Below, piece by piece: positions 1 through 64,000 of a DNA stretch of 64,000 bases. Every line of letters starts with the position of its first letter. The stretch's first letter is position 1. The stretch is taken from the NCBI RefSeq assembly GCF_019890725.1, contig NZ_JAINZZ010000002.1, forward strand, positions 1 through 64,000, written 5' to 3'. The stretch comes from Actinacidiphila acidipaludis (GTDB lineage: Bacteria > Actinomycetota > Actinomycetes > Streptomycetales > Streptomycetaceae). The notes beneath the pieces are model-generated. The model was not told where the DNA came from, ran no database searches, and was given only the letters and a program-made list of their open reading frames with translations. Made by a program: the position numbers and the translations under genes.

Positions 1-782
<782 letters not shown>

Positions 783-807
783 GGAGCGGCCGGGCTGCGG
801 GCGCTGT

Positions 808-1428
808 TCAGGCAGTGAGAGCGGCGGCCTTGCGGGCCAGCGCGGTGACCTCGTCCCAGTCCCGCGCGCGCAACGCCGTCGCCGGCACCATCCACGTCCC
901 GCCGACGCAGCCGACGTTGGGCAGCGCCAGGTAGTCGGGCGCGCGGTCGGCGTCGATGCCGCCGGTGGGGCAGAAGCGGGCGTGCGGCAGCGGCGATGCG
1001 AGGGACCGCAGATAGGCGGTGCCGCCGGCCGCCTCGGCAGGGAAGAACTTCATGTCGCTGACGCCGCGTTCGAGCAGTCCGAGTGCCTCGGAGGCGGTGG
1101 AGACGCCCGGCAGGAACGGCAGACCGGAGCCGCGCATCGCGTCCAGGAGGCGGTCGGTCCAGCCGGGGCTGACCAGGAAACGGGCGCCGGCCTCCCGCGC
1201 CGCGGCGACGTGGTCCGGGGTGAGCAGGGTGCCCGCGCCCACCACGGCCTCAGGCACGTCGCGCGCGACGGCGCGGATCGCGTCCAGCGCCGCGGCCGTC
1301 CGCAGCGTCACCTCGATCGCGGTGAGCCCGCCCGCCACGAGTGCCCGGGCGAGCGGCACGGCGGCGTCGGCGTCCTCCAGGACGACCACGGGCACGACCG
1401 CGGGGGCCAGGTCGAACACGGATGTCAT
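808..1428 (-). CDS. eda: 2-dehydro-3-deoxyphosphogluconate (KDPG) aldolase family protein
   Basis: A class I aldolase of 206 residues, the usual length for the Eda family. It would cleave KDPG to pyruvate and glyceraldehyde-3-phosphate in the Entner-Doudoroff route, or a related keto-deoxy sugar acid. Family features are visible: the active-site Glu in AIEVTLRT (about residue 39), the GAGT turn, and the Schiff-base Lys in MKFFPAEAAGG (about residue 127), followed by PTGGI. No ED dehydratase or sugar-acid catabolic gene is adjacent, so the physiological substrate is open. It converges with the phosphatase gene, 25 bp away. The ATG at 1428 starts directly at the conserved N-terminus. Confidence 0.85.
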   Translation of the reverse strand: MTSVFDLAPAVVPVVVLEDADAAVPLARALVAGGLTAIEVTLRTAAALDAIRAVARDVPEAVVGAGTLLTPDHVAAAREAGARFLVSPGWTDRLLDAMRGSGLPFLPGVSTASEALGLLERGVSDMKFFPAEAAGGTAYLRSLASPLPHARFCPTGGIDADRAPDYLALPNVGCVGGTWMVPATALRARDWDEVTALARKAAALTA

Positions 1429-1601
1429 GCGGGCATCCTGTCGGCTCGTCGCAGCCCCTGCAACGCCCGTTGCGCCCTCCGCAACGCTCCCATCAGCGAC
1501 GGAGCCCGGGGCGTGCCTCAGCAGCCCGTCAGATGGGAGGGCACGTCAGCGGGGAAAGGCCCGTCAGCTCGAGCCGGGCGCCGGGCCCCGGGCCCCGGGC
1601 G

Positions 1602-2384
1602 TCAGACCTCCGTCACCAGGACGTCGAGGCGCGGGTCGCCCGGGGTGTGGTCCAGGGTGTAGCCGAGGTCGCGCAGGGTGGCGGCGAGGGCGTCGGGGGT
1701 GCGGGGGCGGGCACCGGCGGTCAGGAGCGCCCGGACCAGACGGCCCTTCGTCGCCTTGTTGAAGTGGCTCACCACCGTCCGCTTCTCGACGCCGTCCACC
1801 ACGCTGACCTGCAGCACCCGCACCGTGGCCGTTCGCCGCGCCACCTCACCGCGCGGCTTCCACGCGCTCGCATACGCCGACGACCGCAGGTCCAGCACCA
1901 GCCCGCTGCCCGCCGCCTCCGGCATCACCTCGTCCATGAACGGCTTCCAGTACGCCGCGAGTCCGCCCAGCCCCGGCAGCCGCACCGCCATCGAGCAGCG
2001 GTAGGCCGGGATGCGGTCGCCGAGCCGGACCGCCCCCCACAGTCCCGAGAACACCAGCACCGACTGCTGGGCGCGGCGGCGCGCGGCCGTGTCCAGCGAG
2101 GCCACGTCCAGCGCGTCGTAGAGGACGCCGGTGTAGAGCCGTCCCGCGGGCATCGCGGGCGCCGTCCGCAGCCCGGCGTTCTTCGCCACCTCGCCGCGCA
2201 GCCCGGGGCTGAGCCCCAGCACCTCCGCGGCCTTGTCCTCGTCCGCGGAGCAGAGCGCGACCAGCTCGTCGAGGACGGCAGCACGCGCCGCGGTCAGGCC
2301 GGGCAGCGACAGCCCGTCGAGGGCGACGGGACGCCCGCGGCCGGCAGTGGCCTTCCCCTCGGACGGCGGCAACAGGACGAGCAC
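1602..2384 (-). CDS. yaaA: YaaA family (DUF328) peroxide-stress protein
   Basis: A 260-residue member of the YaaA/DUF328 family. The family is linked to lowering free iron and oxidative DNA damage during peroxide stress, and it has a DNA-binding fold. The hallmark PPSEGK motif is at residues 6-11. The frame stays open upstream to 2471, but GTG 2384 is the better start: a GAGGGAG ribosome site lies about 7 nt ahead and the protein then begins VLVLLPPSEGK as in the family. It is divergent from the RNB exonuclease gene, with a 66-bp shared promoter region. Confidence 0.85.
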   Translation of the reverse strand: MLVLLPPSEGKATAGRGRPVALDGLSLPGLTAARAAVLDELVALCSADEDKAAEVLGLSPGLRGEVAKNAGLRTAPAMPAGRLYTGVLYDALDVASLDTAARRRAQQSVLVFSGLWGAVRLGDRIPAYRCSMAVRLPGLGGLAAYWKPFMDEVMPEAAGSGLVLDLRSSAYASAWKPRGEVARRTATVRVLQVSVVDGVEKRTVVSHFNKATKGRLVRALLTAGARPRTPDALAATLRDLGYTLDHTPGDPRLDVLVTEV

Positions 2385-2450
2385 GGATCGACTCCCTCGG
2401 ACGGACTTCACAACCCGCAGCAGCCTACGGCCCCGCCGTACCCTCGCCGT

Positions 2451-4067
2451 ATGCCCCGCCGCCACCTGCACGTCTCGGCCGCCGACGGCTGCGCTCTGCG
2501 CACGGCGCTGCGGGAGCTGCGGGCCGGGCCGGACATGCCGGGGGAGTTCCCGGCGGCCGTGCTGGCGGAGGCGGAGGCGGTCTCCGCGGCTGTGACTGCG
2601 GCGGACTCCAAGGCTGCGGCGGCCTCTGTGACTGCGGCGGCCTCTGCGGACGGGGTGGCCTCGGAGGCGGCGTCCTCCCAGGCGGCGTCATCGCAGGCGG
2701 TCAGAACCGTTTCCGCACCCGTCGTCGTGCCCGGCCCCGGCGCGGCGGCTGGCCCACGCCACGACCGGGAGGACGCGACCGACCTGCCCCCGTACACGCT
2801 GGACCCGCCCGGCTCGATGGACCTCGACCAGGCGATGCACCTGGCCCGGGTGCCCGGGGGCGGCTACCGCGTGCACTACGCGATCGCGGACGTCGCCGCG
2901 TTCGTGACGCCCGGGCGTGCGATCGACGCCGAGGCGCACCGCCGCGTCACCACGCTGTACTTCCCGGACGCGCGCGTCCCGCTGCATCCGCCGGTGCTGA
3001 GCGAGGGGGCGGCGAGCCTGCTGCCCGGCCAGGACCGTCCCGCGCTGCTGTGGCGGCTCGACCTGGACGGGGACGGCACGGTCACCGCGGTGGACGTCCG
3101 CAGGGCGCTGGTGCGCAGCCGGGCCCGGCTGGACTACGCGGGGGCGCAGGCGGCCATCGACGCGGGTGCGGCGGAGGAGCCGGTGGCGCTGCTCCGGGAG
3201 ATCGGCACGCTGCGCGAGGCGCTGGAGGTGGCCCGGGGCGGGATCTCCCTCAACGTGCCCGAGCAGGAGATCACCGAACGCCCCCACCCCGGCTCGCCGG
3301 GCGTCTCCGACTACGTGCTGTCGTACCGCGTCCCGCTGCCGGCCGACGGCTGGAACGCCCAGATCTCCCTGATGACCGGGATGGCCGGCGCGGAGCTGAT
3401 GCTGCGCTCGGGCACCGGCATCCTGCGGACCCTGCCCAGCGCGCCGGACGGCTCGGTGGCCCGGCTGCGGCGGGTCGCCCACGCGCTCGGCATCGCCTGG
3501 CCGGACGGCACGCCGTACGCGGCCGTGGTCCGCGGTCTCGACCCGCACCGCACCGCGCACGCCGCCTTCCTGCAGGAGTGCACGACGCTGCTGCGCGGCG
3601 CCGGGTACACCGTCTTCCGCGACGGCCGCATCCCCGAGCACACCGTGCACGCGGCGGTCGCGGCGGCGTACACGCACTGCACCGCGCCGCTGCGGCGCCT
3701 GGTGGACCGGTACGCCGGTGAACTGTGCGTGGCCGCGGCCGCGGACCGGCCGGCGCCGGAGTGGGTGACGGCCGCGCTGGACGTCCTGCCGGGACGGATG
3801 GCCCAGGGCGCGGCGCGGGCCGCCCATGTGGAGCACGAGTGCCTGGACCTGGCCGAGGCGGCGGTGGAGCTGTTCGACGGGTACGTGGTGGACCTCAAGG
3901 AGGGTGCCGCCGGGATGGTGGGCACGGTCCACCTGGACGATCCGGCGGTCGTCGGGCGCATCGAGGCCGAGCCGGGGGGCCCGCGGCTGCCGCTGGGCAG
4001 GCGGCTGCGGGTCCGGCTGACGGCGGCCGACCCCGGCACGGCGAAGGTGCTGTTCGCGCCCGCCTGA
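2451..4067 (+). CDS. RNB-domain (RNase II/R family) 3'-5' exoribonuclease
   Basis: A 538-residue protein with an RNB catalytic domain, which hydrolyses single-stranded RNA from the 3' end. The metal-binding region DPPGSMDLDQAM (about residues 116-127) matches the Asp-rich RNase II signature, and RAAHVEHECLDLAEAAVELF lies near the C-terminus. Residues about 40-90 form an Ala/Ser/Val-rich linker encoded by near-repeats of a short G+C-rich unit (nt 2575-2700). The frame is open far upstream, but ATG 2451 fits: a -10-like TACCCT (2439-2444) sits 6 nt ahead, pointing to a leaderless transcript. The cold-shock and S1 domains of full RNase R are not obvious. rnpB follows 75 nt downstream. Confidence 0.85.
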   Translation: MPRRHLHVSAADGCALRTALRELRAGPDMPGEFPAAVLAEAEAVSAAVTAADSKAAAASVTAAASADGVASEAASSQAASSQAVRTVSAPVVVPGPGAAAGPRHDREDATDLPPYTLDPPGSMDLDQAMHLARVPGGGYRVHYAIADVAAFVTPGRAIDAEAHRRVTTLYFPDARVPLHPPVLSEGAASLLPGQDRPALLWRLDLDGDGTVTAVDVRRALVRSRARLDYAGAQAAIDAGAAEEPVALLREIGTLREALEVARGGISLNVPEQEITERPHPGSPGVSDYVLSYRVPLPADGWNAQISLMTGMAGAELMLRSGTGILRTLPSAPDGSVARLRRVAHALGIAWPDGTPYAAVVRGLDPHRTAHAAFLQECTTLLRGAGYTVFRDGRIPEHTVHAAVAAAYTHCTAPLRRLVDRYAGELCVAAAADRPAPEWVTAALDVLPGRMAQGAARAAHVEHECLDLAEAAVELFDGYVVDLKEGAAGMVGTVHLDDPAVVGRIEAEPGGPRLPLGRRLRVRLTAADPGTAKVLFAPA

Positions 4068-4142
4068 GGGACCGGACTCCGGGCGCAGGCGACGTGCCGG
4101 GGCGTGCGCGGAGCGCCTCGGGGGAGCCACTACGATGGGACC

Positions 4143-4556
4143 ACGGCAGACGAGCCGGGCGGACGGCCGCGTGGAGCCCCAGGGGCTTCCCGAGGAACGT
4201 CCGGGCTCCACAGGGCAGGGTGGTGGCTAACGGCCACCCGGGGTGACCCGCGGGACAGTGCCACAGAAAACAGACCGCCGGGGACCTCGGTCCCCGGTAA
4301 GGGTGAAACGGTGGTGTAAGAGACCACCAGCGTCCAGGGTGACCTGGACGGCTTGGTAAACCCCACCTGGAGCAAGGTCAAGAGGGGCCGCGGTTCGCCG
4401 CGACCCCGCGCGGACGACCGAGGGCTGCCCGCCCGAGTCCGCGGGTAGACCGCACGAGGCTGCCGGCAACGGCAGCCCTAGATGGATGGCCGTCTCCCGG
4501 CCGGCCGCGAGGCCGCCCGGTGACAGAACCCGGCGTACAGCCCGACTCGTCTGCCG
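4143..4556 (+). ncRNA. rnpB: RNase P RNA (type A, catalytic M1 RNA)
   Basis: Conserved RNase P core sequence begins GAGGAACGTCCGGGCTCC (about 4191-4208) and continues through CACAGGGCAGGGTG, ACAGAAAACAGACCGCC and, near the 3' side, TAGATGGATGGCCGTC and GACAGAACCCGGCGTACAG. The ends define P1: 5' GGCAGACGAGCCGGGC (4145-4160) pairs with 3' GCCCGACTCGTCTGCC (4540-4555) with a single non-Watson-Crick position. The length of about 412 nt fits actinobacterial rnpB. The RNA cleaves the 5' leader from pre-tRNA. A short T run at 4563-4567 could mark transcript ending. Exact ends are estimated from P1. Confidence 0.95.
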
Positions 4557-4717
4557 CTTCACGTTTTTGCAGGTCAAGGCGCTGACCTCCGAGGCGTGCT
4601 GCCCCCTGTCCCTCGAAGTCCCTCGAATCGCAACCAGTCCGTAGGGATAGTCGCGATGGGGTGCCCCAGGTGTGAGACTGGCGGAGGAAGACTTGGCGGC
4701 ACGACGGGGAGGCGGCT
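4557..4717 (+). promoter_or_regulatory. Spacer between rnpB and the XRE-ImmA gene, with an inverted repeat
   Basis: No gene is seen here. It holds a T run at 4563-4567, an inverted repeat AGGTCA (4571-4576) / TGACCT (4583-4588), and a GGGGAGG ribosome site at 4705-4711 serving GTG 4718. The inverted repeat could be an operator for the XRE domain encoded downstream; this is only a guess from its position. Confidence 0.35.
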
Positions 4718-5953
4718 GTGTCAGACGCACTGACGGGCAACGAAGCACTGGGTTCCCTGCTGCCCACGGCTGAGCCGCCGCCCGGTGCGGGACCGGCCGA
4801 GGTCGGACGCAGGATCGGGCAGGCCCGGGCCCGCCGTGCCCTGACGGGCGCTTCGCTGGGTGCGCTCGTCGGACTGGGCAAGGACCAGATCTCGAAGATC
4901 GAGCGCGGGCGGCGCAAGGTCAGCGCCCGGGAGCTGCCTAAGTTCGCTGAGGCGCTGGGCGTCACCGTGGCCCATCTGCTCGGGCAGACCTCTCGGCCCA
5001 CCCTGGCCATGGCCCATCGCCTGGCGGGCGACACCCGCTCTCGGGAGGACGGCAACGCCAGACGCCGGGCCCTTCAACTGCTGGAGGTCGAGGACGTCCT
5101 GGCCCAGCGGGCGGCGCCGGTGCCGGCCGTGCCGACCGCATCGGGACAGCAGGTGTTCGACTACGCGCGCGACGAGCTCTCCCAGCGTCCGCGCAACCAG
5201 GCCGAGGCGGTACGGCAGGGGCGACGGCTGGCCGAGCGGACACGCCACTGCGTGGGCCTCGGGTCGCACGAACTCGGTGACCTTCCCGGGCTGATCGAGC
5301 GGCACTTCGGCGTGGACGTGGCGCTGTCGCCGCTCGGGACGGAGACGGACGGTCTGTGCGTCCACGGCGACGGCGTGGCACTGATCGTGGCCAGCACCGA
5401 CTTCTCGCAGGGACACGTACGGTTCACCCTGGCTCACGAACTGGGGCACCACCTGCTGGGCGACCCGCGTGACGTCATCAATGAGGGCGAGCACGACATG
5501 TTCGCGGACGACCTGCAGGAACGCCGCGTCAACGCGTTCGCCGGCCATCTGCTGATGCCCGAGGACGGCATTCGGGAGACGCTGCGCTGGCTGAGCGCCG
5601 GGCGCGTCACCGAGCGCAGCCTGGTGGCCCTCATGGAGCAGTTCGGCGTCTCCCTGGCAGCCCTGATCTATCAGCTCTGCGTCATGGACCTGATCACCTA
5701 TGACCAGAGCAGGAACCTGCGCGGTCAGAGAGTGGGCGATCTCGTCGCCCAGCACACCTCGGTGGCTCCCACCGGTGCTGGGATCACGGTCCGGCGGACC
5801 GTCCGGGCGCCCGAGCGTCTGCTGAGCGCGGCTGTGGATGCCGCCCGCAGCCGACTCGTCGGACTGGGGGTCGTGGCGACGTTGCTGGAGCGCGAGGACG
5901 ACGAGGCGCTCTGGGACGCGGTGATGGAGTCCGATTCCGGGGTGCTCATTTGA
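4718..5953 (+). CDS. XRE-family HTH protein with ImmA/IrrE metallopeptidase domain
   Basis: A 411-residue protein. Residues about 28-90 form an XRE helix-turn-helix (LGALVGLGKDQISKIERGRR). A zinc peptidase of the ImmA/IrrE type follows, with the HELGHH motif at about residue 240 (FTLAHELGHHLLGD). In this family the peptidase cleaves a repressor, as in ICEBs1 or the Deinococcus radiation response, and HTH-ImmA fusions often sit in toxin-like or mobile modules. The GTG start has a GGGGAGG site 6 nt ahead. The stop overlaps the TTG start of the next ORF by 4 nt (TTGA), so the two are translationally coupled and probably work together. Confidence 0.85.
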   Translation: MSDALTGNEALGSLLPTAEPPPGAGPAEVGRRIGQARARRALTGASLGALVGLGKDQISKIERGRRKVSARELPKFAEALGVTVAHLLGQTSRPTLAMAHRLAGDTRSREDGNARRRALQLLEVEDVLAQRAAPVPAVPTASGQQVFDYARDELSQRPRNQAEAVRQGRRLAERTRHCVGLGSHELGDLPGLIERHFGVDVALSPLGTETDGLCVHGDGVALIVASTDFSQGHVRFTLAHELGHHLLGDPRDVINEGEHDMFADDLQERRVNAFAGHLLMPEDGIRETLRWLSAGRVTERSLVALMEQFGVSLAALIYQLCVMDLITYDQSRNLRGQRVGDLVAQHTSVAPTGAGITVRRTVRAPERLLSAAVDAARSRLVGLGVVATLLEREDDEALWDAVMESDSGVLI

Positions 5954-6438
5954 CGCGGGAGGGCGCGGTGCCCACACCCGCGCCCCCCCTGCCCGCCCTC
6001 TGGTTCGTCGACACCTCGTCCTTACTGTCCCTCGCCGTCGACGGCGGCCTGCGCCGGACCGTCCACGACGCCGGCCAAGCCTCGGCGGGCGTCAAAAGTC
6101 TGGCCGTAGCTGCGCTGGGGCAACTCGACTGGCTGGGCGAACCCGTGGACACGAGTGAACTGGTCGAACCCCGACGGGTCGTGGACATCCAGGACCTCCT
6201 GCGCAGCGGCCGGAGCCTCAGGCATCCGGCGGAACACTGGGCAGAGTCAGTGATCATGGCTGTGGCCGAGCGCATTCAGCGTCTGCAACCGCATCTGCTG
6301 TGCGAGGACCACAACGCGCGGGTCGAGTCCCGGCATCACAACCTCACGCCTTTCAGCTGCCGCGTCCCTTCGCAACCGCGCCCTCCAGGGGCTGAAAATG
6401 TGTCGCCGGGGGGTGGGTCGGTGGTTAGAGTGCGGCCC
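5950..6438 (+). pseudogene. PIN-like nuclease ORF, 3' truncated, reading through into the methyltransferase gene
   Basis: Starts at TTG 5950, coupled to the ImmA gene. Early residues WFVDTSSLLSLAVDGG look like the first acidic motif of a PIN-like nuclease. Around nt 6295-6355 LLCEDHNARVESRHHN looks like the later acidic motif. After PFSC (about nt 6360) the sequence becomes low-information Pro/Gly-rich and no stop is met, so the frame continues into the methyltransferase. I infer that the 3' part of a PIN-like gene was deleted. It carries a TTA leucine codon (6022-6024), rare in streptomycetes. It could instead be a real fusion protein ending at 7074. Confidence 0.5.
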
Positions 6439-7074
6439 GTGACGGGTGGTGGAGATCCGCGGGACGTGGTGCGGCGGGGGTATGACGCCGTGTCGGTGCG
6501 GTACGACGAGGCGTACGGCGCCGAGGGCAAGTACCGCGCGTGGCTGGGGGAGTTGGGGCGGTGCGTCCCGCCGCGCGGTGCCGTGCTGGATCTGGGGTGC
6601 GGCAGCGGAGTGCCGGTGGCCCGGGCACTGACCGCCCGAGGGTTGCGCGTCACCGGCGCCGACATCAGTGACGTACAGATCCGCCGGGCACGGCAGCAGG
6701 TGCCGGACGCGGAGTTCGTCCGCGCCGACATCACGGACCCGGCCTTCGTCCCCGGCGAAGACGCGACCTTCGACGCGGTCGTCAGCCTCTACGCCCTCAT
6801 CCACCTCCCCCTGGACGAGCAGCCGCGCCTCCTCGCGAGGGTCGGCCGCTGGCTGCGTCCGGGCGGCTGGTTCGTGGCCACCACGGGACACCGTGCCTGG
6901 ACCGGTGTCGAGGAGGACTGGCTCGGCGCCGGCGCCCCGATGTGGTGGAGCCACGCCGACGCGGCCACCTACCGTCGCTGGATCACCGAGGCCGGCCTGA
7001 TCGTCGAGCGCGAGGAGTTCGTGCCCGAGGGGGAAAGCGGGCACGCCCTCTTCTGGGCCCGGCGCCGCTCCTGA
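6439..7074 (+). CDS. Class I SAM-dependent methyltransferase
   Basis: A protein of about 211 residues with a Rossmann SAM-binding fold: motif I VLDLGCGSGVPVARAL, acidic residue in VTGADIS, then FDAVVSLYALIHLPLDEQ and LRPGGWFVATTG. The substrate cannot be told. The open frame extends upstream to 5950, but GTG 6439 is the likely native start: the family-type N-terminus (DPRDVVRRGYDAVSVRYDEAYG) begins there, and TAGAGT (6426-6431) ends 7 nt before it, as for a leaderless transcript. Nothing nearby suggests a pathway. Confidence 0.8.
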   Translation: MTGGGDPRDVVRRGYDAVSVRYDEAYGAEGKYRAWLGELGRCVPPRGAVLDLGCGSGVPVARALTARGLRVTGADISDVQIRRARQQVPDAEFVRADITDPAFVPGEDATFDAVVSLYALIHLPLDEQPRLLARVGRWLRPGGWFVATTGHRAWTGVEEDWLGAGAPMWWSHADAATYRRWITEAGLIVEREEFVPEGESGHALFWARRRS

Positions 7075-7084
7075 GCGACGGCCG

Positions 7085-7213
7085 TCAGTGGTGCCCGTGG
7101 GCCGTGTCGGACGCCCCGCCGAACAGCCGCGCGACGGCACGGAACGGAAGGGTGACGACGGTGGCGACGGCGTTGCCGATGGACGCGATCACGTCCGCGA
7201 TGGCTCTGAACAC
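7085..7213 (-). CDS. Small conserved actinobacterial protein (42 aa) with LPFRAVARLFGGAS motif
   Basis: A 42-residue ORF starting at GTG 7213 with a strong GAGGAGG site ending about 7 nt upstream and stopping at 7085-7087. The first half is hydrophobic (ADVIASIGNAVATVVTLPF); the second half carries RAVARLFGGASDTAHGHH, which I recall as a recurring short protein motif in streptomycetes. It could lie as an amphipathic helix on the membrane. Function unknown. Codon third positions are G/C-rich as in neighbouring genes. Confidence 0.7.
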   Translation of the reverse strand: MFRAIADVIASIGNAVATVVTLPFRAVARLFGGASDTAHGHH

Positions 7214-7366
7214 GTGTCGACCTCCTCGTGGGCGCTCCCGGCCCCCGGACACGCGGGGGACCAGCGATGACTACGGACTGCCTCGACCCTCGCCTGCCCC
7301 GGAATCACCCGGTTATCCCGGGTATGGGGACGCGTGTGCGGCCCCCTGGCGGGCAACCGAAACGAC

Positions 7367-8974
7367 ATGACGACCGTCCACTCAGAACGCGAAGCCAAGT
7401 TCGAGGGGACCGGGCGCTTCGATCCGGAGGACTTCCGGAAGCTGCCTGCCGTCGAGCAGGTCCGCGAGGAAGAGCCCGAAGAACTCGACGCCATCTACTA
7501 CGACACCCCCGACCTGCGCCTGCTCACCCACGATGTCACCCTGCGCCGTCGCAGCGGCGGCCACGACGAGGGCTGGCACGTCAAGCTGCCCGCCGGGGAC
7601 GGCGCCCGCACCGAGGTGCACGCGCCGCTGCGGGCCGGCAAGCCCGGTGACGTCCCGGAGGAGTTGCGCCGGCGCGTCGTCGCGTACGCGCGCGGACGCG
7701 ACCTCGTCCCCGTCGCGCACCTGCGCACCCACCGGCGCCGCCACACGCTGCTCGGCGCGAACGCCGACCCGCTCGCCGAGGTCGCTCAGGACAGCGTCGC
7801 CGCCCAGTCGCTGGAGCACGTCCCCGCGGCCCGCGGCGGTGCCAAGGGCACCGGTACGACCATCACCAAGTGGTTCGAGATCGAGGTGGAGCTGGAGGAC
7901 GGCGACGCCGATCTGCTGCCCGCCGCCGCCCGGCGGCTGAAGAAGACCGGCTGGCGCCGTTCGACCGCCGGTCACAAGGTCGACCGGGCACTGGCCGACC
8001 GCCTCGCGGCCGTGACGCGGCAGCGACCGCCCGCCGCGTGCGGCAAGCGAGGCCCGGACGCGAAGGCGCTGCGCAAGGGCTCGGCGGGCGACGCGGTCAT
8101 GACCCGGTTCCGCGAGCAGCTCACGGAACTGCTCCAGGTGGACCCGGGCGTCCGCGTCGACGAGCCCGACGCCCTGCACCGCATGCGCTCGGCCGCCCGG
8201 CGGCTGCGCAACCTGCTGCGCAGCCAGCGGCGCGTCCTCGACCGCTCCCGCACGGAACCCGTCGCGCGCGAACTCCACTGGCTGACCGCTGCGTTGGCGG
8301 AGGCCCGCGACCACGAGGTGCTGGCCGAGCGGTTGCACGACCAGGCCGCACTCCTGCGGGCGGAGGAGCACGCGCCGCGCGCCGCGCTCAAGGGGCTGGC
8401 CGGCCGGGTCCGCGACCAGGAACGTGCCCGGCACGACGTGGCCTGGCGCGAGGTGCTCGCCCTCCTTGACGGCCCGCGGTACTTCGCGCTCCTCGACGCC
8501 CTCGACAACCTGGCGGCCGATCCGCCGCTGCGGCGCGGCAGGGCGGCCAAGCCCGCGGTCAAGCAGGCGCGGAAGGCGGCGGAACGAGACCGGCGGCGGC
8601 TGGAGAAGCGGCTGGCCGCCGAACGGGACGCGCCCGCCGGGCGCGAGAAGGAGAAGGCGCTGCACGGCGTCCGCAAGGCGGCGAGGCGGCTGCGGCACTG
8701 TGCGGAGGCGGCGGAGCCGTACGGGGGTAAGCGGGCGCGGAGGTTGCGGAAGCGGGCGCGGGCGGTGCAGAAGCTTCTCGGTGGGCATCAGGATGCGGTG
8801 GTGGCTCGGCGCGCCCTCCTTCCGCTGGCCGCGGAGGCCCACTCGCGTGGGGCGGACACCTTCGGGTACGGGCTGCTTTTCGCTGTCCAGCAGCGGACGT
8901 TGGACGACGCACGGCACGCCCTGCCCCAGGCCTCCCGCCGGGTGACCGCCCCCAAACTCACCCGCTTCCCCTAG
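7367..8974 (+). CDS. CYTH and CHAD domain-containing protein
   Basis: A 535-residue protein. The N-terminal CYTH domain starts with the signature EREAKF (residues 5-10, ExExK) and continues with YYDTPDLRLLTHDVTLRRR and WHVKLP. The family hydrolyses triphosphate-type substrates in a tunnel. The C-terminal half (about residues 240-530) is a CHAD domain, an alpha-helical domain rich in Arg/Lys/His that binds polyphosphate. Such fusions are usually tied to polyphosphate metabolism. ATG 7367 was chosen because the frame upstream is not protein-like. It converges with the SpoIIE phosphatase gene across a palindromic repeat. Confidence 0.88.
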   Translation: MTTVHSEREAKFEGTGRFDPEDFRKLPAVEQVREEEPEELDAIYYDTPDLRLLTHDVTLRRRSGGHDEGWHVKLPAGDGARTEVHAPLRAGKPGDVPEELRRRVVAYARGRDLVPVAHLRTHRRRHTLLGANADPLAEVAQDSVAAQSLEHVPAARGGAKGTGTTITKWFEIEVELEDGDADLLPAAARRLKKTGWRRSTAGHKVDRALADRLAAVTRQRPPAACGKRGPDAKALRKGSAGDAVMTRFREQLTELLQVDPGVRVDEPDALHRMRSAARRLRNLLRSQRRVLDRSRTEPVARELHWLTAALAEARDHEVLAERLHDQAALLRAEEHAPRAALKGLAGRVRDQERARHDVAWREVLALLDGPRYFALLDALDNLAADPPLRRGRAAKPAVKQARKAAERDRRRLEKRLAAERDAPAGREKEKALHGVRKAARRLRHCAEAAEPYGGKRARRLRKRARAVQKLLGGHQDAVVARRALLPLAAEAHSRGADTFGYGLLFAVQQRTLDDARHALPQASRRVTAPKLTRFP

Positions 8975-8986
8975 CTCCCTCGGCCC

Positions 8987-9361
8987 CCGGACCTGCCCCC
9001 GGGCCGCCGTCGCCGTTTGCGCCACCGCGTGGGCTTGTCGCGCAGGGGGCACCTCCCGGGCGGAGTCTGGGGGACCCCGCGCCCCCTTCGGGGCACGACC
9101 TGCCCCTGGGGCACTCGCTGCTGCCAGGGGGTGGGGAGGAAGCGCTCCCCGCAGGAATGTGCATCCGCCCGACCAGCCAATTCGTAAGAACCCGCCATGC
9201 ACAGTCCGAGGAGACGCTTCCGGACTGCCCCCGACAAGTGGACGAACGGCAAGCGATGACAGGGGCGCGGGGTCCCCCAGACTCCGCCCGGGAGGTGCCC
9301 CCAGCGCGAACAGCCACAACGCACCGTTGGACGGCGACGGCGGCCCGGAGGCACCCCGGAA
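8987..9361. repeat. Long imperfect palindrome, MITE-like
   Basis: Two arms of about 100 nt in inverted orientation (about 8987-9086 and 9262-9361) flank about 175 nt. The inner 40 nt of the arms (9045-9085 and 9263-9302) are almost perfect reverse complements, and the outer ends share ACGGCGACGGCGGCCCGG-like sequence. The middle also folds on itself: TGTGCAT (9157-9163) pairs with ATGCACA (9197-9203). There is no transposase gene and no coding signal. It fills the gap between two convergent genes, where such elements are tolerated and may act as a two-way terminator. No target duplication was recognised. Confidence 0.75.
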
Positions 9362-9397
9362 GCCGACCAGGCATAGCCCAGCGGCAGGCGTCACCCC

Positions 9398-10651
9398 TCA
9401 GAGGCGAATGACAACCAGCGCCGTATCGTCCGTGGCCCCCCGCGGCGGGAGGAGGTCGAAGAGCAGGATGTCGGCCAGCTGCTCGGGGTCCGTGGTCAGG
9501 TGACCCGCGAGAGTGCGGGCCAGGCGGGCGAGGCCGACGTCGATGTCCTCGTTCCGCCGCTCGACGAGCCCGTCGGTGTAGAGGACGAGCGTGTCGCCGT
9601 CACCGAAGGCCGCACTGGCCTGGGGCCGGGCCGCGTGCTCGGGGCGCGCGCCCAGCGGGGGATCCGTCGCCTGGTCCAGGAACTCCACCGTGCCGTCGCC
9701 ACGGAGCAGCGCGGGCGGCGGGTGGCCCGCGCTGCTGTACGTCAGGATGTGGCTGTTCCAGTCGATGGAGGCCGTGACGACGGTGGTGGACTCAGCGCCG
9801 TCGACCGAGCGCGCGTACAGGCCGAGGACCTCCAGCGCCTGGGCGGGCCCCGGGGCCACCCGGGACGCGGCGCTGAGCGCACTGCGCAACTGGCCCATGA
9901 CGCCGGCGGCGGTCAGCCCGTGGCCGACCACGTCGCCGACCGCGACCATCGTGCGGTCGTCGGGCAGCTCGACCAGGTCGTACCAGTCGCCGCACACGTT
10001 CAGCGCGCCGGTCGCGGGGCGGTAGCGCACGGCGGAACGGTGGTGCCCCATCGGGCGCGGCGCGGGCAGCATGGCGTCCTGGAGGGCGAGGGCGACCTCG
10101 CGTTCACGGGCGTGGGCCCGCCGCAGCCGCTCGTTGACCTCCTGGAGTTCGTGGGCGCGGGAGTAGAGCTCGGCCTCCAGGACGCTGGTGCGGCCGTGGG
10201 CGTCCCGTTCGCGGCCGTCGTGCCGGCCGCGGGCGCGGATGAGCTCGGTGACCTCCTCCACCCGGTGCAGGACGAGCGCCACCCGGCCGTCCCGGTCGAG
10301 CACCGGGGCGTTGATCGGGCTCCAGTACCGCTTCTCCCAGTGGCCGGGCCGTTCCAGCGACTCGACGTCGTAGCGCTGCAGCGCCATGGTGTCGCGTTCA
10401 CCCGTGGCCAGGACGCGGAGCAGGGACGCCTCGAGGTTGCGCATGCCCGTCGCGCCCGGGTCGTTGGGGTTGTCGGGGAACACCTCGAACAGATGACGTC
10501 CGATCAGCTGCCCGTGCGAACGCCCGGACTGCCGCACGAACTCCTCGTTGACGTCGGCGTACACCAGTTCGGGGGTCATGAGCGCCACCATGGCCGGGAG
10601 GGCCTGGAACACCGCCCGGTAGTCGATCTGGGGTGTCTGTCGTGGTGTCAT
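9398..10651 (-). CDS. PAS-domain SpoIIE/PP2C-type serine phosphatase
   Basis: A 417-residue cytoplasmic protein. A PAS domain occupies about residues 10-140 (IDYRAVFQALPAMVALMTPELVYADVNEEF). A coiled linker rich in Arg/Glu follows, then a PP2C/SpoIIE phosphatase domain with CGDWYDLVELPDDRTMVAVGDVVGHG and, near the end, DDTALVVIRL. These supply the Asp residues that hold the two metals. Such proteins dephosphorylate anti-sigma-factor antagonists in partner-switching control of stress sigma factors. No anti-sigma kinase domain is fused and none is adjacent. ATG 10651 begins at the PAS N-terminus with AGGGTGG just upstream. Confidence 0.88.
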   Translation of the reverse strand: MTPRQTPQIDYRAVFQALPAMVALMTPELVYADVNEEFVRQSGRSHGQLIGRHLFEVFPDNPNDPGATGMRNLEASLLRVLATGERDTMALQRYDVESLERPGHWEKRYWSPINAPVLDRDGRVALVLHRVEEVTELIRARGRHDGRERDAHGRTSVLEAELYSRAHELQEVNERLRRAHAREREVALALQDAMLPAPRPMGHHRSAVRYRPATGALNVCGDWYDLVELPDDRTMVAVGDVVGHGLTAAGVMGQLRSALSAASRVAPGPAQALEVLGLYARSVDGAESTTVVTASIDWNSHILTYSSAGHPPPALLRGDGTVEFLDQATDPPLGARPEHAARPQASAAFGDGDTLVLYTDGLVERRNEDIDVGLARLARTLAGHLTTDPEQLADILLFDLLPPRGATDDTALVVIRL

Positions 10652-10784
10652 CAGCGCCACCCTACGAAGGACGGCCGCCGCGGAACGGGCGCCGCCCACA
10701 TGGCGGCCGCCGGATCACACGGGCGGTGCAGCGCCACGTCCCGCGGGCCTGGGCAGGCCCCGCCACCGGGCCGCTGCGGGGGCC

Positions 10785-10850
10785 TTGACCCGGGCGGAGG
10801 GCGTACCTAGAGTCGGGCGCCGATATTCGGTCGGATCGTCGAAACTTTCG
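10785..10850 (+). promoter_or_regulatory. Promoter and CGAAA-C-TTTCG operator of the GH43 gene
   Basis: -35 TTGACC (10785-10790), 17-nt spacer, -10 TAGAGT (10808-10813). The 11-nt palindrome CGAAACTTTCG (10840-10850) begins 27 nt after the last base of the -10 and sits just before the GGAGG ribosome site. The palindrome fits the CGAA-N-TTCG type described for the LacI-family xylobiose-responsive repressor BxlR of Streptomyces. The same layout precedes the GH10 xylanase. Confidence 0.7.
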
Positions 10851-10863
10851 GAGGCGGCGACGC

Positions 10864-12128
10864 GTGCGGACTTACGGCAATCCGGTCATTCCGGGGTTCC
10901 ATCCCGATCCCAGCGTCTGCCGGGTGGGCGAGGACTACTACCTGGCGTGCTCCAGCTTCGAGTACTTCCCCGGGGTCCCGGTCTTCCACAGCCGGGACCT
11001 GGTGCACTGGCGGCAGATCGGCAACGTACTGGACCGGCCGGAGCAGCTCGGCATGCCCGCCGACGTGCCGGCCTCCGACGGCGTCTACGCCCCGACGCTC
11101 CGTCACCACGACGGCCTCTTCTACCTGATCACCACCGACGTGCGCGGCAAGGGGACCTTCGTCGTCACCGCCGAGCGGGCCGAGGGGCCGTGGTCGGACC
11201 CGGTGCGGATCGACCTGCCGGGGATCGACCCGGACCTGGCGTGGGACGAGGACGGCTCGTGCTGGTGCGCGGTCTCCGGGGTCGAGGTGGCCCGGATCGA
11301 CCCGCTGGGCGGACGCGTGCTGGAGGGCCCGCTCCCGGTGTGGTCGGGGACCGGGCTGCAGTATCCCGAGGCCCCGCACCTGTACCGGATCGGCGCGTGG
11401 TGGTACCTGATGATCGCCGAGGGTGGGACCGCCGAGGGGCACGGCGTCTCCATCGCCCGCGGCCGTTCGAACCCGAGCCGGTGCGTGAGGACTTCGACGC
11501 CCCGGCGCTGTCGCCCGTCTAGATCTCCCCGCGCAGCCGGCCCGACGGTTCGTGGTCGCTGACCGAGCGGCCGGGGTGGCTGACCCTGCACGCGACCGGG
11601 GCCTCCCTCGACCGTCCCGGCCACACCTTCGTCGGCCGGCGGCAGCAGCATCTCGACTGCTCGGTGGCGGTCCGGGTGGACCCCGGCGACGGGCACGCAG
11701 GGCTCGCGGTGCGGCTGGACGAAGCGCACCACTACGACCTGGAGATCGGCGGCGGCGCGGTCGAGGTGTTCGCCCGCATCGGGCCGCTGTGCCAGCGCGT
11801 CGCCCGGCGGCCGGTTCCGCCGGGGCCGCTCACCCTGGCCGTGGACGTCCGTACGACCGGCCTGCTGCCGCCCTCCGTCACGGACGCCGCGCACCCGGCG
11901 GACGGGCCGGCCGGCGTCGGCGCCAACGGCCCGGACACGATCGTCTTCTCGGTCGGCGCCGAGGGTGCGGGACCCGACGAGATCGCCCGGCTCGACGGCC
12001 GTTACCTCTCCACCCAGGTCGCCACCGGCTTCACCGGCCGCGTGATCGGGATGTACGTCACCGAGGGAAGCGCGGCCTTCGACTGGTTCGACTACCGCCC
12101 GGCGGCCACCGCCGTCGCCGGGGTGTGA
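10864..12128 (+). pseudogene. Decayed glycoside hydrolase family 43 (beta-xylosidase/arabinosidase-like) gene
   Basis: GTG 10864 opens a GH43 five-bladed propeller: catalytic base Asp in FHPDPS, the second Asp in GIDPDLAWDEDG, and the acid Glu in YPEAPHLY are all present. After VSIARG (about nt 11465) the sequence jumps to EPVREDFDAPALSP in another frame; the rest of the propeller expected here is missing. A TAG stop follows in that new frame at 11520-11522. Beyond it the frame stays open to 12128 and encodes the C-terminal beta-sandwich typical of GH43 xylosidases (PDGSWSLTERPGWLTLHA to FDWFDYRP). So there is an internal deletion with frameshift plus a nonsense codon. The substrate was probably xylan oligosaccharides. 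Confidence 0.85.
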
Positions 12129-12148
12129 GCCGCCGTCGCGGAGTCCCA

Positions 12149-12187
12149 CGTCACCGCACGGCCGGAGCCGCCGGCCGTGCGGTGACG
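12149..12187 (+). terminator. Strong hairpin after the GH43 remnant
   Basis: A perfect 17-bp stem (12149-12165 with 12171-12187) around a 5-nt loop, G+C-rich and without a U tract, 20 bp past the GH43 stop. It separates that gene from the chitinase promoter. Confidence 0.7.
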
Positions 12188-12533
12188 CGCGCCCGCGGCC
12201 GCGACAATTGGTCTAGTCCGTTCTTGGGTTGGTCTAGTCCAAAGCCTTGACCGGGTCAGAACCCGCCAGTACATCTGTCCTTGGATCAGATGTCGTGTCT
12301 GTGCCACAACTGTCTGTGCCACAACCTGCCACAACCTGGCCGGTCGTCCCGCCCTCCGGTGAACGCCCGCGACGCCGGCCCCCGGCATGCCCTTCGGCGT
12401 GCCCGTGCCCACGTCCGGGCCGCGTTCCTCGGCCCGGAACCGTCTGTGAACCGCGCACCACCGCACCTGCACCTGTTGCCCCCCATCCGGACGGGAGGCC
12501 GGTCGACGTCCCGTCCTGCCACAGGAGGTTGCC
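12188..12533 (+). promoter_or_regulatory. Chitinase upstream region: two DasR-like direct repeats and a promoter
   Basis: TTGGTCTAGTCC occurs twice, at 12208-12219 and 12229-12240, 21 bp apart (two helical turns). It resembles the TGGTCTAGACCA core of DasR sites and the direct repeats known in Streptomyces chitinase promoters. A -35 TTGACC (12247-12252) follows 6 bp after the second copy, with a weaker -10 TACATC (12270-12275). The remaining leader of about 250 nt holds no gene that I can support. CACAGGAGG (12520-12528) is the ribosome site. Confidence 0.65.
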
Positions 12534-14654
12534 ATGCGCTCGGCAAGACCCTCGATCAGACCGTCCCTGACCAGCCTCGTCGCCGTGCTCGGCCTCGTCG
12601 TCGGAGCCCTGGCGGTGTTGGTGAGCGGCGGGAGCGCGCACGCCTCGCCGGACGCCGCGAAGTCCGCCGCGAACGCGAGCACCGTCGCACAGCCGGCCGC
12701 CACCAGCGGCGGCCTCAAGGTCGCGTACTACGACCAGTGGAGCATCTACCAGAACGCCTTCTACCCCAAGGCCCTCGACACCGAAGGGCTGGCGGGCAAA
12801 CTCGACTACCTGATCTACGACTTCGAGAACATCGACCCGTCCAACCTGACCTGCTTCGAGGCGACCAAGGCCACCGACCCGGACCCGGGCGGCGAGAACG
12901 ACCCCAATGCCGGTGACGGCGCCGGGGACCAGTTCGCCGACTACCAGAAGACCTTCGACGGCAGCATCAGCGTGGACGGCACCAGCGACGTCTGGAACCA
13001 GCCGATCGCGGGCAACTTCCACCAGCTCCAGGAGCTGAAGGCCAAGCACCCGAACCTGAAGATCCTGCTCTCGCTGGGCGGCTGGACCTACTCCAAGTAC
13101 TTCTCGGACGTGGCCGCCGGCTCCGCCTCGCGGCAGAAGTTCGTGTCGTCCTGCGTCGACATGTTCATCAAGGGCAACATCCCGGCCTCCGGCGGCTTCG
13201 GCGGGCCGGGCACCGCGAAGGGCATCTTCGACGGGTTCGACATCGACTGGGAGTACCCGGGCTCGTCCGGCGGCCACCTCGGCAACCACTACAGCGCGGC
13301 CGACACGGCCAACTACACCGCGCTGCTGGCCGAGTTCCGCAGCGAGCTGAACACCCAGGGCACGGCGGACGGCAAGCACTACGCCCTCACCGCCGCGCTG
13401 CCCGGCGGCCAGGACAAGATCGCCAAGGTGCAGACCGACAAGATCGGCCAGTACCTGGACTTCGGCGACGTGATGACGTACGACATGCACGGCGCCTGGG
13501 ACACCACCGGACCGACGAACTTCCAGGACCCGCTGTACCCCTCGGCGAGCGACCCGTCGGGCACCATCCCACCGGGCAACGAGAAGTACGTCATCGACTC
13601 GGTGATCAAGGCGTACACCGCGGGCGACAGCGCCTACGGGATCCCGGGCGGCTTCCCGGCGAGCAAGGTCAACCTCGGCATCCCGTTCTACTACCGCGGC
13701 TGGACCGGAGTGCCCGCGGGGAGCAACCACGGGCTCTACCAGTCGGCGACCGGGCCGTCGGCCGGGCACACGCTCAGCGGCAACGTCCCCGGCGTCGCGA
13801 TGTACAAGGAGCTGACCGGCGTCGTCGACAACGCCTCGGACACCTTCTGGGACCCGACGACCCAGTCCGCGTGGTTCTACGACGGCACCAACTTCTACGG
13901 CGGTGAGTCCGCGCGTTCCATCCAGGCCCGGGCCGACTACATCCACTGCAACGCCCTCGGCGGGGCGATGATGTTCTCGCTGTACGACCTCGATCCGCAG
14001 GCCACGCTCTTCAACGCCGTGGTGAACGACGTCAACGGCAGCGCCGGGAGTTGCTCCGGTGGCGGCGGTACCACCGGCGGGACGACCACCGGGGGCACGA
14101 CGACCGGCGGCACCACCACCGGGGGCACGACGACCGGCGGGACGACCACCGGCGGTACCACGACGGGCGGTACCACGACGGGCGGTACCACGACGGGCGG
14201 TACCACGACGGGCGGCACCACCACCGGGGGCACCACCGGCGGGGGCGGCGGCGGAGGCATCGTCGTCAACGGGGACTTCGAGACCGGCAGCCTGTCCCCG
14301 TGGACCTGCACCGGAGGCACCGGAAGCGTCGTCTCCTCGCCCGTGCACGGCGGCAGCCACGCCCTGGCCGGCGCCGCGTCCAACAGCGACGACGCCCAGT
14401 GCTCCCAGACGGTCACCGTGCAGGCGGGGCACACCTACACCCTGTCCGCCTACGTCAACGGCTCGTACGTCTACCTCGGCGTGACGGGCACCGGCACCAG
14501 CGACACCAGCAACTGGACGCCGGGCACCGGCGGTGCGTACGCGCAGCTCAAGACCGGCTTCACCACCGGATCCGGTACGACCTCGGTCACCATCTGGGTC
14601 CACGGCTGGTACGGCCAGGGCACGTACCACGCGGACGACGTCACCGTCTCCTGA
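12534..14654 (+). CDS. Secreted glycoside hydrolase family 18 chitinase with C-terminal carbohydrate-binding domain
   Basis: A 706-residue secreted chitinase. The N-terminus is a Sec signal peptide with a hydrophobic core (SLVAVLGLVVGALAVLV) and a likely cut after AHA near residue 37. The GH18 barrel (about 60-505) has ILLSLGGWTYS and the catalytic signature DGFDIDWEYP (about residues 233-242; the last Glu is the proton donor), then MTYDMHGAWD. A Gly/Thr linker of about 60 residues made of TTTGG repeats follows. The C-terminal domain (GDFETGSLSPWTCTGG to YHADDVTVS) is a beta-sandwich carbohydrate-binding module of the CBM4/9/16 type. It hydrolyses chitin outside the cell; induction by N-acetylglucosamine through DasR is likely from the upstream repeats. 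Confidence 0.93.
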   Translation: MRSARPSIRPSLTSLVAVLGLVVGALAVLVSGGSAHASPDAAKSAANASTVAQPAATSGGLKVAYYDQWSIYQNAFYPKALDTEGLAGKLDYLIYDFENIDPSNLTCFEATKATDPDPGGENDPNAGDGAGDQFADYQKTFDGSISVDGTSDVWNQPIAGNFHQLQELKAKHPNLKILLSLGGWTYSKYFSDVAAGSASRQKFVSSCVDMFIKGNIPASGGFGGPGTAKGIFDGFDIDWEYPGSSGGHLGNHYSAADTANYTALLAEFRSELNTQGTADGKHYALTAALPGGQDKIAKVQTDKIGQYLDFGDVMTYDMHGAWDTTGPTNFQDPLYPSASDPSGTIPPGNEKYVIDSVIKAYTAGDSAYGIPGGFPASKVNLGIPFYYRGWTGVPAGSNHGLYQSATGPSAGHTLSGNVPGVAMYKELTGVVDNASDTFWDPTTQSAWFYDGTNFYGGESARSIQARADYIHCNALGGAMMFSLYDLDPQATLFNAVVNDVNGSAGSCSGGGGTTGGTTTGGTTTGGTTTGGTTTGGTTTGGTTTGGTTTGGTTTGGTTTGGTTTGGTTGGGGGGGIVVNGDFETGSLSPWTCTGGTGSVVSSPVHGGSHALAGAASNSDDAQCSQTVTVQAGHTYTLSAYVNGSYVYLGVTGTGTSDTSNWTPGTGGAYAQLKTGFTTGSGTTSVTIWVHGWYGQGTYHADDVTVS
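14067..14237 (+). repeat. In-phase 15-bp tandem repeats encoding the TTTGG linker
   Basis: About ten or eleven copies of a 15-bp unit (ACC-ACC/ACG-GGC-GGC/GGT variants) encode Gly-Gly-Thr-Thr-Thr. Several copies in the middle are identical at DNA level (around 14155-14215), so copy number can change by slippage without breaking the frame. Confidence 0.85.
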
Positions 14655-14673
14655 CCCGAGTGCGCGACGCGGG

Positions 14674-14701
14674 CCGGCGGCCGCCTCCGGGCGGCCGCCG
14701 G
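14674..14701 (+). terminator. Hairpin after the chitinase gene
   Basis: A 12-bp perfect G+C stem (14674-14685 with 14690-14701) with a TCCG loop begins 20 nt after the stop. It is a probable terminator without a U tract. Confidence 0.65.
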
Positions 14702-14819
14702 TTCGTCATAGACAGCGCCTATCGCGTCGATGCGGTTTACGTGTTGGACATCACATCCGCGGGGCAGAAGAATAGTGATCGATCATCGATCGTAAGGATG
14801 GATGGGTGGGGAGTTCGAG

Positions 14820-15323
14820 ATGAGCACGATGGTCCAGCCGTTCCGTGACGTCACCGGCCCGGGCGATGAGCGCTTCGAGCAGGAGGTGCTCACCCACCTC
14901 GACCGCGTCTACGCAGGCGCCCTCCAGCTGGTGCCGGACCGGGAGGCCGCCGAGGCCCTCGTCCAGCGCACGTTCGACCGCGCCTACCTGGACTTCCACT
15001 GGGCCCGCCCCTCGGGGAGCGTGCGGGCCTGGCTCTACGGCCATCTGGTCGCCGCCTGGTTCGAGCAGGACGCCCCCGGCCACGGGGCGCGGCGCCCCGC
15101 CGCCGGGCCCCCGCACTCCGCGGACGACGTGGTGTACGGCGTGCTGGACACCCTCGCCCCGATCGTGCGGATCACCGTCTTCCTCGCCGACGCCGAGGGC
15201 CTCTCCAAGGAGGAGATAGCCCGGATCACCGAGGTGCCGGCGGGCATCGTGGAGACCCGGCTGCGGCGCGCCCACGAGCAGATGACGGGCCGGCTCACCG
15301 ACTGGCTGCAGCGAGTTCTCTGA
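14820..15323 (+). CDS. ECF-type sigma factor-like protein
   Basis: A 167-residue protein. The first half resembles sigma region 2 (LTHLDRVYAGALQLVPDREAAEALVQRTFDRAY). The end is a region 4 helix-turn-helix (LSKEEIARITEVPAGIVETRLRRAHEQM). Conserved acidic and aromatic residues of region 2 are weaker than in standard ECF factors, so it may be a divergent sigma-like regulator. ATG 14820 was preferred over GTG 14802 because GGGGAG lies 7 nt ahead. A palindromic GATCGATCATCGATC stretch (14777-14791) lies just upstream. No anti-sigma gene is adjacent. Its 3' end overlaps the convergent gene by 29 nt. Confidence 0.7.
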   Translation: MSTMVQPFRDVTGPGDERFEQEVLTHLDRVYAGALQLVPDREAAEALVQRTFDRAYLDFHWARPSGSVRAWLYGHLVAAWFEQDAPGHGARRPAAGPPHSADDVVYGVLDTLAPIVRITVFLADAEGLSKEEIARITEVPAGIVETRLRRAHEQMTGRLTDWLQRVL

Positions 15324-16509
15324 CCCCCGCCACCAGCCGGTCCACGTCCTCCGCGTCGTTGTAGGGCGCGATCCCGGCGCGCACCGCGCCGGCCGGACCG
15401 AGCCCGAGGCGGCGGGCCGCCTCGATCGCGTAGAAGCTGCCGGCCGGGGCGTTGACTCCGCGCGCCGCCAAGTGCTCGTACACCGCCTGCGGCGGGTGGC
15501 CGGCCAGCGAGAACAGCGCGGTGGGGGTGCGCGGCCGCGGCGCCGGGTGCACGGTCACGCCGCCGATCGCCGCCAGGCCGTCGAGCAGGCGGTCGAACAG
15601 GGCCTCCTCGTGCGCCTCGACCTGCCGCATCGAGTCCAGCAGCCGGGCCCGCCGGGAGCCCTCGCCCGAGCCGCCGAGGTCCGCGACGAAGTCCACCGCG
15701 GCCGTCGTGCCGGCCAGCAACTCATAGGGCAGCGTGCCCAGTTCGAAGCGTTCCGGCACGGTCTCGGTGGACGCCAGCAGCTTGTCCGGGTGGACGTCCT
15801 CCAGCAGGCCGGGGGAGGCCGCGGCCAGCAGGCCGTGGTGCGGGCCGAAGAACTTGTACGGCGAGCAGGCGTAGTAGTCCGCGCCCAGGGCGGGCAGGGA
15901 GACCGCGGCGTGCGGGGTGAGATGGACGCCGTCGACGTACACCAGCGCCCCCACGGTGTGCGCCGCCTCCGCGATCGCCGGGATGTCGGGCCGGGTGCCG
16001 AGCAGGTTGGACGCGGCGGTCACGGCCACCAGACGGGTGCGGGGTGAGAGCACGGCCGCCACGTCGTCCACGCGCAGCGCACCGGTGGCCGCGTCGAAGT
16101 CGGCCCAGCGGACGGTCGCGCCCGCGGTCGCGGCGGCGGCGGTCCAGGGGCGGATGTTGGCGTCGTGGTCGAGGCGGGTCACCACGACCTCGTCCCCCGG
16201 GTCCCAGCCCTTGGCGAGGGCCCGTGCCATGTCGTAGGTGGCCTGGGTCATCGAGCGGGCGAAGACCACGCAGGCGGGCGGGCAGTCCAGCAGGTCGCCG
16301 ACGGCGGCGCGGGCGCCGGTGACCACGGCGTCGGCGCGCCGTTCCGCGGCCGTGACGGTGCCGCGGTTGGAGATGCCGCCGCACAGGGTGTCGGCCACCG
16401 CCTGGGCGACCCGGTGCGGGACCTGGGAGCCCCCGGGGCCGTCGAAGTGGGCGACCTTGAGGGCGAGGGAGGGGAAAGCGCTGCGTACGCGCGCGACGTC
16501 GAAGGCCAT
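15295..16509 (-). CDS. Cysteine desulfurase-like (class V aminotransferase fold) PLP enzyme
   Basis: A 404-residue PLP enzyme of the SufS/Csd-like family. The PLP lysine is in YYACSPYKFFGPHHGLL. The N-terminal cofactor-binding region FDGPGGSQVPHRV and the HDANIRPW and YVDGVHLTPHAAV segments match the family; the last holds the Asp that contacts the PLP ring nitrogen. These enzymes can remove sulfur from cysteine, but this subfamily often lacks a proven role and no Suf or Isc gene is adjacent. The start was set at ATG 16509 where the conserved FDVARVRSAFPSL begins; upstream codons in frame are not family-like. It overlaps the sigma-like gene tail to tail. Confidence 0.82.
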   Translation of the reverse strand: MAFDVARVRSAFPSLALKVAHFDGPGGSQVPHRVAQAVADTLCGGISNRGTVTAAERRADAVVTGARAAVGDLLDCPPACVVFARSMTQATYDMARALAKGWDPGDEVVVTRLDHDANIRPWTAAAATAGATVRWADFDAATGALRVDDVAAVLSPRTRLVAVTAASNLLGTRPDIPAIAEAAHTVGALVYVDGVHLTPHAAVSLPALGADYYACSPYKFFGPHHGLLAAASPGLLEDVHPDKLLASTETVPERFELGTLPYELLAGTTAAVDFVADLGGSGEGSRRARLLDSMRQVEAHEEALFDRLLDGLAAIGGVTVHPAPRPRTPTALFSLAGHPPQAVYEHLAARGVNAPAGSFYAIEAARRLGLGPAGAVRAGIAPYNDAEDVDRLVAGVRELAAASR

Positions 16510-16530
16510 GGCTCCATCTTGCGCGAAGTG

Positions 16531-16596
16531 TTGACCGCGCCCGGGGGAGACCCTAAGGTGCGTCCGCAAGTTGCGAAGCCATCATCGAAAGTTTCG
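16531..16596 (+). promoter_or_regulatory. Promoter and CGAAA-G-TTTCG operator of the xylanase gene
   Basis: -35 TTGACC (16531-16536), 17-nt spacer, -10 TAAGGT (16554-16559). The palindrome CGAAAGTTTCG (16586-16596) begins 27 nt after the end of the -10, exactly as at the GH43 gene, and is the reverse complement of that site. It implies negative control by the same LacI-type repressor. No LacI-family regulator is in the window. Confidence 0.72.
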
Positions 16597-16644
16597 TTCG
16601 CGCATGCTCGGGATTCTCCCCACGCGTGCCTGAAAGGACCAACC

Positions 16645-17784
16645 ATGTACAAGGTGACGCGCACCGCTGCCGGTGTGGGCGCGGCGGCGGCCGGCCTCCT
16701 CCTGACCGCCGCCTCCGTCCTGTTCGTGTCGGCCGACGCGAACGCCGGCACGCCCGCCGCCCACGACCCCGCCGCGGCCGCGCCCGGCGCCGCATCCTCC
16801 GGCAGGGCCGCGGCGAACGGCGCCACGCTGCGGCAGCTCGCGCAGAAGGCGGGCATCCGCATCGGGACCGCGGTGAACTCCGACGCGCTGGCGGACGAGG
16901 CGCCGTACACGCAGAAGGTGGCCACCGAGTTCGACTCGGTGACCCCGGAGAACGTGATGAAGTGGGACACCGTCGAGCCCGCCCGGGGGACCTTCGTCTT
17001 CACCCAGGCCGACCGGCTCGTCGACTTCGCCCAGGCGCACGGCCAGCTCGTGCGCGGCCACAACCTCGTCTGGCACAGCCAGTTGCCGTCCTGGGTCACC
17101 GACGGCGACTTCAGCGCGACCGAGTTGCGCGACATCCTGCACCGCCACATCACCGCCGAGGTCACGCACTTCAAGGGCCGGATCTGGCAGTGGGACGTGG
17201 TCAACGAGGCGTTCAACGAGGACGGCACCCTGCGCGACGACGTGTGGCTGCAGAAGCTCGGCCCCGGCTACATCGCCGACGCCTTCCGCTGGGCCCACGA
17301 GGCCGACCCCAAGGCCGCGCTGTACATCAACGACTACAACATCGAGGGCGTCAACGCGAAGAGCACCGCGCTCTACGACCTCGTCGCGCGGCTCCGCAAG
17401 GAGGGCGTGCCGGTCCAGGGCGTCGGCATCCAGGGCCACCTGGACGTGCAGTACCCGGCGCCGCACGACATCGCCGACAACATGGCCCGTTTCGACAAGC
17501 TCGGCGTCCAGACCGCCATCACCGAGGCCGACGTGCGCATCACGCTGCCCGCGAGTGCCACGGACGTCGAGGCGCAGGACGAGGCCTACCAGACGCTGCT
17601 GGAGGGCTGCCTGCTCACCCGGCGCTGCACCGACTTCACCGTGTGGGGCTTCACCGACAAGTACTCGTGGGTGCCCGGGGTGTTCACCGGCGAGGGCCAG
17701 GCCAACATCTTCGACGAGAACTACCAGCCCAAGTCGGCCTACACCGCCCTCGCCCAGGACCTGAGGCTGGCGGGCCGCCGGTGA
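16645..17784 (+). CDS. Secreted GH10 endo-1,4-beta-xylanase
   Basis: A 379-residue secreted enzyme. It starts with a Sec signal peptide (hydrophobic stretch about 8-27, cut near ANA at 33-35), then an Ala/Pro-rich spacer to about residue 60 and one GH10 barrel. Family signatures: MKWDTVEP, HNLVWHSQLPSW, the acid/base Glu in WDVVNEAFN, and the nucleophile Glu in TAITEADVRI; WGFTDKYSWVP near the end is also typical. It cleaves internal xylan bonds outside the cell. No carbohydrate-binding module follows, unlike many streptomycete xylanases. ATG 16645 has AAAGGA about 7 nt ahead. It is expected to be co-controlled with the GH43 gene through the shared operator. Confidence 0.93.
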   Translation: MYKVTRTAAGVGAAAAGLLLTAASVLFVSADANAGTPAAHDPAAAAPGAASSGRAAANGATLRQLAQKAGIRIGTAVNSDALADEAPYTQKVATEFDSVTPENVMKWDTVEPARGTFVFTQADRLVDFAQAHGQLVRGHNLVWHSQLPSWVTDGDFSATELRDILHRHITAEVTHFKGRIWQWDVVNEAFNEDGTLRDDVWLQKLGPGYIADAFRWAHEADPKAALYINDYNIEGVNAKSTALYDLVARLRKEGVPVQGVGIQGHLDVQYPAPHDIADNMARFDKLGVQTAITEADVRITLPASATDVEAQDEAYQTLLEGCLLTRRCTDFTVWGFTDKYSWVPGVFTGEGQANIFDENYQPKSAYTALAQDLRLAGRR

Positions 17785-17865
17785 AAATCACCGGGTTCTC
17801 AGGAACCGGAGGGAACTGAGTCGCGTCCCCGTGCGCCTATTGAGTAGGCGAGAAGGGAGTGACCC
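17785..17865 (+). promoter_or_regulatory. Short leader with hairpins before the small Cys ORF
   Basis: It holds a near-perfect CCGGGTTC / GGAACCGG inverted repeat (about 17791-17810), and CGCCTA (17834-17839) / TAGGCG (17845-17850) around TTGAG. The second lies just ahead of an AAGGGAG ribosome site. The first could terminate the xylanase transcript; the second could be an operator or a structured leader. Confidence 0.35.
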
Positions 17866-17955
17866 ATGTCCTGTCCGAACGAGAACTGCCGCAAAGGCGG
17901 GTGCACCACCGACCCGCAGCCGTCCCGTCCGGCCCCCGCCCGGGGCCGCCGATGA
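17866..17955 (+). CDS. Unrecognised 29-aa Cys-containing peptide ORF
   Basis: ATG 17866 with AAGGGAG about 8 nt ahead opens a 29-residue ORF, MSCPNENCRKGGC followed by a Pro/Arg-rich tail. Cysteines at 3, 8 and 13 have C-x4-C-x4-C spacing, which could bind a metal. It does not match a family I recognise. Its codons end mostly in G or C, and the ribosome site is good. It may be a leader peptide or a short metal-binding protein. The 200 nt after it hold G+C-rich direct repeats (about 17983-18042) and no other gene before 18155. Confidence 0.4.
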   Translation: MSCPNENCRKGGCTTDPQPSRPAPARGRR

Positions 17956-18154
17956 GCGCACGGCCGGTGCCGTCCGGAGGGCGCCGGACGGGACCGGCCG
18001 CACGCCGCCGCTCCCCCCGGGACGGGACCGGCGGCACGCCGCCTCCTCCCCGGACGGAGCCGCCGCGGCCGTCCCGGGCGGGGCTGAGAGACTGGGCCGA
18101 CCGCCGAGAGGGAGGTGACCGCCGCCCCGGGGCCGCGAACGGAGAGAGCCGCCG

Positions 18155-19117
18155 ATGTCCGACCTTCCGACGTACGACGACGTGCTGGCCGCCGCGCGGC
18201 GCATCGAGGGACAGGCCCACCGCACCCCGGTGCTGAGGTCCCGGCTGGTCGACGGGCAGACCGGCGCCGAAGTGCTCTTCAAGTGCGAGAACCTCCAGCG
18301 GATGGGCGCCTTCAAGTTCCGCGGCGCCTACAACGCGCTCGCCCAGTTCTCCCCCGAGCAGCGCCGGGCGGGCGTCGTCGCGTACTCCTCGGGCAACCAC
18401 GCCCAGGCCGTCGCCCTCGCCGCGCGGCTGCTGGACATCCCGGCCACCATCGTGATGCCGCTCGACGCCCCCGCGGCCAAGGTCGCGGCCACCAAGGGCT
18501 ACGGCGGTGACGTCGTCACCTACGACCGCTACACCGAGGACCGCGAGGAGATCGGCCGGGCGCTGGCCGCCGAGCGCGGGCTCACCCTCGTCCCGCCGTA
18601 CGACCACGCCCACGTGATCGCCGGGCAGGGCACGGCCGCCAAGGAGCTGTTCGAGGACGAGGGGCCGCTGGACGCGCTGTTCGTGCCGCTCGGCGGGGGC
18701 GGGCTGCTGTCCGGCACCGCGCTGGCCGCGGGAGCGCTGGCCCCGGACTGCCGGCTGTTCGGCGTGGAGCCGGAGGCCGGCGACGACGGCCGGCGGTCGC
18801 TGCGCGAGGACCGCATCGTGCACATCGACACCCCGCGCACCATCGCGGACGGCGCGCAGACCCAGCACCTGGGCGAGCTGACCTTCGCCGTCCTGCGCCG
18901 GGCCCGGCCGGCCGTGGTGACCGCGACCGACGACGAACTCGTGGACGCCATGGCGGTGTTCGCGACCTATCTGAAGCTCGTGGTGGAGCCCACCGGGTGC
19001 CTGGGGTTCGCCGCCCTGCGCCGGATGCGCGAGGAGCTGCGTGGGCAGCGCGTCGGCGTGATCGTCAGCGGCGGCAACGTCGACCCGGCACGGTACGCCG
19101 CCCTGCTCGCCGGCTGA
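18155..19117 (+). CDS. Threonine/serine dehydratase family PLP enzyme (threo-3-hydroxyaspartate ammonia-lyase or serine racemase type)
   Basis: A 320-residue fold-type II PLP enzyme. The PLP lysine is in GAFKFRGAYNAL, the SSGNHAQAVA loop binds the substrate carboxylate, and GGGGLLSG binds the phosphate. There is no C-terminal ACT domain, so it is the catabolic or racemase form rather than biosynthetic IlvA. It would deaminate threonine, serine or 3-hydroxyaspartate to the keto acid, or racemise serine; sequence alone does not decide. ATG 18155 has GGAGAGAG upstream. It ends facing the export operon with a 66-bp gap. Confidence 0.82.
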   Translation: MSDLPTYDDVLAAARRIEGQAHRTPVLRSRLVDGQTGAEVLFKCENLQRMGAFKFRGAYNALAQFSPEQRRAGVVAYSSGNHAQAVALAARLLDIPATIVMPLDAPAAKVAATKGYGGDVVTYDRYTEDREEIGRALAAERGLTLVPPYDHAHVIAGQGTAAKELFEDEGPLDALFVPLGGGGLLSGTALAAGALAPDCRLFGVEPEAGDDGRRSLREDRIVHIDTPRTIADGAQTQHLGELTFAVLRRARPAVVTATDDELVDAMAVFATYLKLVVEPTGCLGFAALRRMREELRGQRVGVIVSGGNVDPARYAALLAG

Positions 19118-19183
19118 CCTCGCCGCCCCTGCCCGCCGGCTGACCCGGCCGCCCTGCCCGGCGCCCGACCCAGGCGTCCGCCG

Positions 19184-22126
19184 TCAGCGGAGCTGGCGGC
19201 GGACCAGCTCGTGGAAGAGCCCCCCCTGCCCGGCCAGCAGCTCGGTGGGGGCGCCCTGCTGGACGACCCGCCCCTCGGCCATCACCAGCACCCGGTCGGC
19301 GTCCATGATCGTGGACAGCCGGTGGGCGATCACGATCCGGGTGGTGCGCATGGCCCTGGTGCTGTCGATGACCGTGCGCTGGGTGCCGTTGTCCAGCGCG
19401 CTGGTCGCCTCGTCGAGGAAGAGGATGCGCGGGCGGCGGATCAGCGCCTGCGCGATCATCAGCCGCTGGCGCTGGCCGCCGGAGACCGCGCCGCCGCCGT
19501 CCGCCAGCACCGTGTGCATGCCCATCGGCATGGCCTTGATGTCCTCGGCGAGCCCCGCCATCGCGGCCGCCTGCCACGCCTCCTCCAGCGTGTACGACTC
19601 CGCGCCGCAGATGCACTCCAGGATCGAGCCGGTGAACGGCTGCGCGTTCTGCAGCACCACCCCGCACTGCCGGCGCACCGCCGCCTGGTCGAGGGCGGCC
19701 AGGTCCTGGCCGTCGTAGAGCACCCCGCCCGCGACCGGCCGGTCGAAGCCGATCAGCAGCCGCAGCAGCGTCGACTTGCCGCAGCCGCTCGCGCCCACCA
19801 CCGCCACGAACTCGCCCGGCCGCACCTGGAAGGACACGTCGTCCAGCACCAGCGGCCCGTCGTCGGAGTACCGGAACGACAGCCCCCGGACCTCGATCGC
19901 GCCGGACAGCGTCCCGGGCTGCGCGCTGGCGGCGGGGACCTCGGGCGCGGCCTCCAGCACCGGCCGCAGCTGCTCGACCATCGGCAGCACCGACACCGCC
20001 GAGACGAGCGCGCCGGTCAGCTGGGTGGCCGAGGTGAGCATCATCGTGGCGGCCGAGCTGAAGGTGAGGAAGCTGCTGGGGGAGAGGCTGCCGCGGGCGG
20101 GACCGGCGAGCAGCATGAACAGCAGCAGCGTGCAGAACGGCAGGTACACCGCGTTGAACACGGTGGTGACGTTCCTGATCCGGCCCACGCGCTGCTGCAG
20201 TTCGCGGCTGCGCGCGAACTCGGTGGCCCACGCGGCGTAGGCGAAGTTCTCGGCGGCGGCCACCCGCAGCTTCGGCAGCCCGCGCAGCGTCTGGAACGAG
20301 CGGTTGGCGAGCTTGTTGTTCAGCTCCACCAGGCGCCGCTGCCAGCGCAGTTGCCACAGCCCGGTGGCCAGGAACACCGAGGCGACCACCGCGAGCATGC
20401 CCAGGGCCGCGAACGCCAGCGGCACGCTGTACCAGACCAGCAGCACCAGGTTCACGACGGCGACGGTGCCGGACTGCACGGCCACCGCGGTGGTGCCCGA
20501 CAGCATGCGGCGGATGCCGGAGACGCCCATCGCGGCGGCGGCCAGTTCCCCGGTCGAGCGCTGGGCGAAGAACCGGGTGGGCAGCCGCAGCAGCCGGTCC
20601 CACACGGCAGGCTGCAGGCCCGCCTCGATCCGGCCCTCCAGCCGCAGGATCGCGGTGTTCTGCACCAGCATGAACGCCGCCGACACCAGCGTGGTCGCGA
20701 CGATGGCCAGCGCGGTCTGGACGATCAGCCCCTTCTCGGCCTGCGGCACGTAGGAGCCGAGGATCCGGCCGGTCGCGATGGGCACCAGCGCGCCCAGGCC
20801 GACCGCGATCAGACTGCCGGTCAGCAGCCGCCCCACGTCGGGCCCGCTGCCGCGCATGCCGAAGCGCAGCAACTGCCGTGTGGAGACGGGCTCCTCGGGC
20901 AGCGTCCGGTAGAACATCACGCCGGCGGGCGCGAAACCGGCCGCGTTCGACGCGTCGATCCGTGTCCGGCGCCCGCCGCGCGGCTCGACCGCCTGGTAGC
21001 CGCCGCGCCGCCACAGCAGTGCCACCGGCGCGCCGCTCGCCGCCCGCGCGCCCAGCAGCGGGCCGGCGTCCTGCCGCCACCAGCGGTCGCCGAGTGCGAC
21101 CTCGCGGGTGCGGAACCCCGAGGCGAGAGCGATCCGTTCGACCGGGGACGTACGGCCGGGCGCGGCGGCCTCACCGGGCGCCGCGGCGGCGTCGGCGCCG
21201 CCCGCCGGCTCCCGCACCTCGATGCCGGCCGCGGCCCCGACCAGCCGGCAGGCGGCGAGCACGGCGTCCCCGCCGCCCTCCCCGCGGTCGTCGGGGGCCG
21301 CGCCCGCGATGGAGGCGAGCAGCGCCTGCTGCGCCCGGTCGCCGGCCGCCTCGCCGGCCTTGATCCCGGCGGCCGCCCGCTCCTCGTGGTCGCGCTCCAG
21401 CCGTTCGATCCAGCGGCCCAGCGCGATCAGCAGCCGCGACTGCTGGTTGACCATCCGCTGCCACATCCCGCCGTCGATCAGCAGCTGGCCGTCGGCCTCC
21501 GCGCCGAACTCGGCGCCGTAGCGGACCGTGCCGGGGTCCACCGGCATCCACTGGATGTCGTCGTCGGGCGACGCGCCGCCGGCGGCCGGGCGGCCGTCCA
21601 CCCGGGCCTCGAACAGCACCCGCAGCCCGCGTCCGACGCCCTGCGCGAACGCCTGCTCCAGCGCGCTGAGCTGCGGCACCCCGCCGCCGTACGCCCAGCC
21701 GACGTCGCCCGTGCCGTACCCCTGGCCGTACGGGTCCTGGTACCAGCCCTGCGCGCCCTGGCCGCCGTAGGTGTCGTCCATCGCGTACGGCTGCGCGGGC
21801 GCGAACAGTTCCCGCAGCGGGATCCGGCGCACCGCGCAGCCGTCCAGCGGGCGGCTCACCAGCGTGTACTGCGGGCCCTCCACCGGGCCCATGAGCAGCG
21901 TGCCCGGCTCCAGCCGGCCCAGGAAGTGCCACTGGCCGTCCGCGGCGGCGTCCACCGCGAACAGGTCCATGGCGCCCTCGACCACCAGCCACAGCACGTG
22001 CGGCCCCTCCAGGGGCAGGCTGCGCAGTCCCGCGCAGTCCACGGCGTGGCCCAGGGACCCCATCGCGCCGATCACCAGGTCGCCGGGGCCGGGCGCCTGG
22101 AGCAGCGGGTCGTGCACCGAGGTCAC
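19184..22126 (-). CDS. NHLM/NHLP-type peptide export ABC transporter, permease/ATPase subunit
   Basis: A 980-residue ABC half-transporter with a long N-terminal extension. Residues about 1-110 look like a cyclic-nucleotide-binding-type beta-roll. A Tyr/Gly/Gln-rich insert follows (119-149), then a helical and beta segment. The transmembrane domain lies at about 430-700 and the ATPase domain at the C-terminus, with Walker A GASGCGKST, signature VSGGQ and Walker B ILFLDEATSALD. This architecture is that of the second transporter in NHLM bacteriocin systems, which exports peptides with the C39 partner. GTG 22126 starts 1 nt after the upstream stop, so it is the last gene of a coupled operon. It lacks a peptidase domain. 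Confidence 0.88.
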   Translation of the reverse strand: MTSVHDPLLQAPGPGDLVIGAMGSLGHAVDCAGLRSLPLEGPHVLWLVVEGAMDLFAVDAAADGQWHFLGRLEPGTLLMGPVEGPQYTLVSRPLDGCAVRRIPLRELFAPAQPYAMDDTYGGQGAQGWYQDPYGQGYGTGDVGWAYGGGVPQLSALEQAFAQGVGRGLRVLFEARVDGRPAAGGASPDDDIQWMPVDPGTVRYGAEFGAEADGQLLIDGGMWQRMVNQQSRLLIALGRWIERLERDHEERAAAGIKAGEAAGDRAQQALLASIAGAAPDDRGEGGGDAVLAACRLVGAAAGIEVREPAGGADAAAAPGEAAAPGRTSPVERIALASGFRTREVALGDRWWRQDAGPLLGARAASGAPVALLWRRGGYQAVEPRGGRRTRIDASNAAGFAPAGVMFYRTLPEEPVSTRQLLRFGMRGSGPDVGRLLTGSLIAVGLGALVPIATGRILGSYVPQAEKGLIVQTALAIVATTLVSAAFMLVQNTAILRLEGRIEAGLQPAVWDRLLRLPTRFFAQRSTGELAAAAMGVSGIRRMLSGTTAVAVQSGTVAVVNLVLLVWYSVPLAFAALGMLAVVASVFLATGLWQLRWQRRLVELNNKLANRSFQTLRGLPKLRVAAAENFAYAAWATEFARSRELQQRVGRIRNVTTVFNAVYLPFCTLLLFMLLAGPARGSLSPSSFLTFSSAATMMLTSATQLTGALVSAVSVLPMVEQLRPVLEAAPEVPAASAQPGTLSGAIEVRGLSFRYSDDGPLVLDDVSFQVRPGEFVAVVGASGCGKSTLLRLLIGFDRPVAGGVLYDGQDLAALDQAAVRRQCGVVLQNAQPFTGSILECICGAESYTLEEAWQAAAMAGLAEDIKAMPMGMHTVLADGGGAVSGGQRQRLMIAQALIRRPRILFLDEATSALDNGTQRTVIDSTRAMRTTRIVIAHRLSTIMDADRVLVMAEGRVVQQGAPTELLAGQGGLFHELVRRQLR

Positions 22127-22127
22127 G

Positions 22128-24392
22128 TCAGCGCTCCCTGACCAGTTCCGCGTACGGCCCGCCGGCCGCGCTCAGTTCCTCGTGGCGGCCGCGCTCGACG
22201 ACCGTGCCGCGCTCCAGCACGACGATCTCGTCGCTGTCGCGGACCGTGCTCAGCCGGTGGGCGATGACCACGCAGGCGCAGCCGCGGCGGCGCAGGTTGT
22301 CGATGATCAGCCGCTCGGTCTCGGCGTCCAGGGCGCTGGTCACCTCGTCCAGCACCAGCACGCTCGGCCGGCGGACCAGCGCGCGGGCGATCTCCAGGCG
22401 CTGCCGCTGGCCGCCGGAGAAGTTCCGGCCGTCCTGCTCCACCCGGCAGTGGATGCCGCCCGGCCGGCGGGCGATCACGTCGTCCACAGCGGCGTCCCGC
22501 AGCGCGGCGAGCACCGCGTCGTCCGGCACCGACGGGTCCCACAGCGCCACGTTGTCGCGCACGGTGCCCTCGAAGAGGAAGACGTCCTGGTCGACGAAGG
22601 ACACCGACGAGGCCAGCGCGCTCTGCGGAATGTCCTCCAGACGCTGCCCGTCGATCCGGATCACGCCCTCCCACGGCCGGTACAGGCCCGAGATCAGCCG
22701 GGACACCGTGGACTTGCCGCTGCCGGAGCCGCCGACCAGCGCCACCTGCTGACCGGGACCCACCCGCAGGGTGAAGCCGTTCAGCAGCGGCGGGTCCAGC
22801 GGGCTGTAGCCGAACGTGACGTTCTCCAGGGTCACATGGCCGGTCAGCCGCCGGGTGCCCGCGGCGTCCGCCGCGCCCGGACCGGCGCCGCCGCGCCGCC
22901 CGCGGGTGTAGCGGGCGTCCGCGGGGAAGCTCTCCACGTCCTTCAGGCGCGTCACGTCCGCGGCGAAGTCCTGGACCCGGCCGGCCACTCCGTTGAGCCG
23001 GGTGACCGGCGCGGTGAAGCTGGTGACCAGGGCCTGGAACGCGACCAGCAGGCCGACCGAGATGCTGCCCTCGGCCGCCCGCTGCCCGCCGATCAGCAGG
23101 ATCAGCGCGCTGTTGAGCGCGGCGAGGGTGGGGGCGACGACGGCGAGCGCGGCACTCGGCACACCGAGCCGCTGCTGCCCGTCCAGGGTGGCGGCGTGCT
23201 GGCCGGCCCAGCGCCGGAAGTAGCCGCTCTCCCCGCCGGTGGCCTTCATCGTCTCGATCAGCTGCAGGCCGCTGTACGAGGTGTTGGTCAACTTGGCGGT
23301 GTCGGCGCGGAGTTTGTGGGTACCGGTGGCCCGCAGCCGGACCACCACCCGCATCGCCACCACGTTCAGCAGGGCCACCAGGACGCCGAGCAGTGTCAGT
23401 TGGGGGTCGTACGTCCAGAGCAGCACCGCGTACAGCAGCACCACCACCGCGTCGACGCCCGCGGCCGCGAGGTCGCGGGCCAGCGTCTCGGCGACCGAGT
23501 CGTTGGACTGCAGCCGCTGCACCAGGTCGGCCGGGTTGCGCTGGGCGAAGAACTGCACCGGCAGCCGCAGCAGGTGCCGCATGAAGCGCGCGCTGGTCAG
23601 CGTCGAGGAGATGATCCGGCCGCGCAGCAGGTTGGCCTGCTGGACGGCGGTCAGCACCGCGGTGAGCGCGACCAGCACGCCCATGGAGAGGAACAGGGTG
23701 CTCAGCAGGGACCGCTGGCCGCCGATCAGGAAGCGGTCGATGTAGGTACGGCTGAGCGCGGGCGCCGCCGCCCCGGTGAGCACCAGCAGGAAGCTGGCCG
23801 TCATCGCGGCCAGCAGGGTGCCGGTCGTGCCGCGCAGCCGGGCCGGCAGGGCGCGCAGGATGCCTGGCTTGCGGCCGCCGCCGCGGAACCCCGCGTCCGG
23901 TTCGAAGGTCAGCACCACGCCGGTGAAGCTGGTGTCGAAGTCCTCGGTGCGCACGAAACGGCGGCCGCGCGCCGGGTCGTTGATGTGCACGCCCTGCCGG
24001 CCGAGCCGGCCCGACATGCCCTCGTAGACCACGTAGTGGTTGAACTCCCAGAAGAGCACGGCAGGCGCCTGGACCTGAGCGAGGGCGGCCGGTTCCATCT
24101 GCATGCCCTTGGCCCGCAGGCCGTGGCTGCGGGCCGCCTTGAGCAGGTTGCTCGCCCGGGAGCCGTCCCGGGAGACCCCGCAAGCGATCCGCAGCTGCTC
24201 CAGCGGTACGAAGCGGCCGTAGTGGCCGAGCACCATCGCCAGCGACGCCGCCCCGCACTCCACGGCCTCCATCTGCAGCACCGAGGGGGTGCGGACCCGC
24301 CGGGGCCGCCGTCCGCGCGGCACCGCCGCCGCCTCGGGGCGGTGGCGGCCGCCGCGCGAGGGGGCGGGGGCCGGGAAGTGCCGGGGGCTCAC
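22128..24392 (-). CDS. NHLM/NHLP-type export ABC transporter with C39 leader peptidase
   Basis: A 754-residue fusion. An N-terminal C39 peptidase (about 35-165) has catalytic Cys in MEAVECGAASLAMVLGHYG, His in EFNHYVVYEG and Asp in INDPARG. It cuts after double-glycine leaders. Transmembrane helices follow (about 195-480) and then an ATPase domain with GGSGSGKST, FSGGQRQR and VLVLDEVTSALD. It would process and export the 74-aa precursor encoded upstream. GTG 24392 overlaps the adaptor stop by 4 nt (GTGA). All catalytic residues are intact, so the machine looks functional. Confidence 0.92.
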   Translation of the reverse strand: MSPRHFPAPAPSRGGRHRPEAAAVPRGRRPRRVRTPSVLQMEAVECGAASLAMVLGHYGRFVPLEQLRIACGVSRDGSRASNLLKAARSHGLRAKGMQMEPAALAQVQAPAVLFWEFNHYVVYEGMSGRLGRQGVHINDPARGRRFVRTEDFDTSFTGVVLTFEPDAGFRGGGRKPGILRALPARLRGTTGTLLAAMTASFLLVLTGAAAPALSRTYIDRFLIGGQRSLLSTLFLSMGVLVALTAVLTAVQQANLLRGRIISSTLTSARFMRHLLRLPVQFFAQRNPADLVQRLQSNDSVAETLARDLAAAGVDAVVVLLYAVLLWTYDPQLTLLGVLVALLNVVAMRVVVRLRATGTHKLRADTAKLTNTSYSGLQLIETMKATGGESGYFRRWAGQHAATLDGQQRLGVPSAALAVVAPTLAALNSALILLIGGQRAAEGSISVGLLVAFQALVTSFTAPVTRLNGVAGRVQDFAADVTRLKDVESFPADARYTRGRRGGAGPGAADAAGTRRLTGHVTLENVTFGYSPLDPPLLNGFTLRVGPGQQVALVGGSGSGKSTVSRLISGLYRPWEGVIRIDGQRLEDIPQSALASSVSFVDQDVFLFEGTVRDNVALWDPSVPDDAVLAALRDAAVDDVIARRPGGIHCRVEQDGRNFSGGQRQRLEIARALVRRPSVLVLDEVTSALDAETERLIIDNLRRRGCACVVIAHRLSTVRDSDEIVVLERGTVVERGRHEELSAAGGPYAELVRER

Positions 24393-25186
24393 GGCAGCAG
24401 CCAGTCGAGCGGGCGCTCCGCGGCCAGGTGGACCGAGGCGCCGACGGGAGTCATCGAGGTGAGCCGGGTCGGCGGGCCGCCCGCCGTGGACCAGCGGTAG
24501 CCGGACGGGTTCGAGGCGGACGCCGCGAGCCGCACCAGCACCGGTACCGGCGCGCCCTTGGCCGCGAACTGCCCGGCCAGGACGGGGTCGCCGAGGAAGG
24601 CGGCGATCTGCTGGCGCGACTGCGGCTGCCCGACCCCGGCCACGGTGCCGCGCAGCGTGCCGTACCGCCCGGGCACGGAGGGCACGGCCAGTTCCACGGG
24701 GGCGCCCACCGGCATCCGCGCGGTGCCGCCCTGCACGTACAGCATGGCCACCAGCGGCTCGCCGGGCCGTCCCGCGCGTTCGAGGGTCGCCACGGTCGCG
24801 CCGGTGGTGATCACCGCGCCGATGGCGGCGGTCAGCGTCACCACCTGGCCCGCGGCCACGGTGTGCACGGACTGGACGCCGGTGGCGGTGCGGACGTCCA
24901 GCACGGGCGCGTCGGCGGGCAGGGTGTCACCGGGCTTGGCGCGCACCTGCACGACCTGGCCGGCCACCGGGCTCTGCAGCACATAGCTGCCCTCGGTGCG
25001 GGTCAGCACGCCCGCCGCGCTCAGCTTGCTGGTGACGGTGCCGGTCACCGCCCACACTCCGGCCGCCGCCAGGACGACGACGCAGACGGCGAGCGCGAGC
25101 CGGCCCTGCGGCCGGGCGAAACGCACCGGCAGGTCGAGCTCTTCCGGTGACTGCAGTTTGGCCAGCGCCTTCTGGCGGAACTCCAC
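24389..25186 (-). CDS. HlyD-like adaptor (NHLM secretion protein)
   Basis: A 265-residue membrane-fusion-type protein. After a short cytoplasmic N-terminus (MEFRQKALAKLQSPEELDLP, typical of NHLM adaptors) comes one transmembrane helix (about 30-50, LALAVCVVVLAAAGVWAVTG). Biotinyl-lipoyl-like strands follow on the outside (SPVAGQVVQVRAKPGDTL; AAGQVVTLTAAIGAVITTGATVATLE). It likely bridges the two ABC subunits and the cell wall side. GTG 25186 has an AAGGAAG ribosome site. It lies between the precursor gene's hairpin and the C39 transporter, with which it overlaps. Confidence 0.88.
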   Translation of the reverse strand: MEFRQKALAKLQSPEELDLPVRFARPQGRLALAVCVVVLAAAGVWAVTGTVTSKLSAAGVLTRTEGSYVLQSPVAGQVVQVRAKPGDTLPADAPVLDVRTATGVQSVHTVAAGQVVTLTAAIGAVITTGATVATLERAGRPGEPLVAMLYVQGGTARMPVGAPVELAVPSVPGRYGTLRGTVAGVGQPQSRQQIAAFLGDPVLAGQFAAKGAPVPVLVRLAASASNPSGYRWSTAGGPPTRLTSMTPVGASVHLAAERPLDWLLP

Positions 25187-25275
25187 CGACCACTTCCTTC
25201 ACGTGCGGGCGGCCCTGCTTGCGGCCGCGGTGTTCCGGTGCCGCGCGCCGGGCGGCGGGCGCGGGGACACCGCAG

Positions 25276-25305
25276 GGACCCCGGGCCGTGGTGGCCCCGG
25301 GGTCC
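25276..25305 (-). terminator. Attenuator-like hairpin between precursor and transporter genes
   Basis: GGACCCCGGGCC (25276-25287) pairs with GGCCCCGGGGTCC (25293-25305) around GTGGT, 27 nt beyond the precursor stop and 90 nt before the adaptor start. There is no U tract. A leaky terminator here would give much more precursor than exporter mRNA, as is usual in peptide operons. Confidence 0.65.
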
Positions 25306-25331
25306 ATGTGCGAGCTGAGTCTGAGGCAGCC

Positions 25332-25556
25332 TCAGATACCGGCGATGCCGGTGACACCCGTGAGGGTGCCGGCGGCACCGGTGACCAGGCCCACGACCTC
25401 GCCGACCGGCAGGGACGGCAGGGCGGAGGTGGCCGAGCCGACCAGGGTGTCCAGACCGTCGATCTGGGCGCCGCCGGAGATGCTGATGCCGCCCGAGACG
25501 CCGTCCAGCTCGGTGTCGGAAATCTCGCGGGTCTCGACCTGGGGCGTGTTGCGCAT
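25332..25556 (-). CDS. Double-glycine leader peptide precursor (bacteriocin-like, 74 aa)
   Basis: The leader MRNTPQVETREISDTELDGVSGG (shown here only as 20+3 residues' worth of motif: ELxxVxGG at 16-23) matches substrates of C39 peptidases. Cleavage after Gly23 leaves a 51-residue product rich in Gly, Ala, Val, Thr, Ser, Leu and Ile. The product has no Cys, Lys, Arg or His and only three acidic residues (Asp33, Asp36, Glu53). Its last 20 residues are uncharged with LTG/VTG/IAG steps. Database-style labels for such leaders are often 'type A2 lantipeptide', but Cys is absent and no lanthionine synthetase is near. ATG 25556 follows a GAAGGGA site; the longer upstream frame is not protein-like. 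It is the first gene of the export operon. Confidence 0.82.
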   Translation of the reverse strand: MRNTPQVETREISDTELDGVSGGISISGGAQIDGLDTLVGSATSALPSLPVGEVVGLVTGAAGTLTGVTGIAGI

Positions 25557-26088
25557 GAGTGCGTTTTCCCTTCGTTGCACTGGAAATTCCACAAGAGATT
25601 CCGGCCGCCGGAATCTGTCCGGACAGGCCGAATTCAACGGTCGTGCGACGCCCCGGGATCCGGAATGCGTATCGGCAACTCCCGCTTGGCGGTCGATGTA
25701 AGCACGTGATCGGCCGCCCGGCCAGCCGTGCCCGGGCCGTGGGCTGCGGAAACGGTTACCCGGGAAGAATCGCGTCACCGGACCGGAACGAGTTCTTCAC
25801 ACGGCCCACCGATTCGTACCGCGTGTGACGCCGTGCCGCCCATTTCGCTCGAACACCCCTGCGCACGCGGCGCGGTCGCCGTTCGGTTGTGGTCAGAATC
25901 CGCCAGAAGCTGTGCAGTTTCTGTACCTGTGGTGTGCGGTCGTGCCAATACCGGTATGCGTGGCGCCAGTTCGTCCGACAGTGCGCATGATCAGGGCATG
26001 TGCGGTGATGTCGGACATCGCGGCGGCAGCCCGGCAGGCGATGCCCCTCGCGGGTTCCGGGGGGTTCGCGTACGGGTCCGGGCACGGC
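25557..26088 (-). promoter_or_regulatory. Upstream region of the precursor gene; palindrome at 25597-25615, otherwise no gene
   Basis: About 530 bp without a supportable gene. GATTCCGG (25597-25604) and CCGGAATC (25608-25615) form an inverted repeat around CCG, 41 nt ahead of the precursor start, and is the best operator candidate. A perfect ATACCGGTAT (25950-25959) lies farther away. Local G+C around 25780-25960 seems lower than in genes, as expected for a control region. No clear -35/-10 pair was found. Confidence 0.45.
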
Positions 26089-26121
26089 GACGGCGGCCGC
26101 CCGGGGTGGGCGGCCGCCGTC
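26089..26121 (-). terminator. Hairpin after the PhzF-like gene
   Basis: A perfect 14-bp stem (26089-26102 with 26108-26121) around GGGGT lies 16 nt past the stop of the PhzF-like gene. G+C-rich, without a U tract. Confidence 0.7.
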
Positions 26122-26136
26122 GGATCGGGCGGGGCG

Positions 26137-26994
26137 TCAGGCCGCGGTGATGGGCACGGCCTCCCCGGAGACCCGCACCCGCGGGTCGCCCGAGCGCAGT
26201 TCGACGCTCAGCACGCCGGGGCGGCCGAGGTCGTCGCCCTGGTGCAGGGTGAGCCGCTCCGGAACCGGGCCGAGCGTGCGCAGATAGGCGCCGAAGGCCA
26301 GCGCGGCCGCGCCGGTCGCCGGGTCCTCCACCACCCCGCCGACCGGGAACGGGTCGCGCACGTGGAAGACCGCCGGGCTCTCCCGCCACACCAGCTGGAT
26401 CGTGGTGAGGTTCAGCGACGTCATCAGGGCGTCCAGCCGCTCGAAGTCGTAGTCGAGCGCGGCCAGCCGGGCGCGGGTGGCGGCGGCCAGCACCAGATGG
26501 CGGGCCCCCGCGTAGGCGAACCGCGGCGGCAGCGCCGGGTCGAGCTCCGCGCGGTCCCAGCCGAGGGCGGCCAGCGCCTCGTCCACGGCCGCGGCGGGGG
26601 CGTCCTCGACCTGTGGCTCCACGCTCGTCAGGGTGGCCCGCAGCGCGCCGTCCCCGCCCGCGGCCACGGCCACCGGCACCTCGCCCGCGGGCGTGCGGAA
26701 CAGCAGGTCACCCGGTCCGATGCGCTCGGCCAGCGCCACCGCGGTGGCGACGGTGGCGTGCCCGCAGAAGGACACCTCGGCCTTGGAACTGAAGTACCGC
26801 ACGTCCAGGGTGCGTTCGTCGCGGGCCACCACGAAGGCCGTCTCGGAGTAGCCCACTTCCGCGGCGATCGCGAGCATCTGGTCGTCGGTGAGCGCCCCCG
26901 CGTCCAGCACGACGCCGGCGGGGTTGCCGCCCGCCGGGTCACGCGAGAAGGCCGTGTAGCGCAGGACCGCGGGTCCGGATGCAGTAGTCGTCAT
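26137..26994 (-). CDS. PhzF family isomerase/epimerase-like protein
   Basis: A 285-residue protein with the double DAP-epimerase-like fold of the PhzF family. It begins LRYTAFSRDPAGGNPAGVVLDAG, with the conserved Glu in AEVGYSETAFV near residue 45, GHATVATA, and FPVGGVVEDPATGAAALAFGAYL near the end, all typical. In phenazine producers PhzF isomerises trans-2,3-dihydro-3-hydroxyanthranilate; no other phenazine gene is here, so a different small-molecule isomerisation is likely. ATG 26994 was chosen because the frame upstream is Arg/Pro-rich shadow. Confidence 0.85.
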   Translation of the reverse strand: MTTTASGPAVLRYTAFSRDPAGGNPAGVVLDAGALTDDQMLAIAAEVGYSETAFVVARDERTLDVRYFSSKAEVSFCGHATVATAVALAERIGPGDLLFRTPAGEVPVAVAAGGDGALRATLTSVEPQVEDAPAAAVDEALAALGWDRAELDPALPPRFAYAGARHLVLAAATRARLAALDYDFERLDALMTSLNLTTIQLVWRESPAVFHVRDPFPVGGVVEDPATGAAALAFGAYLRTLGPVPERLTLHQGDDLGRPGVLSVELRSGDPRVRVSGEAVPITAA

Positions 26995-27311
26995 GCCCGG
27001 CAGCCTAGGCGCACGGCTGTTCGCGTGTGCGCGGTTGACGCGCGGGAACGCGCACCGGAGCGGACGGTGGCGCAGGGCCGGCGCGGACGGTGGGGGAGGG
27101 CGGGTGCGGACGACGGCGGGAGGCGGTGGCGTCCGGCGGCGTCCGGCGGCGTCCGGTGTCGTCCGTGGCAGGAGGGGGGAGGCGGTGCGAGCATGGGAGG
27201 GAGGCCGCGGCCGGCACCCCGGCGCCGTCCGCACCGGGCCGCGCGCGGCGCCGCGCGACCCGCACGCCCGGCCTCGGCACCCTGCCCGACGCTGCCGCAC
27301 GGAGGCGCCCG
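26995..27311. promoter_or_regulatory. Divergent intergenic region with short tandem repeats
   Basis: No gene is seen in these 317 bp. The segment 27127-27165 repeats a 9-nt GGCGTCCGG-like unit four times. It must hold the promoters of the PhzF-like and pterin dehydratase genes, but I could not assign -35/-10 boxes with confidence. GGAGG sits 9 nt before ATG 27312. Confidence 0.4.
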
Positions 27312-27623
27312 ATGCCGTACGCCGAACCGCTGTCCCGCAAGGAGATCGAGGACCGCCTCGCCGAGCTGCCGGGCTGGGAGCTGTCCGACGACGGTACGGC
27401 GCTGCGCCGCACCTACCACCTCGAGCACATCCCCGCGGCGATCCTGGCGATGCACATCGCGGGGATCCAGGCCGAGCTGAACCACCACTCCGACCTGACG
27501 CTCGGCTACAACACGCTGGCGGTCTCCATCACCACGCACGCGGCCGGGTCACAGCTCACCGCGAAGGACTTCGGACTGGCGGCCCGGATCGCGGCGGCCG
27601 CGGCGGCCCACCGGGCGGAGTGA
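27312..27623 (+). CDS. 4a-hydroxytetrahydrobiopterin (pterin-4a-carbinolamine) dehydratase
   Basis: A 103-residue protein of the PCD/DCoH family, the usual length. It recycles the oxidised pterin made by aromatic amino-acid hydroxylases. LPGWELSDDGTALRRTYH at the start and LNHHSDLTLGYNTLAVSITTHAAG carry the active-site His pair and third His. The usual HHP is HHS here, a tolerated change. ATG 27312 has GGAGG upstream. No hydroxylase gene is adjacent. Confidence 0.88.
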   Translation: MPYAEPLSRKEIEDRLAELPGWELSDDGTALRRTYHLEHIPAAILAMHIAGIQAELNHHSDLTLGYNTLAVSITTHAAGSQLTAKDFGLAARIAAAAAAHRAE

Positions 27624-27681
27624 GCGACCGGCTCCCCGACCACTGACCGCACGGCCGCCCCGCCGGTCAGCGCCCCGCCGG

Positions 27682-28707
27682 TCAGCGGTCGGCCGGTCGG
27701 CGGTCGGCCGGGTAGCGGACGCCGATCCGCTCGCGGACCGCGTCCAGCGTGCGCATGACCGCCAGTGAGCCGTCCAGCGGGACCAGCGGCGACTCCGTCT
27801 CGCCCGCGCGCAGCGCCCGCATCACCTCCGCGGCCTCGTGCCGCATCGTGCCGCGGTCGTGGTCCTCGTGCACGTCGGCCAGCCGTACGGTCTGCGGCTC
27901 GGCGCCCCGGCGGTGGAGGGTGAAGGACTCGGCGTGGAAGAAGCCGTCGGCGATCTCGATCCGCCCGGCGGAGCCGGAGACCGTGGCCGGGGCGCCGGTG
28001 TCCGCGGTGAACGAGCAGGACAGGGTCGCCACCGCGCCGCCGTTCCAGCCCAGCACCATGCCGGTGCTGTCGTCGACGCCCTCGGGCGTCATGTGCGCCC
28101 ACGCCTGGACCGCGTCCGGCTCACCGAGCAGCAGGTGGGCGAAGGAGACCGGGTAGACGCCGAGGTCGAGCAGCGCGCCGCCGCCCTGCCCGGGGTCCCG
28201 CATGCGGTGTGTGGGGGCGAAGTCCTCGGCGAAGCCGAAGTGCGCGGAGATGTTCCTGACCTGCCCGATGGCGCCGTCGGCGATCATCGCGGTCATCCGG
28301 CGGATCAGCGGGTTGCAGTACGTCCACATCGCCTCCATCAGGAACAGGCCGCGCCCGCGGGCGAGTTCGACCAGTTCGCGGGCCTCGCGCCCGTTGATGG
28401 TGAACGCCTTCTCGCACAGCACGGCCCGCCCGGCCTCCAGGCACAGGCCGGCCGCCTCGCGGTGGGCGGAGTGCGGGGTGGCCACGTAGACCACGTCCAC
28501 GTCGTCGTCCGCGGCCAGTTCGGCCCAGGTCCCGTACGCGCGGGGGATGCCGTACCGCTCGGCGAACGCCTTCGCGGCGGTCGTGCTCCGTGAGCCGACC
28601 GCGATCACCTCGGCGTCGGGCAGCGACGTCAGGGCCTCGGTGAAGGTGGCGGCGATGCCGCCGGTGGCCAGGATCCCCCAGCGGATCCTCGGTATGTCCT
28701 GCCCCAT
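27682..28707 (-). CDS. Gfo/Idh/MocA family NAD(P)-dependent oxidoreductase
   Basis: A 341-residue dehydrogenase. The N-terminal Rossmann motif IRWGILATGGIAATF is at residues 7-21. The catalytic Lys lies in the EKA segment (AVLCEKAFTINGREARELVELAR). The C-terminal alpha/beta domain contains DLGVYPVSFAHLLLGEP. The family oxidises sugars, inositols or dihydrodiols; the substrate is not evident. ATG 28707 is preferred over the longer frame from 28770 because the conserved region begins at once and GAGGA lies upstream. It is divergent from the Bcr/CflA transporter gene, with an 87-bp gap. Confidence 0.85.
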   Translation of the reverse strand: MGQDIPRIRWGILATGGIAATFTEALTSLPDAEVIAVGSRSTTAAKAFAERYGIPRAYGTWAELAADDDVDVVYVATPHSAHREAAGLCLEAGRAVLCEKAFTINGREARELVELARGRGLFLMEAMWTYCNPLIRRMTAMIADGAIGQVRNISAHFGFAEDFAPTHRMRDPGQGGGALLDLGVYPVSFAHLLLGEPDAVQAWAHMTPEGVDDSTGMVLGWNGGAVATLSCSFTADTGAPATVSGSAGRIEIADGFFHAESFTLHRRGAEPQTVRLADVHEDHDRGTMRHEAAEVMRALRAGETESPLVPLDGSLAVMRTLDAVRERIGVRYPADRRPADR

Positions 28708-28794
28708 GGCGTGTCCTCGCATCCGGTCCGTGGCGGTCCCCGTGGACTGAAAGAATAGGCAACGCTTCAACTACTTCGGACGGAGAGTGCCACC

Positions 28795-30099
28795 GTGCAG
28801 GACGCCGGGCCCAGAGACCCCGCGCAGACACCCGCCCTGACCACCCCCACCCCCCGCCGCACGCCTCTGGCCGGAGCGGACCTCGCGGCCCGGCGCCGCA
28901 CCGGCTGGCTGGTGACCCTCGTGCTCGGTGGCCTGACCGCGCTGCCGCCGCTGTCCATGGACATGTACCTCCCGGCGCTGCCGCAGGTCACCGACGCGCT
29001 GCACGCCCCGTCGGCGACCGTGCAGCTCACCCTCACCGGCTGCCTGGCGGGCCTGGCACTCGGGCAGCTCGTGGCCGGCCCGCTCAGCGACCGCTGGGGA
29101 CGCCGCGGCCCGCTGCTGACCGGCATGGTGATCTACGTGCTGGCCACCGCCTTCTGCGCCCTCGCCCCCTCCGCCGGCCTGCTGATCGGCGTGCGGGTGG
29201 TGCAGGGCCTGGCGGGCGCCGCGGGCATCGTCATCGCCCGGGCCGTGGTGCGCGACCTCTACGACGGCGTGGACATGGCCCGCTTCTTCGCCACCCTCCA
29301 GCTCATCTCCGGCGTGGCGCCGATCGTGGCGCCGCTCATCGGCGGCCAGATCCTGCGGGTCACCGACTGGCGCGGGGTCTTCGTGGTGTGCACGGTCATC
29401 GGCGTCCTGCTCACCGTGCTGGTCTGGCGGCGGCTGCACGAGACCCTGCCGCCGGCCGAGCGGCACTCCGGGGAGATGAAGGAGACGTTCGGCGCGATGC
29501 GCGGGCTGCTGGCCGACCGGGTGTTCACCGGCTACGTGCTGGCCGGTAGCTTCGGCTTCGCGGCCCTGTTCACGTACGTGTCCGCGTCGTCCTTCGTCGT
29601 CCAGGACGTCTACGGCGCCTCGGTGCAGACCTTCAGCCTGCTGTTCGGCCTCAACTCCGTCGGGATCGTCGCGGTCGGGCAGCTCAACGGCAAGGTGCTG
29701 GTCGGCCGGGTCGACATGGACAAGGTGCTGGGCGCCGGCCTGGTGCTGATCGGGGCCGCCTCGGTCGCGCTGGTGCTGCTGACCACGGGAGTCTTCGGCC
29801 CGGCCACGCTGCCCGAGATCGCCGCCGCGCTGTTCGTGCTCATGGCGTCCATGGGCCTGGTGCTGCCCACCACCAACACCCTGGCGCTGCTGCGCACCAA
29901 GCGCTCCGCGGGCTCGGCGTCCGCGCTCATCGGCACGTCGTCGTTCCTCGTCGGCGCGGCGATCTCGCCGCTGGCCGGGGTGGCCGGCGACGGCACCGCG
30001 GTTCCGATGGCGATCACGCAGCTGACCTGCGTCGTCATCGCCTCCGCGGCCTTCGTCGGGCTCTGTGTGCGGGGGCGGCGTACGGTGGAGGGACCGTAG
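28795..30099 (+). CDS. MFS drug efflux transporter, Bcr/CflA type
   Basis: A 434-residue, 12-helix major-facilitator antiporter. Features include LPPLSMDMYLPALPQV in helix 1, as in the Bcr/CflA group, then GPLSDRWGRRGPLL (motif A between helices 2 and 3) and VRVVQGLAGAAGIVIARAVVRDLY. It would expel a drug in exchange for protons at the cytoplasmic membrane. The start is GTG 28795 after GGACGGAGAG. The N-terminal 40 residues are Pro/Thr-rich and cytosolic. Confidence 0.88.
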   Translation: MQDAGPRDPAQTPALTTPTPRRTPLAGADLAARRRTGWLVTLVLGGLTALPPLSMDMYLPALPQVTDALHAPSATVQLTLTGCLAGLALGQLVAGPLSDRWGRRGPLLTGMVIYVLATAFCALAPSAGLLIGVRVVQGLAGAAGIVIARAVVRDLYDGVDMARFFATLQLISGVAPIVAPLIGGQILRVTDWRGVFVVCTVIGVLLTVLVWRRLHETLPPAERHSGEMKETFGAMRGLLADRVFTGYVLAGSFGFAALFTYVSASSFVVQDVYGASVQTFSLLFGLNSVGIVAVGQLNGKVLVGRVDMDKVLGAGLVLIGAASVALVLLTTGVFGPATLPEIAAALFVLMASMGLVLPTTNTLALLRTKRSAGSASALIGTSSFLVGAAISPLAGVAGDGTAVPMAITQLTCVVIASAAFVGLCVRGRRTVEGP

Positions 30100-30143
30100 G
30101 GCCCGCAGGCGCCGATGCGGGCCCTGTCCCTCAGGAGGAAGCG

Positions 30144-30341
30144 ATGTCCGACGTTCCGGACGAACGCACCTGGGCGTTCAAGACCGCTGACAGCACGCTG
30201 CACACGGGATCCGAGCACGCGGTGGACCCGGAGGACCTGGTGATGGCCTCCGGCCGGGACTGCACCCCGGAACTCATCGAACAGGCACGCAAGGCACTGG
30301 AGGAACATGGTCCCGCCGCTGTCGAGAGGTTCCTGCCCTGA
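30144..30341 (+). CDS. Small conserved hypothetical protein (65 aa)
   Basis: A 65-residue acidic protein with a strong AGGAGG site 6 nt before ATG 30144. It contains WAFKTADSTLHTGSEHAVDPEDLVMASGRDCTPELIEQARKALEEHG, reminiscent of small streptomycete proteins of unknown role, ending in an amphipathic helix. It overlaps the serine hydrolase start by 35 nt, so the two are coupled. Function not recognised. Confidence 0.7.
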   Translation: MSDVPDERTWAFKTADSTLHTGSEHAVDPEDLVMASGRDCTPELIEQARKALEEHGPAAVERFLP

Positions 30342-31461
30342 GGCGGGCCTCGACACCGACGAGCTGAAGCGGATCGTCCCCGAGCTGGCCGCCTTCCTGC
30401 GCCCGGCGTCCGGGCACCCCTGGTGCGCGGGCGCCGTCGTGCTGGCCGGCCGGGGCCGCGTCGTCGCCCTGCACGAGGCGGTCGGCGACGCCGTCCGGTA
30501 CACCGGCTACGACGAGCACGCCGACCGGGGGACCGAGCTGCCGGCGGACCTCCGGGTCCCGATGCGGCCCGACACCCTCTTCGACCTGGCCTCGCTCACC
30601 AAGCTCTTCACCTCGGTGATCGCCGCCCGCCGACTCGCCCTGGACGTGCCCGTCGCGTCCTACGTCCCCGGCTTCGCGGCGGCCGGCAAGGCGGCGGTCA
30701 CCGTCCGCCAGCTGCTCGACCACACCTCCGGGATGCGCCCCGAGCTGCCGTTCTACGACGCGGACACCCCCGAGGCCCGCGCCCGCATGCTGTGGCAGGA
30801 GGCGCCGCTGCACGAGCCGGGGACGGTCCGGATCTACTCCGACCTCAACCTGATCGCCGTGCAGCAGTGCCTGGAGGCGGCCACCGGACGTCCGCTGGAC
30901 GCGCTGGTCCGCGAGGAGATCACCGGCCCCTGCGGCATGGCCGACACCTGCTTCAACCCGCCGCGGGAGCTGCTGCCGCGGATCGCCGCGACCGAGGACC
31001 AGCGCCGGCCCTGGGGCAAGCTCGACCGGGGCATGGTGCACGGCGTCGTGCACGACGAGAACGCCTTCGCGATGGGCGGGGTCAGCGGGCACGCCGGCCT
31101 GTTCTCCACCGCCTGGGACCTCGCGCTGCTCTGCCGGGCGCTGCTGGACGCCGGAGGGCCGTGGCCCGGCTTCGAGGTCGACCAGCCCTGGTTCATGGGG
31201 GAGCTGGCGGGCGGCGGCGCCGCGGGGCACACCGGGTTCACCGGGACCAGCCTGGTGATCGACCCGGTGAGCGACGCGTTCCTGGTGCTGCTCACCAACT
31301 CCGTCCACCCGGCCAGGACCTGGCGCGACGGCAGCGCCCCGCGGGCCGCCGCGGCGACCCGGCTGGCCAGAGCCGTCCGGGCGGCCCGCCCGGCCGGCGC
31401 GGCGGTGCCGGCCCGCTCACCCATGCCCGGCGGCCCGGGCTCTCCCGCGCGGACCGTCTAG
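30307..31461 (+). CDS. Serine hydrolase, beta-lactamase/DD-peptidase-like (class C fold)
   Basis: A 384-residue protein with the penicillin-binding fold. SxxK is in DLASLTKLFTS (about residue 98), YxN in RIYSDLNLIAVQ, and a late HTGFTGTSL segment stands where KTG is expected (HTG, seen in esterase-type members). No signal peptide is obvious, so a cytosolic esterase or amidase is more likely than a cell-wall enzyme. ATG 30307 lies inside the preceding gene; a somewhat later start near LDTDELKRIVPELA is also possible. The stop overlaps the convergent propeller gene by 4 nt. Confidence 0.8.
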   Translation: MVPPLSRGSCPEAGLDTDELKRIVPELAAFLRPASGHPWCAGAVVLAGRGRVVALHEAVGDAVRYTGYDEHADRGTELPADLRVPMRPDTLFDLASLTKLFTSVIAARRLALDVPVASYVPGFAAAGKAAVTVRQLLDHTSGMRPELPFYDADTPEARARMLWQEAPLHEPGTVRIYSDLNLIAVQQCLEAATGRPLDALVREEITGPCGMADTCFNPPRELLPRIAATEDQRRPWGKLDRGMVHGVVHDENAFAMGGVSGHAGLFSTAWDLALLCRALLDAGGPWPGFEVDQPWFMGELAGGGAAGHTGFTGTSLVIDPVSDAFLVLLTNSVHPARTWRDGSAPRAAAATRLARAVRAARPAGAAVPARSPMPGGPGSPARTV

Positions 31462-32666
31462 CGGAAGATCCCGGTGTGGCCGAGCGAGTAGCGGCCGGGC
31501 TGCGGGTACACGCACATGCCGTGCGGGCCCGCGCCCACCGGGATCTTCGCCAGCGTCCTGCCGGTCGTGGTGTCCAGCGCGTACACCTCGCCGTCGTAGC
31601 GGCCGGACAGCCACAGCACCTTGCCGTCCGCCGACACCCCGCCCATGTCCGGGCTGCCGCCGCCGTCGATGTGCCACTTGCCGGTCAGCTTGCCGGTGTG
31701 GAAGTCCAGCAGCGACACCGAGCCCTCGCCGCGGTTGGAGATGTACATCGTCCGCGAGTCGCGGGAGACGTAGAGGCCGTGGGCGCCGGCGCCGGTGGGC
31801 AGCAGCTTCGGCTTGGAGAAGGTGTCGCCGTTCATCACCCAGACGCCGTTGGCCACCATGTCGGCGATGTACCAGGTCCTGCCGTCCGGGGAGATCTTGA
31901 CGTCCTGCGGCATCGCGCCGTCCATCGGCAGCTTCTGCTGCGCGATGACCTCCATCTTCGCGGTGTCCACCTTGAGCAGTTCACCGGAGAACTCGCAGGA
32001 GACGATGAAGTACCGGCCGTCGGGCGAGAAGTCGGTGTGGTTGACGCCGTAGCAGCTCACCGGGACGGTCTTCCTGATCGCCATGGTGTGCGCGTCGCGG
32101 AACACCAGCTGGCGGTCGAGCGAGGCCATCACCACCGCGTACTTGCCGTCCGGCGTGAAGTACAGGTTGTACGGGTCGTGCACGGACACCGGGTGGCCGA
32201 CCTTGCCGGTGGCCGGGTCGATCGGGGTGAGGCTGTTGCCGACGTCGTTGTTGACCCACAGCGTCTTCAGGTCCCACGACGGCACCACGTGCTGCGGCTG
32301 CAGGCCGACCGGGATGGTGCGGATCACCTTGTAGGTCTTGGGGTCGATGACCGTCACCGTGTTGGACTCGGTGTTCGGCACGTAGACGCGCTGCGGGAAG
32401 TTGCGCACCACCGGCGACAGGGCGTTGGGCCGGTCGGCGGCGTACACGTCGTTCGGGTCGAGCAGCGGCGGCATCCCGGGCAGGCCGGCGTTCGCCGCCT
32501 CCAGGGGACGGATGCCGTTCCGCTCGGTGGACGGCGGCTTCTTGCCGGACTGCGCGTGCGGCTGCGGGCCCGAACTCCCGCAGGCCACCGCCAGGACGGC
32601 GACGGCGGCGGCGAGCACGGTGGAGGACAGGGAACGCCGGGCGCGGCGGGACGTGGGGGTGCGCAT
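31458..32666 (-). CDS. YVTN/YncE-like seven-bladed beta-propeller lipoprotein
   Basis: A 402-residue protein. A lipoprotein signal peptide ends LAVACGSSG with Cys about residue 29. Propeller repeats follow, such as RVYVPNTESNTVTVIDPKTYKVIRTIPVG, PDGKYAVVMASLDRQLVF and RTMYISNRGEGSVSLLDFHTGKL, closing with HGMCVYPQPGRYSLGHTG. It sits on the outer face of the membrane; role unknown, often binding or electron transfer in this fold. Its ATG overlaps the deacetylase stop by 1 nt (TGATG), so the two are translated as a pair. The much longer frame reaching 33455 is a shadow of that neighbour. Confidence 0.85.
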   Translation of the reverse strand: MRTPTSRRARRSLSSTVLAAAVAVLAVACGSSGPQPHAQSGKKPPSTERNGIRPLEAANAGLPGMPPLLDPNDVYAADRPNALSPVVRNFPQRVYVPNTESNTVTVIDPKTYKVIRTIPVGLQPQHVVPSWDLKTLWVNNDVGNSLTPIDPATGKVGHPVSVHDPYNLYFTPDGKYAVVMASLDRQLVFRDAHTMAIRKTVPVSCYGVNHTDFSPDGRYFIVSCEFSGELLKVDTAKMEVIAQQKLPMDGAMPQDVKISPDGRTWYIADMVANGVWVMNGDTFSKPKLLPTGAGAHGLYVSRDSRTMYISNRGEGSVSLLDFHTGKLTGKWHIDGGGSPDMGGVSADGKVLWLSGRYDGEVYALDTTTGRTLAKIPVGAGPHGMCVYPQPGRYSLGHTGIFR

Positions 32667-33445
32667 CAGGTCAGCAGCTCCGAGGTCGTGACCGCGCGCA
32701 GACCGCGGCGGTGGAGGTCGTCGAGGATCCCGGGCAGCGCGGTCACGGTCCCGCTGTGCCCGAAGTGCAGGGAGACCACCGAGCCGTTGCGGGCCTGCGC
32801 GGCCACCGCCGCCCGGACCTGGCCGGCGCCCGGATCGGTGTAGTCGAGCGGGTCCACGTCGTACGACAGCAGATGCGGGTAACCCGCCTGCCGGGCCAGC
32901 CGGACGACCAGGGGCGTGGTCAGCCGGGCCCGCGACGGGCGGAACCACCGCCCCTGCGAGCCGGTGAGCTTGTGCAGCCGCTGGGCGCAGCCGGTGATCT
33001 CCGCGGAGGCCTCGTTTGCGCTCATCGCGCCGATGTCGCCGTGCGTCTGGGTGTGGTTGCCGAGTTCGTGGCCCCCGTCCAGGACCCGGCGGGCGAGCTG
33101 CGGGTACGCGTCCAGCCAGGTTCCGACCGCCAGCACGGTGAGCCGCGCGCCGGCCTTCTCCGCCTCCGTCAGCAGGGCGGTGGCCAGGGCGGGTTCGCCC
33201 TGGCCGTGGAAGGTCAGGGCGACCATCGCGCGGTCGCGCGGGCCGTGCTCGATCTGGTCGGGCAGGGCGGTGGCGGCACCCTGCCCGGGCGTGGGGGACG
33301 GCCCGGCGGCAGGGCCGGCGGGCGCGTCCGCGGTGGCTGAGGGCGTGGCGGCGGCCGGGTCGCGGCTCCCGGAGGCGCATCCGGCGAGCAGCGCCCCCGA
33401 GGCGGTCACCTGGAGGAGGTCGCGGCGTGAGATCGGCGTGGGCAT
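32666..33445 (-). CDS. Polysaccharide deacetylase (NodB-like) family lipoprotein with altered active site
   Basis: A 259-residue exported protein. The N-terminus SRRDLLQVTASGALLAGCASG has a Tat-like twin Arg and a lipobox Cys (about 23). The NodB-type barrel keeps the metal His pair in HELGNHTQTHGDI and WFRPSRARL. But the first motif, normally TFDDG with the catalytic base, reads TFHGQG. So the base Asp is missing and deacetylase activity is doubtful; it may bind glycans or use another chemistry. It lies directly upstream of and coupled to the propeller lipoprotein, suggesting a joint extracellular job. Confidence 0.8.
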   Translation of the reverse strand: MPTPISRRDLLQVTASGALLAGCASGSRDPAAATPSATADAPAGPAAGPSPTPGQGAATALPDQIEHGPRDRAMVALTFHGQGEPALATALLTEAEKAGARLTVLAVGTWLDAYPQLARRVLDGGHELGNHTQTHGDIGAMSANEASAEITGCAQRLHKLTGSQGRWFRPSRARLTTPLVVRLARQAGYPHLLSYDVDPLDYTDPGAGQVRAAVAAQARNGSVVSLHFGHSGTVTALPGILDDLHRRGLRAVTTSELLT

Positions 33446-33649
33446 CGCGGATCACTTTAAGGCGTTTTGTCCTATCTATCGGATTGACTCGACCCGGCGT
33501 CCCGCGGATGGCCCGTACGGCTGAACGCTAGGGTGGTCGCCTGTTCGCCCCGGGGGGAGCCCGGGGTGCTTCCGCGGGGCCCGGCGGGGAGCCGGCGGCC
33601 CGGGGACATCAGGGGAGACCCGGGGACATCGGGGAGAGGGGAGCGCTCC

Positions 33650-35230
33650 GTGGCCGGAACCGCCGCGCGCCGCCTGCTGCTGGTCACCACCAACTACGCG
33701 CCGGAACCGGCCGGTACGAGCCGCTACGCGACACAGATCGCCGAGCACTGGGCGGCCGGCGGGGCCGAGGTCCACGTGCTGACGGGCATGCCGCACTATC
33801 CCGCCTGGCGGCTCGACCCCGCGTACGCGGGCAAGCGGCGGGCCGAGGAGGAACGCGGCGGGGTGCGGGTGCACCGGCACGGCCACCTGGTGCCGGCACG
33901 TCAGACCGCGGTGCGCCGGGCGCTGTTCGAGATGTCCCTGCTGCGCGGCGGGCTGTCCGCGGCGCCGCGCTTCGACCAGCTCGACCAGCTCCGGCGGCTC
34001 GACGTGGTCGCGGCGCAGATGCCGAGCCTGGCCGCAGGTGTGATCGGCGCACGGCTCGCGGCGCGGTACGGCGTGCCGTTCGTGCCGCTCGTGCGGAACC
34101 TGCTGGGCGCCCGGTCGGTCACCGCCCGCGCCGTGGAGCGGTCGGTGCTGCGGCGCGCGGCCGTGGTCGGCGCGGCCCACGAGACGCTGGTCGCGGAGAT
34201 CGCCGCGCTCGGGGTGCCGCAGGAGCGCGTACGGCTGGTGCCGAACTGGTCGCTGACCCCGCGGGCTTCGCGCCCGCGCGAGCAGATGAGGGCGATGCTG
34301 GGCTGGCGGCCCGGGCAGACCGTCCTGCTGCACTGCGGTGACCCCGGCGACGGGCCCGGACTCGCCCTGCTGGCCGACACCGCGCGGCGCGACCCCACCC
34401 TGCGGATGGTGCTGCTGGGCGACGCCGGCCTGCGCGAGCGGGTGCGGGCGCGGTCCGGCGGCCTGCCGAACCTGGAGATCGCGCCGCTGCCGGACGAGAA
34501 CGAGCTGCCCGACATGCTGGCCGCCGCGGACGTCCTGGCGGTCACCGACGCGGACGTGCCGCCCGAGCTCACCTCCTGCTTCGCCGCCGGGCGGCCCATC
34601 GTGGCCGCCGTCCCCGAGAGCAGCGGCACCGCCCGCGAACTGGCCCGTGCCGGCGCGGGTCTCGTGGTCCCCCCGGGCGCCCCCGAGGCGCTGCTCGCCG
34701 CCACCCAGGCCCTGGCCGCCGACCCCACCCCCGGCACCGCGGGCCCCGCCTACGCCGCCGCGCACCTCACCCGCGCGGCCGGCCTCGCCCACATCGACGC
34801 GCTCCTGGCCGCCGCACTCGCCGCCGCACCCGCGCGACCCGCACCCGCGGCGGGAGTCGCCGCCGTCCCCCCGATGCCCGAGGCCGCTCCCGTGGCGGGG
34901 GCGGTGGAGGTGCCGCCGATGCCGAAGACGGCGCCCGCGGCGGGGGTGGCGGAAGTCGCGCCCGCGCCGGAGGCCGAGCCCGAAGCCGAGCCCGCGGTGG
35001 CGGAGGTCGCGCCCGCGCCGGCGGCCGAGGCCGCACCCGCGGCGGGAGTTGCCGAGACCCCGCCCATGCCCGACGCGCCGCCCGTCGTGCATGACGCGCC
35101 GCCCGCCGTGGCCGACGCGGTGCCCGAGCCGGATCCTCCCGCGGCCGAACGCGTCGCCACCGTGCCCCCGATGCCGAAGGAACCGCCGGCCGGGCGCGAC
35201 GCGGTCCGCGCCCCGGACCCCGCCGGTTGA
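33650..35230 (+). CDS. Family 4 glycosyltransferase (WbuB-like) with a Pro/Ala repeat tail
   Basis: A 526-residue protein. The first 395 residues form a GT-B glycosyltransferase: LLLVTTNYAPEPAGTSRYATQIAEHWAAGGAEVHVLTGMPHYP matches the WbuB/ExpE-like N-terminus, and LPDENELPDMLAAADVLAVTDADVP with TARELARAGAGLVVPPGAPEAL is the donor-binding domain. About 130 residues follow that are Pro, Ala, Glu and Val-rich with PPMP recurring four times; these are probably disordered. GTG 33650 follows GGGGAGAGGGGAG. It would add a sugar to a surface polysaccharide, together with the sugar-1-phosphate transferase at 35.9-37.5 kb. Confidence 0.82.
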   Translation: MAGTAARRLLLVTTNYAPEPAGTSRYATQIAEHWAAGGAEVHVLTGMPHYPAWRLDPAYAGKRRAEEERGGVRVHRHGHLVPARQTAVRRALFEMSLLRGGLSAAPRFDQLDQLRRLDVVAAQMPSLAAGVIGARLAARYGVPFVPLVRNLLGARSVTARAVERSVLRRAAVVGAAHETLVAEIAALGVPQERVRLVPNWSLTPRASRPREQMRAMLGWRPGQTVLLHCGDPGDGPGLALLADTARRDPTLRMVLLGDAGLRERVRARSGGLPNLEIAPLPDENELPDMLAAADVLAVTDADVPPELTSCFAAGRPIVAAVPESSGTARELARAGAGLVVPPGAPEALLAATQALAADPTPGTAGPAYAAAHLTRAAGLAHIDALLAAALAAAPARPAPAAGVAAVPPMPEAAPVAGAVEVPPMPKTAPAAGVAEVAPAPEAEPEAEPAVAEVAPAPAAEAAPAAGVAETPPMPDAPPVVHDAPPAVADAVPEPDPPAAERVATVPPMPKEPPAGRDAVRAPDPAG

Positions 35231-35273
35231 GCGCCCCCGCCCGCACGGTGACGGGCGGAGCGCCCGGCGGTGG

Positions 35274-35756
35274 TCAGCCCGAGGTGTGGGCGGACTCCAG
35301 AGCGGAGATGTCGAGCTTCTTCATCCCCAGCATGGCGCGCGACGTGGCCGTGGCCTTGGCGGGGTCGGAGTCGTCGAGCAGGTCGAAGAGGACGGCGGGG
35401 ACGACCTGCCAGGAGACGCCGAAGCGGTCCTTGAGCCAGCCGCACTGGACCTCCTCGCCGCCGCCCTCGGTGAGCCGGCTCCAGTAGTAGTCCACCTCGT
35501 CCTGGTCGGCGCAGTGGATCTGGAACGAGATCGCCTCGTTGAAGGTGAACTCCGGGCCGCCGTTGACGGCCACGAACTTCTGGCCGTTGACGGTGAACTC
35601 CACGGCCAGGACCGACCCGGGCTCACCCGGGCCGGCCTCCGTGTAGCGGCCGACCCGGCCCCGCCGCCCGTCCTTGAACACCGACAGGTAGAACTCCGCG
35701 GCCTCCTCGGCCTGCCCGTCGAACCACAGGCACGTGGTGAATCCGCTCGTCGTCAT
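35274..35756 (-). CDS. VOC superfamily protein (PhnB/3-demethylubiquinone methyltransferase-like)
   Basis: A 160-residue protein of the vicinal-oxygen-chelate fold: TTCLWFDGQAEEAAEFYLSVF at the start, then VLAVEFTVNGQKFVAVNGGPEFTFNEAISFQIHC and WQVVPAVLFDLLDD. These PhnB-like members have no firmly assigned reaction. It is cytosolic and not in an operon; it converges with the glycosyltransferase gene. Confidence 0.82.
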   Translation of the reverse strand: MTTSGFTTCLWFDGQAEEAAEFYLSVFKDGRRGRVGRYTEAGPGEPGSVLAVEFTVNGQKFVAVNGGPEFTFNEAISFQIHCADQDEVDYYWSRLTEGGGEEVQCGWLKDRFGVSWQVVPAVLFDLLDDSDPAKATATSRAMLGMKKLDISALESAHTSG

Positions 35757-35853
35757 CGGGGAGCCTCCGCTCGCTCGCTGCGGTCAGATCGATCCTGCTC
35801 CCATCACGACCGGACCGCCCGCGGAAACTCATCGGTCGCCGCCGAACGCGCGG

Positions 35854-37518
35854 CTAGTAGGCCCCCCGTCCGTCGACCACGGCCCGCACGGTACGGGCCA
35901 TCACGTCCACGTCCCCGGTGAAGGACCAGTTGTCCACGTAGCGCAGGTCCAGCGCCACCGTCTCGTCCCACGACAGGTCGCTGCGGCCGCTGACCTGCCA
36001 CAGCCCGGTGATGCCGGGCTTGACCACCAGCCGGCGCAGCGCGACCTCGTCGTAGCGGGCGACCTCGTCGGGCAGCGGCGGGCGCGGGCCGACCAGGGAC
36101 ATGTCGCCGCACAGGACGTTGACGAGCTGCGGCAGCTCGTCGAGCGAGCAGCGGCGCAGCAGCCGGCCGACCGGCGTGACCCGCGGGTCCCGCCGCATCT
36201 TGAACATCAGGCCGTCGTTCTCGTTGGCGCCGGTCAGTTCCAGCTCGGCCCTGCGGGCCTCCGCGTCGGCCACCATCGTGCGGAACTTCCACATGGTGAA
36301 CGGCGTGCAGTCCTGGCCGTAGCGGGTCTGCCGGTGGAAGACCGGGCCCGGCGAGGTGGTCCTGATGGCCAGCGCCACCACGCCGAACAGCGGGGCCAGC
36401 AGCAGCAGTCCGAGCGCCGCGCCGGTGCGGTCCAGCGCGGACTTCAGCCCGACCTGGAGGCCCCGGCGCAGCGGCGGGGCGATGTGCAGCATGGTCAGTC
36501 CGGCCGGGGCGTCCACCTGGACGCGGCGCACGGCCACGTCCACCAGACCGGAGAGCACCGCCAGCGGCAGGCCCGCGTCGTGCAGCGCCCACGACAGCCG
36601 GCGGATCCGCTCGGCGGTGAGCCGCGGCCCGGGGGCCACGAGCACCAGCTCGGCGTGCTGCTCGCGGGCCGCGTGCAGCACCGCGGCCGCGTCCTCGGTG
36701 AGCGCCGCCGGGGTGACCGGGCCCAGCCGGGCCGGCACCGGCGCGCCGCACTGGAGTTTGGCACTGCCGACCGGCACCACGCCGACCACCACGTAGGCGT
36801 GCTCGGTGCGGGCGGCCAGATGCCCGACGACCTGGTCCGCGGTGCTCGGCTCGCCGATCACCAGGACCCGCCGGACGGACTCGGCGGCCTTGCGGGCCGC
36901 GATCAGATGGTGGTGGGTGGCCTTGCGCCCGGCCAGGGTCAGCAGCGGGGCCAGGGCGAGCGCGACCAGGCCGAGGGCCGGGCGGACGATCTCCCCGAAC
37001 GCCGTCCGCAGCACGGCCAGCACCCCGAGCAGCACCAGCCAGTCGCCGAACACCGCCAGGACCCCGCCGCCCTCGCCGAGGACGTCGGCCGCGTAGCGAC
37101 GGCGGGCCGCCCGCACCGCGGCCCAGGACCCGGCCGCGACGAGTGCGCAGGCGAGCGGGTGCGGCTGGCCGGCGCGCCGCAGCACCAGCAGCACGGGCAG
37201 GGCGACGCCCAGCAGGTCCACGGCCAGCGCGAGCGGCAGGTACCAGGCGGGCTTGTCCCCGTACCTGCTGTGGGCCCGGTGCACGCTGTGCCGGCCGTGC
37301 GGCCCCTCAGGGCCCGGTGGCCCGTCGCCGGTCAGCGTTCTCCCGCCGGCGTGCGGCCCCTCGCCGGCGGCCGGCTGGAGCACGGCGGGCACACCAAAGG
37401 CACCGGTACGTGCCGATGCCTTCGTTCTGGGGGAGGGCGGAGACGATCTCCGCGCCGGTCTCGGCTCGCTCTCGACCGACAGGACCCGGATGACCGGGTT
37501 GTTTCCGATACGCCGCAT
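35854..37518 (-). CDS. Undecaprenyl-phosphate sugar-1-phosphate transferase (WcaJ/exopolysaccharide type)
   Basis: A 554-residue membrane enzyme. About 85 disordered N-terminal residues are followed by four transmembrane helices (about 95-210), a nucleotide-binding-like middle domain (RVLVIGEPSTADQVVGHLA), one more hydrophobic segment, and the C-terminal catalytic domain with PVFHRQTRYGQDCTPFTMWKFRTM, SLDELPQLVNVLCGDMSLVGPRPPLP and KPGITGLWQVSGRSD. It transfers sugar-1-phosphate to the lipid carrier and starts exopolysaccharide synthesis. ATG 37518 has AGGGGGG upstream; a 17-residue longer start is less likely. Confidence 0.9.
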   Translation of the reverse strand: MRRIGNNPVIRVLSVESEPRPARRSSPPSPRTKASARTGAFGVPAVLQPAAGEGPHAGGRTLTGDGPPGPEGPHGRHSVHRAHSRYGDKPAWYLPLALAVDLLGVALPVLLVLRRAGQPHPLACALVAAGSWAAVRAARRRYAADVLGEGGGVLAVFGDWLVLLGVLAVLRTAFGEIVRPALGLVALALAPLLTLAGRKATHHHLIAARKAAESVRRVLVIGEPSTADQVVGHLAARTEHAYVVVGVVPVGSAKLQCGAPVPARLGPVTPAALTEDAAAVLHAAREQHAELVLVAPGPRLTAERIRRLSWALHDAGLPLAVLSGLVDVAVRRVQVDAPAGLTMLHIAPPLRRGLQVGLKSALDRTGAALGLLLLAPLFGVVALAIRTTSPGPVFHRQTRYGQDCTPFTMWKFRTMVADAEARRAELELTGANENDGLMFKMRRDPRVTPVGRLLRRCSLDELPQLVNVLCGDMSLVGPRPPLPDEVARYDEVALRRLVVKPGITGLWQVSGRSDLSWDETVALDLRYVDNWSFTGDVDVMARTVRAVVDGRGAY

Positions 37519-37696
37519 GGACCCCCCTGGCACATCGCGACCGAGTGGACGCCTCCAGCACTTCCCCAAGTACTGGCGTCGCCCAGGTACGGGGGAACGC
37601 TAGGCCAAACAGAGGCGTGCGCGCTGCGGATTGCGCAGATTCGCGCCGTTATTTTGACCGAGTTGAGCCGACTATGGCGCCTGCGGCAGCACGCAG

Positions 37697-37733
37697 TGTA
37701 AGGGGTTCGTTACAGGTGTGCCGGACCCTTACA
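37697..37733 (+). promoter_or_regulatory. Inverted repeat TGTAAGGG / CCCTTACA before the Rsm22-like gene
   Basis: TGTAAGGG (37697-37704) and CCCTTACA (37726-37733) are perfect complements separated by 21 nt, ending 10 nt before GTG 37744. A TTGACC (37655-37660) upstream might be a -35 box. It may be an operator or a leader hairpin; no partner regulator is evident. Confidence 0.4.
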
Positions 37734-37743
37734 GTTGTGGCTT

Positions 37744-38778
37744 GTGTCGACCGTCCACCTGCCCTCCGACCTCCAGGACGCCCTCACCGAGCGGCTCCAG
37801 GCCACCGCCCCCAGCCGGGCCTCGGCTCAGGTCGAGCGGCTGATCGAGAACTACCGGGGGACGACCCCCACCGCCGCGCCGATCCTCCGGGACGCCGCGG
37901 ACGCCGCCGCCTACGCCGCGTACCGGATGCCCGCCACCTACGCGGCCGTGCGGTCGGCGCTCGGCGCCTTCCGCGAGCAGGCCGGCGAGTGGACGCCGGT
38001 CACTCATCTCGACCTGGGCGGCGGCACCGGCGCGGCCACCTGGGCCGTGGCCGACGCCTGGCCGGGCGGGGCGCACCGCAGCACCGTCCTGGACTGGTCG
38101 CCGGCCGCCCTCGCGCTCGGCCGCGACCTCGCGCGGGACGCCGAGGAGGAGGCGGTCCGCCGGGCGGAGTGGACCAGGGCGCCGCTCGGCGGCGCGCCCG
38201 CGCTGCCGGTCACCGACCTGGTCACGGTCTCCTATGTGCTCGGCGAACTCACCGCCGCCGACCGGGCGTCGCTGATCGACGCGGCGGTGGCCGCCACCCG
38301 CGGGGCGCTCGTCGTCGCCGAACCCGGCACCCCCGAGGGCTACCGGCGGGTCATCGAGGCCCGCGACCGGCTGATCGCGGCCGGCCTGACCGTGCTGGCG
38401 CCCTGCCCGCACGACGGCGCCTGCCCCGTCACCGGCACCGACTGGTGCCACTTCGCCGCGCGGGTGCCGCGCACCTCGCTGCACCGGCAGGTCAAGGGCG
38501 GCACACTGCCGTACGAGGACGAGAAGTTCAGCTATGTCGCCGCCGCCCGTGCGGCCGCCGTGCCCGGGGCGCCGGCCGCGGCCCGGGTGGTCCGCCATCC
38601 GCAGATCCGCAAGGGCCAGGTGCTGCTCGACCTGTGCACCCGCGACGACGGCCTGAACCGGACCACGGTCACCAAGCGGCACGGCGCCGCGTACCGCGCC
38701 GCCCGCGACACGGCGTGGGGGGACGCCTTCGAGGCGGGGGACACCCCCGGTGGCGGCGAGGCCCCCGAACTGCCCTGA
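37744..38778 (+). CDS. Rsm22-like small-ribosomal-subunit methyltransferase family protein
   Basis: A 344-residue SAM-dependent methyltransferase-fold protein. VTHLDLGGGTGAATWAVADAW is SAM motif I; VTVSYVLGELTAADR follows. A Cys cluster CPHDGACPVTGTDWCHF matches the iron-sulfur-type motif of the Rsm22 family, which assists assembly of mitochondrial small ribosomal subunits; the bacterial role is not settled. GTG 37744 (protein starting STVHLPSDLQDAL) was chosen over 37735. No ribosome site is evident. Confidence 0.85.
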   Translation: MSTVHLPSDLQDALTERLQATAPSRASAQVERLIENYRGTTPTAAPILRDAADAAAYAAYRMPATYAAVRSALGAFREQAGEWTPVTHLDLGGGTGAATWAVADAWPGGAHRSTVLDWSPAALALGRDLARDAEEEAVRRAEWTRAPLGGAPALPVTDLVTVSYVLGELTAADRASLIDAAVAATRGALVVAEPGTPEGYRRVIEARDRLIAAGLTVLAPCPHDGACPVTGTDWCHFAARVPRTSLHRQVKGGTLPYEDEKFSYVAAARAAAVPGAPAAARVVRHPQIRKGQVLLDLCTRDDGLNRTTVTKRHGAAYRAARDTAWGDAFEAGDTPGGGEAPELP

Positions 38779-38832
38779 GCCGCCCCGGGCCGCCCTGAGA
38801 ACCGTCCTGCGAACCCGCCCCGAACTCCCCGG

Positions 38833-39981
38833 CTACAGCCAGCCGTTGCGGCGGAACGCGCGATAGCAGAACGCCGACAGCACGGACGTCACGCCGACCA
38901 TGAGCGGGTAGCCGAAGGACCAGCCGAGCTCGGGCATGTGGCGGAAGTTCATCCCGTAGAAGCCGGCGATCATCGTCGGGATGGCCATGATCGCGGCGGC
39001 CGCGCTGATCCGCCGCATGTCGACGTTCTGCTGCACCGCCAATTGGCTGAGATTCGCCGCCAGCAGTCCGTCCACGAGCTCGCTGTACGCCACCAGACGC
39101 TCCTTGACGTGGGACAGGTGGTCGGCCACGTCGCGGAAGTAGCGGGCGATCTCGGGGGTGACGAGCGGGTCGGGGTCCTCGCTGAGCCGCTGCAGCGGAC
39201 GGGCCATCGGCACCACCGCGTGCTTGAACTCGATGAGTTCGCGCTTGAGCTGGTAGATGCGTTCGGCGTCGTCGCCGTGCGCGGCCGAGAAGACGTCCGA
39301 CTCCAGGGCGTCCACGTCCAGTTCGACCGCGTCGGCGACGTCCAGGTAGTCGTCCACCACCTGGTCGGCGATCGCGTGCAGGACCGTCGCCGGGCCGTGC
39401 CGCAGCATCTCGGGCCGGGCCTCCAGGGCGCGCCGCACCCGGGACAGGCCCGGGGCGCTGCCGTGCCGCACCACGACCACGAAGTCCTTGCCGAGGAAGA
39501 TCATCACCTCGCCGGTGTCGACCACCTCGCTGGTCGCGGTGAGCTTCTCGTGCTCCACGAACACGATCGTCTTCAGCACCAGGAACAGCGTGTCCCCGTA
39601 GCGCTCCAGCTTGGGCCGCTGGTGGGCCTGCACCGCGTCCTCGACGGCCAGCGGGTGCAGCCCGAACGCCTCGGCGATCTCCGCCAGGTGCTCCTGCTCC
39701 GGCTGGTGCAGGCCTATCCAGACGAACCCGCCCTGCCGCCTGGCCTCCTCCAGCGCCTCCGCCGGCGGCAGCGACGCGACCCGGTTGCCCTCGTCGTAGA
39801 CCGCGCAGTCCACCACCACGTCGGCGGTGCAGCGGCGCTGCTCGGGCACGCCCCCGGCCGCGGCGTCGTCCAGCGAGTGCCACTTGCCGCCCCGCCGCCA
39901 CTGGCGGCCGGTCGGCCGCCGGGACCCGTCCGGGCCGGCCTGCCGGTCGCCGGGGCGGCGGATCACGGGCCTGTGTGTCAT
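38833..39981 (-). CDS. corA: CorA-family magnesium/cobalt transport protein
   Basis: A 382-residue channel subunit. A large cytosolic N-terminal domain (LHQPEQEHLAEIAEAFGLHPLAVEDA) and a long helix precede two C-terminal transmembrane segments. The family signature YGMNF is at the end of the first (MAIPTMIAGFYGMNFRHMP). As a pentamer it conducts Mg2+ and other divalent ions. The ATG overlaps the upstream oxidoreductase stop by 4 nt, so translation is coupled. The longer frame reaching 41571 is a shadow of that gene. Confidence 0.9.
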   Translation of the reverse strand: MTHRPVIRRPGDRQAGPDGSRRPTGRQWRRGGKWHSLDDAAAGGVPEQRRCTADVVVDCAVYDEGNRVASLPPAEALEEARRQGGFVWIGLHQPEQEHLAEIAEAFGLHPLAVEDAVQAHQRPKLERYGDTLFLVLKTIVFVEHEKLTATSEVVDTGEVMIFLGKDFVVVVRHGSAPGLSRVRRALEARPEMLRHGPATVLHAIADQVVDDYLDVADAVELDVDALESDVFSAAHGDDAERIYQLKRELIEFKHAVVPMARPLQRLSEDPDPLVTPEIARYFRDVADHLSHVKERLVAYSELVDGLLAANLSQLAVQQNVDMRRISAAAAIMAIPTMIAGFYGMNFRHMPELGWSFGYPLMVGVTSVLSAFCYRAFRRNGWL

Positions 39982-41525
39982 CGTGCCTTCTCCAGTACGG
40001 CCATCGCCGCGTTGTGTCCGGGGACCGCGCTGACCCCTCCGCCGCGGACCGCGCCCGCGCCGCAGAGGAAGACGTTCGCGTCGGGGGTTCCGACACCCCA
40101 CCGTCCCGTGGCGTCCGTCACGTCGCCCGGGTCGGCGAACGGCCACGACAGGTCGCGGTGGAAGATGTGGCCGCCCGGCAGGCCCACCTCGCGCTCCAGG
40201 TCGAGCGGGGACTTGGCCTCCAGGCAGGGCCGCCCCTCGGCGTCGGTGGCCAGGCAGCCCTCCAGCGGCTCGGCGAGTACGGCGTCGAGCTGCGCGAGCG
40301 TGGCGCGCAGCAGTTCCCGCCGGGTGCCCGCGGGGTCCTCGGCGAACAGCCGCGCGGGCGCGTGCAGCCCGAACAGCGTCAGGGTGTGCACGCCCTCGGC
40401 GGCCAGGTCCGGGGAGAGGATCGAGGGGTCGGTCAGGCTGTGGCAGTAGATCTCCGAGGGCGGCGCGTCCGGCACCCGCCCGGCGGCCGCCTGCTCGTAA
40501 GCGGTCTGCAACTGCCGGTAGGACTCGGCGATGTGGAAGGTCCCGGCGAAGGCCTCGCGGGGGTCCACGGCGGTGTCGCGCAGCCGCGGCAGCCGGCGCA
40601 GCAGCATGTTGACCTTGAGCTGGGCGCCCTCGGGCTTGTCCGGCAGCGGCCGGCCGAGCAGCCCGGCCAGCGCGTACGGGGAGGCGTTGACCAGGACGTC
40701 CGTGGCGCCGACGGTCCGGCCGTCGGCGAGGGTCACCTCGGCGCGCACGCCGTCGGTGGCGATGCCGGTCACCTCCGCACCGGTGACGATCTCCGCGCCG
40801 GCAGTGCGGGCGGCCGCGGCCAGGGCGTCGGTGAACGCGCCCATCCCGCCGATCGGCACGTCCCAGTCGCCGGTGCCGCCGCCGATCACGTGGTAGAGGA
40901 AGCAGCGGTTCTGCCGCAGCGACGGGTCGTGGGCGTGGGTGAACGTGCCGATCAGCGCGTCGGTGAGGACCACGCCGCGGACCGTGTCGTCCGCGAACTC
41001 CGCCTCGACGGTCTCGCCCAGCGGCCGCTCGAACAGGGTCTCCCAGGCGGCGGTGTCGCCGATCCGGCGCTCCAATTCGGCCCGGCTGGGCAGCGGCTCG
41101 GTGAGCGTCGGGAAGACCCGCTCGGCCACCTGCCTGGTCATGCCGTAGAACCGCTGCCAGGCCTCGAAGTCCCGGTCGGAGCCGGTCAGCCGGACGAACT
41201 GCTCGCGGGTGCGCCCGGCGTCCTCGGCGTCCACCAGCAGCCCGCCGCCGCCTGTGGGGGTGTACGAGGAGATCCGGCGGCGGCGCACCGCGAAGCGCAG
41301 CCCGAGATCGTCGACGACCTTCCGGGGCAGCAGGCTCACCAGGTACGAGTAGCGGGACAGCCGCGCGTCCACCCCGGTGAACGCGCGGGTGGACACGGCG
41401 GCGCCACCGGTGGCGGGCAGCCGTTCCAGGAGCAGTACCCGGCGGCCCGCCCGGGCGAGATACGCGGCGGCGACCAGGCCGTTGTGGCCGCCGCCGACGA
41501 TCACGGCGTCGTACGAAGCATGCAT
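39978..41525 (-). CDS. Phytoene desaturase-like FAD-dependent oxidoreductase
   Basis: A 515-residue flavoprotein. The N-terminal dinucleotide motif DAVIVGGGHNGLVAAAYLARAG and LLLERLPATGGAAVSTRAF are typical of the phytoene dehydrogenase/amine oxidase superfamily. The end has VFLCGAGAVRGGGVSAVPGHNAAMAVLE, the C-terminal FAD contact. No carotenoid gene is near, and this subgroup is usually left as NAD(P)/FAD oxidoreductase of unknown substrate. It is coupled to corA by a 4-nt overlap and lies 9 nt downstream of the dimethylargininase stop. Confidence 0.87.
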   Translation of the reverse strand: MHASYDAVIVGGGHNGLVAAAYLARAGRRVLLLERLPATGGAAVSTRAFTGVDARLSRYSYLVSLLPRKVVDDLGLRFAVRRRRISSYTPTGGGGLLVDAEDAGRTREQFVRLTGSDRDFEAWQRFYGMTRQVAERVFPTLTEPLPSRAELERRIGDTAAWETLFERPLGETVEAEFADDTVRGVVLTDALIGTFTHAHDPSLRQNRCFLYHVIGGGTGDWDVPIGGMGAFTDALAAAARTAGAEIVTGAEVTGIATDGVRAEVTLADGRTVGATDVLVNASPYALAGLLGRPLPDKPEGAQLKVNMLLRRLPRLRDTAVDPREAFAGTFHIAESYRQLQTAYEQAAAGRVPDAPPSEIYCHSLTDPSILSPDLAAEGVHTLTLFGLHAPARLFAEDPAGTRRELLRATLAQLDAVLAEPLEGCLATDAEGRPCLEAKSPLDLEREVGLPGGHIFHRDLSWPFADPGDVTDATGRWGVGTPDANVFLCGAGAVRGGGVSAVPGHNAAMAVLEKAR

Positions 41526-41534
41526 GCGCGCACC

Positions 41535-42356
41535 CTACGGGGTGGCGGGACGCAGCTCCATCGTGCAGCACTTCACGCTGCCGCCGGCCTTGTGCAGCTC
41601 CGACAGGTCGACCGGCACCGGTTCGAAGCCGCGCTCGCGGAGCGGCTCGTGCAGGCCGGTGGCCGCCAGGGGCAGCAGGACGTTGCGGCCGTCGCTGACC
41701 GCGTTGAGGCCGAGCACGGCCGCGTCGTCGGCGGTGGCCGGCAGCGCGTCGGGGAACAGCCGGGAGAGCACGTCGCGGCTGGCCTCGGTGAAGGCGCCGG
41801 GGTAGTACATGATCTCGTCGCGGGTGTCGTCCAGGACCGCCAGCGCGGTGTCCAGGTGGTAGTAGCGCGGGTCGGTCAGCTCCAGGCTGATCACCGGCCG
41901 CCCGAAGAACTCCTGGGCCTCGTCGTGGGCCAGCGGGCTGCTGCGGAAGCCCTGCCCGGCCAGGATCCAGGAGGAGGTGACCGCGAAGTCGCCCTCGGCC
42001 TCGTTGACGTGCTCGGGCTCACGCACGTCGGTGAAGCCGTGGGCGCGGAACCAGGCCAGGTGCGCGGGGGCCTCCGCGGTGCGCTCGGGGTTGGCGAACC
42101 GGGCGCCCAGCACCCGGCCGTCCACGACGGTGGCGCCGTTCGCCGCGAAGACCATGTCGGGTAGCCCGGGTTCCGGGTTCAGGATCTCCACGGTGTGGCC
42201 GAGCGCGCGGTACCGGTCGCGCAGGTCCTCCCACTGGAAGAGGGCGAGTGCCTGGTCCACCGGCTTGGTGGGGTCCATCCACGGGTTGATCGAGTACGTG
42301 ACGCGGAAGTGGGCCGGCGGGCACATCAGGTACCGGCGGGGTGTCGCGATACGCAA
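41535..42356 (-). CDS. Dimethylargininase (DDAH) family protein
   Basis: A 273-residue guanidino-group-modifying enzyme fold. RYLMCPPAHFRVTYSINPWMD opens the protein, PDMVFAANGATVVDG supplies the substrate-binding acidic residues, and the nucleophile Cys is in GGSVKCCTMELRP at the end. It would hydrolyse dimethylarginine or arginine to citrulline, or a related amidine. ATG 42356 is followed at once by the conserved start. It is the first gene of a tight three-gene set with the oxidoreductase and corA. Confidence 0.87.
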   Translation of the reverse strand: MRIATPRRYLMCPPAHFRVTYSINPWMDPTKPVDQALALFQWEDLRDRYRALGHTVEILNPEPGLPDMVFAANGATVVDGRVLGARFANPERTAEAPAHLAWFRAHGFTDVREPEHVNEAEGDFAVTSSWILAGQGFRSSPLAHDEAQEFFGRPVISLELTDPRYYHLDTALAVLDDTRDEIMYYPGAFTEASRDVLSRLFPDALPATADDAAVLGLNAVSDGRNVLLPLAATGLHEPLRERGFEPVPVDLSELHKAGGSVKCCTMELRPATP

Positions 42357-42521
42357 GGCGGGCTCCTCGAGGGGTGGTTGAGTGCCGGGACCTCCGGAGG
42401 ACGGGTGGTCCGCCGGAGGAGTACGAACGCGTACCGCGATTGTGCGCCTCCGGTGCCCTTTTCCGCAGGGGCCTGCGGCCGTCCGTGCGACGGCACTTGG
42501 CGCCCGCCCCGGTCCCCCCGC

Positions 42522-43172
42522 TCAGGAGCTGCTGGGCGCCGGGGCGAGGGCCGTGAGGAGGGCCGTGGTGAGGGCGAACGCGGACCGGCACTCGGCCACC
42601 ACGCGGCCGGCCTCGGCCGGGCCGATCGGCAGGGCGTCCAGGGCGGCGCGGTACTGGCGGCGGAAGGCGGCCGGGTTGGGGATGCCGTCGAAGACGTAGA
42701 ACCGCACCCCGTCGCCCCGGGGCACCAGCCCGTACGCCCGCTCGGCGGCGGCGCGGATCACCTGGCCGCCGGCCAGGTCCCCGAGGTAGCGGGTGTAGTG
42801 GTGGGCCACATAGCCCGCCGGCCAGGTCGCGGCCAGTTCGGTGATCCGGGCGGCGTGGCGGGCGGTGGCCGGCAGCGCGGTGGCCCGCTCGCGCCAGCCC
42901 GGCCCCAGTAGATGGCCGAGGTCGGCCTCCAGAGCGGGCACCCGGAGCAGCGCGGGCCGCAGGAAGGGCCCGGCCACCGGGTCGCCGGCCAGCCGGGCCG
43001 CGCCCTCCTCCAGGGCGCGGTAGACGAACCAGAGCTGCTCGGTGTAGCGCGCGAAGGCGGGCAGGCCGAGCCGCCCGGTCACCAGGTCGGCCATGAACGC
43101 CGTGGTCTCGGCCTGGGTGTGCCGGTCCTGGCTGGCGGCTCGCAGCACCGCTGAGAAGGGCGGTGACGTCAA
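42522..43172 (-). CDS. Biliverdin-producing heme oxygenase
   Basis: A 216-residue helical enzyme. The proximal heme ligand His is in QDRHTQAETTAFM near residue 18, and the distal helix Gly pair in YTRYLGDLAGGQVI is present. It opens heme to biliverdin, CO and iron, supplying iron in actinomycetes. The start is an unusual TTG (43172), supported by GGAGG 5 nt ahead and by the family N-terminus. No heme uptake gene is adjacent. Confidence 0.9.
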   Translation of the reverse strand: MTSPPFSAVLRAASQDRHTQAETTAFMADLVTGRLGLPAFARYTEQLWFVYRALEEGAARLAGDPVAGPFLRPALLRVPALEADLGHLLGPGWRERATALPATARHAARITELAATWPAGYVAHHYTRYLGDLAGGQVIRAAAERAYGLVPRGDGVRFYVFDGIPNPAAFRRQYRAALDALPIGPAEAGRVVAECRSAFALTTALLTALAPAPSSS

Positions 43173-43357
43173 CGGGACCTCCGCGGGTGAGTGGCCGGCG
43201 TGCCCGCCGGCGGATGCTTGCCGACATCGTGTCGGAAAGGGGGGCCCGGGAACAGTTCCACCCCGGGTGGGTGTTCATTCCCGGCAAGAGGGAGGATGTC
43301 CCTCACCACCCGCGTACCGTGTACGGCAACGGGGGCGGGGGCGAGGGAAGGAGCTCG

Positions 43358-44119
43358 ATGGCAGGCATGAACAGGGTGTCCGGCTGGCTGCGACGCCGCA
43401 CGGACAGCGCGTCAGGTTCTGCCCGCCCGGCTCGGGAGTCCCGGGGTTCCCGCTCCTCCCGAGGACCACACCTCGCCGCCCCCGATCCGCAGCGTGACGC
43501 GCTGACCACGGCGGCCGCCGCGGCCGGCTTCCCGGTCGCCCCCGCGGTCCACCCGGAAGGCTTCGGCTGTTCGTGCGACCGGATCGGCTGTCCGGTGCCG
43601 GGCCTGCACCCGGTCTCCATGGCCTGGCAGACCCAGGCCAGCACCGAGCCCCAGCGGGTCGCCCAGTGGCTGGCCAAGGACCCGCAGGCGAACTTCGTCA
43701 CCGCCACCGGCATCAACCACGACGTGCTGGACGTGCCCGCGGAGGCCGGCCGGCTCGCGCTGGAGCGGCTCACCGCCGACGGCGCCACCTTCGGCCCGGT
43801 CGCCGCCCACGAGGACCGGCTGCTGTTCTTCACCGCCACCCGCGGCACCCCCGCCGACGAGGACGAGTGGTGGCCCTGCGCGCTGGACTCCCACCCCGAG
43901 ACCGTCGACGAGCGGCCCGGCATCCGCTGGCACTGCCGCGGCAGCTACGTCCTGCTGCCGCCGGCCCGGCTCACCTCCGGCAACACCGTCGAGTGGCTGC
44001 CGGGACACGGCCCCGACCTGCCGCTGCCCGACCCGCTGCCGGTGCTCGACGTGCTCACCGACGCGTGCGCGTCCTTCGGGTACGAGCCGGAGCCGGAGTC
44101 GGTCGCCTGGGGGCGCTGA
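43358..44119 (+). CDS. Bifunctional DNA primase/polymerase (Prim-Pol) N-terminal domain protein
   Basis: A 253-residue protein. After a basic, disordered N-terminus (about 45 residues), AAAAGFPVAPAVHPEGFGCSCDRIGCPVPGLHP is the Cys-containing start of the streptomycete Prim-Pol group. GIRWHCRGSYVLLPPARLTSGNTVEWLPG resembles its C-terminal part. The family is related to archaeo-eukaryotic primases; these stand-alone chromosomal forms have no proven activity. ATG 43358 has GGGAAGGAG about 6 nt ahead, which rules out the longer frame from 43163. Confidence 0.78.
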   Translation: MAGMNRVSGWLRRRTDSASGSARPARESRGSRSSRGPHLAAPDPQRDALTTAAAAAGFPVAPAVHPEGFGCSCDRIGCPVPGLHPVSMAWQTQASTEPQRVAQWLAKDPQANFVTATGINHDVLDVPAEAGRLALERLTADGATFGPVAAHEDRLLFFTATRGTPADEDEWWPCALDSHPETVDERPGIRWHCRGSYVLLPPARLTSGNTVEWLPGHGPDLPLPDPLPVLDVLTDACASFGYEPEPESVAWGR

Positions 44120-44189
44120 GCCCCTCCGCGAGGTCACCCCCGGCCGGCCAGGACCGTGCGCCGACCCCGCGCGTCCGGGACGGCCGGCG

Positions 44190-45170
44190 CTACTCGCCGG
44201 TGGCGGACACCAGCCCGACCAGCCGGCTGATGAAGCGCACCCGGCCCGTGCCGCCGCTGCCGGCCGCCTTGGGGATCGTGACCATCTGCTGGCCGACGTG
44301 GGAGAGCGTCACCGAGGTCGTCGGGGTGCCGGTCATCAAGGCCCGGGTGCTCGCGTCGACCGAGAGCCTGTAACCCGCGCGGTACGTGGACTTCGACTGG
44401 TGGCGGGTGCCGAAGAACACCAGCGCCCCGCCGTCCTTCGTGCGCAGGCCCACCGGGGCGAAGTCGCCGTCGTCGGCGGGCTGGTCGGCGTACTGGGTCA
44501 CCGAGTTGGGGGTCCTGGCCTGCTTGGCGCGGGTGTTCCGCAACTGCGAGGTGGCCACGCCCCCCGCGAACTCCGAGGCGCCGGTGCCGTGCTGGAGGTA
44601 GGCGGTGTACGCCGTGCCCACCTTCGCCGGCGACAGCAGCAGGCCCCCGTCCGTGACCGGCACCGGCAGGACATGGCCGTCCCGGTCGGTGGCCAGCGCG
44701 GGCAGACTGTCCTTGGTCGCCACCGCCAGATAGGCCGCGCGCCACGTCTCGTCCGCCGACGCGCGGCGGAACAGCAGCAGCCAACGGGCGCCCGGCGTAC
44801 CGCGGTTGGGGGTGGTCTCGGCGACGAAGAACTTCGGCCAGCCCACCTGCCGCGGAATCAGGAACCGCGAGTCGGAGAACGCCAGCGGTGAGAACGACGG
44901 GTTCCCGCCCGGGTCGGTGGCGTGCTTGGCCCGCACGCCCGCGCCGTCTATCGCGCCCAGCGGCCCGGTCTCTATCCGCCCGAGCAGCGGGGCGTCCCAC
45001 GCCTTGGTCGCCTCGTTGTCGACCGTCGCGAAGTGCGCGAGCACCCGGGCCGCCTCCGCCGGTGCCACCGAGGGGATGTCGGCCCGCTCGCCGTGCACGG
45101 TCATGCACCCGGCCAGCGGCAGGGTGAGCGCGATGGCGGCGGCCCCGAGGCCCAGCCTGCGGCGGATCAT
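44190..45170 (-). CDS. Conserved lipoprotein of unknown function
   Basis: A 326-residue exported lipoprotein: MIRRRLGLGAAAIALTLPLAGC ends in a lipobox with Cys at 22. The mature part has two similar mixed beta segments (FFVAETTPNRGTPGARWLLLFRRAS; ALVFFGTRHQSKSTYRAGYRLSV), as in conserved actinobacterial surface lipoproteins. I recognise the general type but not a function. ATG 45170 fits the signal peptide; the frame upstream lacks one. It lies 69 nt downstream of map on the same strand and may be co-transcribed with it. Confidence 0.75.
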   Translation of the reverse strand: MIRRRLGLGAAAIALTLPLAGCMTVHGERADIPSVAPAEAARVLAHFATVDNEATKAWDAPLLGRIETGPLGAIDGAGVRAKHATDPGGNPSFSPLAFSDSRFLIPRQVGWPKFFVAETTPNRGTPGARWLLLFRRASADETWRAAYLAVATKDSLPALATDRDGHVLPVPVTDGGLLLSPAKVGTAYTAYLQHGTGASEFAGGVATSQLRNTRAKQARTPNSVTQYADQPADDGDFAPVGLRTKDGGALVFFGTRHQSKSTYRAGYRLSVDASTRALMTGTPTTSVTLSHVGQQMVTIPKAAGSGGTGRVRFISRLVGLVSATGE

Positions 45171-45239
45171 GGCGCGTCGGCTCCTTCGTACCCGAGGGCG
45201 TACCGGTGGAATCGGCGCCACCCTATCGGGAGCCGTGCG

Positions 45240-46097
45240 TCACGGGAGCGTGAGGACCTCGGCACCGTCCGCGGTGACCACCAGGGTGTGCTCGAACTGC
45301 GCCGTGCGCCTGCGGTCCTTGGTGACGACCGTCCAGCCGTCGTCCCAGATGTCGTACTCGTGGGTGCCCAGGGTGAGCATCGGCTCGATGGTGAACGTCA
45401 TGCCCGGGCGCATCACCGTCGTCGCCCGCGGGTCGTCGTAGTGCGGGATGATCAGGCCCGAGTGGAACGAGGTGTTGATCCCGTGCCCGGTGAAGTCCCG
45501 GACCACGCCGTAGCCGAAGCGCTTGGCGTAGGACTCGATGACCCGGCCGATGACGTTGATCTGCCGGCCCGGGCGCACCGCCTTGATCGCGCGGTCGAGC
45601 GACTCGCGGGTCCGCTCGACCAGCAGCCGCGACTCCTCGTCCACGTCGCCCACGAAGTACGTGGCGTTGCAGTCGCCGTGCACGCCGTGGATGTACGCGG
45701 TCACGTCCAGGTTCACGATGTCGCCGTCGCGCAGCACCGTGGAGTCCGGAATGCCGTGGCAGATCACCTCGTTGACCGACGTGCACAGCGACTTCGGGAA
45801 GCCGCGGTAGCCCAGGTCCGAGGGATAGGCGTGGTGGTCGACCATGTACGCGTGGGCGATCCGGTCCAGCTCGTCGGTGGTCACGCCGGGGGCCACCGCG
45901 GCGGCGGCCGCCTCCATCGCCCGGGCCGCGATCCGGGACGCGTCGCGCATCTTCTCGATCGTCTCGGCGTCCTGCACCTCCGGGCCGGTGTACGGCGTCG
46001 GACCCGGCTTGCCGACGTACTCGGGCCGCGGGATCGAGGCCGGTACCGGGCGGGTGGGGGAGAGCTTGCCGGGGACGAGGAGCGACTGACCAGACAT
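45240..46097 (-). CDS. map: Type I methionine aminopeptidase
   Basis: A 285-residue metalloprotease that removes the initiator Met from new proteins. The pita-bread domain begins after about 40 residues carrying a PxxP-rich extension typical of actinobacterial Map. Metal ligands are visible: Asp in [17 protein letters not shown] (two Asp), His in [10 protein letters not shown], Glu in TIEPMLTLG and Glu in AQFEHTLVV. The ATG at 46097 was chosen; TACACT (46110 to 46105, minus strand) ends 7 nt before it, so the transcript is probably leaderless. It is divergent from the 64-aa gene. Confidence 0.93.
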
Positions 46098-46164
46098 GCC
46101 GACGAGTGTATCCGCGGGGGATCGGGCACGATGGCGCATAGGTGGCTGAGAACGGAGGACGGAC

Positions 46165-46359
46165 ATGGCGCTGTTCAAGGCGAACAAGCCGGCCGGCAAG
46201 CCGGGTGAGTGGTTCTACTGCCTCAAGCACAAGAAGGTGGAGGAGGGGCCCGAGTGCCCCGCGAAGGACCGGTTCGGCCCGTACGCCACACGGACCGAGG
46301 CGGAGCACGCGATGGAGCGGGTGGCCGAGCGGAACGACGTCTGGGACTCCCAGGACTAG
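46165..46359 (+). CDS. Small conserved actinobacterial protein (64 aa)
   Basis: A 64-residue protein with [39 protein letters not shown]. Two Cys and a His could form a small metal site, and the second half resembles an SPOR-like [15 protein letters not shown] turn. GGAGGACGG precedes ATG 46165. Such proteins are widespread in streptomycetes without known function. Confidence 0.75.
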
Positions 46360-46383
46360 GACTCCCGCCGCGCGGGCGCACCG

Positions 46384-47721
46384 TCAGGTGAGCGGCGACG
46401 CGGTGGCCGGGTCCGGGGCGCAGGTGTCGGCGGGGGCGTCCGGGGTCGCGGGCCCGGGTGCGGGCGGCGCGGAGCTGTAGGACAGGAGTGCGGGCAGGGA
46501 GGTGGCCAGCAGGGCGACGGCCCCCAGGCAGGCCACACCCCCGGACCACAGCGACGTCCGGACCGACGTCACCGCGGCGACCCCGCCCGACCGCACCTGC
46601 CCGAGCGTGGGCCCGATGGAGTACGACAGCAGCTCGATCCCGGCGAGCCGCCCCCGCAGCTCGTCCGGGATCGTCTGGTTCCACATCGTGGAGCGGCCGA
46701 TCCCGCTCACCATGTCGAACCCGCCCGCCACGGTGAGGAACACCAGCACCACCCACACCTGCCCGGTCCACCCGGCGCAGGCCGTGGCCAGGCCCCACCC
46801 GGCGGCCGCGATCACGACCATCCGGCCGTGGTGGCGGATCCGCGACGTCCACCCGCTGGTCACGCTCACCAGCAGCCCGCCGACCGAACCGGACGCGTAC
46901 ATCAGGCCGAGCGACCAGGTGGCGTGCAGGTCGTCCGCGAGGAACGGCAGGATCGCGGCGGGGTAGGCCAGGAACATCGCGGCCAGGTCGACCACGTACG
47001 TGCCCAGCAGCTCCTTGCGGTGCCAGGCGTAGCGCGCGCCCTCCACGATGCCCCGCAGCGACGGCGGCCGGGCGTCGTGCGCGGGTGGCGACGGGCGCAG
47101 GCCCAGGCCCAGCAGGGTGGAGACCACGAAGGTCACCGCGTCGGCGCCGTACGCCCAGCCCAGCCCGGCGTACGCGATCACCAGGCCCGCGAGGGACGGG
47201 CCCGCGATGGCGCCGACCTGCCAGCGCAGCGAGTTCAGCGCGGCGGCCGCGGTGAGCTGGTCGCGCGGGACGATGCGCGGCACGATCGCGTCGAGCGCCG
47301 GCCGCTGGAGGCCGGTCAGCGCGCTGGAGAGCGCAGCCGCCACGTACAGCGGCCACACCAGCGGGTGCGGCAGCAGGGTGTTCAGCAGCAGCGCGCCCAC
47401 CAGCACGCCCTGCGCGGCCTCCGCCGCGACGATCAGCACCCGGCGGTCCAGCGCGTCGGCGAGCGCACCGCCGTACAGGCCGAACACGATCAGCGGCACC
47501 AGCTCGACCGCGCCGATCGCGCCGACCGCCGCCGCCGAGCCGGTGAGGTCCTTCAGCTGGACGGGCAGCGCGACGAACGTCAGAAAGCTGCCGAAGGTGG
47601 TGATGACGCCCGAGATCCACATCAGGCGGAAGTCGCGCGAGCTGCGCCAGGGCGCGAGGTCCGGCAGCAGGGCGGCGAGCCGGCGCCTGCGTCGCGCGGG
47701 CCGGTCGGCTTCTGGGGGCAT
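46384..47721 (-). CDS. MFS exporter (EntS/TetA-like, DHA3 type)
   Basis: A 445-residue, 12-helix transporter. The cytosolic N-terminus SRDFRLMWISGVITTFGSFLTFVALPVQLKDLTGS and GGALADALDRRVLIVAAEAAQG (motif A) match the DHA3 group that includes EntS and macrolide exporters. Later VSGIGRSTMWNQTIPDELRGRLAGIE also fits. Substrate unknown. It converges with the small gene and is divergent from no gene directly; a 97-nt gap with a short direct repeat (about 47789-47834) separates it from the next gene upstream. Confidence 0.85.
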   Translation of the reverse strand: MPPEADRPARRRRRLAALLPDLAPWRSSRDFRLMWISGVITTFGSFLTFVALPVQLKDLTGSAAAVGAIGAVELVPLIVFGLYGGALADALDRRVLIVAAEAAQGVLVGALLLNTLLPHPLVWPLYVAAALSSALTGLQRPALDAIVPRIVPRDQLTAAAALNSLRWQVGAIAGPSLAGLVIAYAGLGWAYGADAVTFVVSTLLGLGLRPSPPAHDARPPSLRGIVEGARYAWHRKELLGTYVVDLAAMFLAYPAAILPFLADDLHATWSLGLMYASGSVGGLLVSVTSGWTSRIRHHGRMVVIAAAGWGLATACAGWTGQVWVVLVFLTVAGGFDMVSGIGRSTMWNQTIPDELRGRLAGIELLSYSIGPTLGQVRSGGVAAVTSVRTSLWSGGVACLGAVALLATSLPALLSYSSAPPAPGPATPDAPADTCAPDPATASPLT

Positions 47722-47818
47722 GGTTCCGCATGGTCCCGGGGCCCGCGCCGGGCCGCAAAGTATTTTCCGCCGGTCCCGTCAGCCGGCCGGCGACCGCTCC
47801 ACCAGCGGCGCGACGGCT

Positions 47819-48403
47819 CTACCAGCGGCGCGGCGGCGTCATCAGGCGGGCGGCGAGACGGGCGCGCGGGGAGCGGCGGGACGGGCCGGCGGGAGCGGCG
47901 GCACCCGCGGCGATCAGATGCTGGACGGTGTCCAGGGGGATCAGCGGATCCTCCGGGACCGCCAGCGCGTCATGGGCCAGTCCGCGCAGATCGGACGTCC
48001 CGGTGGCGTCGACGGCCAGTAGCGTCGCGCCGTCGCGCCGGGCGCGGTCCAGCCGCTCCAGGAAGGTGCCGCCGAGCGGCGCCGGGGCTACGACCAGCAG
48101 GGTGTCGGCGCGGCCCGCGGCCGCGAGCCGGGCGAGCCCCACGGACAGGTGCGGCCGGGCGCCCGGCGGAACCCGGTGCCGCACGAGCGTCGGCGCCAGC
48201 TCGGGCACACCGCTCCAGGCCGCCTCCTCGTCCAGGTGCGCGGCGAGGTGCCACGGCTCGTAGGCGGCCGTCCCCACCAGCAGCAGGCCGCCGCCGCGCC
48301 GCCGTACCGCTCTGCGCAGCGCGCCGCCGAACGCCCGTGTCGTGCGCGGCCACTCCGTGCCGGCCAGCGCCTCCCGCAGCAGTGCGACCCGTAGCGCGTC
48401 CAT
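47819..48403 (-). CDS. Conserved streptomycete hypothetical protein (194 aa)
   Basis: A 194-residue protein, MDALRVALLREALAGTEWP then GLLLVGTAAYEPWHLAAHLDEEAAWSGVPELAPTLVRHRVP and ADTLLVVAP. The pattern of alternating beta strands and helices suggests a Rossmann-like or SIS-type alpha/beta fold. I recall homologues next to F420 reductase genes in streptomycetes, which is also the arrangement here (divergent, 81-bp gap). Function unknown. ATG 48403 was taken because the longer frame is antisense to npdG. Confidence 0.7.
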   Translation of the reverse strand: MDALRVALLREALAGTEWPRTTRAFGGALRRAVRRRGGGLLLVGTAAYEPWHLAAHLDEEAAWSGVPELAPTLVRHRVPPGARPHLSVGLARLAAAGRADTLLVVAPAPLGGTFLERLDRARRDGATLLAVDATGTSDLRGLAHDALAVPEDPLIPLDTVQHLIAAGAAAPAGPSRRSPRARLAARLMTPPRRW

Positions 48404-48484
48404 GGCCGGGCATCCTGCCGCGATTCGGGTGATCCGCGCCACCGAACAGCGCCCGAACATCCGGGACCTGGAAGGATCGGCGGT

Positions 48485-49210
48485 ATGACGAACCCTGACA
48501 ACGGCAACAGCGGCACCCCGGCCCCGGCGAAGGCGCCGGCCAAGGACCCGTGGGCGCTGCCGGACGTGTCCGGCCTGGTGGTGGGCGTGCTCGGCGGTAC
48601 CGGCGACCAGGGCCGCGGCCTGGCCTACCGGCTGGCCCAGGCGGGCCAGAAGGTGATCATCGGGTCCCGCAGCGCCGAGCGGGCGCAGGCCGCCGCGGAC
48701 GAGATCGGCCACGGTGTCGAGGGCGACGACAACGCCGCGTGCGCCCGCCGCAGCGACATCGTGATCGTCGCCGTGCCGTGGGAGGGCCACGCCAAGACGC
48801 TGGAGGCGGTGCGCGAGAAACTGGCGGGCAAGCTCGTGGTGGACTGCGTCAACCCCCTCGGCTTCGACAAGCAGGGCGCCTACGCGCTCAAGCCCGAGGA
48901 GGGCAGCGCCGCCCAGCAGGCCGCGGCCCTGCTGCCGGACTCCCGGGTCACCGCCGCTTTCCACCATCTGTCGGCGGTGCTGCTGCAGAACCCGGAGATC
49001 GCGGAGATCGACACCGACGTGATGGTCCTCGGCGAGTCCCGCGCCGACACCGACCTGGTGCAGGCGCTCGCCGCCCGCATCCCCGGCATGCGCGGGGTCT
49101 TCGCGGGCCGGCTGCGCAACGCCCACCAGGTCGAGTCGCTGGTGGCCAACCTGATCTCGGTGAACCGCCGCTACAAGGCGCACGCCGGGCTGCGGGTGAC
49201 CGACGTCTGA
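48485..49210 (+). CDS. npdG: NADPH-dependent F420 reductase
   Basis: A 241-residue enzyme that moves hydride between NADPH and coenzyme F420. After about 28 disordered residues, VVGVLGGTGDQGRGLAYRLAQAGQKVIIGSRSAERAQ is the NADP-binding Rossmann motif with the SR pair for the 2'-phosphate. DIVIVAVPWEGH, DCVNPLGFD and AFHHLSAVLL are typical of Fno/NpdG. ATG 48485 has GGAAGGA 8 nt ahead. No F420-dependent oxidase is adjacent. Confidence 0.92.
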   Translation: MTNPDNGNSGTPAPAKAPAKDPWALPDVSGLVVGVLGGTGDQGRGLAYRLAQAGQKVIIGSRSAERAQAAADEIGHGVEGDDNAACARRSDIVIVAVPWEGHAKTLEAVREKLAGKLVVDCVNPLGFDKQGAYALKPEEGSAAQQAAALLPDSRVTAAFHHLSAVLLQNPEIAEIDTDVMVLGESRADTDLVQALAARIPGMRGVFAGRLRNAHQVESLVANLISVNRRYKAHAGLRVTDV

Positions 49211-49339
49211 CCGGCGTCCCACCGGCGCTGTGACCGACGCCCGGCCCGCGGACCCCTCCGCCGGGCGGGGCGGCCGCGGGGCATGGGGGACAATGGCGGT
49301 ACGCACGACCTTCCGTCCGACCGCAGGAGCCGCTCCGCC

Positions 49340-49519
49340 ATGCCCCGCCTCGCCCTCTACGCCCTCGTCGTGTGCCTGCTGGCCGTCGCCGCCGCGGTGG
49401 TGTCCTTCGTGAACGGGAGCTGGCTGGGCGTCGTGTGGCTGCTGCTCGCCGGCATCAGCAGCAACATGTGGTGGTACTACCGCCGCAAGGCCAAGGCCGA
49501 CGCCCAGCCCCCCGCCTGA
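49340..49519 (+). CDS. Small membrane protein (59 aa)
   Basis: A 59-residue protein with two hydrophobic segments (LALYALVVCLLAVAAAVVSFV; WLGVVWLLLAGISSNMWWYY) and a basic, Lys-rich C-terminus, so it is probably a two-helix membrane hairpin. AGGAG precedes ATG 49340 by 9 nt. Conserved-looking but without known role. Confidence 0.7.
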   Translation: MPRLALYALVVCLLAVAAAVVSFVNGSWLGVVWLLLAGISSNMWWYYRRKAKADAQPPA

Positions 49520-49561
49520 CCGTCCAGCCCTCCCCGGCCCCGGGCCCGCCCGGCCTTCGGG

Positions 49562-50347
49562 TCAGTGCTTCCAGAACTGGAAGAGCGCGTAGCCGTACGA
49601 GGCGTACTGCGGGTCCACCTGGAACCAGTCGAGGACGTGGTAGACGAGTTCGAAGAACTTGTCGTTGAGCGACTGGATGTAGAGGAAGCCGAAGACCGCG
49701 AGCAGGCCGAACGGCGCGAAGGGCGCGACCTGGCGCTTGACGCCGTCCGACAGCCAGGGCTCGATGATGCCGTAGCCGTCGAGGCCCGGCACCGGGAGGA
49801 AGTTCAGCAGGGCCGCGGAGATCTGCAGCAGCACCAGGAAGCCCAGCCCGGCCAGGAACTCCGGCGGCCAGGTGTCCGTCGCGCCCAGCATGAAGGGCAG
49901 TGCCAGCACGAAGGCGAACAGCACGTTCGTCAGCGGCCCGGCGGCCGAGATCAGACTGTGCCGCACCCGGCCGCGGATCCGGCCGCGCTCGATGTAGACC
50001 GCGCCGCCGGGCAGGCCGATCCCGCCGGCGATCACGAACAGCACCGGCAGCAGGACCGACAGCACGGCGTTGGTGTACTTCAGCGGGTTGAGCGTCAGAT
50101 AGCCCTTGGCCCCGATCGACAGGTCCCCGCTGTGCAGCGCGGTGCGGGCGTGCGCGTACTCGTGCAGGCACAGCGAGACGAGCCAGCCGGAGACGACGAA
50201 GAGGAAGACCGCGAAGCCGCTGTCGGACGCGTAGTGCGTCCACACCGCCCACCCCGAGACTGCCATCACCGCGGCGATGCCGATGAAGACCGGGCTGACC
50301 CGGCTGTCGCTGCCGCGCTGGGCGCGGCGGATCGGGGTGACGCTCAT
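49562..50347 (-). CDS. Site-2 protease (M50) family membrane metalloprotease
   Basis: A 261-residue multispanning protein. The zinc motif HEYAH lies in a membrane segment (SLCLHEYAHARTAL, about residue 62). The third ligand motif is in LNFLPVPGLDGYGIIEPWL, and SAAGPLTNVLFAF is also characteristic. Short members like this cleave membrane-bound substrates such as anti-sigma factors, but no PDZ domain is present and the substrate is unknown. It is divergent from the large regulator gene. Confidence 0.87.
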   Translation of the reverse strand: MSVTPIRRAQRGSDSRVSPVFIGIAAVMAVSGWAVWTHYASDSGFAVFLFVVSGWLVSLCLHEYAHARTALHSGDLSIGAKGYLTLNPLKYTNAVLSVLLPVLFVIAGGIGLPGGAVYIERGRIRGRVRHSLISAAGPLTNVLFAFVLALPFMLGATDTWPPEFLAGLGFLVLLQISAALLNFLPVPGLDGYGIIEPWLSDGVKRQVAPFAPFGLLAVFGFLYIQSLNDKFFELVYHVLDWFQVDPQYASYGYALFQFWKH

Positions 50348-50550
50348 GGGACGGGTGCTCCTGAGGGGACGGGACGCGGTGCGGCGGTGACCGGGCGGGG
50401 CCCGGCCGCCCGATCATGCCATCCGGCGGGGCGCCGGCACAGGCGGTGCCCGGAGAACGCGCGGTGAGCGGCCGGGGTTCCGGGCCGTCGCCCGTCCGGT
50501 GCCCCTCGACCCGGGCGCGCCGGGGGCGTGCGCTCCGTAACAATGGGCGG

Positions 50551-53500
50551 GTGCGATACGCGATCCTCGGCACCACCCAGGCCCTGCGCGACGACGGTAC
50601 GCCCTCGGCGCTGCCCGGCGGGCGGCTGCGCGCGCTGCTGACGGCGCTCGCGCTGCGGCCCGGCCGGGTGATCGGCCCCGAGGCGCTCATCGACGAGGTG
50701 TGGGACGGCGACCCGCCGGCCGGCGCCACCGGCGCGCTGCAGGCCCTGGTCGGCCGGCTGCGCCGCGCGCTCGGCCACGACGCGGTGCGCTCGGTCGACG
50801 GCGGCTATCTGCTGGACGCCACCCGCGAGGACGTCGACCTGCACCGCTTCGAGCGGCTGGCCGAGGAGGGTGCGCGGGCGCTCGCCGACGGCGACCCGGT
50901 CAAGGCCTCCGGCCTGCTGGGGGACGCGCTCGCGCTGTGGCGCGGACCCGCTCTCGCCGACCTCCCGGACCGTGCGACGGCGGCGGTGCGCATCGAGGCC
51001 CTGCGCGTCGACACGCTGCGGCAGCGACTGACCGCGGAGCTGGCCCTCGGCCGGCCCGACCGGATCCTGCCCGAGCTCGCCGAGATGGCCGCCGCGCACC
51101 CGCTGGACGAACCGCTGCGCGCCCTGCACATCCGCGCGCTGCGGGCCGCCGGCCGTACCGCCGACGCGCTGGCCGCGTACGAGTCGGTACGCCGTGACCT
51201 GGCCGACCAGCTCGGCACCGACCCGAGCGTGGAGCTGCGGATGCTGCACGCCGAACTTCTCAACCCGGACCCGCTGCCGGATCCGGTCGGCGTGGCCGCC
51301 GCTCCCGCGGGCGCGGCGGGTCGGCATGCCACCGCGACCGCCGCGCGCATCCCCGCGCCCGCTCCCGTGGAGCCCCCGGCCGCGGCCGCGGCGCGCGCCG
51401 CCGGCAACGCCCGTGCGCGGCTGACCAGTTTCGTCGGGCGGGAGGCCGACCTCGACGCGGTGCGCGGGGACCTGGACCGCGCCCGGCTGGTGACGATCAC
51501 CGGGCCGGGGGGCACCGGCAAGACCCGGCTGTCGCAGGAGGCCGGCGACCTGGTGGCCGGACGGTGGGCCGACGGCGTCTGGTACGCCGAACTGGCGCCG
51601 GTCAGCGACCCGCTCACCCTGCCGGAGGCGGTGATCAGCTCGCTCGGGCTGCGCGAGACGCAGCTGCGCGGGTCCGCCGCCGAGGCCGCGATGGCCGCCG
51701 AGTCCAAGCCGAAGGACGCCGCGCGGCAGCTCGCCGACTACTGCGCGAGCCGCAGCCTGCTGCTCGTCCTGGACAACTGCGAGCACGTCATCGACGCGGC
51801 GGCGGCCCTGGCGGAGCAGCTCCTGGCCGACTGCCCCGGCGTCAAGGTGCTCGCCACGAGCCGTGAACCGCTGGGCGTGCCCGGTGAGTTGGTGCGCCCG
51901 CTGGATCCGCTGCCGGACCCCACGGCGCTCCGGCTGCTCGCCGACCGCGGCGCGGCCGCCCGTCCTGGCTTCTCGGTGCAGGAGGACCCGGCCGCGTGCG
52001 CGGAGCTGTGCCGCCGGCTGGACGGGCTGCCGCTGGCCATCGAACTGGCCGCCGCCCGGCTGCGCAGCATGTCGCCGCGCCAGCTCGCCGACCGCCTCGA
52101 CGACCGGTTCCGGCTGCTCACCGGCGGCAGCCGCACGCTGCTGCCGCGCCAGCAGACGCTGCGGGCCGTCGTCGACTGGTCCTGGGACCTGCTGGACCCG
52201 GTCGAGCGCGTGCTGCTGGCCCGGCTCGCGGTGTTCCGTGGCGGCTGGACGCTGGAGGCCGCCGAGGCGGTCTGCGCGGACCCGGCGTCCGGCGCCGGCC
52301 TCATCGACTCCCCCGACGTCGCGGCGCTGCTGGGCTCCCTTGTCGACAAGTCGCTCGTACTGGCGGACGTCAACGGCGACGGCGCCCGGTACCGGATGCT
52401 GGAGACGATCTTCGAGTACGCGGGCGAGCGGCTCGACGCGTCGGGGGAGCGGGCCGCGGTCGAGGCCCGCCACATCGCGTTCTTCCGGGAGTTCGCCCGG
52501 TGCGCCGACCGGCGCCTGCGCGGCCGGGAGCAACTCGCCTGGTTCGAGCGGCTGGAGCGCGAGCACGAGAACCTGCGCGCGGCCCTGCGCCGGGCCGTCG
52601 AGGCCGGCGACGAGGAACAGGCCCTGGTCCTGGTGCTGGGCTGCGCCTGGTTCTGGGAGGTGCGCAACTACACGTCGGAGCGCCGCCACTGGCCCGCGGC
52701 GGTGGCGGCGATGGGCCCCGACCCGTTCGGCGAGCCGCCGCTGCTCGAACCGGTTCTCGTGGGCCCGCTGGAGGCGCCGCCGCCGCTGGAGGGCCAGCGG
52801 CTGGTCGAGGCCCGCCGCTGGGTGCACGTGGTCGAACTGGCCGCCAACGACGACGAGACCGAGTGGTGGACCGACCCCCGGCTGGCCAGGATCGGCGCCG
52901 GGATGATCGAGGCCTACCCGCCGCACCTGCCGCAGTCCGCCCGCTCGCCGGGCATCCTGCGGCCGTACGGCGCGTTCTTCTCCGGCAGCTTCGAGCGGCT
53001 GCACGAGCTGATCGACGAGACGGTGGACGCCTGCCGCCGGCACGGCAGGGACTGGGAGCTGGCGTTCTCGCTCCAGCTCCGGGCGAAGATCAACAACGAC
53101 GTGCACGAGCGCGCGCCCATGGCGGTACGGGACGTCATCGAGAGCCGGGAGCTGTTCCAGCGGCTCGGCGACGAGTGGGGGATGGCCGAGACGCTGTCCG
53201 CGGAGGCCGAGGGCGCGGGCAGCAGCGGCGACTACGCCCGCGCGGCCCGGTGCTGCCGCGAGGGCATCGCCCTGGCCCGCAAGATCGGGTCGCGCCAGCA
53301 CGTGCCGGTGCTGACGGTGCGGCTCGGCGAGGCGCTGATCAACGCGGGCGAGACCGAGGAGGGCATGCGGCTGCTGCACGAGGGGGTGGCGGAGGCCGAG
53401 CGGTTCGGCGCGATGAACGACGGCGCCGCGTTCTACGGCAAGCTGCTGCTGACCCTGGCGCTGAGCCGCGGCGGCCGGAACGCGGAGGCGCTGGCCCTGA

Positions 53501-54039
53501 TCGAGTCGACGATGGGCGACAACTCGCTGCGCGGCCAGCCCGGTTTCATCCTCGGGATCCTGAAGGGCATCAAGGGCTATCTGATCGGGCGGCTCGGCCG
53601 CCCCGCGGAGGGCCTGGAGATGCTCGGTGACGGCATCGGCGTGCTCGCCGGGCATCCGCTGGCCAGTGTGATCACCCCGCGGCTGGGGGTGATGCTCGCG
53701 CCGGGCGCGATGGAACTGCTCACGATGCTGGCGGAGTCGGGGTCCGAAGCCGAGCCCGGGCCCGGCGCCGGGTCCGAGTCCGGGTCCGAGTCCGGGCCGG
53801 CGGGCGGGGGCGGGCTCAGCGGTCTCGCGGTCCGGCGGGCGCGCCGCGCGGCCCAACTGGCGTGCGCCCACGAGCGCCTGCGGCCGCAGGCGATCCCGCC
53901 GTCCGAGGCCCGGGAGCTGGCCCTCGTCGTGGACCGGCTGCGGAACCTGCTCGGCGCCGAGGCCTACGAGGCCGCGTACGCCGAGGGCGACGGCCTGTCC
54001 GTGGACGAGGCCGTCGCCCTCATGCGCGACGTGGTGTGA
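50551..54039 (+). CDS. BTAD/winged-helix regulator with NB-ARC-type ATPase and TPR-like repeats (AfsR-like family)
   Basis: A 1162-residue regulator. Residues 1-95 form an OmpR-type winged helix (LRALLTALALRPGRVIGPEALIDEVWDGDPPAGATGALQALVGRLRRAL), and about 95-245 the bacterial transcriptional activation domain. An Ala/Pro linker follows, then an AAA/NB-ARC ATPase with Walker A TGPGGTGKTR (about 317) and LLVLDNCEHVID (Walker B). The C-terminal 500 residues are helical, TPR-like, with a Ser/Gly/Glu low-complexity stretch near 1075. Such proteins activate secondary metabolism or transport genes. GTG 50551 was chosen: AACAAT ends 6 nt before it and the winged helix starts immediately. It converges with the DrrAB-type genes. 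Confidence 0.88.
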   Translation: MRYAILGTTQALRDDGTPSALPGGRLRALLTALALRPGRVIGPEALIDEVWDGDPPAGATGALQALVGRLRRALGHDAVRSVDGGYLLDATREDVDLHRFERLAEEGARALADGDPVKASGLLGDALALWRGPALADLPDRATAAVRIEALRVDTLRQRLTAELALGRPDRILPELAEMAAAHPLDEPLRALHIRALRAAGRTADALAAYESVRRDLADQLGTDPSVELRMLHAELLNPDPLPDPVGVAAAPAGAAGRHATATAARIPAPAPVEPPAAAAARAAGNARARLTSFVGREADLDAVRGDLDRARLVTITGPGGTGKTRLSQEAGDLVAGRWADGVWYAELAPVSDPLTLPEAVISSLGLRETQLRGSAAEAAMAAESKPKDAARQLADYCASRSLLLVLDNCEHVIDAAAALAEQLLADCPGVKVLATSREPLGVPGELVRPLDPLPDPTALRLLADRGAAARPGFSVQEDPAACAELCRRLDGLPLAIELAAARLRSMSPRQLADRLDDRFRLLTGGSRTLLPRQQTLRAVVDWSWDLLDPVERVLLARLAVFRGGWTLEAAEAVCADPASGAGLIDSPDVAALLGSLVDKSLVLADVNGDGARYRMLETIFEYAGERLDASGERAAVEARHIAFFREFARCADRRLRGREQLAWFERLEREHENLRAALRRAVEAGDEEQALVLVLGCAWFWEVRNYTSERRHWPAAVAAMGPDPFGEPPLLEPVLVGPLEAPPPLEGQRLVEARRWVHVVELAANDDETEWWTDPRLARIGAGMIEAYPPHLPQSARSPGILRPYGAFFSGSFERLHELIDETVDACRRHGRDWELAFSLQLRAKINNDVHERAPMAVRDVIESRELFQRLGDEWGMAETLSAEAEGAGSSGDYARAARCCREGIALARKIGSRQHVPVLTVRLGEALINAGETEEGMRLLHEGVAEAERFGAMNDGAAFYGKLLLTLALSRGGRNAEALALIESTMGDNSLRGQPGFILGILKGIKGYLIGRLGRPAEGLEMLGDGIGVLAGHPLASVITPRLGVMLAPGAMELLTMLAESGSEAEPGPGAGSESGSESGPAGGGGLSGLAVRRARRAAQLACAHERLRPQAIPPSEARELALVVDRLRNLLGAEAYEAAYAEGDGLSVDEAVALMRDVV

Positions 54040-54063
54040 CCGGGGCACCGACGGGGATCCGGC

Positions 54064-54897
54064 TCAGGTCTTCTTGCGGAACCGTGCCACCGCCAGCGGC
54101 GCGGTGACCAGCGTGATGCCGAACGACCAGGCCAGCGTCATCCACACCGAGTGGGCCACCGCGCCGCCGTTGACCAGGGCCCGGGCCGCGTCGGCCAGGT
54201 TGGACAGCGGGTTGACCTTGGTGAAGTTCTCCAGCCAGCCCGGCATCGTGGTGGGCTTGGCGAAGATCGAACTGCCGAACTGCAGGGGCATCAGAACCAG
54301 CATCGCGACTCCCTGGACCGCCTGGGCCGTCCGCATGGTCAGCCCGAGCAGGATGAAGATCCACATCAGTGAGGCGCCGAACACCGTCGACAGGCCGACG
54401 GCCGCCGCCAGGTGCAGCACGTCGGTGTGGATGGTCAGGCCGAGGGCGAAGCCCATGCCCAGCAGGATCGCGGTGGCGATCAGCATCCGCCCGACCTCGA
54501 CGACGATCTTGGCGATCAGCACCGAGGACCGCGCGATGGGCATCGTGCGGAACCGGTCCATGACCCCCTTCTTGAAGTCGTCGTTGATCCCGGTCCCGAC
54601 GGCCATCGAGATGTTCATGCCCATCATGGCCATCAGGCCGGGGATGACGTAGTTGACGTACTCCTGCTGGTGCCCCTTGCCGGAGACCGCGCCGCCGAAG
54701 ACGTACACGAAGAGCAGGGTGAAGATCACCGGCATCAGCAGGGCGTCGAACATCGACTCCGGGTCCTGCTTGATCTGGAGCATGTTGCGGCGCGCGAGGG
54801 CGCCGATGTGCCGCAGGTTGGCCCGCAGGCCGATCCGGCCCTCGCCGGCCGCGGCCGGTGCGGTCGCGACGGAAGCCGTCGCCGTGGCCGCGCTCAT
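54064..54897 (-). CDS. DrrB-like ABC-2 transporter permease
   Basis: A 277-residue, six-helix permease. It starts MSAATATASVATAPAAAGEG, then RRNMLQIKQDPESMFDALLMPVIFTLLFVYVFGGA, matching daunorubicin-resistance DrrB-type proteins, and LENFTKVNPLSNLADAARALVNG near the end. It is the membrane part of an exporter with the ATPase just upstream, whose stop overlaps its start by 4 nt. Substrate unknown. Confidence 0.9.
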   Translation of the reverse strand: MSAATATASVATAPAAAGEGRIGLRANLRHIGALARRNMLQIKQDPESMFDALLMPVIFTLLFVYVFGGAVSGKGHQQEYVNYVIPGLMAMMGMNISMAVGTGINDDFKKGVMDRFRTMPIARSSVLIAKIVVEVGRMLIATAILLGMGFALGLTIHTDVLHLAAAVGLSTVFGASLMWIFILLGLTMRTAQAVQGVAMLVLMPLQFGSSIFAKPTTMPGWLENFTKVNPLSNLADAARALVNGGAVAHSVWMTLAWSFGITLVTAPLAVARFRKKT

Positions 54898-55952
54898 ACC
54901 GCCACCTCCATCTTCTGCTCGTCGTCCGTGCGGGCGGTACCGGCGGCCTCCGCAGCGCCGGTCCCGTGGCCGGAACCCTCGCCGGGGCGGCCGGTGATGG
55001 CCAGGAACACCTCGTCCAGGCTGGGCAGGTGCGTGTCGATGTGCGCGATGCCGAAGCCGCGCGCGGCCACCAGGCCGACCACCGCGGTCAGTTGCTCGTC
55101 GCTGAGGATCGGCACGCTCACCAGGCCCTCGGCCGGGTCCGCGTTGGCGCCGGCCACTCCGTCCAGGCCGGCCTGGCCGATCGCGGCGGCCATCGCGGCC
55201 GCCTGGTCCGGGTCGGTGGGCCGGATCTGCAGGGTGCGTCCGCCGACCTTGGCCTTGAGCTCGGCCACCTTGCCGCTGGCGATCACCCGGCCGCGGTCGA
55301 CGACCGTCAGCTCGTGGGCGAGCTGCTCGGCCTCCTCCATGTACTGGGTGGTGAGCAGCACGGTCGCGCCGTCGGCGACCATCCGCTGCACCTCCTCCCA
55401 CACCTCGTTGCGGGTGCGCGGGTCCAGGCCGGTGGTCGGCTCGTCCAGGTACAGCACCGCCGGGCGGCCGATCATGCTGGCCGCGAGGTCCAGACGGCGG
55501 CGCATACCGCCCGAGTAGTGCATCGCGGGGCGCTTGGCGGCCTCGGTCAGCGAGAACCGCTCCAGCAGTTCGTCGGCGCGGGCCCGGGCGTCCTTGCGGG
55601 ACAGGTCCAGCAGCCGGCCGATCATGTAGAGGTTCTCCCGGCCGGACAGCTTCTCGTCCACCGACGCGTACTGCCCGGTCATGCCGATCACCCGGCGCAG
55701 CTGCCGCGGCTGGGTGAGCACGTCGTACCCGGCCACCCGGGCGCTGCCCGCGTCGGGCCGGATCAGCGTGGACAGCACCCGGACCAGGGTGGTCTTGCCG
55801 GCCCCGTTCGGGCCGAGCACGCCGAGCACGGTGCCCTGGCGCACCTCGAGATCGACCCCGTCGAGGGCCTTGGTGGCACCGAAGTGCTTGACCAGACCGC
55901 GCACCTCGACGGCGGCCGTCCCGCCGTTGTCAGTCAGTCGTCGCGTTGTCAT
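54894..55952 (-). CDS. DrrA-like ABC transporter ATPase
   Basis: A 352-residue ATPase. Walker A is GPNGAGKTT (about 47-55), signature YSGGMRRRLDLA, Walker B AVLYLDEPTTGLD, and the H-loop region lies in TTQYMEEAEQLA. The C-terminal extension (LPSLDEVFLAITGR) is typical of DrrA. With the permease it exports a drug or lipid, often self-resistance in producers. ATG 55952 follows a C-rich leader without a strong ribosome site. The frame upstream of it is antisense shadow. Confidence 0.9.
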   Translation of the reverse strand: MTTRRLTDNGGTAAVEVRGLVKHFGATKALDGVDLEVRQGTVLGVLGPNGAGKTTLVRVLSTLIRPDAGSARVAGYDVLTQPRQLRRVIGMTGQYASVDEKLSGRENLYMIGRLLDLSRKDARARADELLERFSLTEAAKRPAMHYSGGMRRRLDLAASMIGRPAVLYLDEPTTGLDPRTRNEVWEEVQRMVADGATVLLTTQYMEEAEQLAHELTVVDRGRVIASGKVAELKAKVGGRTLQIRPTDPDQAAAMAAAIGQAGLDGVAGANADPAEGLVSVPILSDEQLTAVVGLVAARGFGIAHIDTHLPSLDEVFLAITGRPGEGSGHGTGAAEAAGTARTDDEQKMEVAV

Positions 55953-56071
55953 GGCAACCACGATGGCGGCCGCCGCCGACAGCCCGCCGACATGCCACCG
56001 ACAGGCCTGTGACCTGCGCGGACAGCGGCCGTGTCGGTGCCGTGTCGGCGGGAACGGAGCCCGGGACGGCG

Positions 56072-56755
56072 CTACGCCCGCGCGGGCAGCCGCACCAGCA
56101 CCTGGCCCCCGTCGGTGCGCACCACCCAGGAGCTGATCTCGCTCCTGTGCCAGCCGGTCGCGCCGTGCACGGTCAGCGGTGCGGGCTGCGCGCCGGTGCC
56201 GTATCCGGCGGCCGGCACCGACCAGGTGGCGACGGTCTGCTCGCCGTGCTGCCCGACCGCGATCAGGCTGCAGGTCAGCGGCCCGCGCACGCCGCTGAGC
56301 CGCAGGTCCACGGCCGTGCCCCAGCCCTTGTCGGCGACCCCCACGACCGCCGACGCGCCGGTGGCCGGGTTGCTGGCCGAGACCCGGTCGGCGGAGAACG
56401 CCGGTGCCGCCGCCGGAGACCCGGAGCTCGCCTCGGTGGCCACCACCGCGATCGCCGGACCTCCGGCCACGAGGACCGCGGCCGCGGCGACGGCCGTCAG
56501 GCGCCGTCGCCTGCGCCGCCGCCGCTCGCCGGCGACCTGGGCCAGCAGCCGGTCCAGCATGGCGTCCCCGCCGGGCGGCTCGGCGAAGGCGAAACCGTCC
56601 TGCCGGGCCTCCTCCAGTACCGGCAGGACCCCGCTGAGCTCGTCCAGCGCCCTGCCGCACTCCTCGCAGCCGGCCAGGTGCTCCTCGAACCCGGTCATCT
56701 CCGCGTCGTCGAGCGCCCCGAGCAGATAGGCGCCCACGTCGACGTGCGGTGTCAT
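56072..56755 (-). CDS. Anti-sigma factor with zinc-finger (HC2-type) domain
   Basis: A 227-residue membrane protein. The N-terminal ZAS-type motif HVDVGAYLLGALDDAEMTGFEEHLAGCEECGRAL has the H-x3-C-x2-C pattern that binds zinc and the sigma factor. A basic stretch (ERRRRRRRRL) and one transmembrane helix (about 86-104) follow, then an RskA-like extracellular domain. It should hold the ECF sigma factor until an outside signal. Its ATG overlaps the sigma stop by 4 nt, so both are made in fixed ratio. Confidence 0.9.
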   Translation of the reverse strand: MTPHVDVGAYLLGALDDAEMTGFEEHLAGCEECGRALDELSGVLPVLEEARQDGFAFAEPPGGDAMLDRLLAQVAGERRRRRRRRLTAVAAAAVLVAGGPAIAVVATEASSGSPAAAPAFSADRVSASNPATGASAVVGVADKGWGTAVDLRLSGVRGPLTCSLIAVGQHGEQTVATWSVPAAGYGTGAQPAPLTVHGATGWHRSEISSWVVRTDGGQVLVRLPARA

Positions 56756-57366
56756 GAGGTGGTCACCCCTCTCTCCTCCAGCGCGTTCCGCAGAGCGCGC
56801 AGCGCGTAGAACACCCGGGACCGCACGGTCCCGGCCGGCAGCCCGAGCTCCTCGGCCGCCTCGTTGACGGTGCGGCCGCGGAAGTACGTCTCGACCAGCG
56901 CCTCCCGGTGCGCCGCCGACAGGTCCTGCAGCGCGTCCGAGATCGTCATCAGCCGCAGGGTACGGTCCAGCTCGTCGCCCGCGGGCAGCTGCTCCAGCAG
57001 CGCGGCGGAGGTCTCCGGCGGCCTGGACTGACGGCTGCGGTGCGCGTCGATCACGATCCGGCGGGCGACCGTCACCAGCCACGGGCGCAGCGAGCGGGCG
57101 CCGGGGTCCAGCCGGGAGGCGTTCTTCCAGGCGCGCAGCAGGGTCTCCTGCACCACGTCCTCGGCCAGGAAGCGGTCGCCCGCGACGAGTTTGAGCACGT
57201 AGGAGAAGAGCGCGCCGGCGTGCTCCCGGTACAGCGCCCGCATCAGCTCCTCTTCGGGAACCGGTTCGGCCGGCCCCGGAGGTCCGGAGGGGGGAGGTCC
57301 GTCCACGGCGGCATCCTGCCGCAGACGGCGCGCGCGGTCGAGTTCGCCTGTTGCGGGGCGGGGCAT
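56752..57366 (-). CDS. ECF RNA polymerase sigma factor
   Basis: A 204-residue sigma factor. Region 2 is LYREHAGALFSYVLKLVAGDRFLAEDVVQETLLRAWKN (the DVVQETLLRAW helix contacts -10 DNA), and region 4 is LSAAHREALVETYFRGRTVNEAAEELGLPAGTVRSRVFYALRALR. The length and the coupled membrane anti-sigma gene place it near the SigL/SigK group. Its first 35 residues are Pro-rich, so translation could begin further in at GTG before DGPPPSG. No autoregulated promoter was identified with confidence. Confidence 0.9.
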   Translation of the reverse strand: MPRPATGELDRARRLRQDAAVDGPPPSGPPGPAEPVPEEELMRALYREHAGALFSYVLKLVAGDRFLAEDVVQETLLRAWKNASRLDPGARSLRPWLVTVARRIVIDAHRSRQSRPPETSAALLEQLPAGDELDRTLRLMTISDALQDLSAAHREALVETYFRGRTVNEAAEELGLPAGTVRSRVFYALRALRNALEERGVTTS

Positions 57367-57570
57367 GGGGTCAGCGCCCCCGGGGCTCGCCTGCGGGGGC
57401 GGGCCTTGGCGGAGTGAGGAGGGTCATCGTCGTTTCCCGGGTTGCCGTCTTTGCCGCAATGAGCGGTGTTCCCCCCTCCATACGCACCGCAGCGCCCTCC
57501 GTCTCACCGCCCGCCGCGGCGAGTGCTGTCGCGCGGTTCCCCGCGCCCCTTCGGGGCTGGAACGGGGCAG

Positions 57571-57606
57571 CCCGGAGCCCGGGTCGGATGGGACCCGGGC
57601 TCCGGG
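57571..57606 (-). terminator. Hairpin after panB
   Basis: A perfect 15-bp stem (57571-57585 with 57592-57606) around a 6-nt loop, beginning 10 nt after the panB stop. G+C-rich, without a U tract. The remaining gap to the sigma gene (57367-57570) holds another smaller hairpin near 57537-57560 and no gene. Confidence 0.75.
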
Positions 57607-57615
57607 AAAGAGGGG

Positions 57616-58491
57616 TCAGTGGAAGGTGTGCTCCTCCGCGGGGAAGGCCCCGCCCACCACCTCGCCGGCGAACGCCTTGGCCGCGTCCCCCAAGGTCTGC
57701 CGCAGATTCGCGTACTGCTTCGTGAACCGCGGCACCTTCCCACTCGTCATGCCGGCCATGTCCGTCCACACCAGCACCTGCGCGTCGGTGTCGGGGCCGG
57801 CCCCGATCCCGATCGTCGGGATCTGCAGCGAGCGGGTGACCTCCGCCGCGACCTCCGCCGGCACCAGCTCCAGGACCACCGCGAACGCGCCCGCGTCCTG
57901 CGCGGCCTTGGCGTCGCGGACCAGCCGGTGGGCGGCCTCGTCGCCGCGGCCCTGGACTCGGTAGCCGAGGGTGTTCACGGACTGCGGGGTCAGGCCCAGG
58001 TGGGACATCACCGGGATGCCGGCCTGGACCAGCGCCTCGGTCTGGGCGAGCGAGCGCTCGCCGCCCTCCAGCTTGACCGCCCCGACCCCGGCCTCCTTGA
58101 CCAGCCGGGTGGCGCTGCGCAGCGCCTGGACGGGGCCTTCCTGGTACGAGCCGAAGGTGAGGTCGCCGACGATCATGGCGCGGCTGGTGCCGCGCACCAC
58201 CGCGGCGGACAGCATCGCCATGTGGTCGAGGGTGACCGGCACGGTGGTGTCGAAGCCGAGGTGACAGTTGCCCATCGAGTCGCCGACCAGCAGCACCGGG
58301 ATCCCGGCCTCGTCGAAGACCGACGCCGTCATCGCGTCGTAGGCGGTGAGCATCGGCCACTTCTCGCCGCGCGCCTTGGCGCCGGCGAGGTCGTGGACGG
58401 TGACACGGCGGTTGCGGGTGCCGCCGTAGAGGGCCTTGGGGTCGCTCTGGGCGCCGCCCGCCGGTGTCGGGGCAGCCTGAAGTTCCGTCAT
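57616..58491 (-). CDS. panB: 3-methyl-2-oxobutanoate hydroxymethyltransferase
   Basis: A 291-residue enzyme of pantothenate (CoA) synthesis that transfers a hydroxymethyl group from methylene-THF to 2-oxoisovalerate. Family features: [37 protein letters not shown] (metal Asp), VGAVKLEGG (Lys), [20 protein letters not shown]-like segment, and the catalytic Glu in [14 protein letters not shown] with [17 protein letters not shown] 58491 follows AAGGAG by 10 nt. A further in-frame ATG (M-K-E-L-V) lies 18 nt upstream. panC and panD are not adjacent. Confidence 0.95.
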
Positions 58492-58632
58492 GGTGACGAG
58501 CTCCTTCATGTCATCTCGAGGCGCCCTGACGGCGTCCCCGGATCCCTTCCATGCTGGCACGGGCGGCCGCGTCCGGAAAGGCCGGGAGGGCGAGACGGGG
58601 GACACGCGCCTCCGGCCAGGCTTTACCTCACC

Positions 58633-58663
58633 TTTACGATACGAGACGGGTCCGTATCGTAAA
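58633..58663 (+). promoter_or_regulatory. 31-bp TetR-type operator in the efflux-pump promoter
   Basis: TTTACGATACG (58633-58643) and CGTATCGTAAA (58653-58663) are perfect complements around a 9-nt centre that itself holds ACGGGTCCGT. It overlaps the -35 region for the -10-like TACGCT (58670-58675), which ends 6 nt before ATG 58682. The TetR gene is second in the same operon, so it most likely binds here and represses both genes. Confidence 0.85.
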
Positions 58664-58681
58664 TCCCCTTACGCTGGCCGT

Positions 58682-60280
58682 ATGGCAGCGACATCCGCGA
58701 CACCGATATCGACCGTCCCCGAGGCGGTGCACCGACGGCGCTGGGCGATCCTCGCCGTTCTGCTGTTCAGCCTCCTGGTGGTGGTGCTGGACAACTCCAT
58801 CCTGAACGTGGCGATGAAGACCATCGCCCAGCCGTCCCCCACGGGTCTGGGCGCCACCCAGAGCCAGCTCGAGTGGGCGATCAACTCCTACACGCTGGTC
58901 TTCGCGGGGCTGCTGTTCACCGCCGGCCTGCTGGGCGACCGCCTGGGCCGCAAGAAGGTGCTCCTCGCCGGCATGTTCGTCTTCGGCGCGGGCTCCGCGC
59001 TGTCGGCCTTCGCCGGCTCCGCGGGCGAGCTGATCGCCTTCCGCGGGGTGATGGGCCTGGGCGGCGCGTTCATCATGCCCGCCACCCTGGCGATCATCAT
59101 GAACGTCTTCGAGCGCGAGGAGCAGCCGCGCGCCATCGGCATCTGGGCCGGTGTGGTGGGCCTGGCCATCGCGATCGGCCCGATCACCGGCGGCCTGCTG
59201 CTCCAGCACTTCTGGTGGGGCTCGGTCTTCCTGGTCAACGTGCCGATCGTGATCGCCGGCCTGGTCGCGATGTTCCTGATCGTGCCCGACTCCAAGGACC
59301 CGCGGCCCGGGCGCCTGGACCCGGTCGGAGTGCTGACCTCCATCGCCGGCCTCGTGCTGCTGATCTACGGCATCATCAAGGGCGGTCAGTACGGGGACTT
59401 CACCCGACCCGAGGTGTGGGCCACCGCGCTGGCCGGCGTCGTCGTGCTGGGCGGCTTCGTCTGGTACGAGGCCCGGATCGACCACCCCGCGCTGGACGTC
59501 ACCTACTTCAAGAAGCGGCAGTTCTCCGCGTCGGTGGCGGCGATCGGCCTGGTCTTCTTCGCGCTCATGGGCGTGACCTTCTTCATCGTCTTCTACACCC
59601 AGTCGGTGCGCGGCTACAGCGCCCTGCAGTCCGGTCTGCTGCTGCTCCCGCTGGCCGCCGCCCAGATGGTGTTCGCGCCACGGGCCCGGCTGCTGGTGGA
59701 CCGCTTCGGCGCCCGGGCGGTGTGCACGGCCGGCATGGCGCTGACCGGCCTGTCCTTCCTCGGCTTCCTGATGCTCGGCCAGTCCACCCCGATCTGGGTG
59801 CTGGAGGTGCTGTTCTTCCTCATGGGGACGGCGATGGCCCATGTCATGCCGCCCGCTACTGTGATGATCATGTCGTCGCTGCCGCGGGAGAAGGCCGGTT
59901 CCGGCTCGGCCGTCAACAACACCTTCCGGCAGGTCGGCGGCGCCCTGGGCGTGGCCGTCCTGGGGTCGCTGATGTCGACGCTGTACCGGGACGGCGTCAA
60001 GGACCACCTGGGCTCGGTACCGGCCCCGGCCCGGCACGCGGCCGGCGAGTCCATCGAGGCCACCCTGGGTGTGGCGGAGAAGCTGGGGCCGCGGGGCCAG
60101 GCGCTGGTCCAGCCGGCGAACGACGCGTTCCTGCACGCCATGCACATCACGGCCGCCGCCTCCGCGGGCGTCGCGCTGTTCGGCGCGCTCGTCACGCTGG
60201 TGTTCCTGCCGGCCGGGCAGCGTCCCGCCGCCGCCCCCGGCGGCTCCGAGGAACGGGAAATGGTGGGTGCCGAGCAGTGA
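58682..60280 (+). CDS. DHA2-type (14-helix) MFS multidrug efflux transporter
   Basis: A 532-residue transporter of the EmrB/QacA group. Features: [28 protein letters not shown] (helix 1 with the conserved LDxTIVNVAL-like motif), [37 protein letters not shown] (motif A) and [34 protein letters not shown] (motif C). It uses the proton gradient to expel drugs. ATG 58682 lacks a ribosome site and may be leaderless. Its GTGA overlap with the TetR gene couples the two. Control through the upstream palindrome is likely. Confidence 0.92.
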
Positions 60281-60921
60281 CACGACCGGACACCGCGGCG
60301 GACGCCGCGACCCCCTGCGGCGCGACCGGAGCGCGACGCGGGAGGCCGCGCGACGCCGCGGTCGACGGTGCCGTCACCGATGCCGTGCTGCGGCTGGTGG
60401 GGGAGGGCGCGACGCTCGCCGAGCTGACGATGGAGGGCATCGCCCGCGCCGCGGGCGTGGGCAAGGCGACGGTCTACCGCCGCTGGCCCAACAAGGACGC
60501 CCTGCTGCTCGACGTGATCGCCCGGGTCGACTACCCGGCGCCCGCCGGCGGTGGCGGCGGCGACCTGCGGGACGACCTCATCGCGGCCGTGGAGTACATC
60601 CGGCGGCGCGGTCTGGCCAAGCGGGAGTCCGCGCTGATGCGCTCGATGCTGACGCAGGCGCAGAGCAACACCGAGCTGTGGCAGCGCTATCACGACTCGG
60701 TGATCGCCGCCCGCCGGCAGATGCTCATCGAACTCCTGGAACGCGGCATCGCGTCGGGCCGGATCCGGGCCGAACTCGGCACGGACCTCGATCTGCTGGC
60801 CGACATGGTGACCGGGCCGGTGCTGGCCCGCGCCACGCTGCGGCCCAACGCCCCGCTGCCGGACGACCTGGCCGAGCGGGTGGTGGACACCCTGCTGGAG
60901 GGGATGCGGCCGCGGGACTGA
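60277..60921 (+). CDS. TetR family repressor of the adjacent efflux pump
   Basis: A 214-residue regulator. The helix-turn-helix is [35 protein letters not shown] (about residues 45-80), followed by an all-helical ligand-binding domain. GTG 60277 overlaps the transporter stop by 4 nt. Binding of a pump substrate would release it from the 58633-58663 operator. The N-terminal 28 residues are a disordered Ala/Arg-rich extension. Confidence 0.92.
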
Positions 60922-61076
60922 CGATTTGACGACGATGTGCCCGCAATGTGGCCGTCCTGTCACAGTCCACCCGAATGCCGTACAACCCGGAACCTGCCGC
61001 CCCCCGCGATCCGTCGCTCTTCATGTGGACCCCTTAGGGTCGGCAGAGCACCCGGCACGGCAGCGAGGTTTTCCTT

Positions 61077-62120
61077 ATGACCCAGGCGCAGAGCAGTACG
61101 GACGCGACCGAGGACGGCACCACGCCGTACGCGGGAGCCGCGTCCGGGGCCCGCGCCCGGTTCACCGCCGGATTCCTGCGCTGGTGGCGGCCGCGCGGCA
61201 TGTGGCGGCGCGGCCTGGTCACCGCCGCGTTCGCGGTGGCGCTCGCGCTGGTGCTCTTCCTGCACTCCGACGTGCCCAACCGGATAGGGAACCTCGGCAG
61301 TCTGCTGGAGACGTTCCTGCCCTGGTTCGGCCTCGCCGTCCCGGTGTTGCTGGCCGTGGCGCTGATCCGTCGGTCGGCGACCGCGCTCATCGCGGTGCTG
61401 CTGCCGGCCGTGGTGTGGCTCAACCTGTTCGGCGGCCTGCTCGGGACCAAGTCCGCGGCGGGCGGCGACCTCACGGTGCTCACCCACAACGTGAACGCCC
61501 AGAACCCCGACCCCGACGGGACCGCCAGGGACCTGGTGGCCGCGGGCGCGGACATCGTGGCGCTGGAGGAGCTGCCGGAGAGTCAGCAGCGGCGCTACGC
61601 CAAGGATCTGGCCGCGGCCTACCGGTACCACTCGGTGCAGGGCACGGTCGGGCTGTGGAGCAAGTACCCGCTGCACGGCGTGCGTCCGGTGGACATCAGG
61701 ATGGGCTGGACCCGGGCGATGCGGGCCGCGGTCAGCACCCCGCACGGGCAGGTCGCCGTCTATGTGGCCCATCTGCCGTCGGTCCGCGTGAAGTTCGACG
61801 CGGGCTTCACCGCCGGACAGCGGGACCGGGCCGCCGGCGCGCTCGGTCAGGCCATAGCGCACGAACCCCTGCAGAGCGTGGTGCTGCTCGGCGACCTCAA
61901 CGGCACCATGAACGACCGGGCGCTGGCCTCGGTCACCGCGCAGATGCGCTCCACACAGGGCGCCGCGGGCGACGGGTTCGGGTTCAGCTGGCCGGCGTCG
62001 TTCCCCATGGCCAGGATCGACCAGATCCTCGTCAAGGGCGTCGAGCCGAAGTCGTCGTGGACGCTGCCGAAGACGGGCAGCGACCATCTGCCGGTCGCCG
62101 CCCGTCTCCAACTGCCCTGA
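61077..62120 (+). CDS. Endonuclease/exonuclease/phosphatase-fold membrane protein
   Basis: A 347-residue protein. Three hydrophobic segments (about 45-60, 68-92, 96-120) anchor it in the membrane. The C-terminal EEP domain on the outside has LTVLTHNVNAQN (Asn), ADIVALEELPE (metal Glu), QSVVLLGDLNGTMND (catalytic Asp/Asn) and SDHLPVAARLQL (His). The family hydrolyses phosphodiesters in nucleic acids, lipids or sugars; extracellular DNase or phosphoesterase is plausible. ATG 61077 has GAGG some 10 nt ahead; TAGGGT (61035-61040) may be its -10. Confidence 0.85.
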   Translation: MTQAQSSTDATEDGTTPYAGAASGARARFTAGFLRWWRPRGMWRRGLVTAAFAVALALVLFLHSDVPNRIGNLGSLLETFLPWFGLAVPVLLAVALIRRSATALIAVLLPAVVWLNLFGGLLGTKSAAGGDLTVLTHNVNAQNPDPDGTARDLVAAGADIVALEELPESQQRRYAKDLAAAYRYHSVQGTVGLWSKYPLHGVRPVDIRMGWTRAMRAAVSTPHGQVAVYVAHLPSVRVKFDAGFTAGQRDRAAGALGQAIAHEPLQSVVLLGDLNGTMNDRALASVTAQMRSTQGAAGDGFGFSWPASFPMARIDQILVKGVEPKSSWTLPKTGSDHLPVAARLQLP

Positions 62121-62166
62121 CGGCGGCCCGGGATCACGGGACCCCGGGCCGGCGCGCCCGCCGGGA

Positions 62167-63927
62167 CTACCGGCGCTCGCCCTCGCGCCAGCGGTCGGTG
62201 ATCGGCAGCCGGCGGTCCTTGCCGAAGCCCTTCGCGGAGATCTTCGTGCCCGGCGGGTACTGGCGGCGCTTGTACTCCGCGGTGTCGGTGAGCTTCAGGA
62301 TGCGGGTCACCAGGTCCGCCGGGTAACCGGCGGCGATGATCTGCTCGCGGCCCTGGTCGCGGTCGACGTACAGCTCCAGCACCCGGTCGAGCACGTCGTA
62401 GTCCGGCAGCGAGTCGGTGTCGACCTGTCCGGGGCGCAACTCGGCGCTCGGCGGCTTGCTGATGGAGTTCTCCGGGATCGGCGGGGTCTCGCCGCGCGCG
62501 GCCGCCTCGGCGTTGCGCCAGCGCGCCAGCCGGAACACGGTCGTCTTGTAGACGTCCTTGATCGGGCCGTAGGCGCCGACCGAGTCGCCGTACAGCGTGG
62601 AGTAGCCCACCGCCAGCTCGCTCTTGTTGCCCGGCGCCAGGACGATGTGGCCCTCCTGGTTGGAGACGGCCATCAGCGTCACGCCGCGCAGCCGCGACTG
62701 GAGGTTCTCCTCGGCCAGACCGCTGAGCCGGAGCGACTCCATGTAGGCGTCGAACATCGGGGCGATCGCCACGGTCCGCAGGTGCAGGCCGGTGCGCCGG
62801 GCGAGTTCGGCCGCGTCGTCCCTGGAGTGGTCCGAGGAGTACGCGGACGGCATCGAGACGCCGAAGACGTTCTCCGGGCCCAGCGCGTCACAGGCGATCG
62901 CGGCGACCAGGGCCGAGTCGATACCGCCGGACAGGCCGATCAGCACCGAGCGGAAGCCGTTCTTCGTCACGTACGCCCGCAGGCCGGTGACCAGCGCGCC
63001 GTAGACCTCGGCGTCGTCGCCGAGCCGCTCGGCCTCGCCGCCGGTGTACTCCGGCTCGTAGGGCTCGACCGGGTCGGCCGAGAGCGTCACGTGGCGGATC
63101 TCCAGGCCGTCGTCCACCCGGCCCGACGGCACGGCCGCCGCCGCGGCGGGCAGCTCCAGGTCCAGCATCACGCACTGCTCGGCGAACTGCGGGAGGCGGG
63201 TGATGACCTCGCCGCGCTCGGAGACCACGATGGTGTCGCCGTCGAAGACCAGGTCGTCCTGGGCGCCGACCATGGCCAGGTAGGCCAGCGTGCAGCCGGC
63301 CTCCTGGGCGCGCTTGCGGCACAGGTCGAGCCGGGTGTCGTCCTTGTCCCGCTCGTACGGCGAGGCGTTGATGGACAGCAGCAGCCCGGCGCCGGCCGAG
63401 CGGGCGGCGGGCACCCGGCCGCCGTCCTGCCAGAGGTCCTCGCAGATGGCCAGCGCCACGTCCACGCCGCGGACCCGGATCACCGGCATGGTGTCGCCGG
63501 GCACGAAGTAGCGGAACTCGTCGAAGACGCCGTAGTTCGGCAGGTGGTGCTTGGCGAAGCGCAGCGCGACGGCGCCGTTGTGCAGCACGGCGGCGCAGTT
63601 CTGCGGCGCGCCGGCCGGCTGGCCGTACTTCGGCTGGGCGTTCTCGCTGCGGCCGAGGTAGCCGACGACGACCGGCAGGTCGCCCAGGCCCTCCTCGGCG
63701 AGGCGGCGCGCCAGGTCCACCAGCGCGGCGCGGCTGGCCTCCACGAAGGAGGAGCGCAGGGCGAGGTCCTCCACCGGGTACCCGGTGAGCATCATCTCCG
63801 GGAAGGCCGCGAGGTGGGCCCCCTGGGCGGCGGCGTGCCGGGACCAATGCAGCACGGACTCGGCGTTGCCGTCGATGTCGCCGACGGTGGAGTCGATCTG
63901 GTTCAGGGCGATCCGTAGTTGAGGCAC
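62167..63927 (-). CDS. nadE: Glutamine-dependent NAD+ synthetase
   Basis: A 586-residue two-domain enzyme making NAD+ from deamido-NAD. The N-terminal nitrilase-like glutaminase has Glu in AFPEMMLTGYPVEDL, Lys in RFAKHHLPNYGVFDEFRYF and Cys in VDVALAICEDLWQDGG. The C-terminal synthetase has the P-loop GLSGGIDSALVAAIA. Ammonia passes between the sites. GTG 63927 was chosen: the conserved PQLRIALNQIDSTVGDIDGN starts there, and TACACT (63939 to 63934, minus strand) ends 6 nt ahead, indicating a leaderless mRNA. The longer frame to 63978 runs into that promoter. Confidence 0.95.
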   Translation of the reverse strand: MPQLRIALNQIDSTVGDIDGNAESVLHWSRHAAAQGAHLAAFPEMMLTGYPVEDLALRSSFVEASRAALVDLARRLAEEGLGDLPVVVGYLGRSENAQPKYGQPAGAPQNCAAVLHNGAVALRFAKHHLPNYGVFDEFRYFVPGDTMPVIRVRGVDVALAICEDLWQDGGRVPAARSAGAGLLLSINASPYERDKDDTRLDLCRKRAQEAGCTLAYLAMVGAQDDLVFDGDTIVVSERGEVITRLPQFAEQCVMLDLELPAAAAAVPSGRVDDGLEIRHVTLSADPVEPYEPEYTGGEAERLGDDAEVYGALVTGLRAYVTKNGFRSVLIGLSGGIDSALVAAIACDALGPENVFGVSMPSAYSSDHSRDDAAELARRTGLHLRTVAIAPMFDAYMESLRLSGLAEENLQSRLRGVTLMAVSNQEGHIVLAPGNKSELAVGYSTLYGDSVGAYGPIKDVYKTTVFRLARWRNAEAAARGETPPIPENSISKPPSAELRPGQVDTDSLPDYDVLDRVLELYVDRDQGREQIIAAGYPADLVTRILKLTDTAEYKRRQYPPGTKISAKGFGKDRRLPITDRWREGERR

Positions 63928-63933
63928 GTCCTC

Positions 63934-63958
63934 AGTGTAATCGTCACTCCGACACAAT
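63934..63958. promoter_or_regulatory. Divergent -10 boxes between nadE and the gene at the right edge
   Basis: TACACT on the minus strand (63939 to 63934) lies 6 nt before the nadE GTG. CACAAT on the plus strand (63953-63958) lies 6 nt before GTG 63965. Both spacings fit leaderless transcription. Confidence 0.5.
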
Positions 63959-63964
63959 GCCGCT

Positions 63965-64000
63965 GTGCCCCGTGTCACGTCGCGCCGCCGTCCCGAGCCC
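63965..64000 (+). CDS. Possible start of a further gene, cut by the right edge
   Basis: GTG 63965 opens a frame of 12 codons to the window end (MPRVTSRRRPEP). The only support is its divergent position from nadE and a CACAAT box 6 nt upstream. Too short to identify. Confidence 0.4.
   Translation, partial: MPRVTSRRRPEP

Follow-up and report, generated by a model that had tools for sequence, protein, structure and literature searches.

Exporters of the type described here and double-glycine precursors are already known. The locus lies in a window, the whole stretch of 64,000 nucleotides of Actinacidiphila acidipaludis DNA that was analysed. In the parts of the NHLM/NHLP description considered here (PMC2887384), the same three kinds of exporter protein lie side by side with an adjoining Gly-Gly-leader precursor; in the window system, in contrast, no nitrile-hydratase-like leader domain and no maturation enzyme were found, the core is Cys-free, and the HlyD protein is short and falls below the cut-off of its model. 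The cyanobacterial C39/HlyD bacteriocin clusters, as presented in the sections consulted (PMC3140520), resemble the window system in having a C39 ABC transporter, HlyD and double-glycine precursors, and some groups also have a peptidase-free ABC transporter. However, the cyanobacterial cores described there vary and contain much Gly, Cys, Ser and Thr, and several groups average more than three precursors per cluster (PMC3140520, same sections), whereas the present cores contain no Cys, are anionic and occurred singly at each of 17 cassettes. No description of a Cys-free anionic precursor family with its upstream element and satellite precursors was recognised, and six leader strings had no occurrence, in the searched literature, which mostly leaves subscription papers aside.

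SapB/AmfS and the chaplins are small amphiphilic secreted products of Streptomyces, and SapB is a modified class III lanthipeptide. The product predicted here would share this small, amphiphilic and secreted character, but no modification gene shared among the cassettes was found, and a Pfam search with the precursor gave no family at E up to 1, hence no chaplin domain. Class II (type A2) lanthipeptides require LanM and Cys, both of which were tested in the window system and were absent. In the part considered of one report (PMC13047742), the name 'type A2 lantipeptide' is given to a short Streptomyces gene whose region also has a Peptidase_C39 gene; this gene, compared by description and not by sequence, may belong to the precursor family presented below.

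The window contains a four-gene unit in the order precursor, HlyD-like adaptor, ABC1 and ABC2, with the precursor first. Its features are as follows.

25695..25706, (-) strand: promoter-like element CGTGCTTACATC, with TGG 15 nt upstream at 25722-25724
25566..25573, (-) strand: ribosome-binding sequence GAAGGGAA, from the window sequence and the genus homologues
25332..25556, (-) strand: precursor peptide gene, 74 aa and stop, from translation, homologues and ribosome-binding sequence
25488..25556, (-) strand: double-glycine leader MRNTPQVETREISDTELDGVSGG, 23 residues, with V(-4), L(-7) and I(-12)
25335..25487, (-) strand: predicted mature core, 51 residues, net charge -3, Cys-free and without basic residues
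25470..25478, (-) strand: second SGG, residues 27-29, judged not a C39 site
25276..25305, (-) strand: GC-rich hairpin between the precursor and exporter genes, from folding versus shuffles
24389..25186, (-) strand: HlyD-like adaptor, 265 aa (TIGR03794, 123.4 bits, below the cut-off of 156.2)
22128..24392, (-) strand: ABC1, C39 peptidase, permease and ATPase (TIGR03796, 1000.9 bits, cut-off 853.3)
19184..22126, (-) strand: ABC2, permease and ATPase, no peptidase match (TIGR03797, 878.1 bits, cut-off 709.4)

The start codon of the precursor was supported by the conserved leader and by a GAAGGGA-like ribosome-binding sequence, which is found in most of the 28 genus homologues. ABC1 matched Peptidase_C39 at 1.5e-34 and aligned nearly end to end with solved peptidase-containing transporters, including ComA chains. 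The HlyD and ABC1 genes overlap by 4 nt, and ABC2 carries an N-terminal extension of about 285 aa ahead of its model match. Thus, when the window proteins were set against the curated cut-offs for NHLM export, ABC1 and ABC2 passed and HlyD did not, its 265 aa standing against the 421 positions of the NHLM HlyD model TIGR03794. A short HlyD appears to be usual in the cassette, since the HlyD matches at 16 of 17 fetched cassette loci span 264-268 aligned residues (310 at the remaining one).

A search with the window peptide gave matches in 22 of 35 genomes of the genus, and a 22-row profile found the precursor in 233 of the 394 genomes sampled across the family, taken to be Streptomycetaceae, covering 9 of 17 genera. 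In a class-wide draw, 22 of 296 genomes matched, all from the same family and from 2 of the 115 genera. With E thresholds of 0.001 for the precursor and 1e-150 for ABC1, both were found in the same 22 genus genomes and neither in the remaining 13. In 20 of these carriers the two lie next to each other on a single contig; G004 and G021 have them on separate contigs, the precursor being close to a contig end. The full cassette was present at 17 of 20 fetched precursor loci (up to 20 kb), each with one precursor, and the other three had a precursor without exporter. Among 112 short loci, some of which represent the same place twice, HlyD lay beside the precursor in 99 and not in 13, two of the latter at a contig end. 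The leader, the exporter type and this co-occurrence suggest that the precursor is probably the cargo of the cassette, cut and exported by its own dedicated exporter.

The surroundings of the cassette varied. The PhzF gene adjoining the window cassette was present in 34 of 35 genus genomes and was cassette-adjacent only in G000, G012 and G015, and this changing context, together with the patchy presence (22/35), fits an accessory trait. The window peptide itself had no match on plasmids at E up to 0.01. On a Streptomyces chartreusis plasmid, a relative's peptide found a match 77.5% identical to a family precursor, and the ABC1 there was 79.7% identical to the window ABC1, which is the ground for taking the family as Streptomycetaceae; a contig scan also placed at least one relative on a MAG contig. 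Further precursor matches in the window's own genome were weak (E 0.02 to 0.9). Elsewhere in the window, Pfam identified a sigma-70 region 4 protein gene at 14802-15323 (+), about 4 kb past the ABC2 end of the cassette, and an aminotransferase class V gene at 15295-16569 (-), whose matches at E up to 1e-80 were limited to 11 of 35 genus genomes; the ORF at 16165-17784 (+) resembles a secreted family 10 xylanase. Locus L114 holds two precursors with different Gly/Val-rich cores within 3 kb, HlyD being absent there, and the solitary precursor of L063 (MRNSTQVETREITDSDLDGISGG...) lies, in divergent orientation, about 0.8 kb from an ABC transporter gene only about 32% like that of the cassette.

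For the family as a whole, 99 distinct precursor homologues were compared, taken from the loci in hand, which represent part of the 233 matching genomes. The leader pattern used for collection fixes several leader positions, so that leader counts over the 99 are partly built in.

According to the passages considered of a review (PMC10885120), recognition by C39 peptidases relies on hydrophobic residues at -4, -7 and -12, and leaders without these three residues cannot be removed by the C39 domain LahT150. In the window precursor, recounting of the translation located SGG at residues 21-23 and again at 27-29, six residues later, as reported in the preliminary description. The -4/-7/-12 residues are Val/Leu/Ile for a cut after Gly23 and Ile/Gly/Asp for a cut after Gly29. 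The earlier suggestion of a second C39 cut was thus not borne out, because the second GG has no hydrophobic residue at -7 (Gly) or -12 (Asp), and SGG within the first 12 core residues was present in just 12 of 99 cores; cleavage after Gly29 is predicted to be unlikely. The second SGG was kept in all five sequences of the window's nearest clade and also recurs among solitary precursors of the genus, and we take it to be a piece of the core's head segment.

The leader also resembles the end of an NHLP leader. A related sister cassette, whose ABC1 is 57-58% identical, was found in two genus members and on a Streptomyces cadmiisoli plasmid, and in both of these genomes its HlyD gene has NHLP-type precursors with Cys-rich cores at a distance of about 4-8 kb. 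Those at L144:13672-14034, L144:17089-17448 and L145:2279-2647 have nearly all-Cys cores (YCCCCCPCCTCT, YCCCCSPCCTCT), and their product is probably a Cys-modified peptide. The tested L144 precursor, whose leader ends in PQIEDRELSEADLEAVSGG, matched TIGR03793 at E 2.1e-11 but with 43.5 bits against a cut-off of 50.9; the Streptomyces cadmiisoli plasmid precursor matched weakly (16.5 bits), and the window precursor gave no match to this nitrile-hydratase-like leader domain at E up to 1. Against the L144 tail, the window leader was identical at 11 of 19 positions and the family leaders at 11 on average and 14 at best, and the 12 columns before -7 fitted the tail far above permuted columns (0/2000), one NHLP tail being compared and the likeness being partly the general double-glycine pattern. 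The short leader may be either a trimmed docking tail of an NHLP leader or a tail that related exporters enforce. The argument that NHLP leader conservation reflects handling by the transporter, as made in the part considered of Haft, Basu and Mitchell (2010, PMC2887384), would fit both origins.

The predicted core was recounted from the translation, which upheld the composition first described: Asp33, Asp36 and Glu53 are the only charged residues among the 51 past Gly23, and Cys, Lys, Arg and His are all absent. K, R, H and C make up 11.9% of the three exporter proteins, a composition from which a 51-residue stretch free of them has a chance of P ~0.0016, and 13 of 1849 stretches of this length in the exporter proteins were actually free of them. 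A lone core of this kind is unusual, not extreme, and its significance comes from the precursor family. Cys was present in 0 of 99 distinct cores, Lys or Arg in 7 and any of K, R or H in 17, with the bias that the homologues were gathered by searches built on Cys-free members and the leader pattern. Net charge lay between -1 and -4 for 98 of the 99 and was 0 for the remaining core; the cores are 39-62 residues long, and Thr and Ser make up 12.0% and 7.6% of their residues. Three solitary precursors met again through the promoter-like element (L150, L153 and L171) have cores without Cys, Lys or Arg, each with His, a check that is only partly independent because at least L171 is also a weaker profile match. 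Identity of the precursor with FapA was rejected (15.3 bits versus a cut-off of 110); other NCBIfam matches were weak and all under their cut-offs, and PDB matches (E 0.21 or worse) were at chance level.

Alignment of homologues was used to compare leader and core. Alignment A1 comprised 22 of 28 genus peptides, and A2 comprised 51 of 75 non-redundant peptides derived from 98 of the 99, L015 being left out for its doubtful start. In the 51 peptides of A2, the core positions P47, V51, G70, G73 and L74 were at least 90% conserved; since A2 omits solitary types, near duplicates and some cassette types with long or divergent cores, these positions represent some and not all cassette-type precursors. 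For leader and core, respectively, dN/dS was 0.33 and 0.52 among the five members of the window clade and 0.22 and 0.61 among the eleven of a clade in a second genus; the core values were 0.69 for the window and L006 and 0.56 for the window and L007. The core is under constraint (dN/dS < 1), more loosely than the leader. Across 22 dissimilar cores, hydrophobic periodicity was found at 101-113 degrees per residue, with z of 8.2 to 11.7 versus shuffles, values at which amphipathic or heptad-like helices fall. The possibility raised at the outset, of a random core behind a kept leader, was rejected on these three grounds, namely the conserved positions, the core dN/dS of 0.52-0.69 and the periodicity across divergent cores; the core itself is kept in part, apparently for its physical pattern more than for its letters.

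The family as a whole points to a helix more cleanly than the window core does; the latter, at exactly 100 degrees, was not above shuffles (P 0.375) and peaked at 110 degrees and almost equally at 130. AlphaFold placed helices at residues 35-45 and 51-71 of the window peptide at low confidence (mean pLDDT 61, pTM 0.25), and the L118 core, modelled without alignment, gave one helix (mean pLDDT 81.6; 55 to 82 over five models). The window clade core may perhaps be modelled as helix-Pro-helix. GxxxG was counted 317 times over the family against 171 expected (sd 11, kinship ignored) and 3 times in the window core against 2.0, no clear excess. The packing of the tail as a transmembrane helix, which the preliminary description had considered, found little support, the best 19-residue Kyte-Doolittle mean of the window core being 1.55, which does not indicate a clear transmembrane helix.

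With moderate confidence, we favour the reading that the product is an unmodified, exported, anionic helical amphiphile that self-associates, somewhat more probably in the service of the producer's surface than against neighbours, and is not a lanthipeptide.

The strongest alternative, which we regard as unlikely although well worth weighing, is an unmodified class II-like bacteriocin or microcin that would form pores in related actinomycetes, with self-protection through the exporter or through target variation. C39 exporters are dedicated transporters of double-glycine precursors and HlyD is present in every cyanobacterial bacteriocin cluster group, as stated in the sections consulted (PMC3140520). 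The small, hydrophobic, Gly/Val/Ala-rich core, its faster evolution than that of the leader, the patchy distribution and the family-wide GxxxG excess would likewise suit such a peptide, and the loose core dN/dS of 0.56-0.69 to the two near relatives also fits antagonism. On the other hand, 98 of 99 cores are net negative, the best 19 residues have a mean hydropathy of 1.55, and the precursor scored 12.2 bits against bacteriocin_sig, below the cut-off of 15.7. Neighbouring genes were grouped around 18 cassette loci, including the window, with a minimum of 70 aa and an E threshold of 1e-15. Apart from reverse-frame ORFs lying over the cassette and distant paralogues of the ABC proteins, no further group recurred at four or more of the loci in up to 10 kb of flanking sequence, and no shared immunity candidate of that size was found.

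Upstream of the precursor genes, a bipartite element of approximately TGG-N15/16-CGTGCTTnnATC was found 80-188 nt before the start in 53 of 98 precursors, a count that refers to its GTGCTTnnATC part; the exact element was absent from the other 45 upstream stretches, seven of which have a near variant. In five genomes selected as cassette carriers, CGTGCTTnnATC occurred at 10 sites, 7 of them upstream of precursors, versus 3 sites for the backward control. The TTTGATC form, CGTGCTTTGATC, had 23 exact sites in 20 of 121 family genomes, and 17 of these had a precursor no more than 220 nt downstream; for the backward control 6 sites were counted, the same number as the CGTGCTTTGATC sites without a precursor. 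The exact element thus marks many cassettes, some solitary precursors and little else. At L150, L153, L159 and L171, CGTGCTTTGATC precedes a precursor in a 3-kb locus without exporter, and in L150, L153 and L171 the core belongs to a different, Gly/Ala-rich type that contains His.

Between the precursor and the exporter genes, the window hairpin folded with z of -2.35 versus 200 dinucleotide shuffles, 3 of which fold as well, and a hairpin past the precursor stop had z below -2 versus simple shuffles in 76 of 99 homologues. It is perhaps an attenuator or a stabiliser of the mRNA and would favour the precursor over the exporter transcript. This layout, with the element before the precursor and the hairpin before the exporter genes, suggests that more peptide than exporter is made. 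Control of the bldA type is not indicated, as no TTA codon was seen in the precursors or in the aligned stretches of the exporter genes. Sigma-factor promoter patterns, in the forms that we assume for BldN, WhiG, SigE/R, SigF/B/H and HrdB, were applied to the 98 upstream stretches; those for BldN, WhiG and HrdB occurred in none, and the SigE/R and SigF/B/H readings were rejected with 3 and 1 occurrences, respectively.

An element common to several genera could also serve an intercellular signal of density or stage, to which a receptor encoded elsewhere would respond. A quorum-sensing signal is processed by the C39 exporter ComA, according to the passages considered of the review (PMC10885120), and the near end-to-end alignment of ABC1 with solved ComA chains is in keeping with this idea. 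We nevertheless consider it improbable, as no receptor or regulator was found to be shared beside the cassette, a core of 39-62 residues is long for a signal, and the core letters vary widely.

The preliminary description had also argued against the usual 'lantipeptide' label, and in this respect its view was strengthened. A double-glycine leader and a C39 exporter, features also of class II lanthipeptides, are both present at the window locus. The lanthipeptide reading was rejected because no core contains Cys, no maturation gene was found shared around the cassettes, and LanM shows no tendency to go with them: the LanM dehydratase domain PF13575 is absent from the window's genome (99.96% complete) and from 13 of 22 genus carriers including it (among these 13, one assembly is 71% complete and one is 7% contaminated), and 9 of the 22 carriers have it, as against 5 of the 13 non-carriers. 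Matches to PF05147 (LanC-like) in the window genome lie on contigs C161, C92 and C86 and not on the cassette contig C83, and no Ser/Thr-crosslinking enzyme was found among the neighbouring genes shared by the 18 loci. These sequence comparisons suggest that the core is left unmodified. Modification by an enzyme encoded elsewhere, such as Ser/Thr dehydration or crosslinking to a partner peptide, would draw on the abundant Thr and Ser, the LanC-like matches on other contigs and the solitary precursors, which show that parts of the system can be unlinked, yet with no Cys available for thioether rings, no LanM domain in the window genome and LanM distributed over carriers and non-carriers as above, we consider it very improbable.

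We return to the favoured reading of an unmodified surface amphiphile. The 23-residue leader would dock on the C39 domain of ABC1, which would cut the precursor once, after Gly22-Gly23, and ABC1, ABC2 and the short HlyD would then export the 51-residue core, as the leader, the exporter and their co-occurrence suggest. The core, as an anionic amphipathic chain, would self-associate at membranes or at the air/cell interface and serve the producer's own surface in the manner of a surfactant or a coat. Solitary precursors with the same leader probably use the exporter in trans, the same element having been seen in four genomes. Most likely, an NHLM-type exporter has been re-used here for an unmodified cargo.

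We think that use at the producer's surface is somewhat more likely than the killing of neighbours. It is favoured because no immunity, receptor or regulator gene was found travelling with the cassette, because the near-unique promoter-like element is common to many members across genera, and because of the layout suggesting excess peptide, the anionic cores and the restriction to one family. Against it stand the faster evolution of the core, the patchy distribution and the fact that exporters of this kind are in general use for bacteriocins. More speculatively, and with considerable doubt on our part, the family could form a peptide regulon in which one NHLM-type exporter serves its own precursor and the solitary ones with which it has leader and element in common, the product being a surface-assembling, ribosomal and unmodified counterpart of SapB that arose from a trimmed NHLP leader while the maturation enzymes were dropped.

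In summary, a peptide that is encoded in 233 of 394 genomes of the family, and is of a kind that may bear a lanthipeptide label, would on this reading be a secreted amphiphile without modification. This reading makes the clear prediction that the intact mass equals that of the translated core, and the near-unique promoter-like element offers a handle on the regulation of the precursors. The cassette may also be a case in which an exporter of modified peptides has changed its cargo. If the peptide acts at the surface, it would be one more molecule to consider in the long-standing question of what allows hyphae to leave water.
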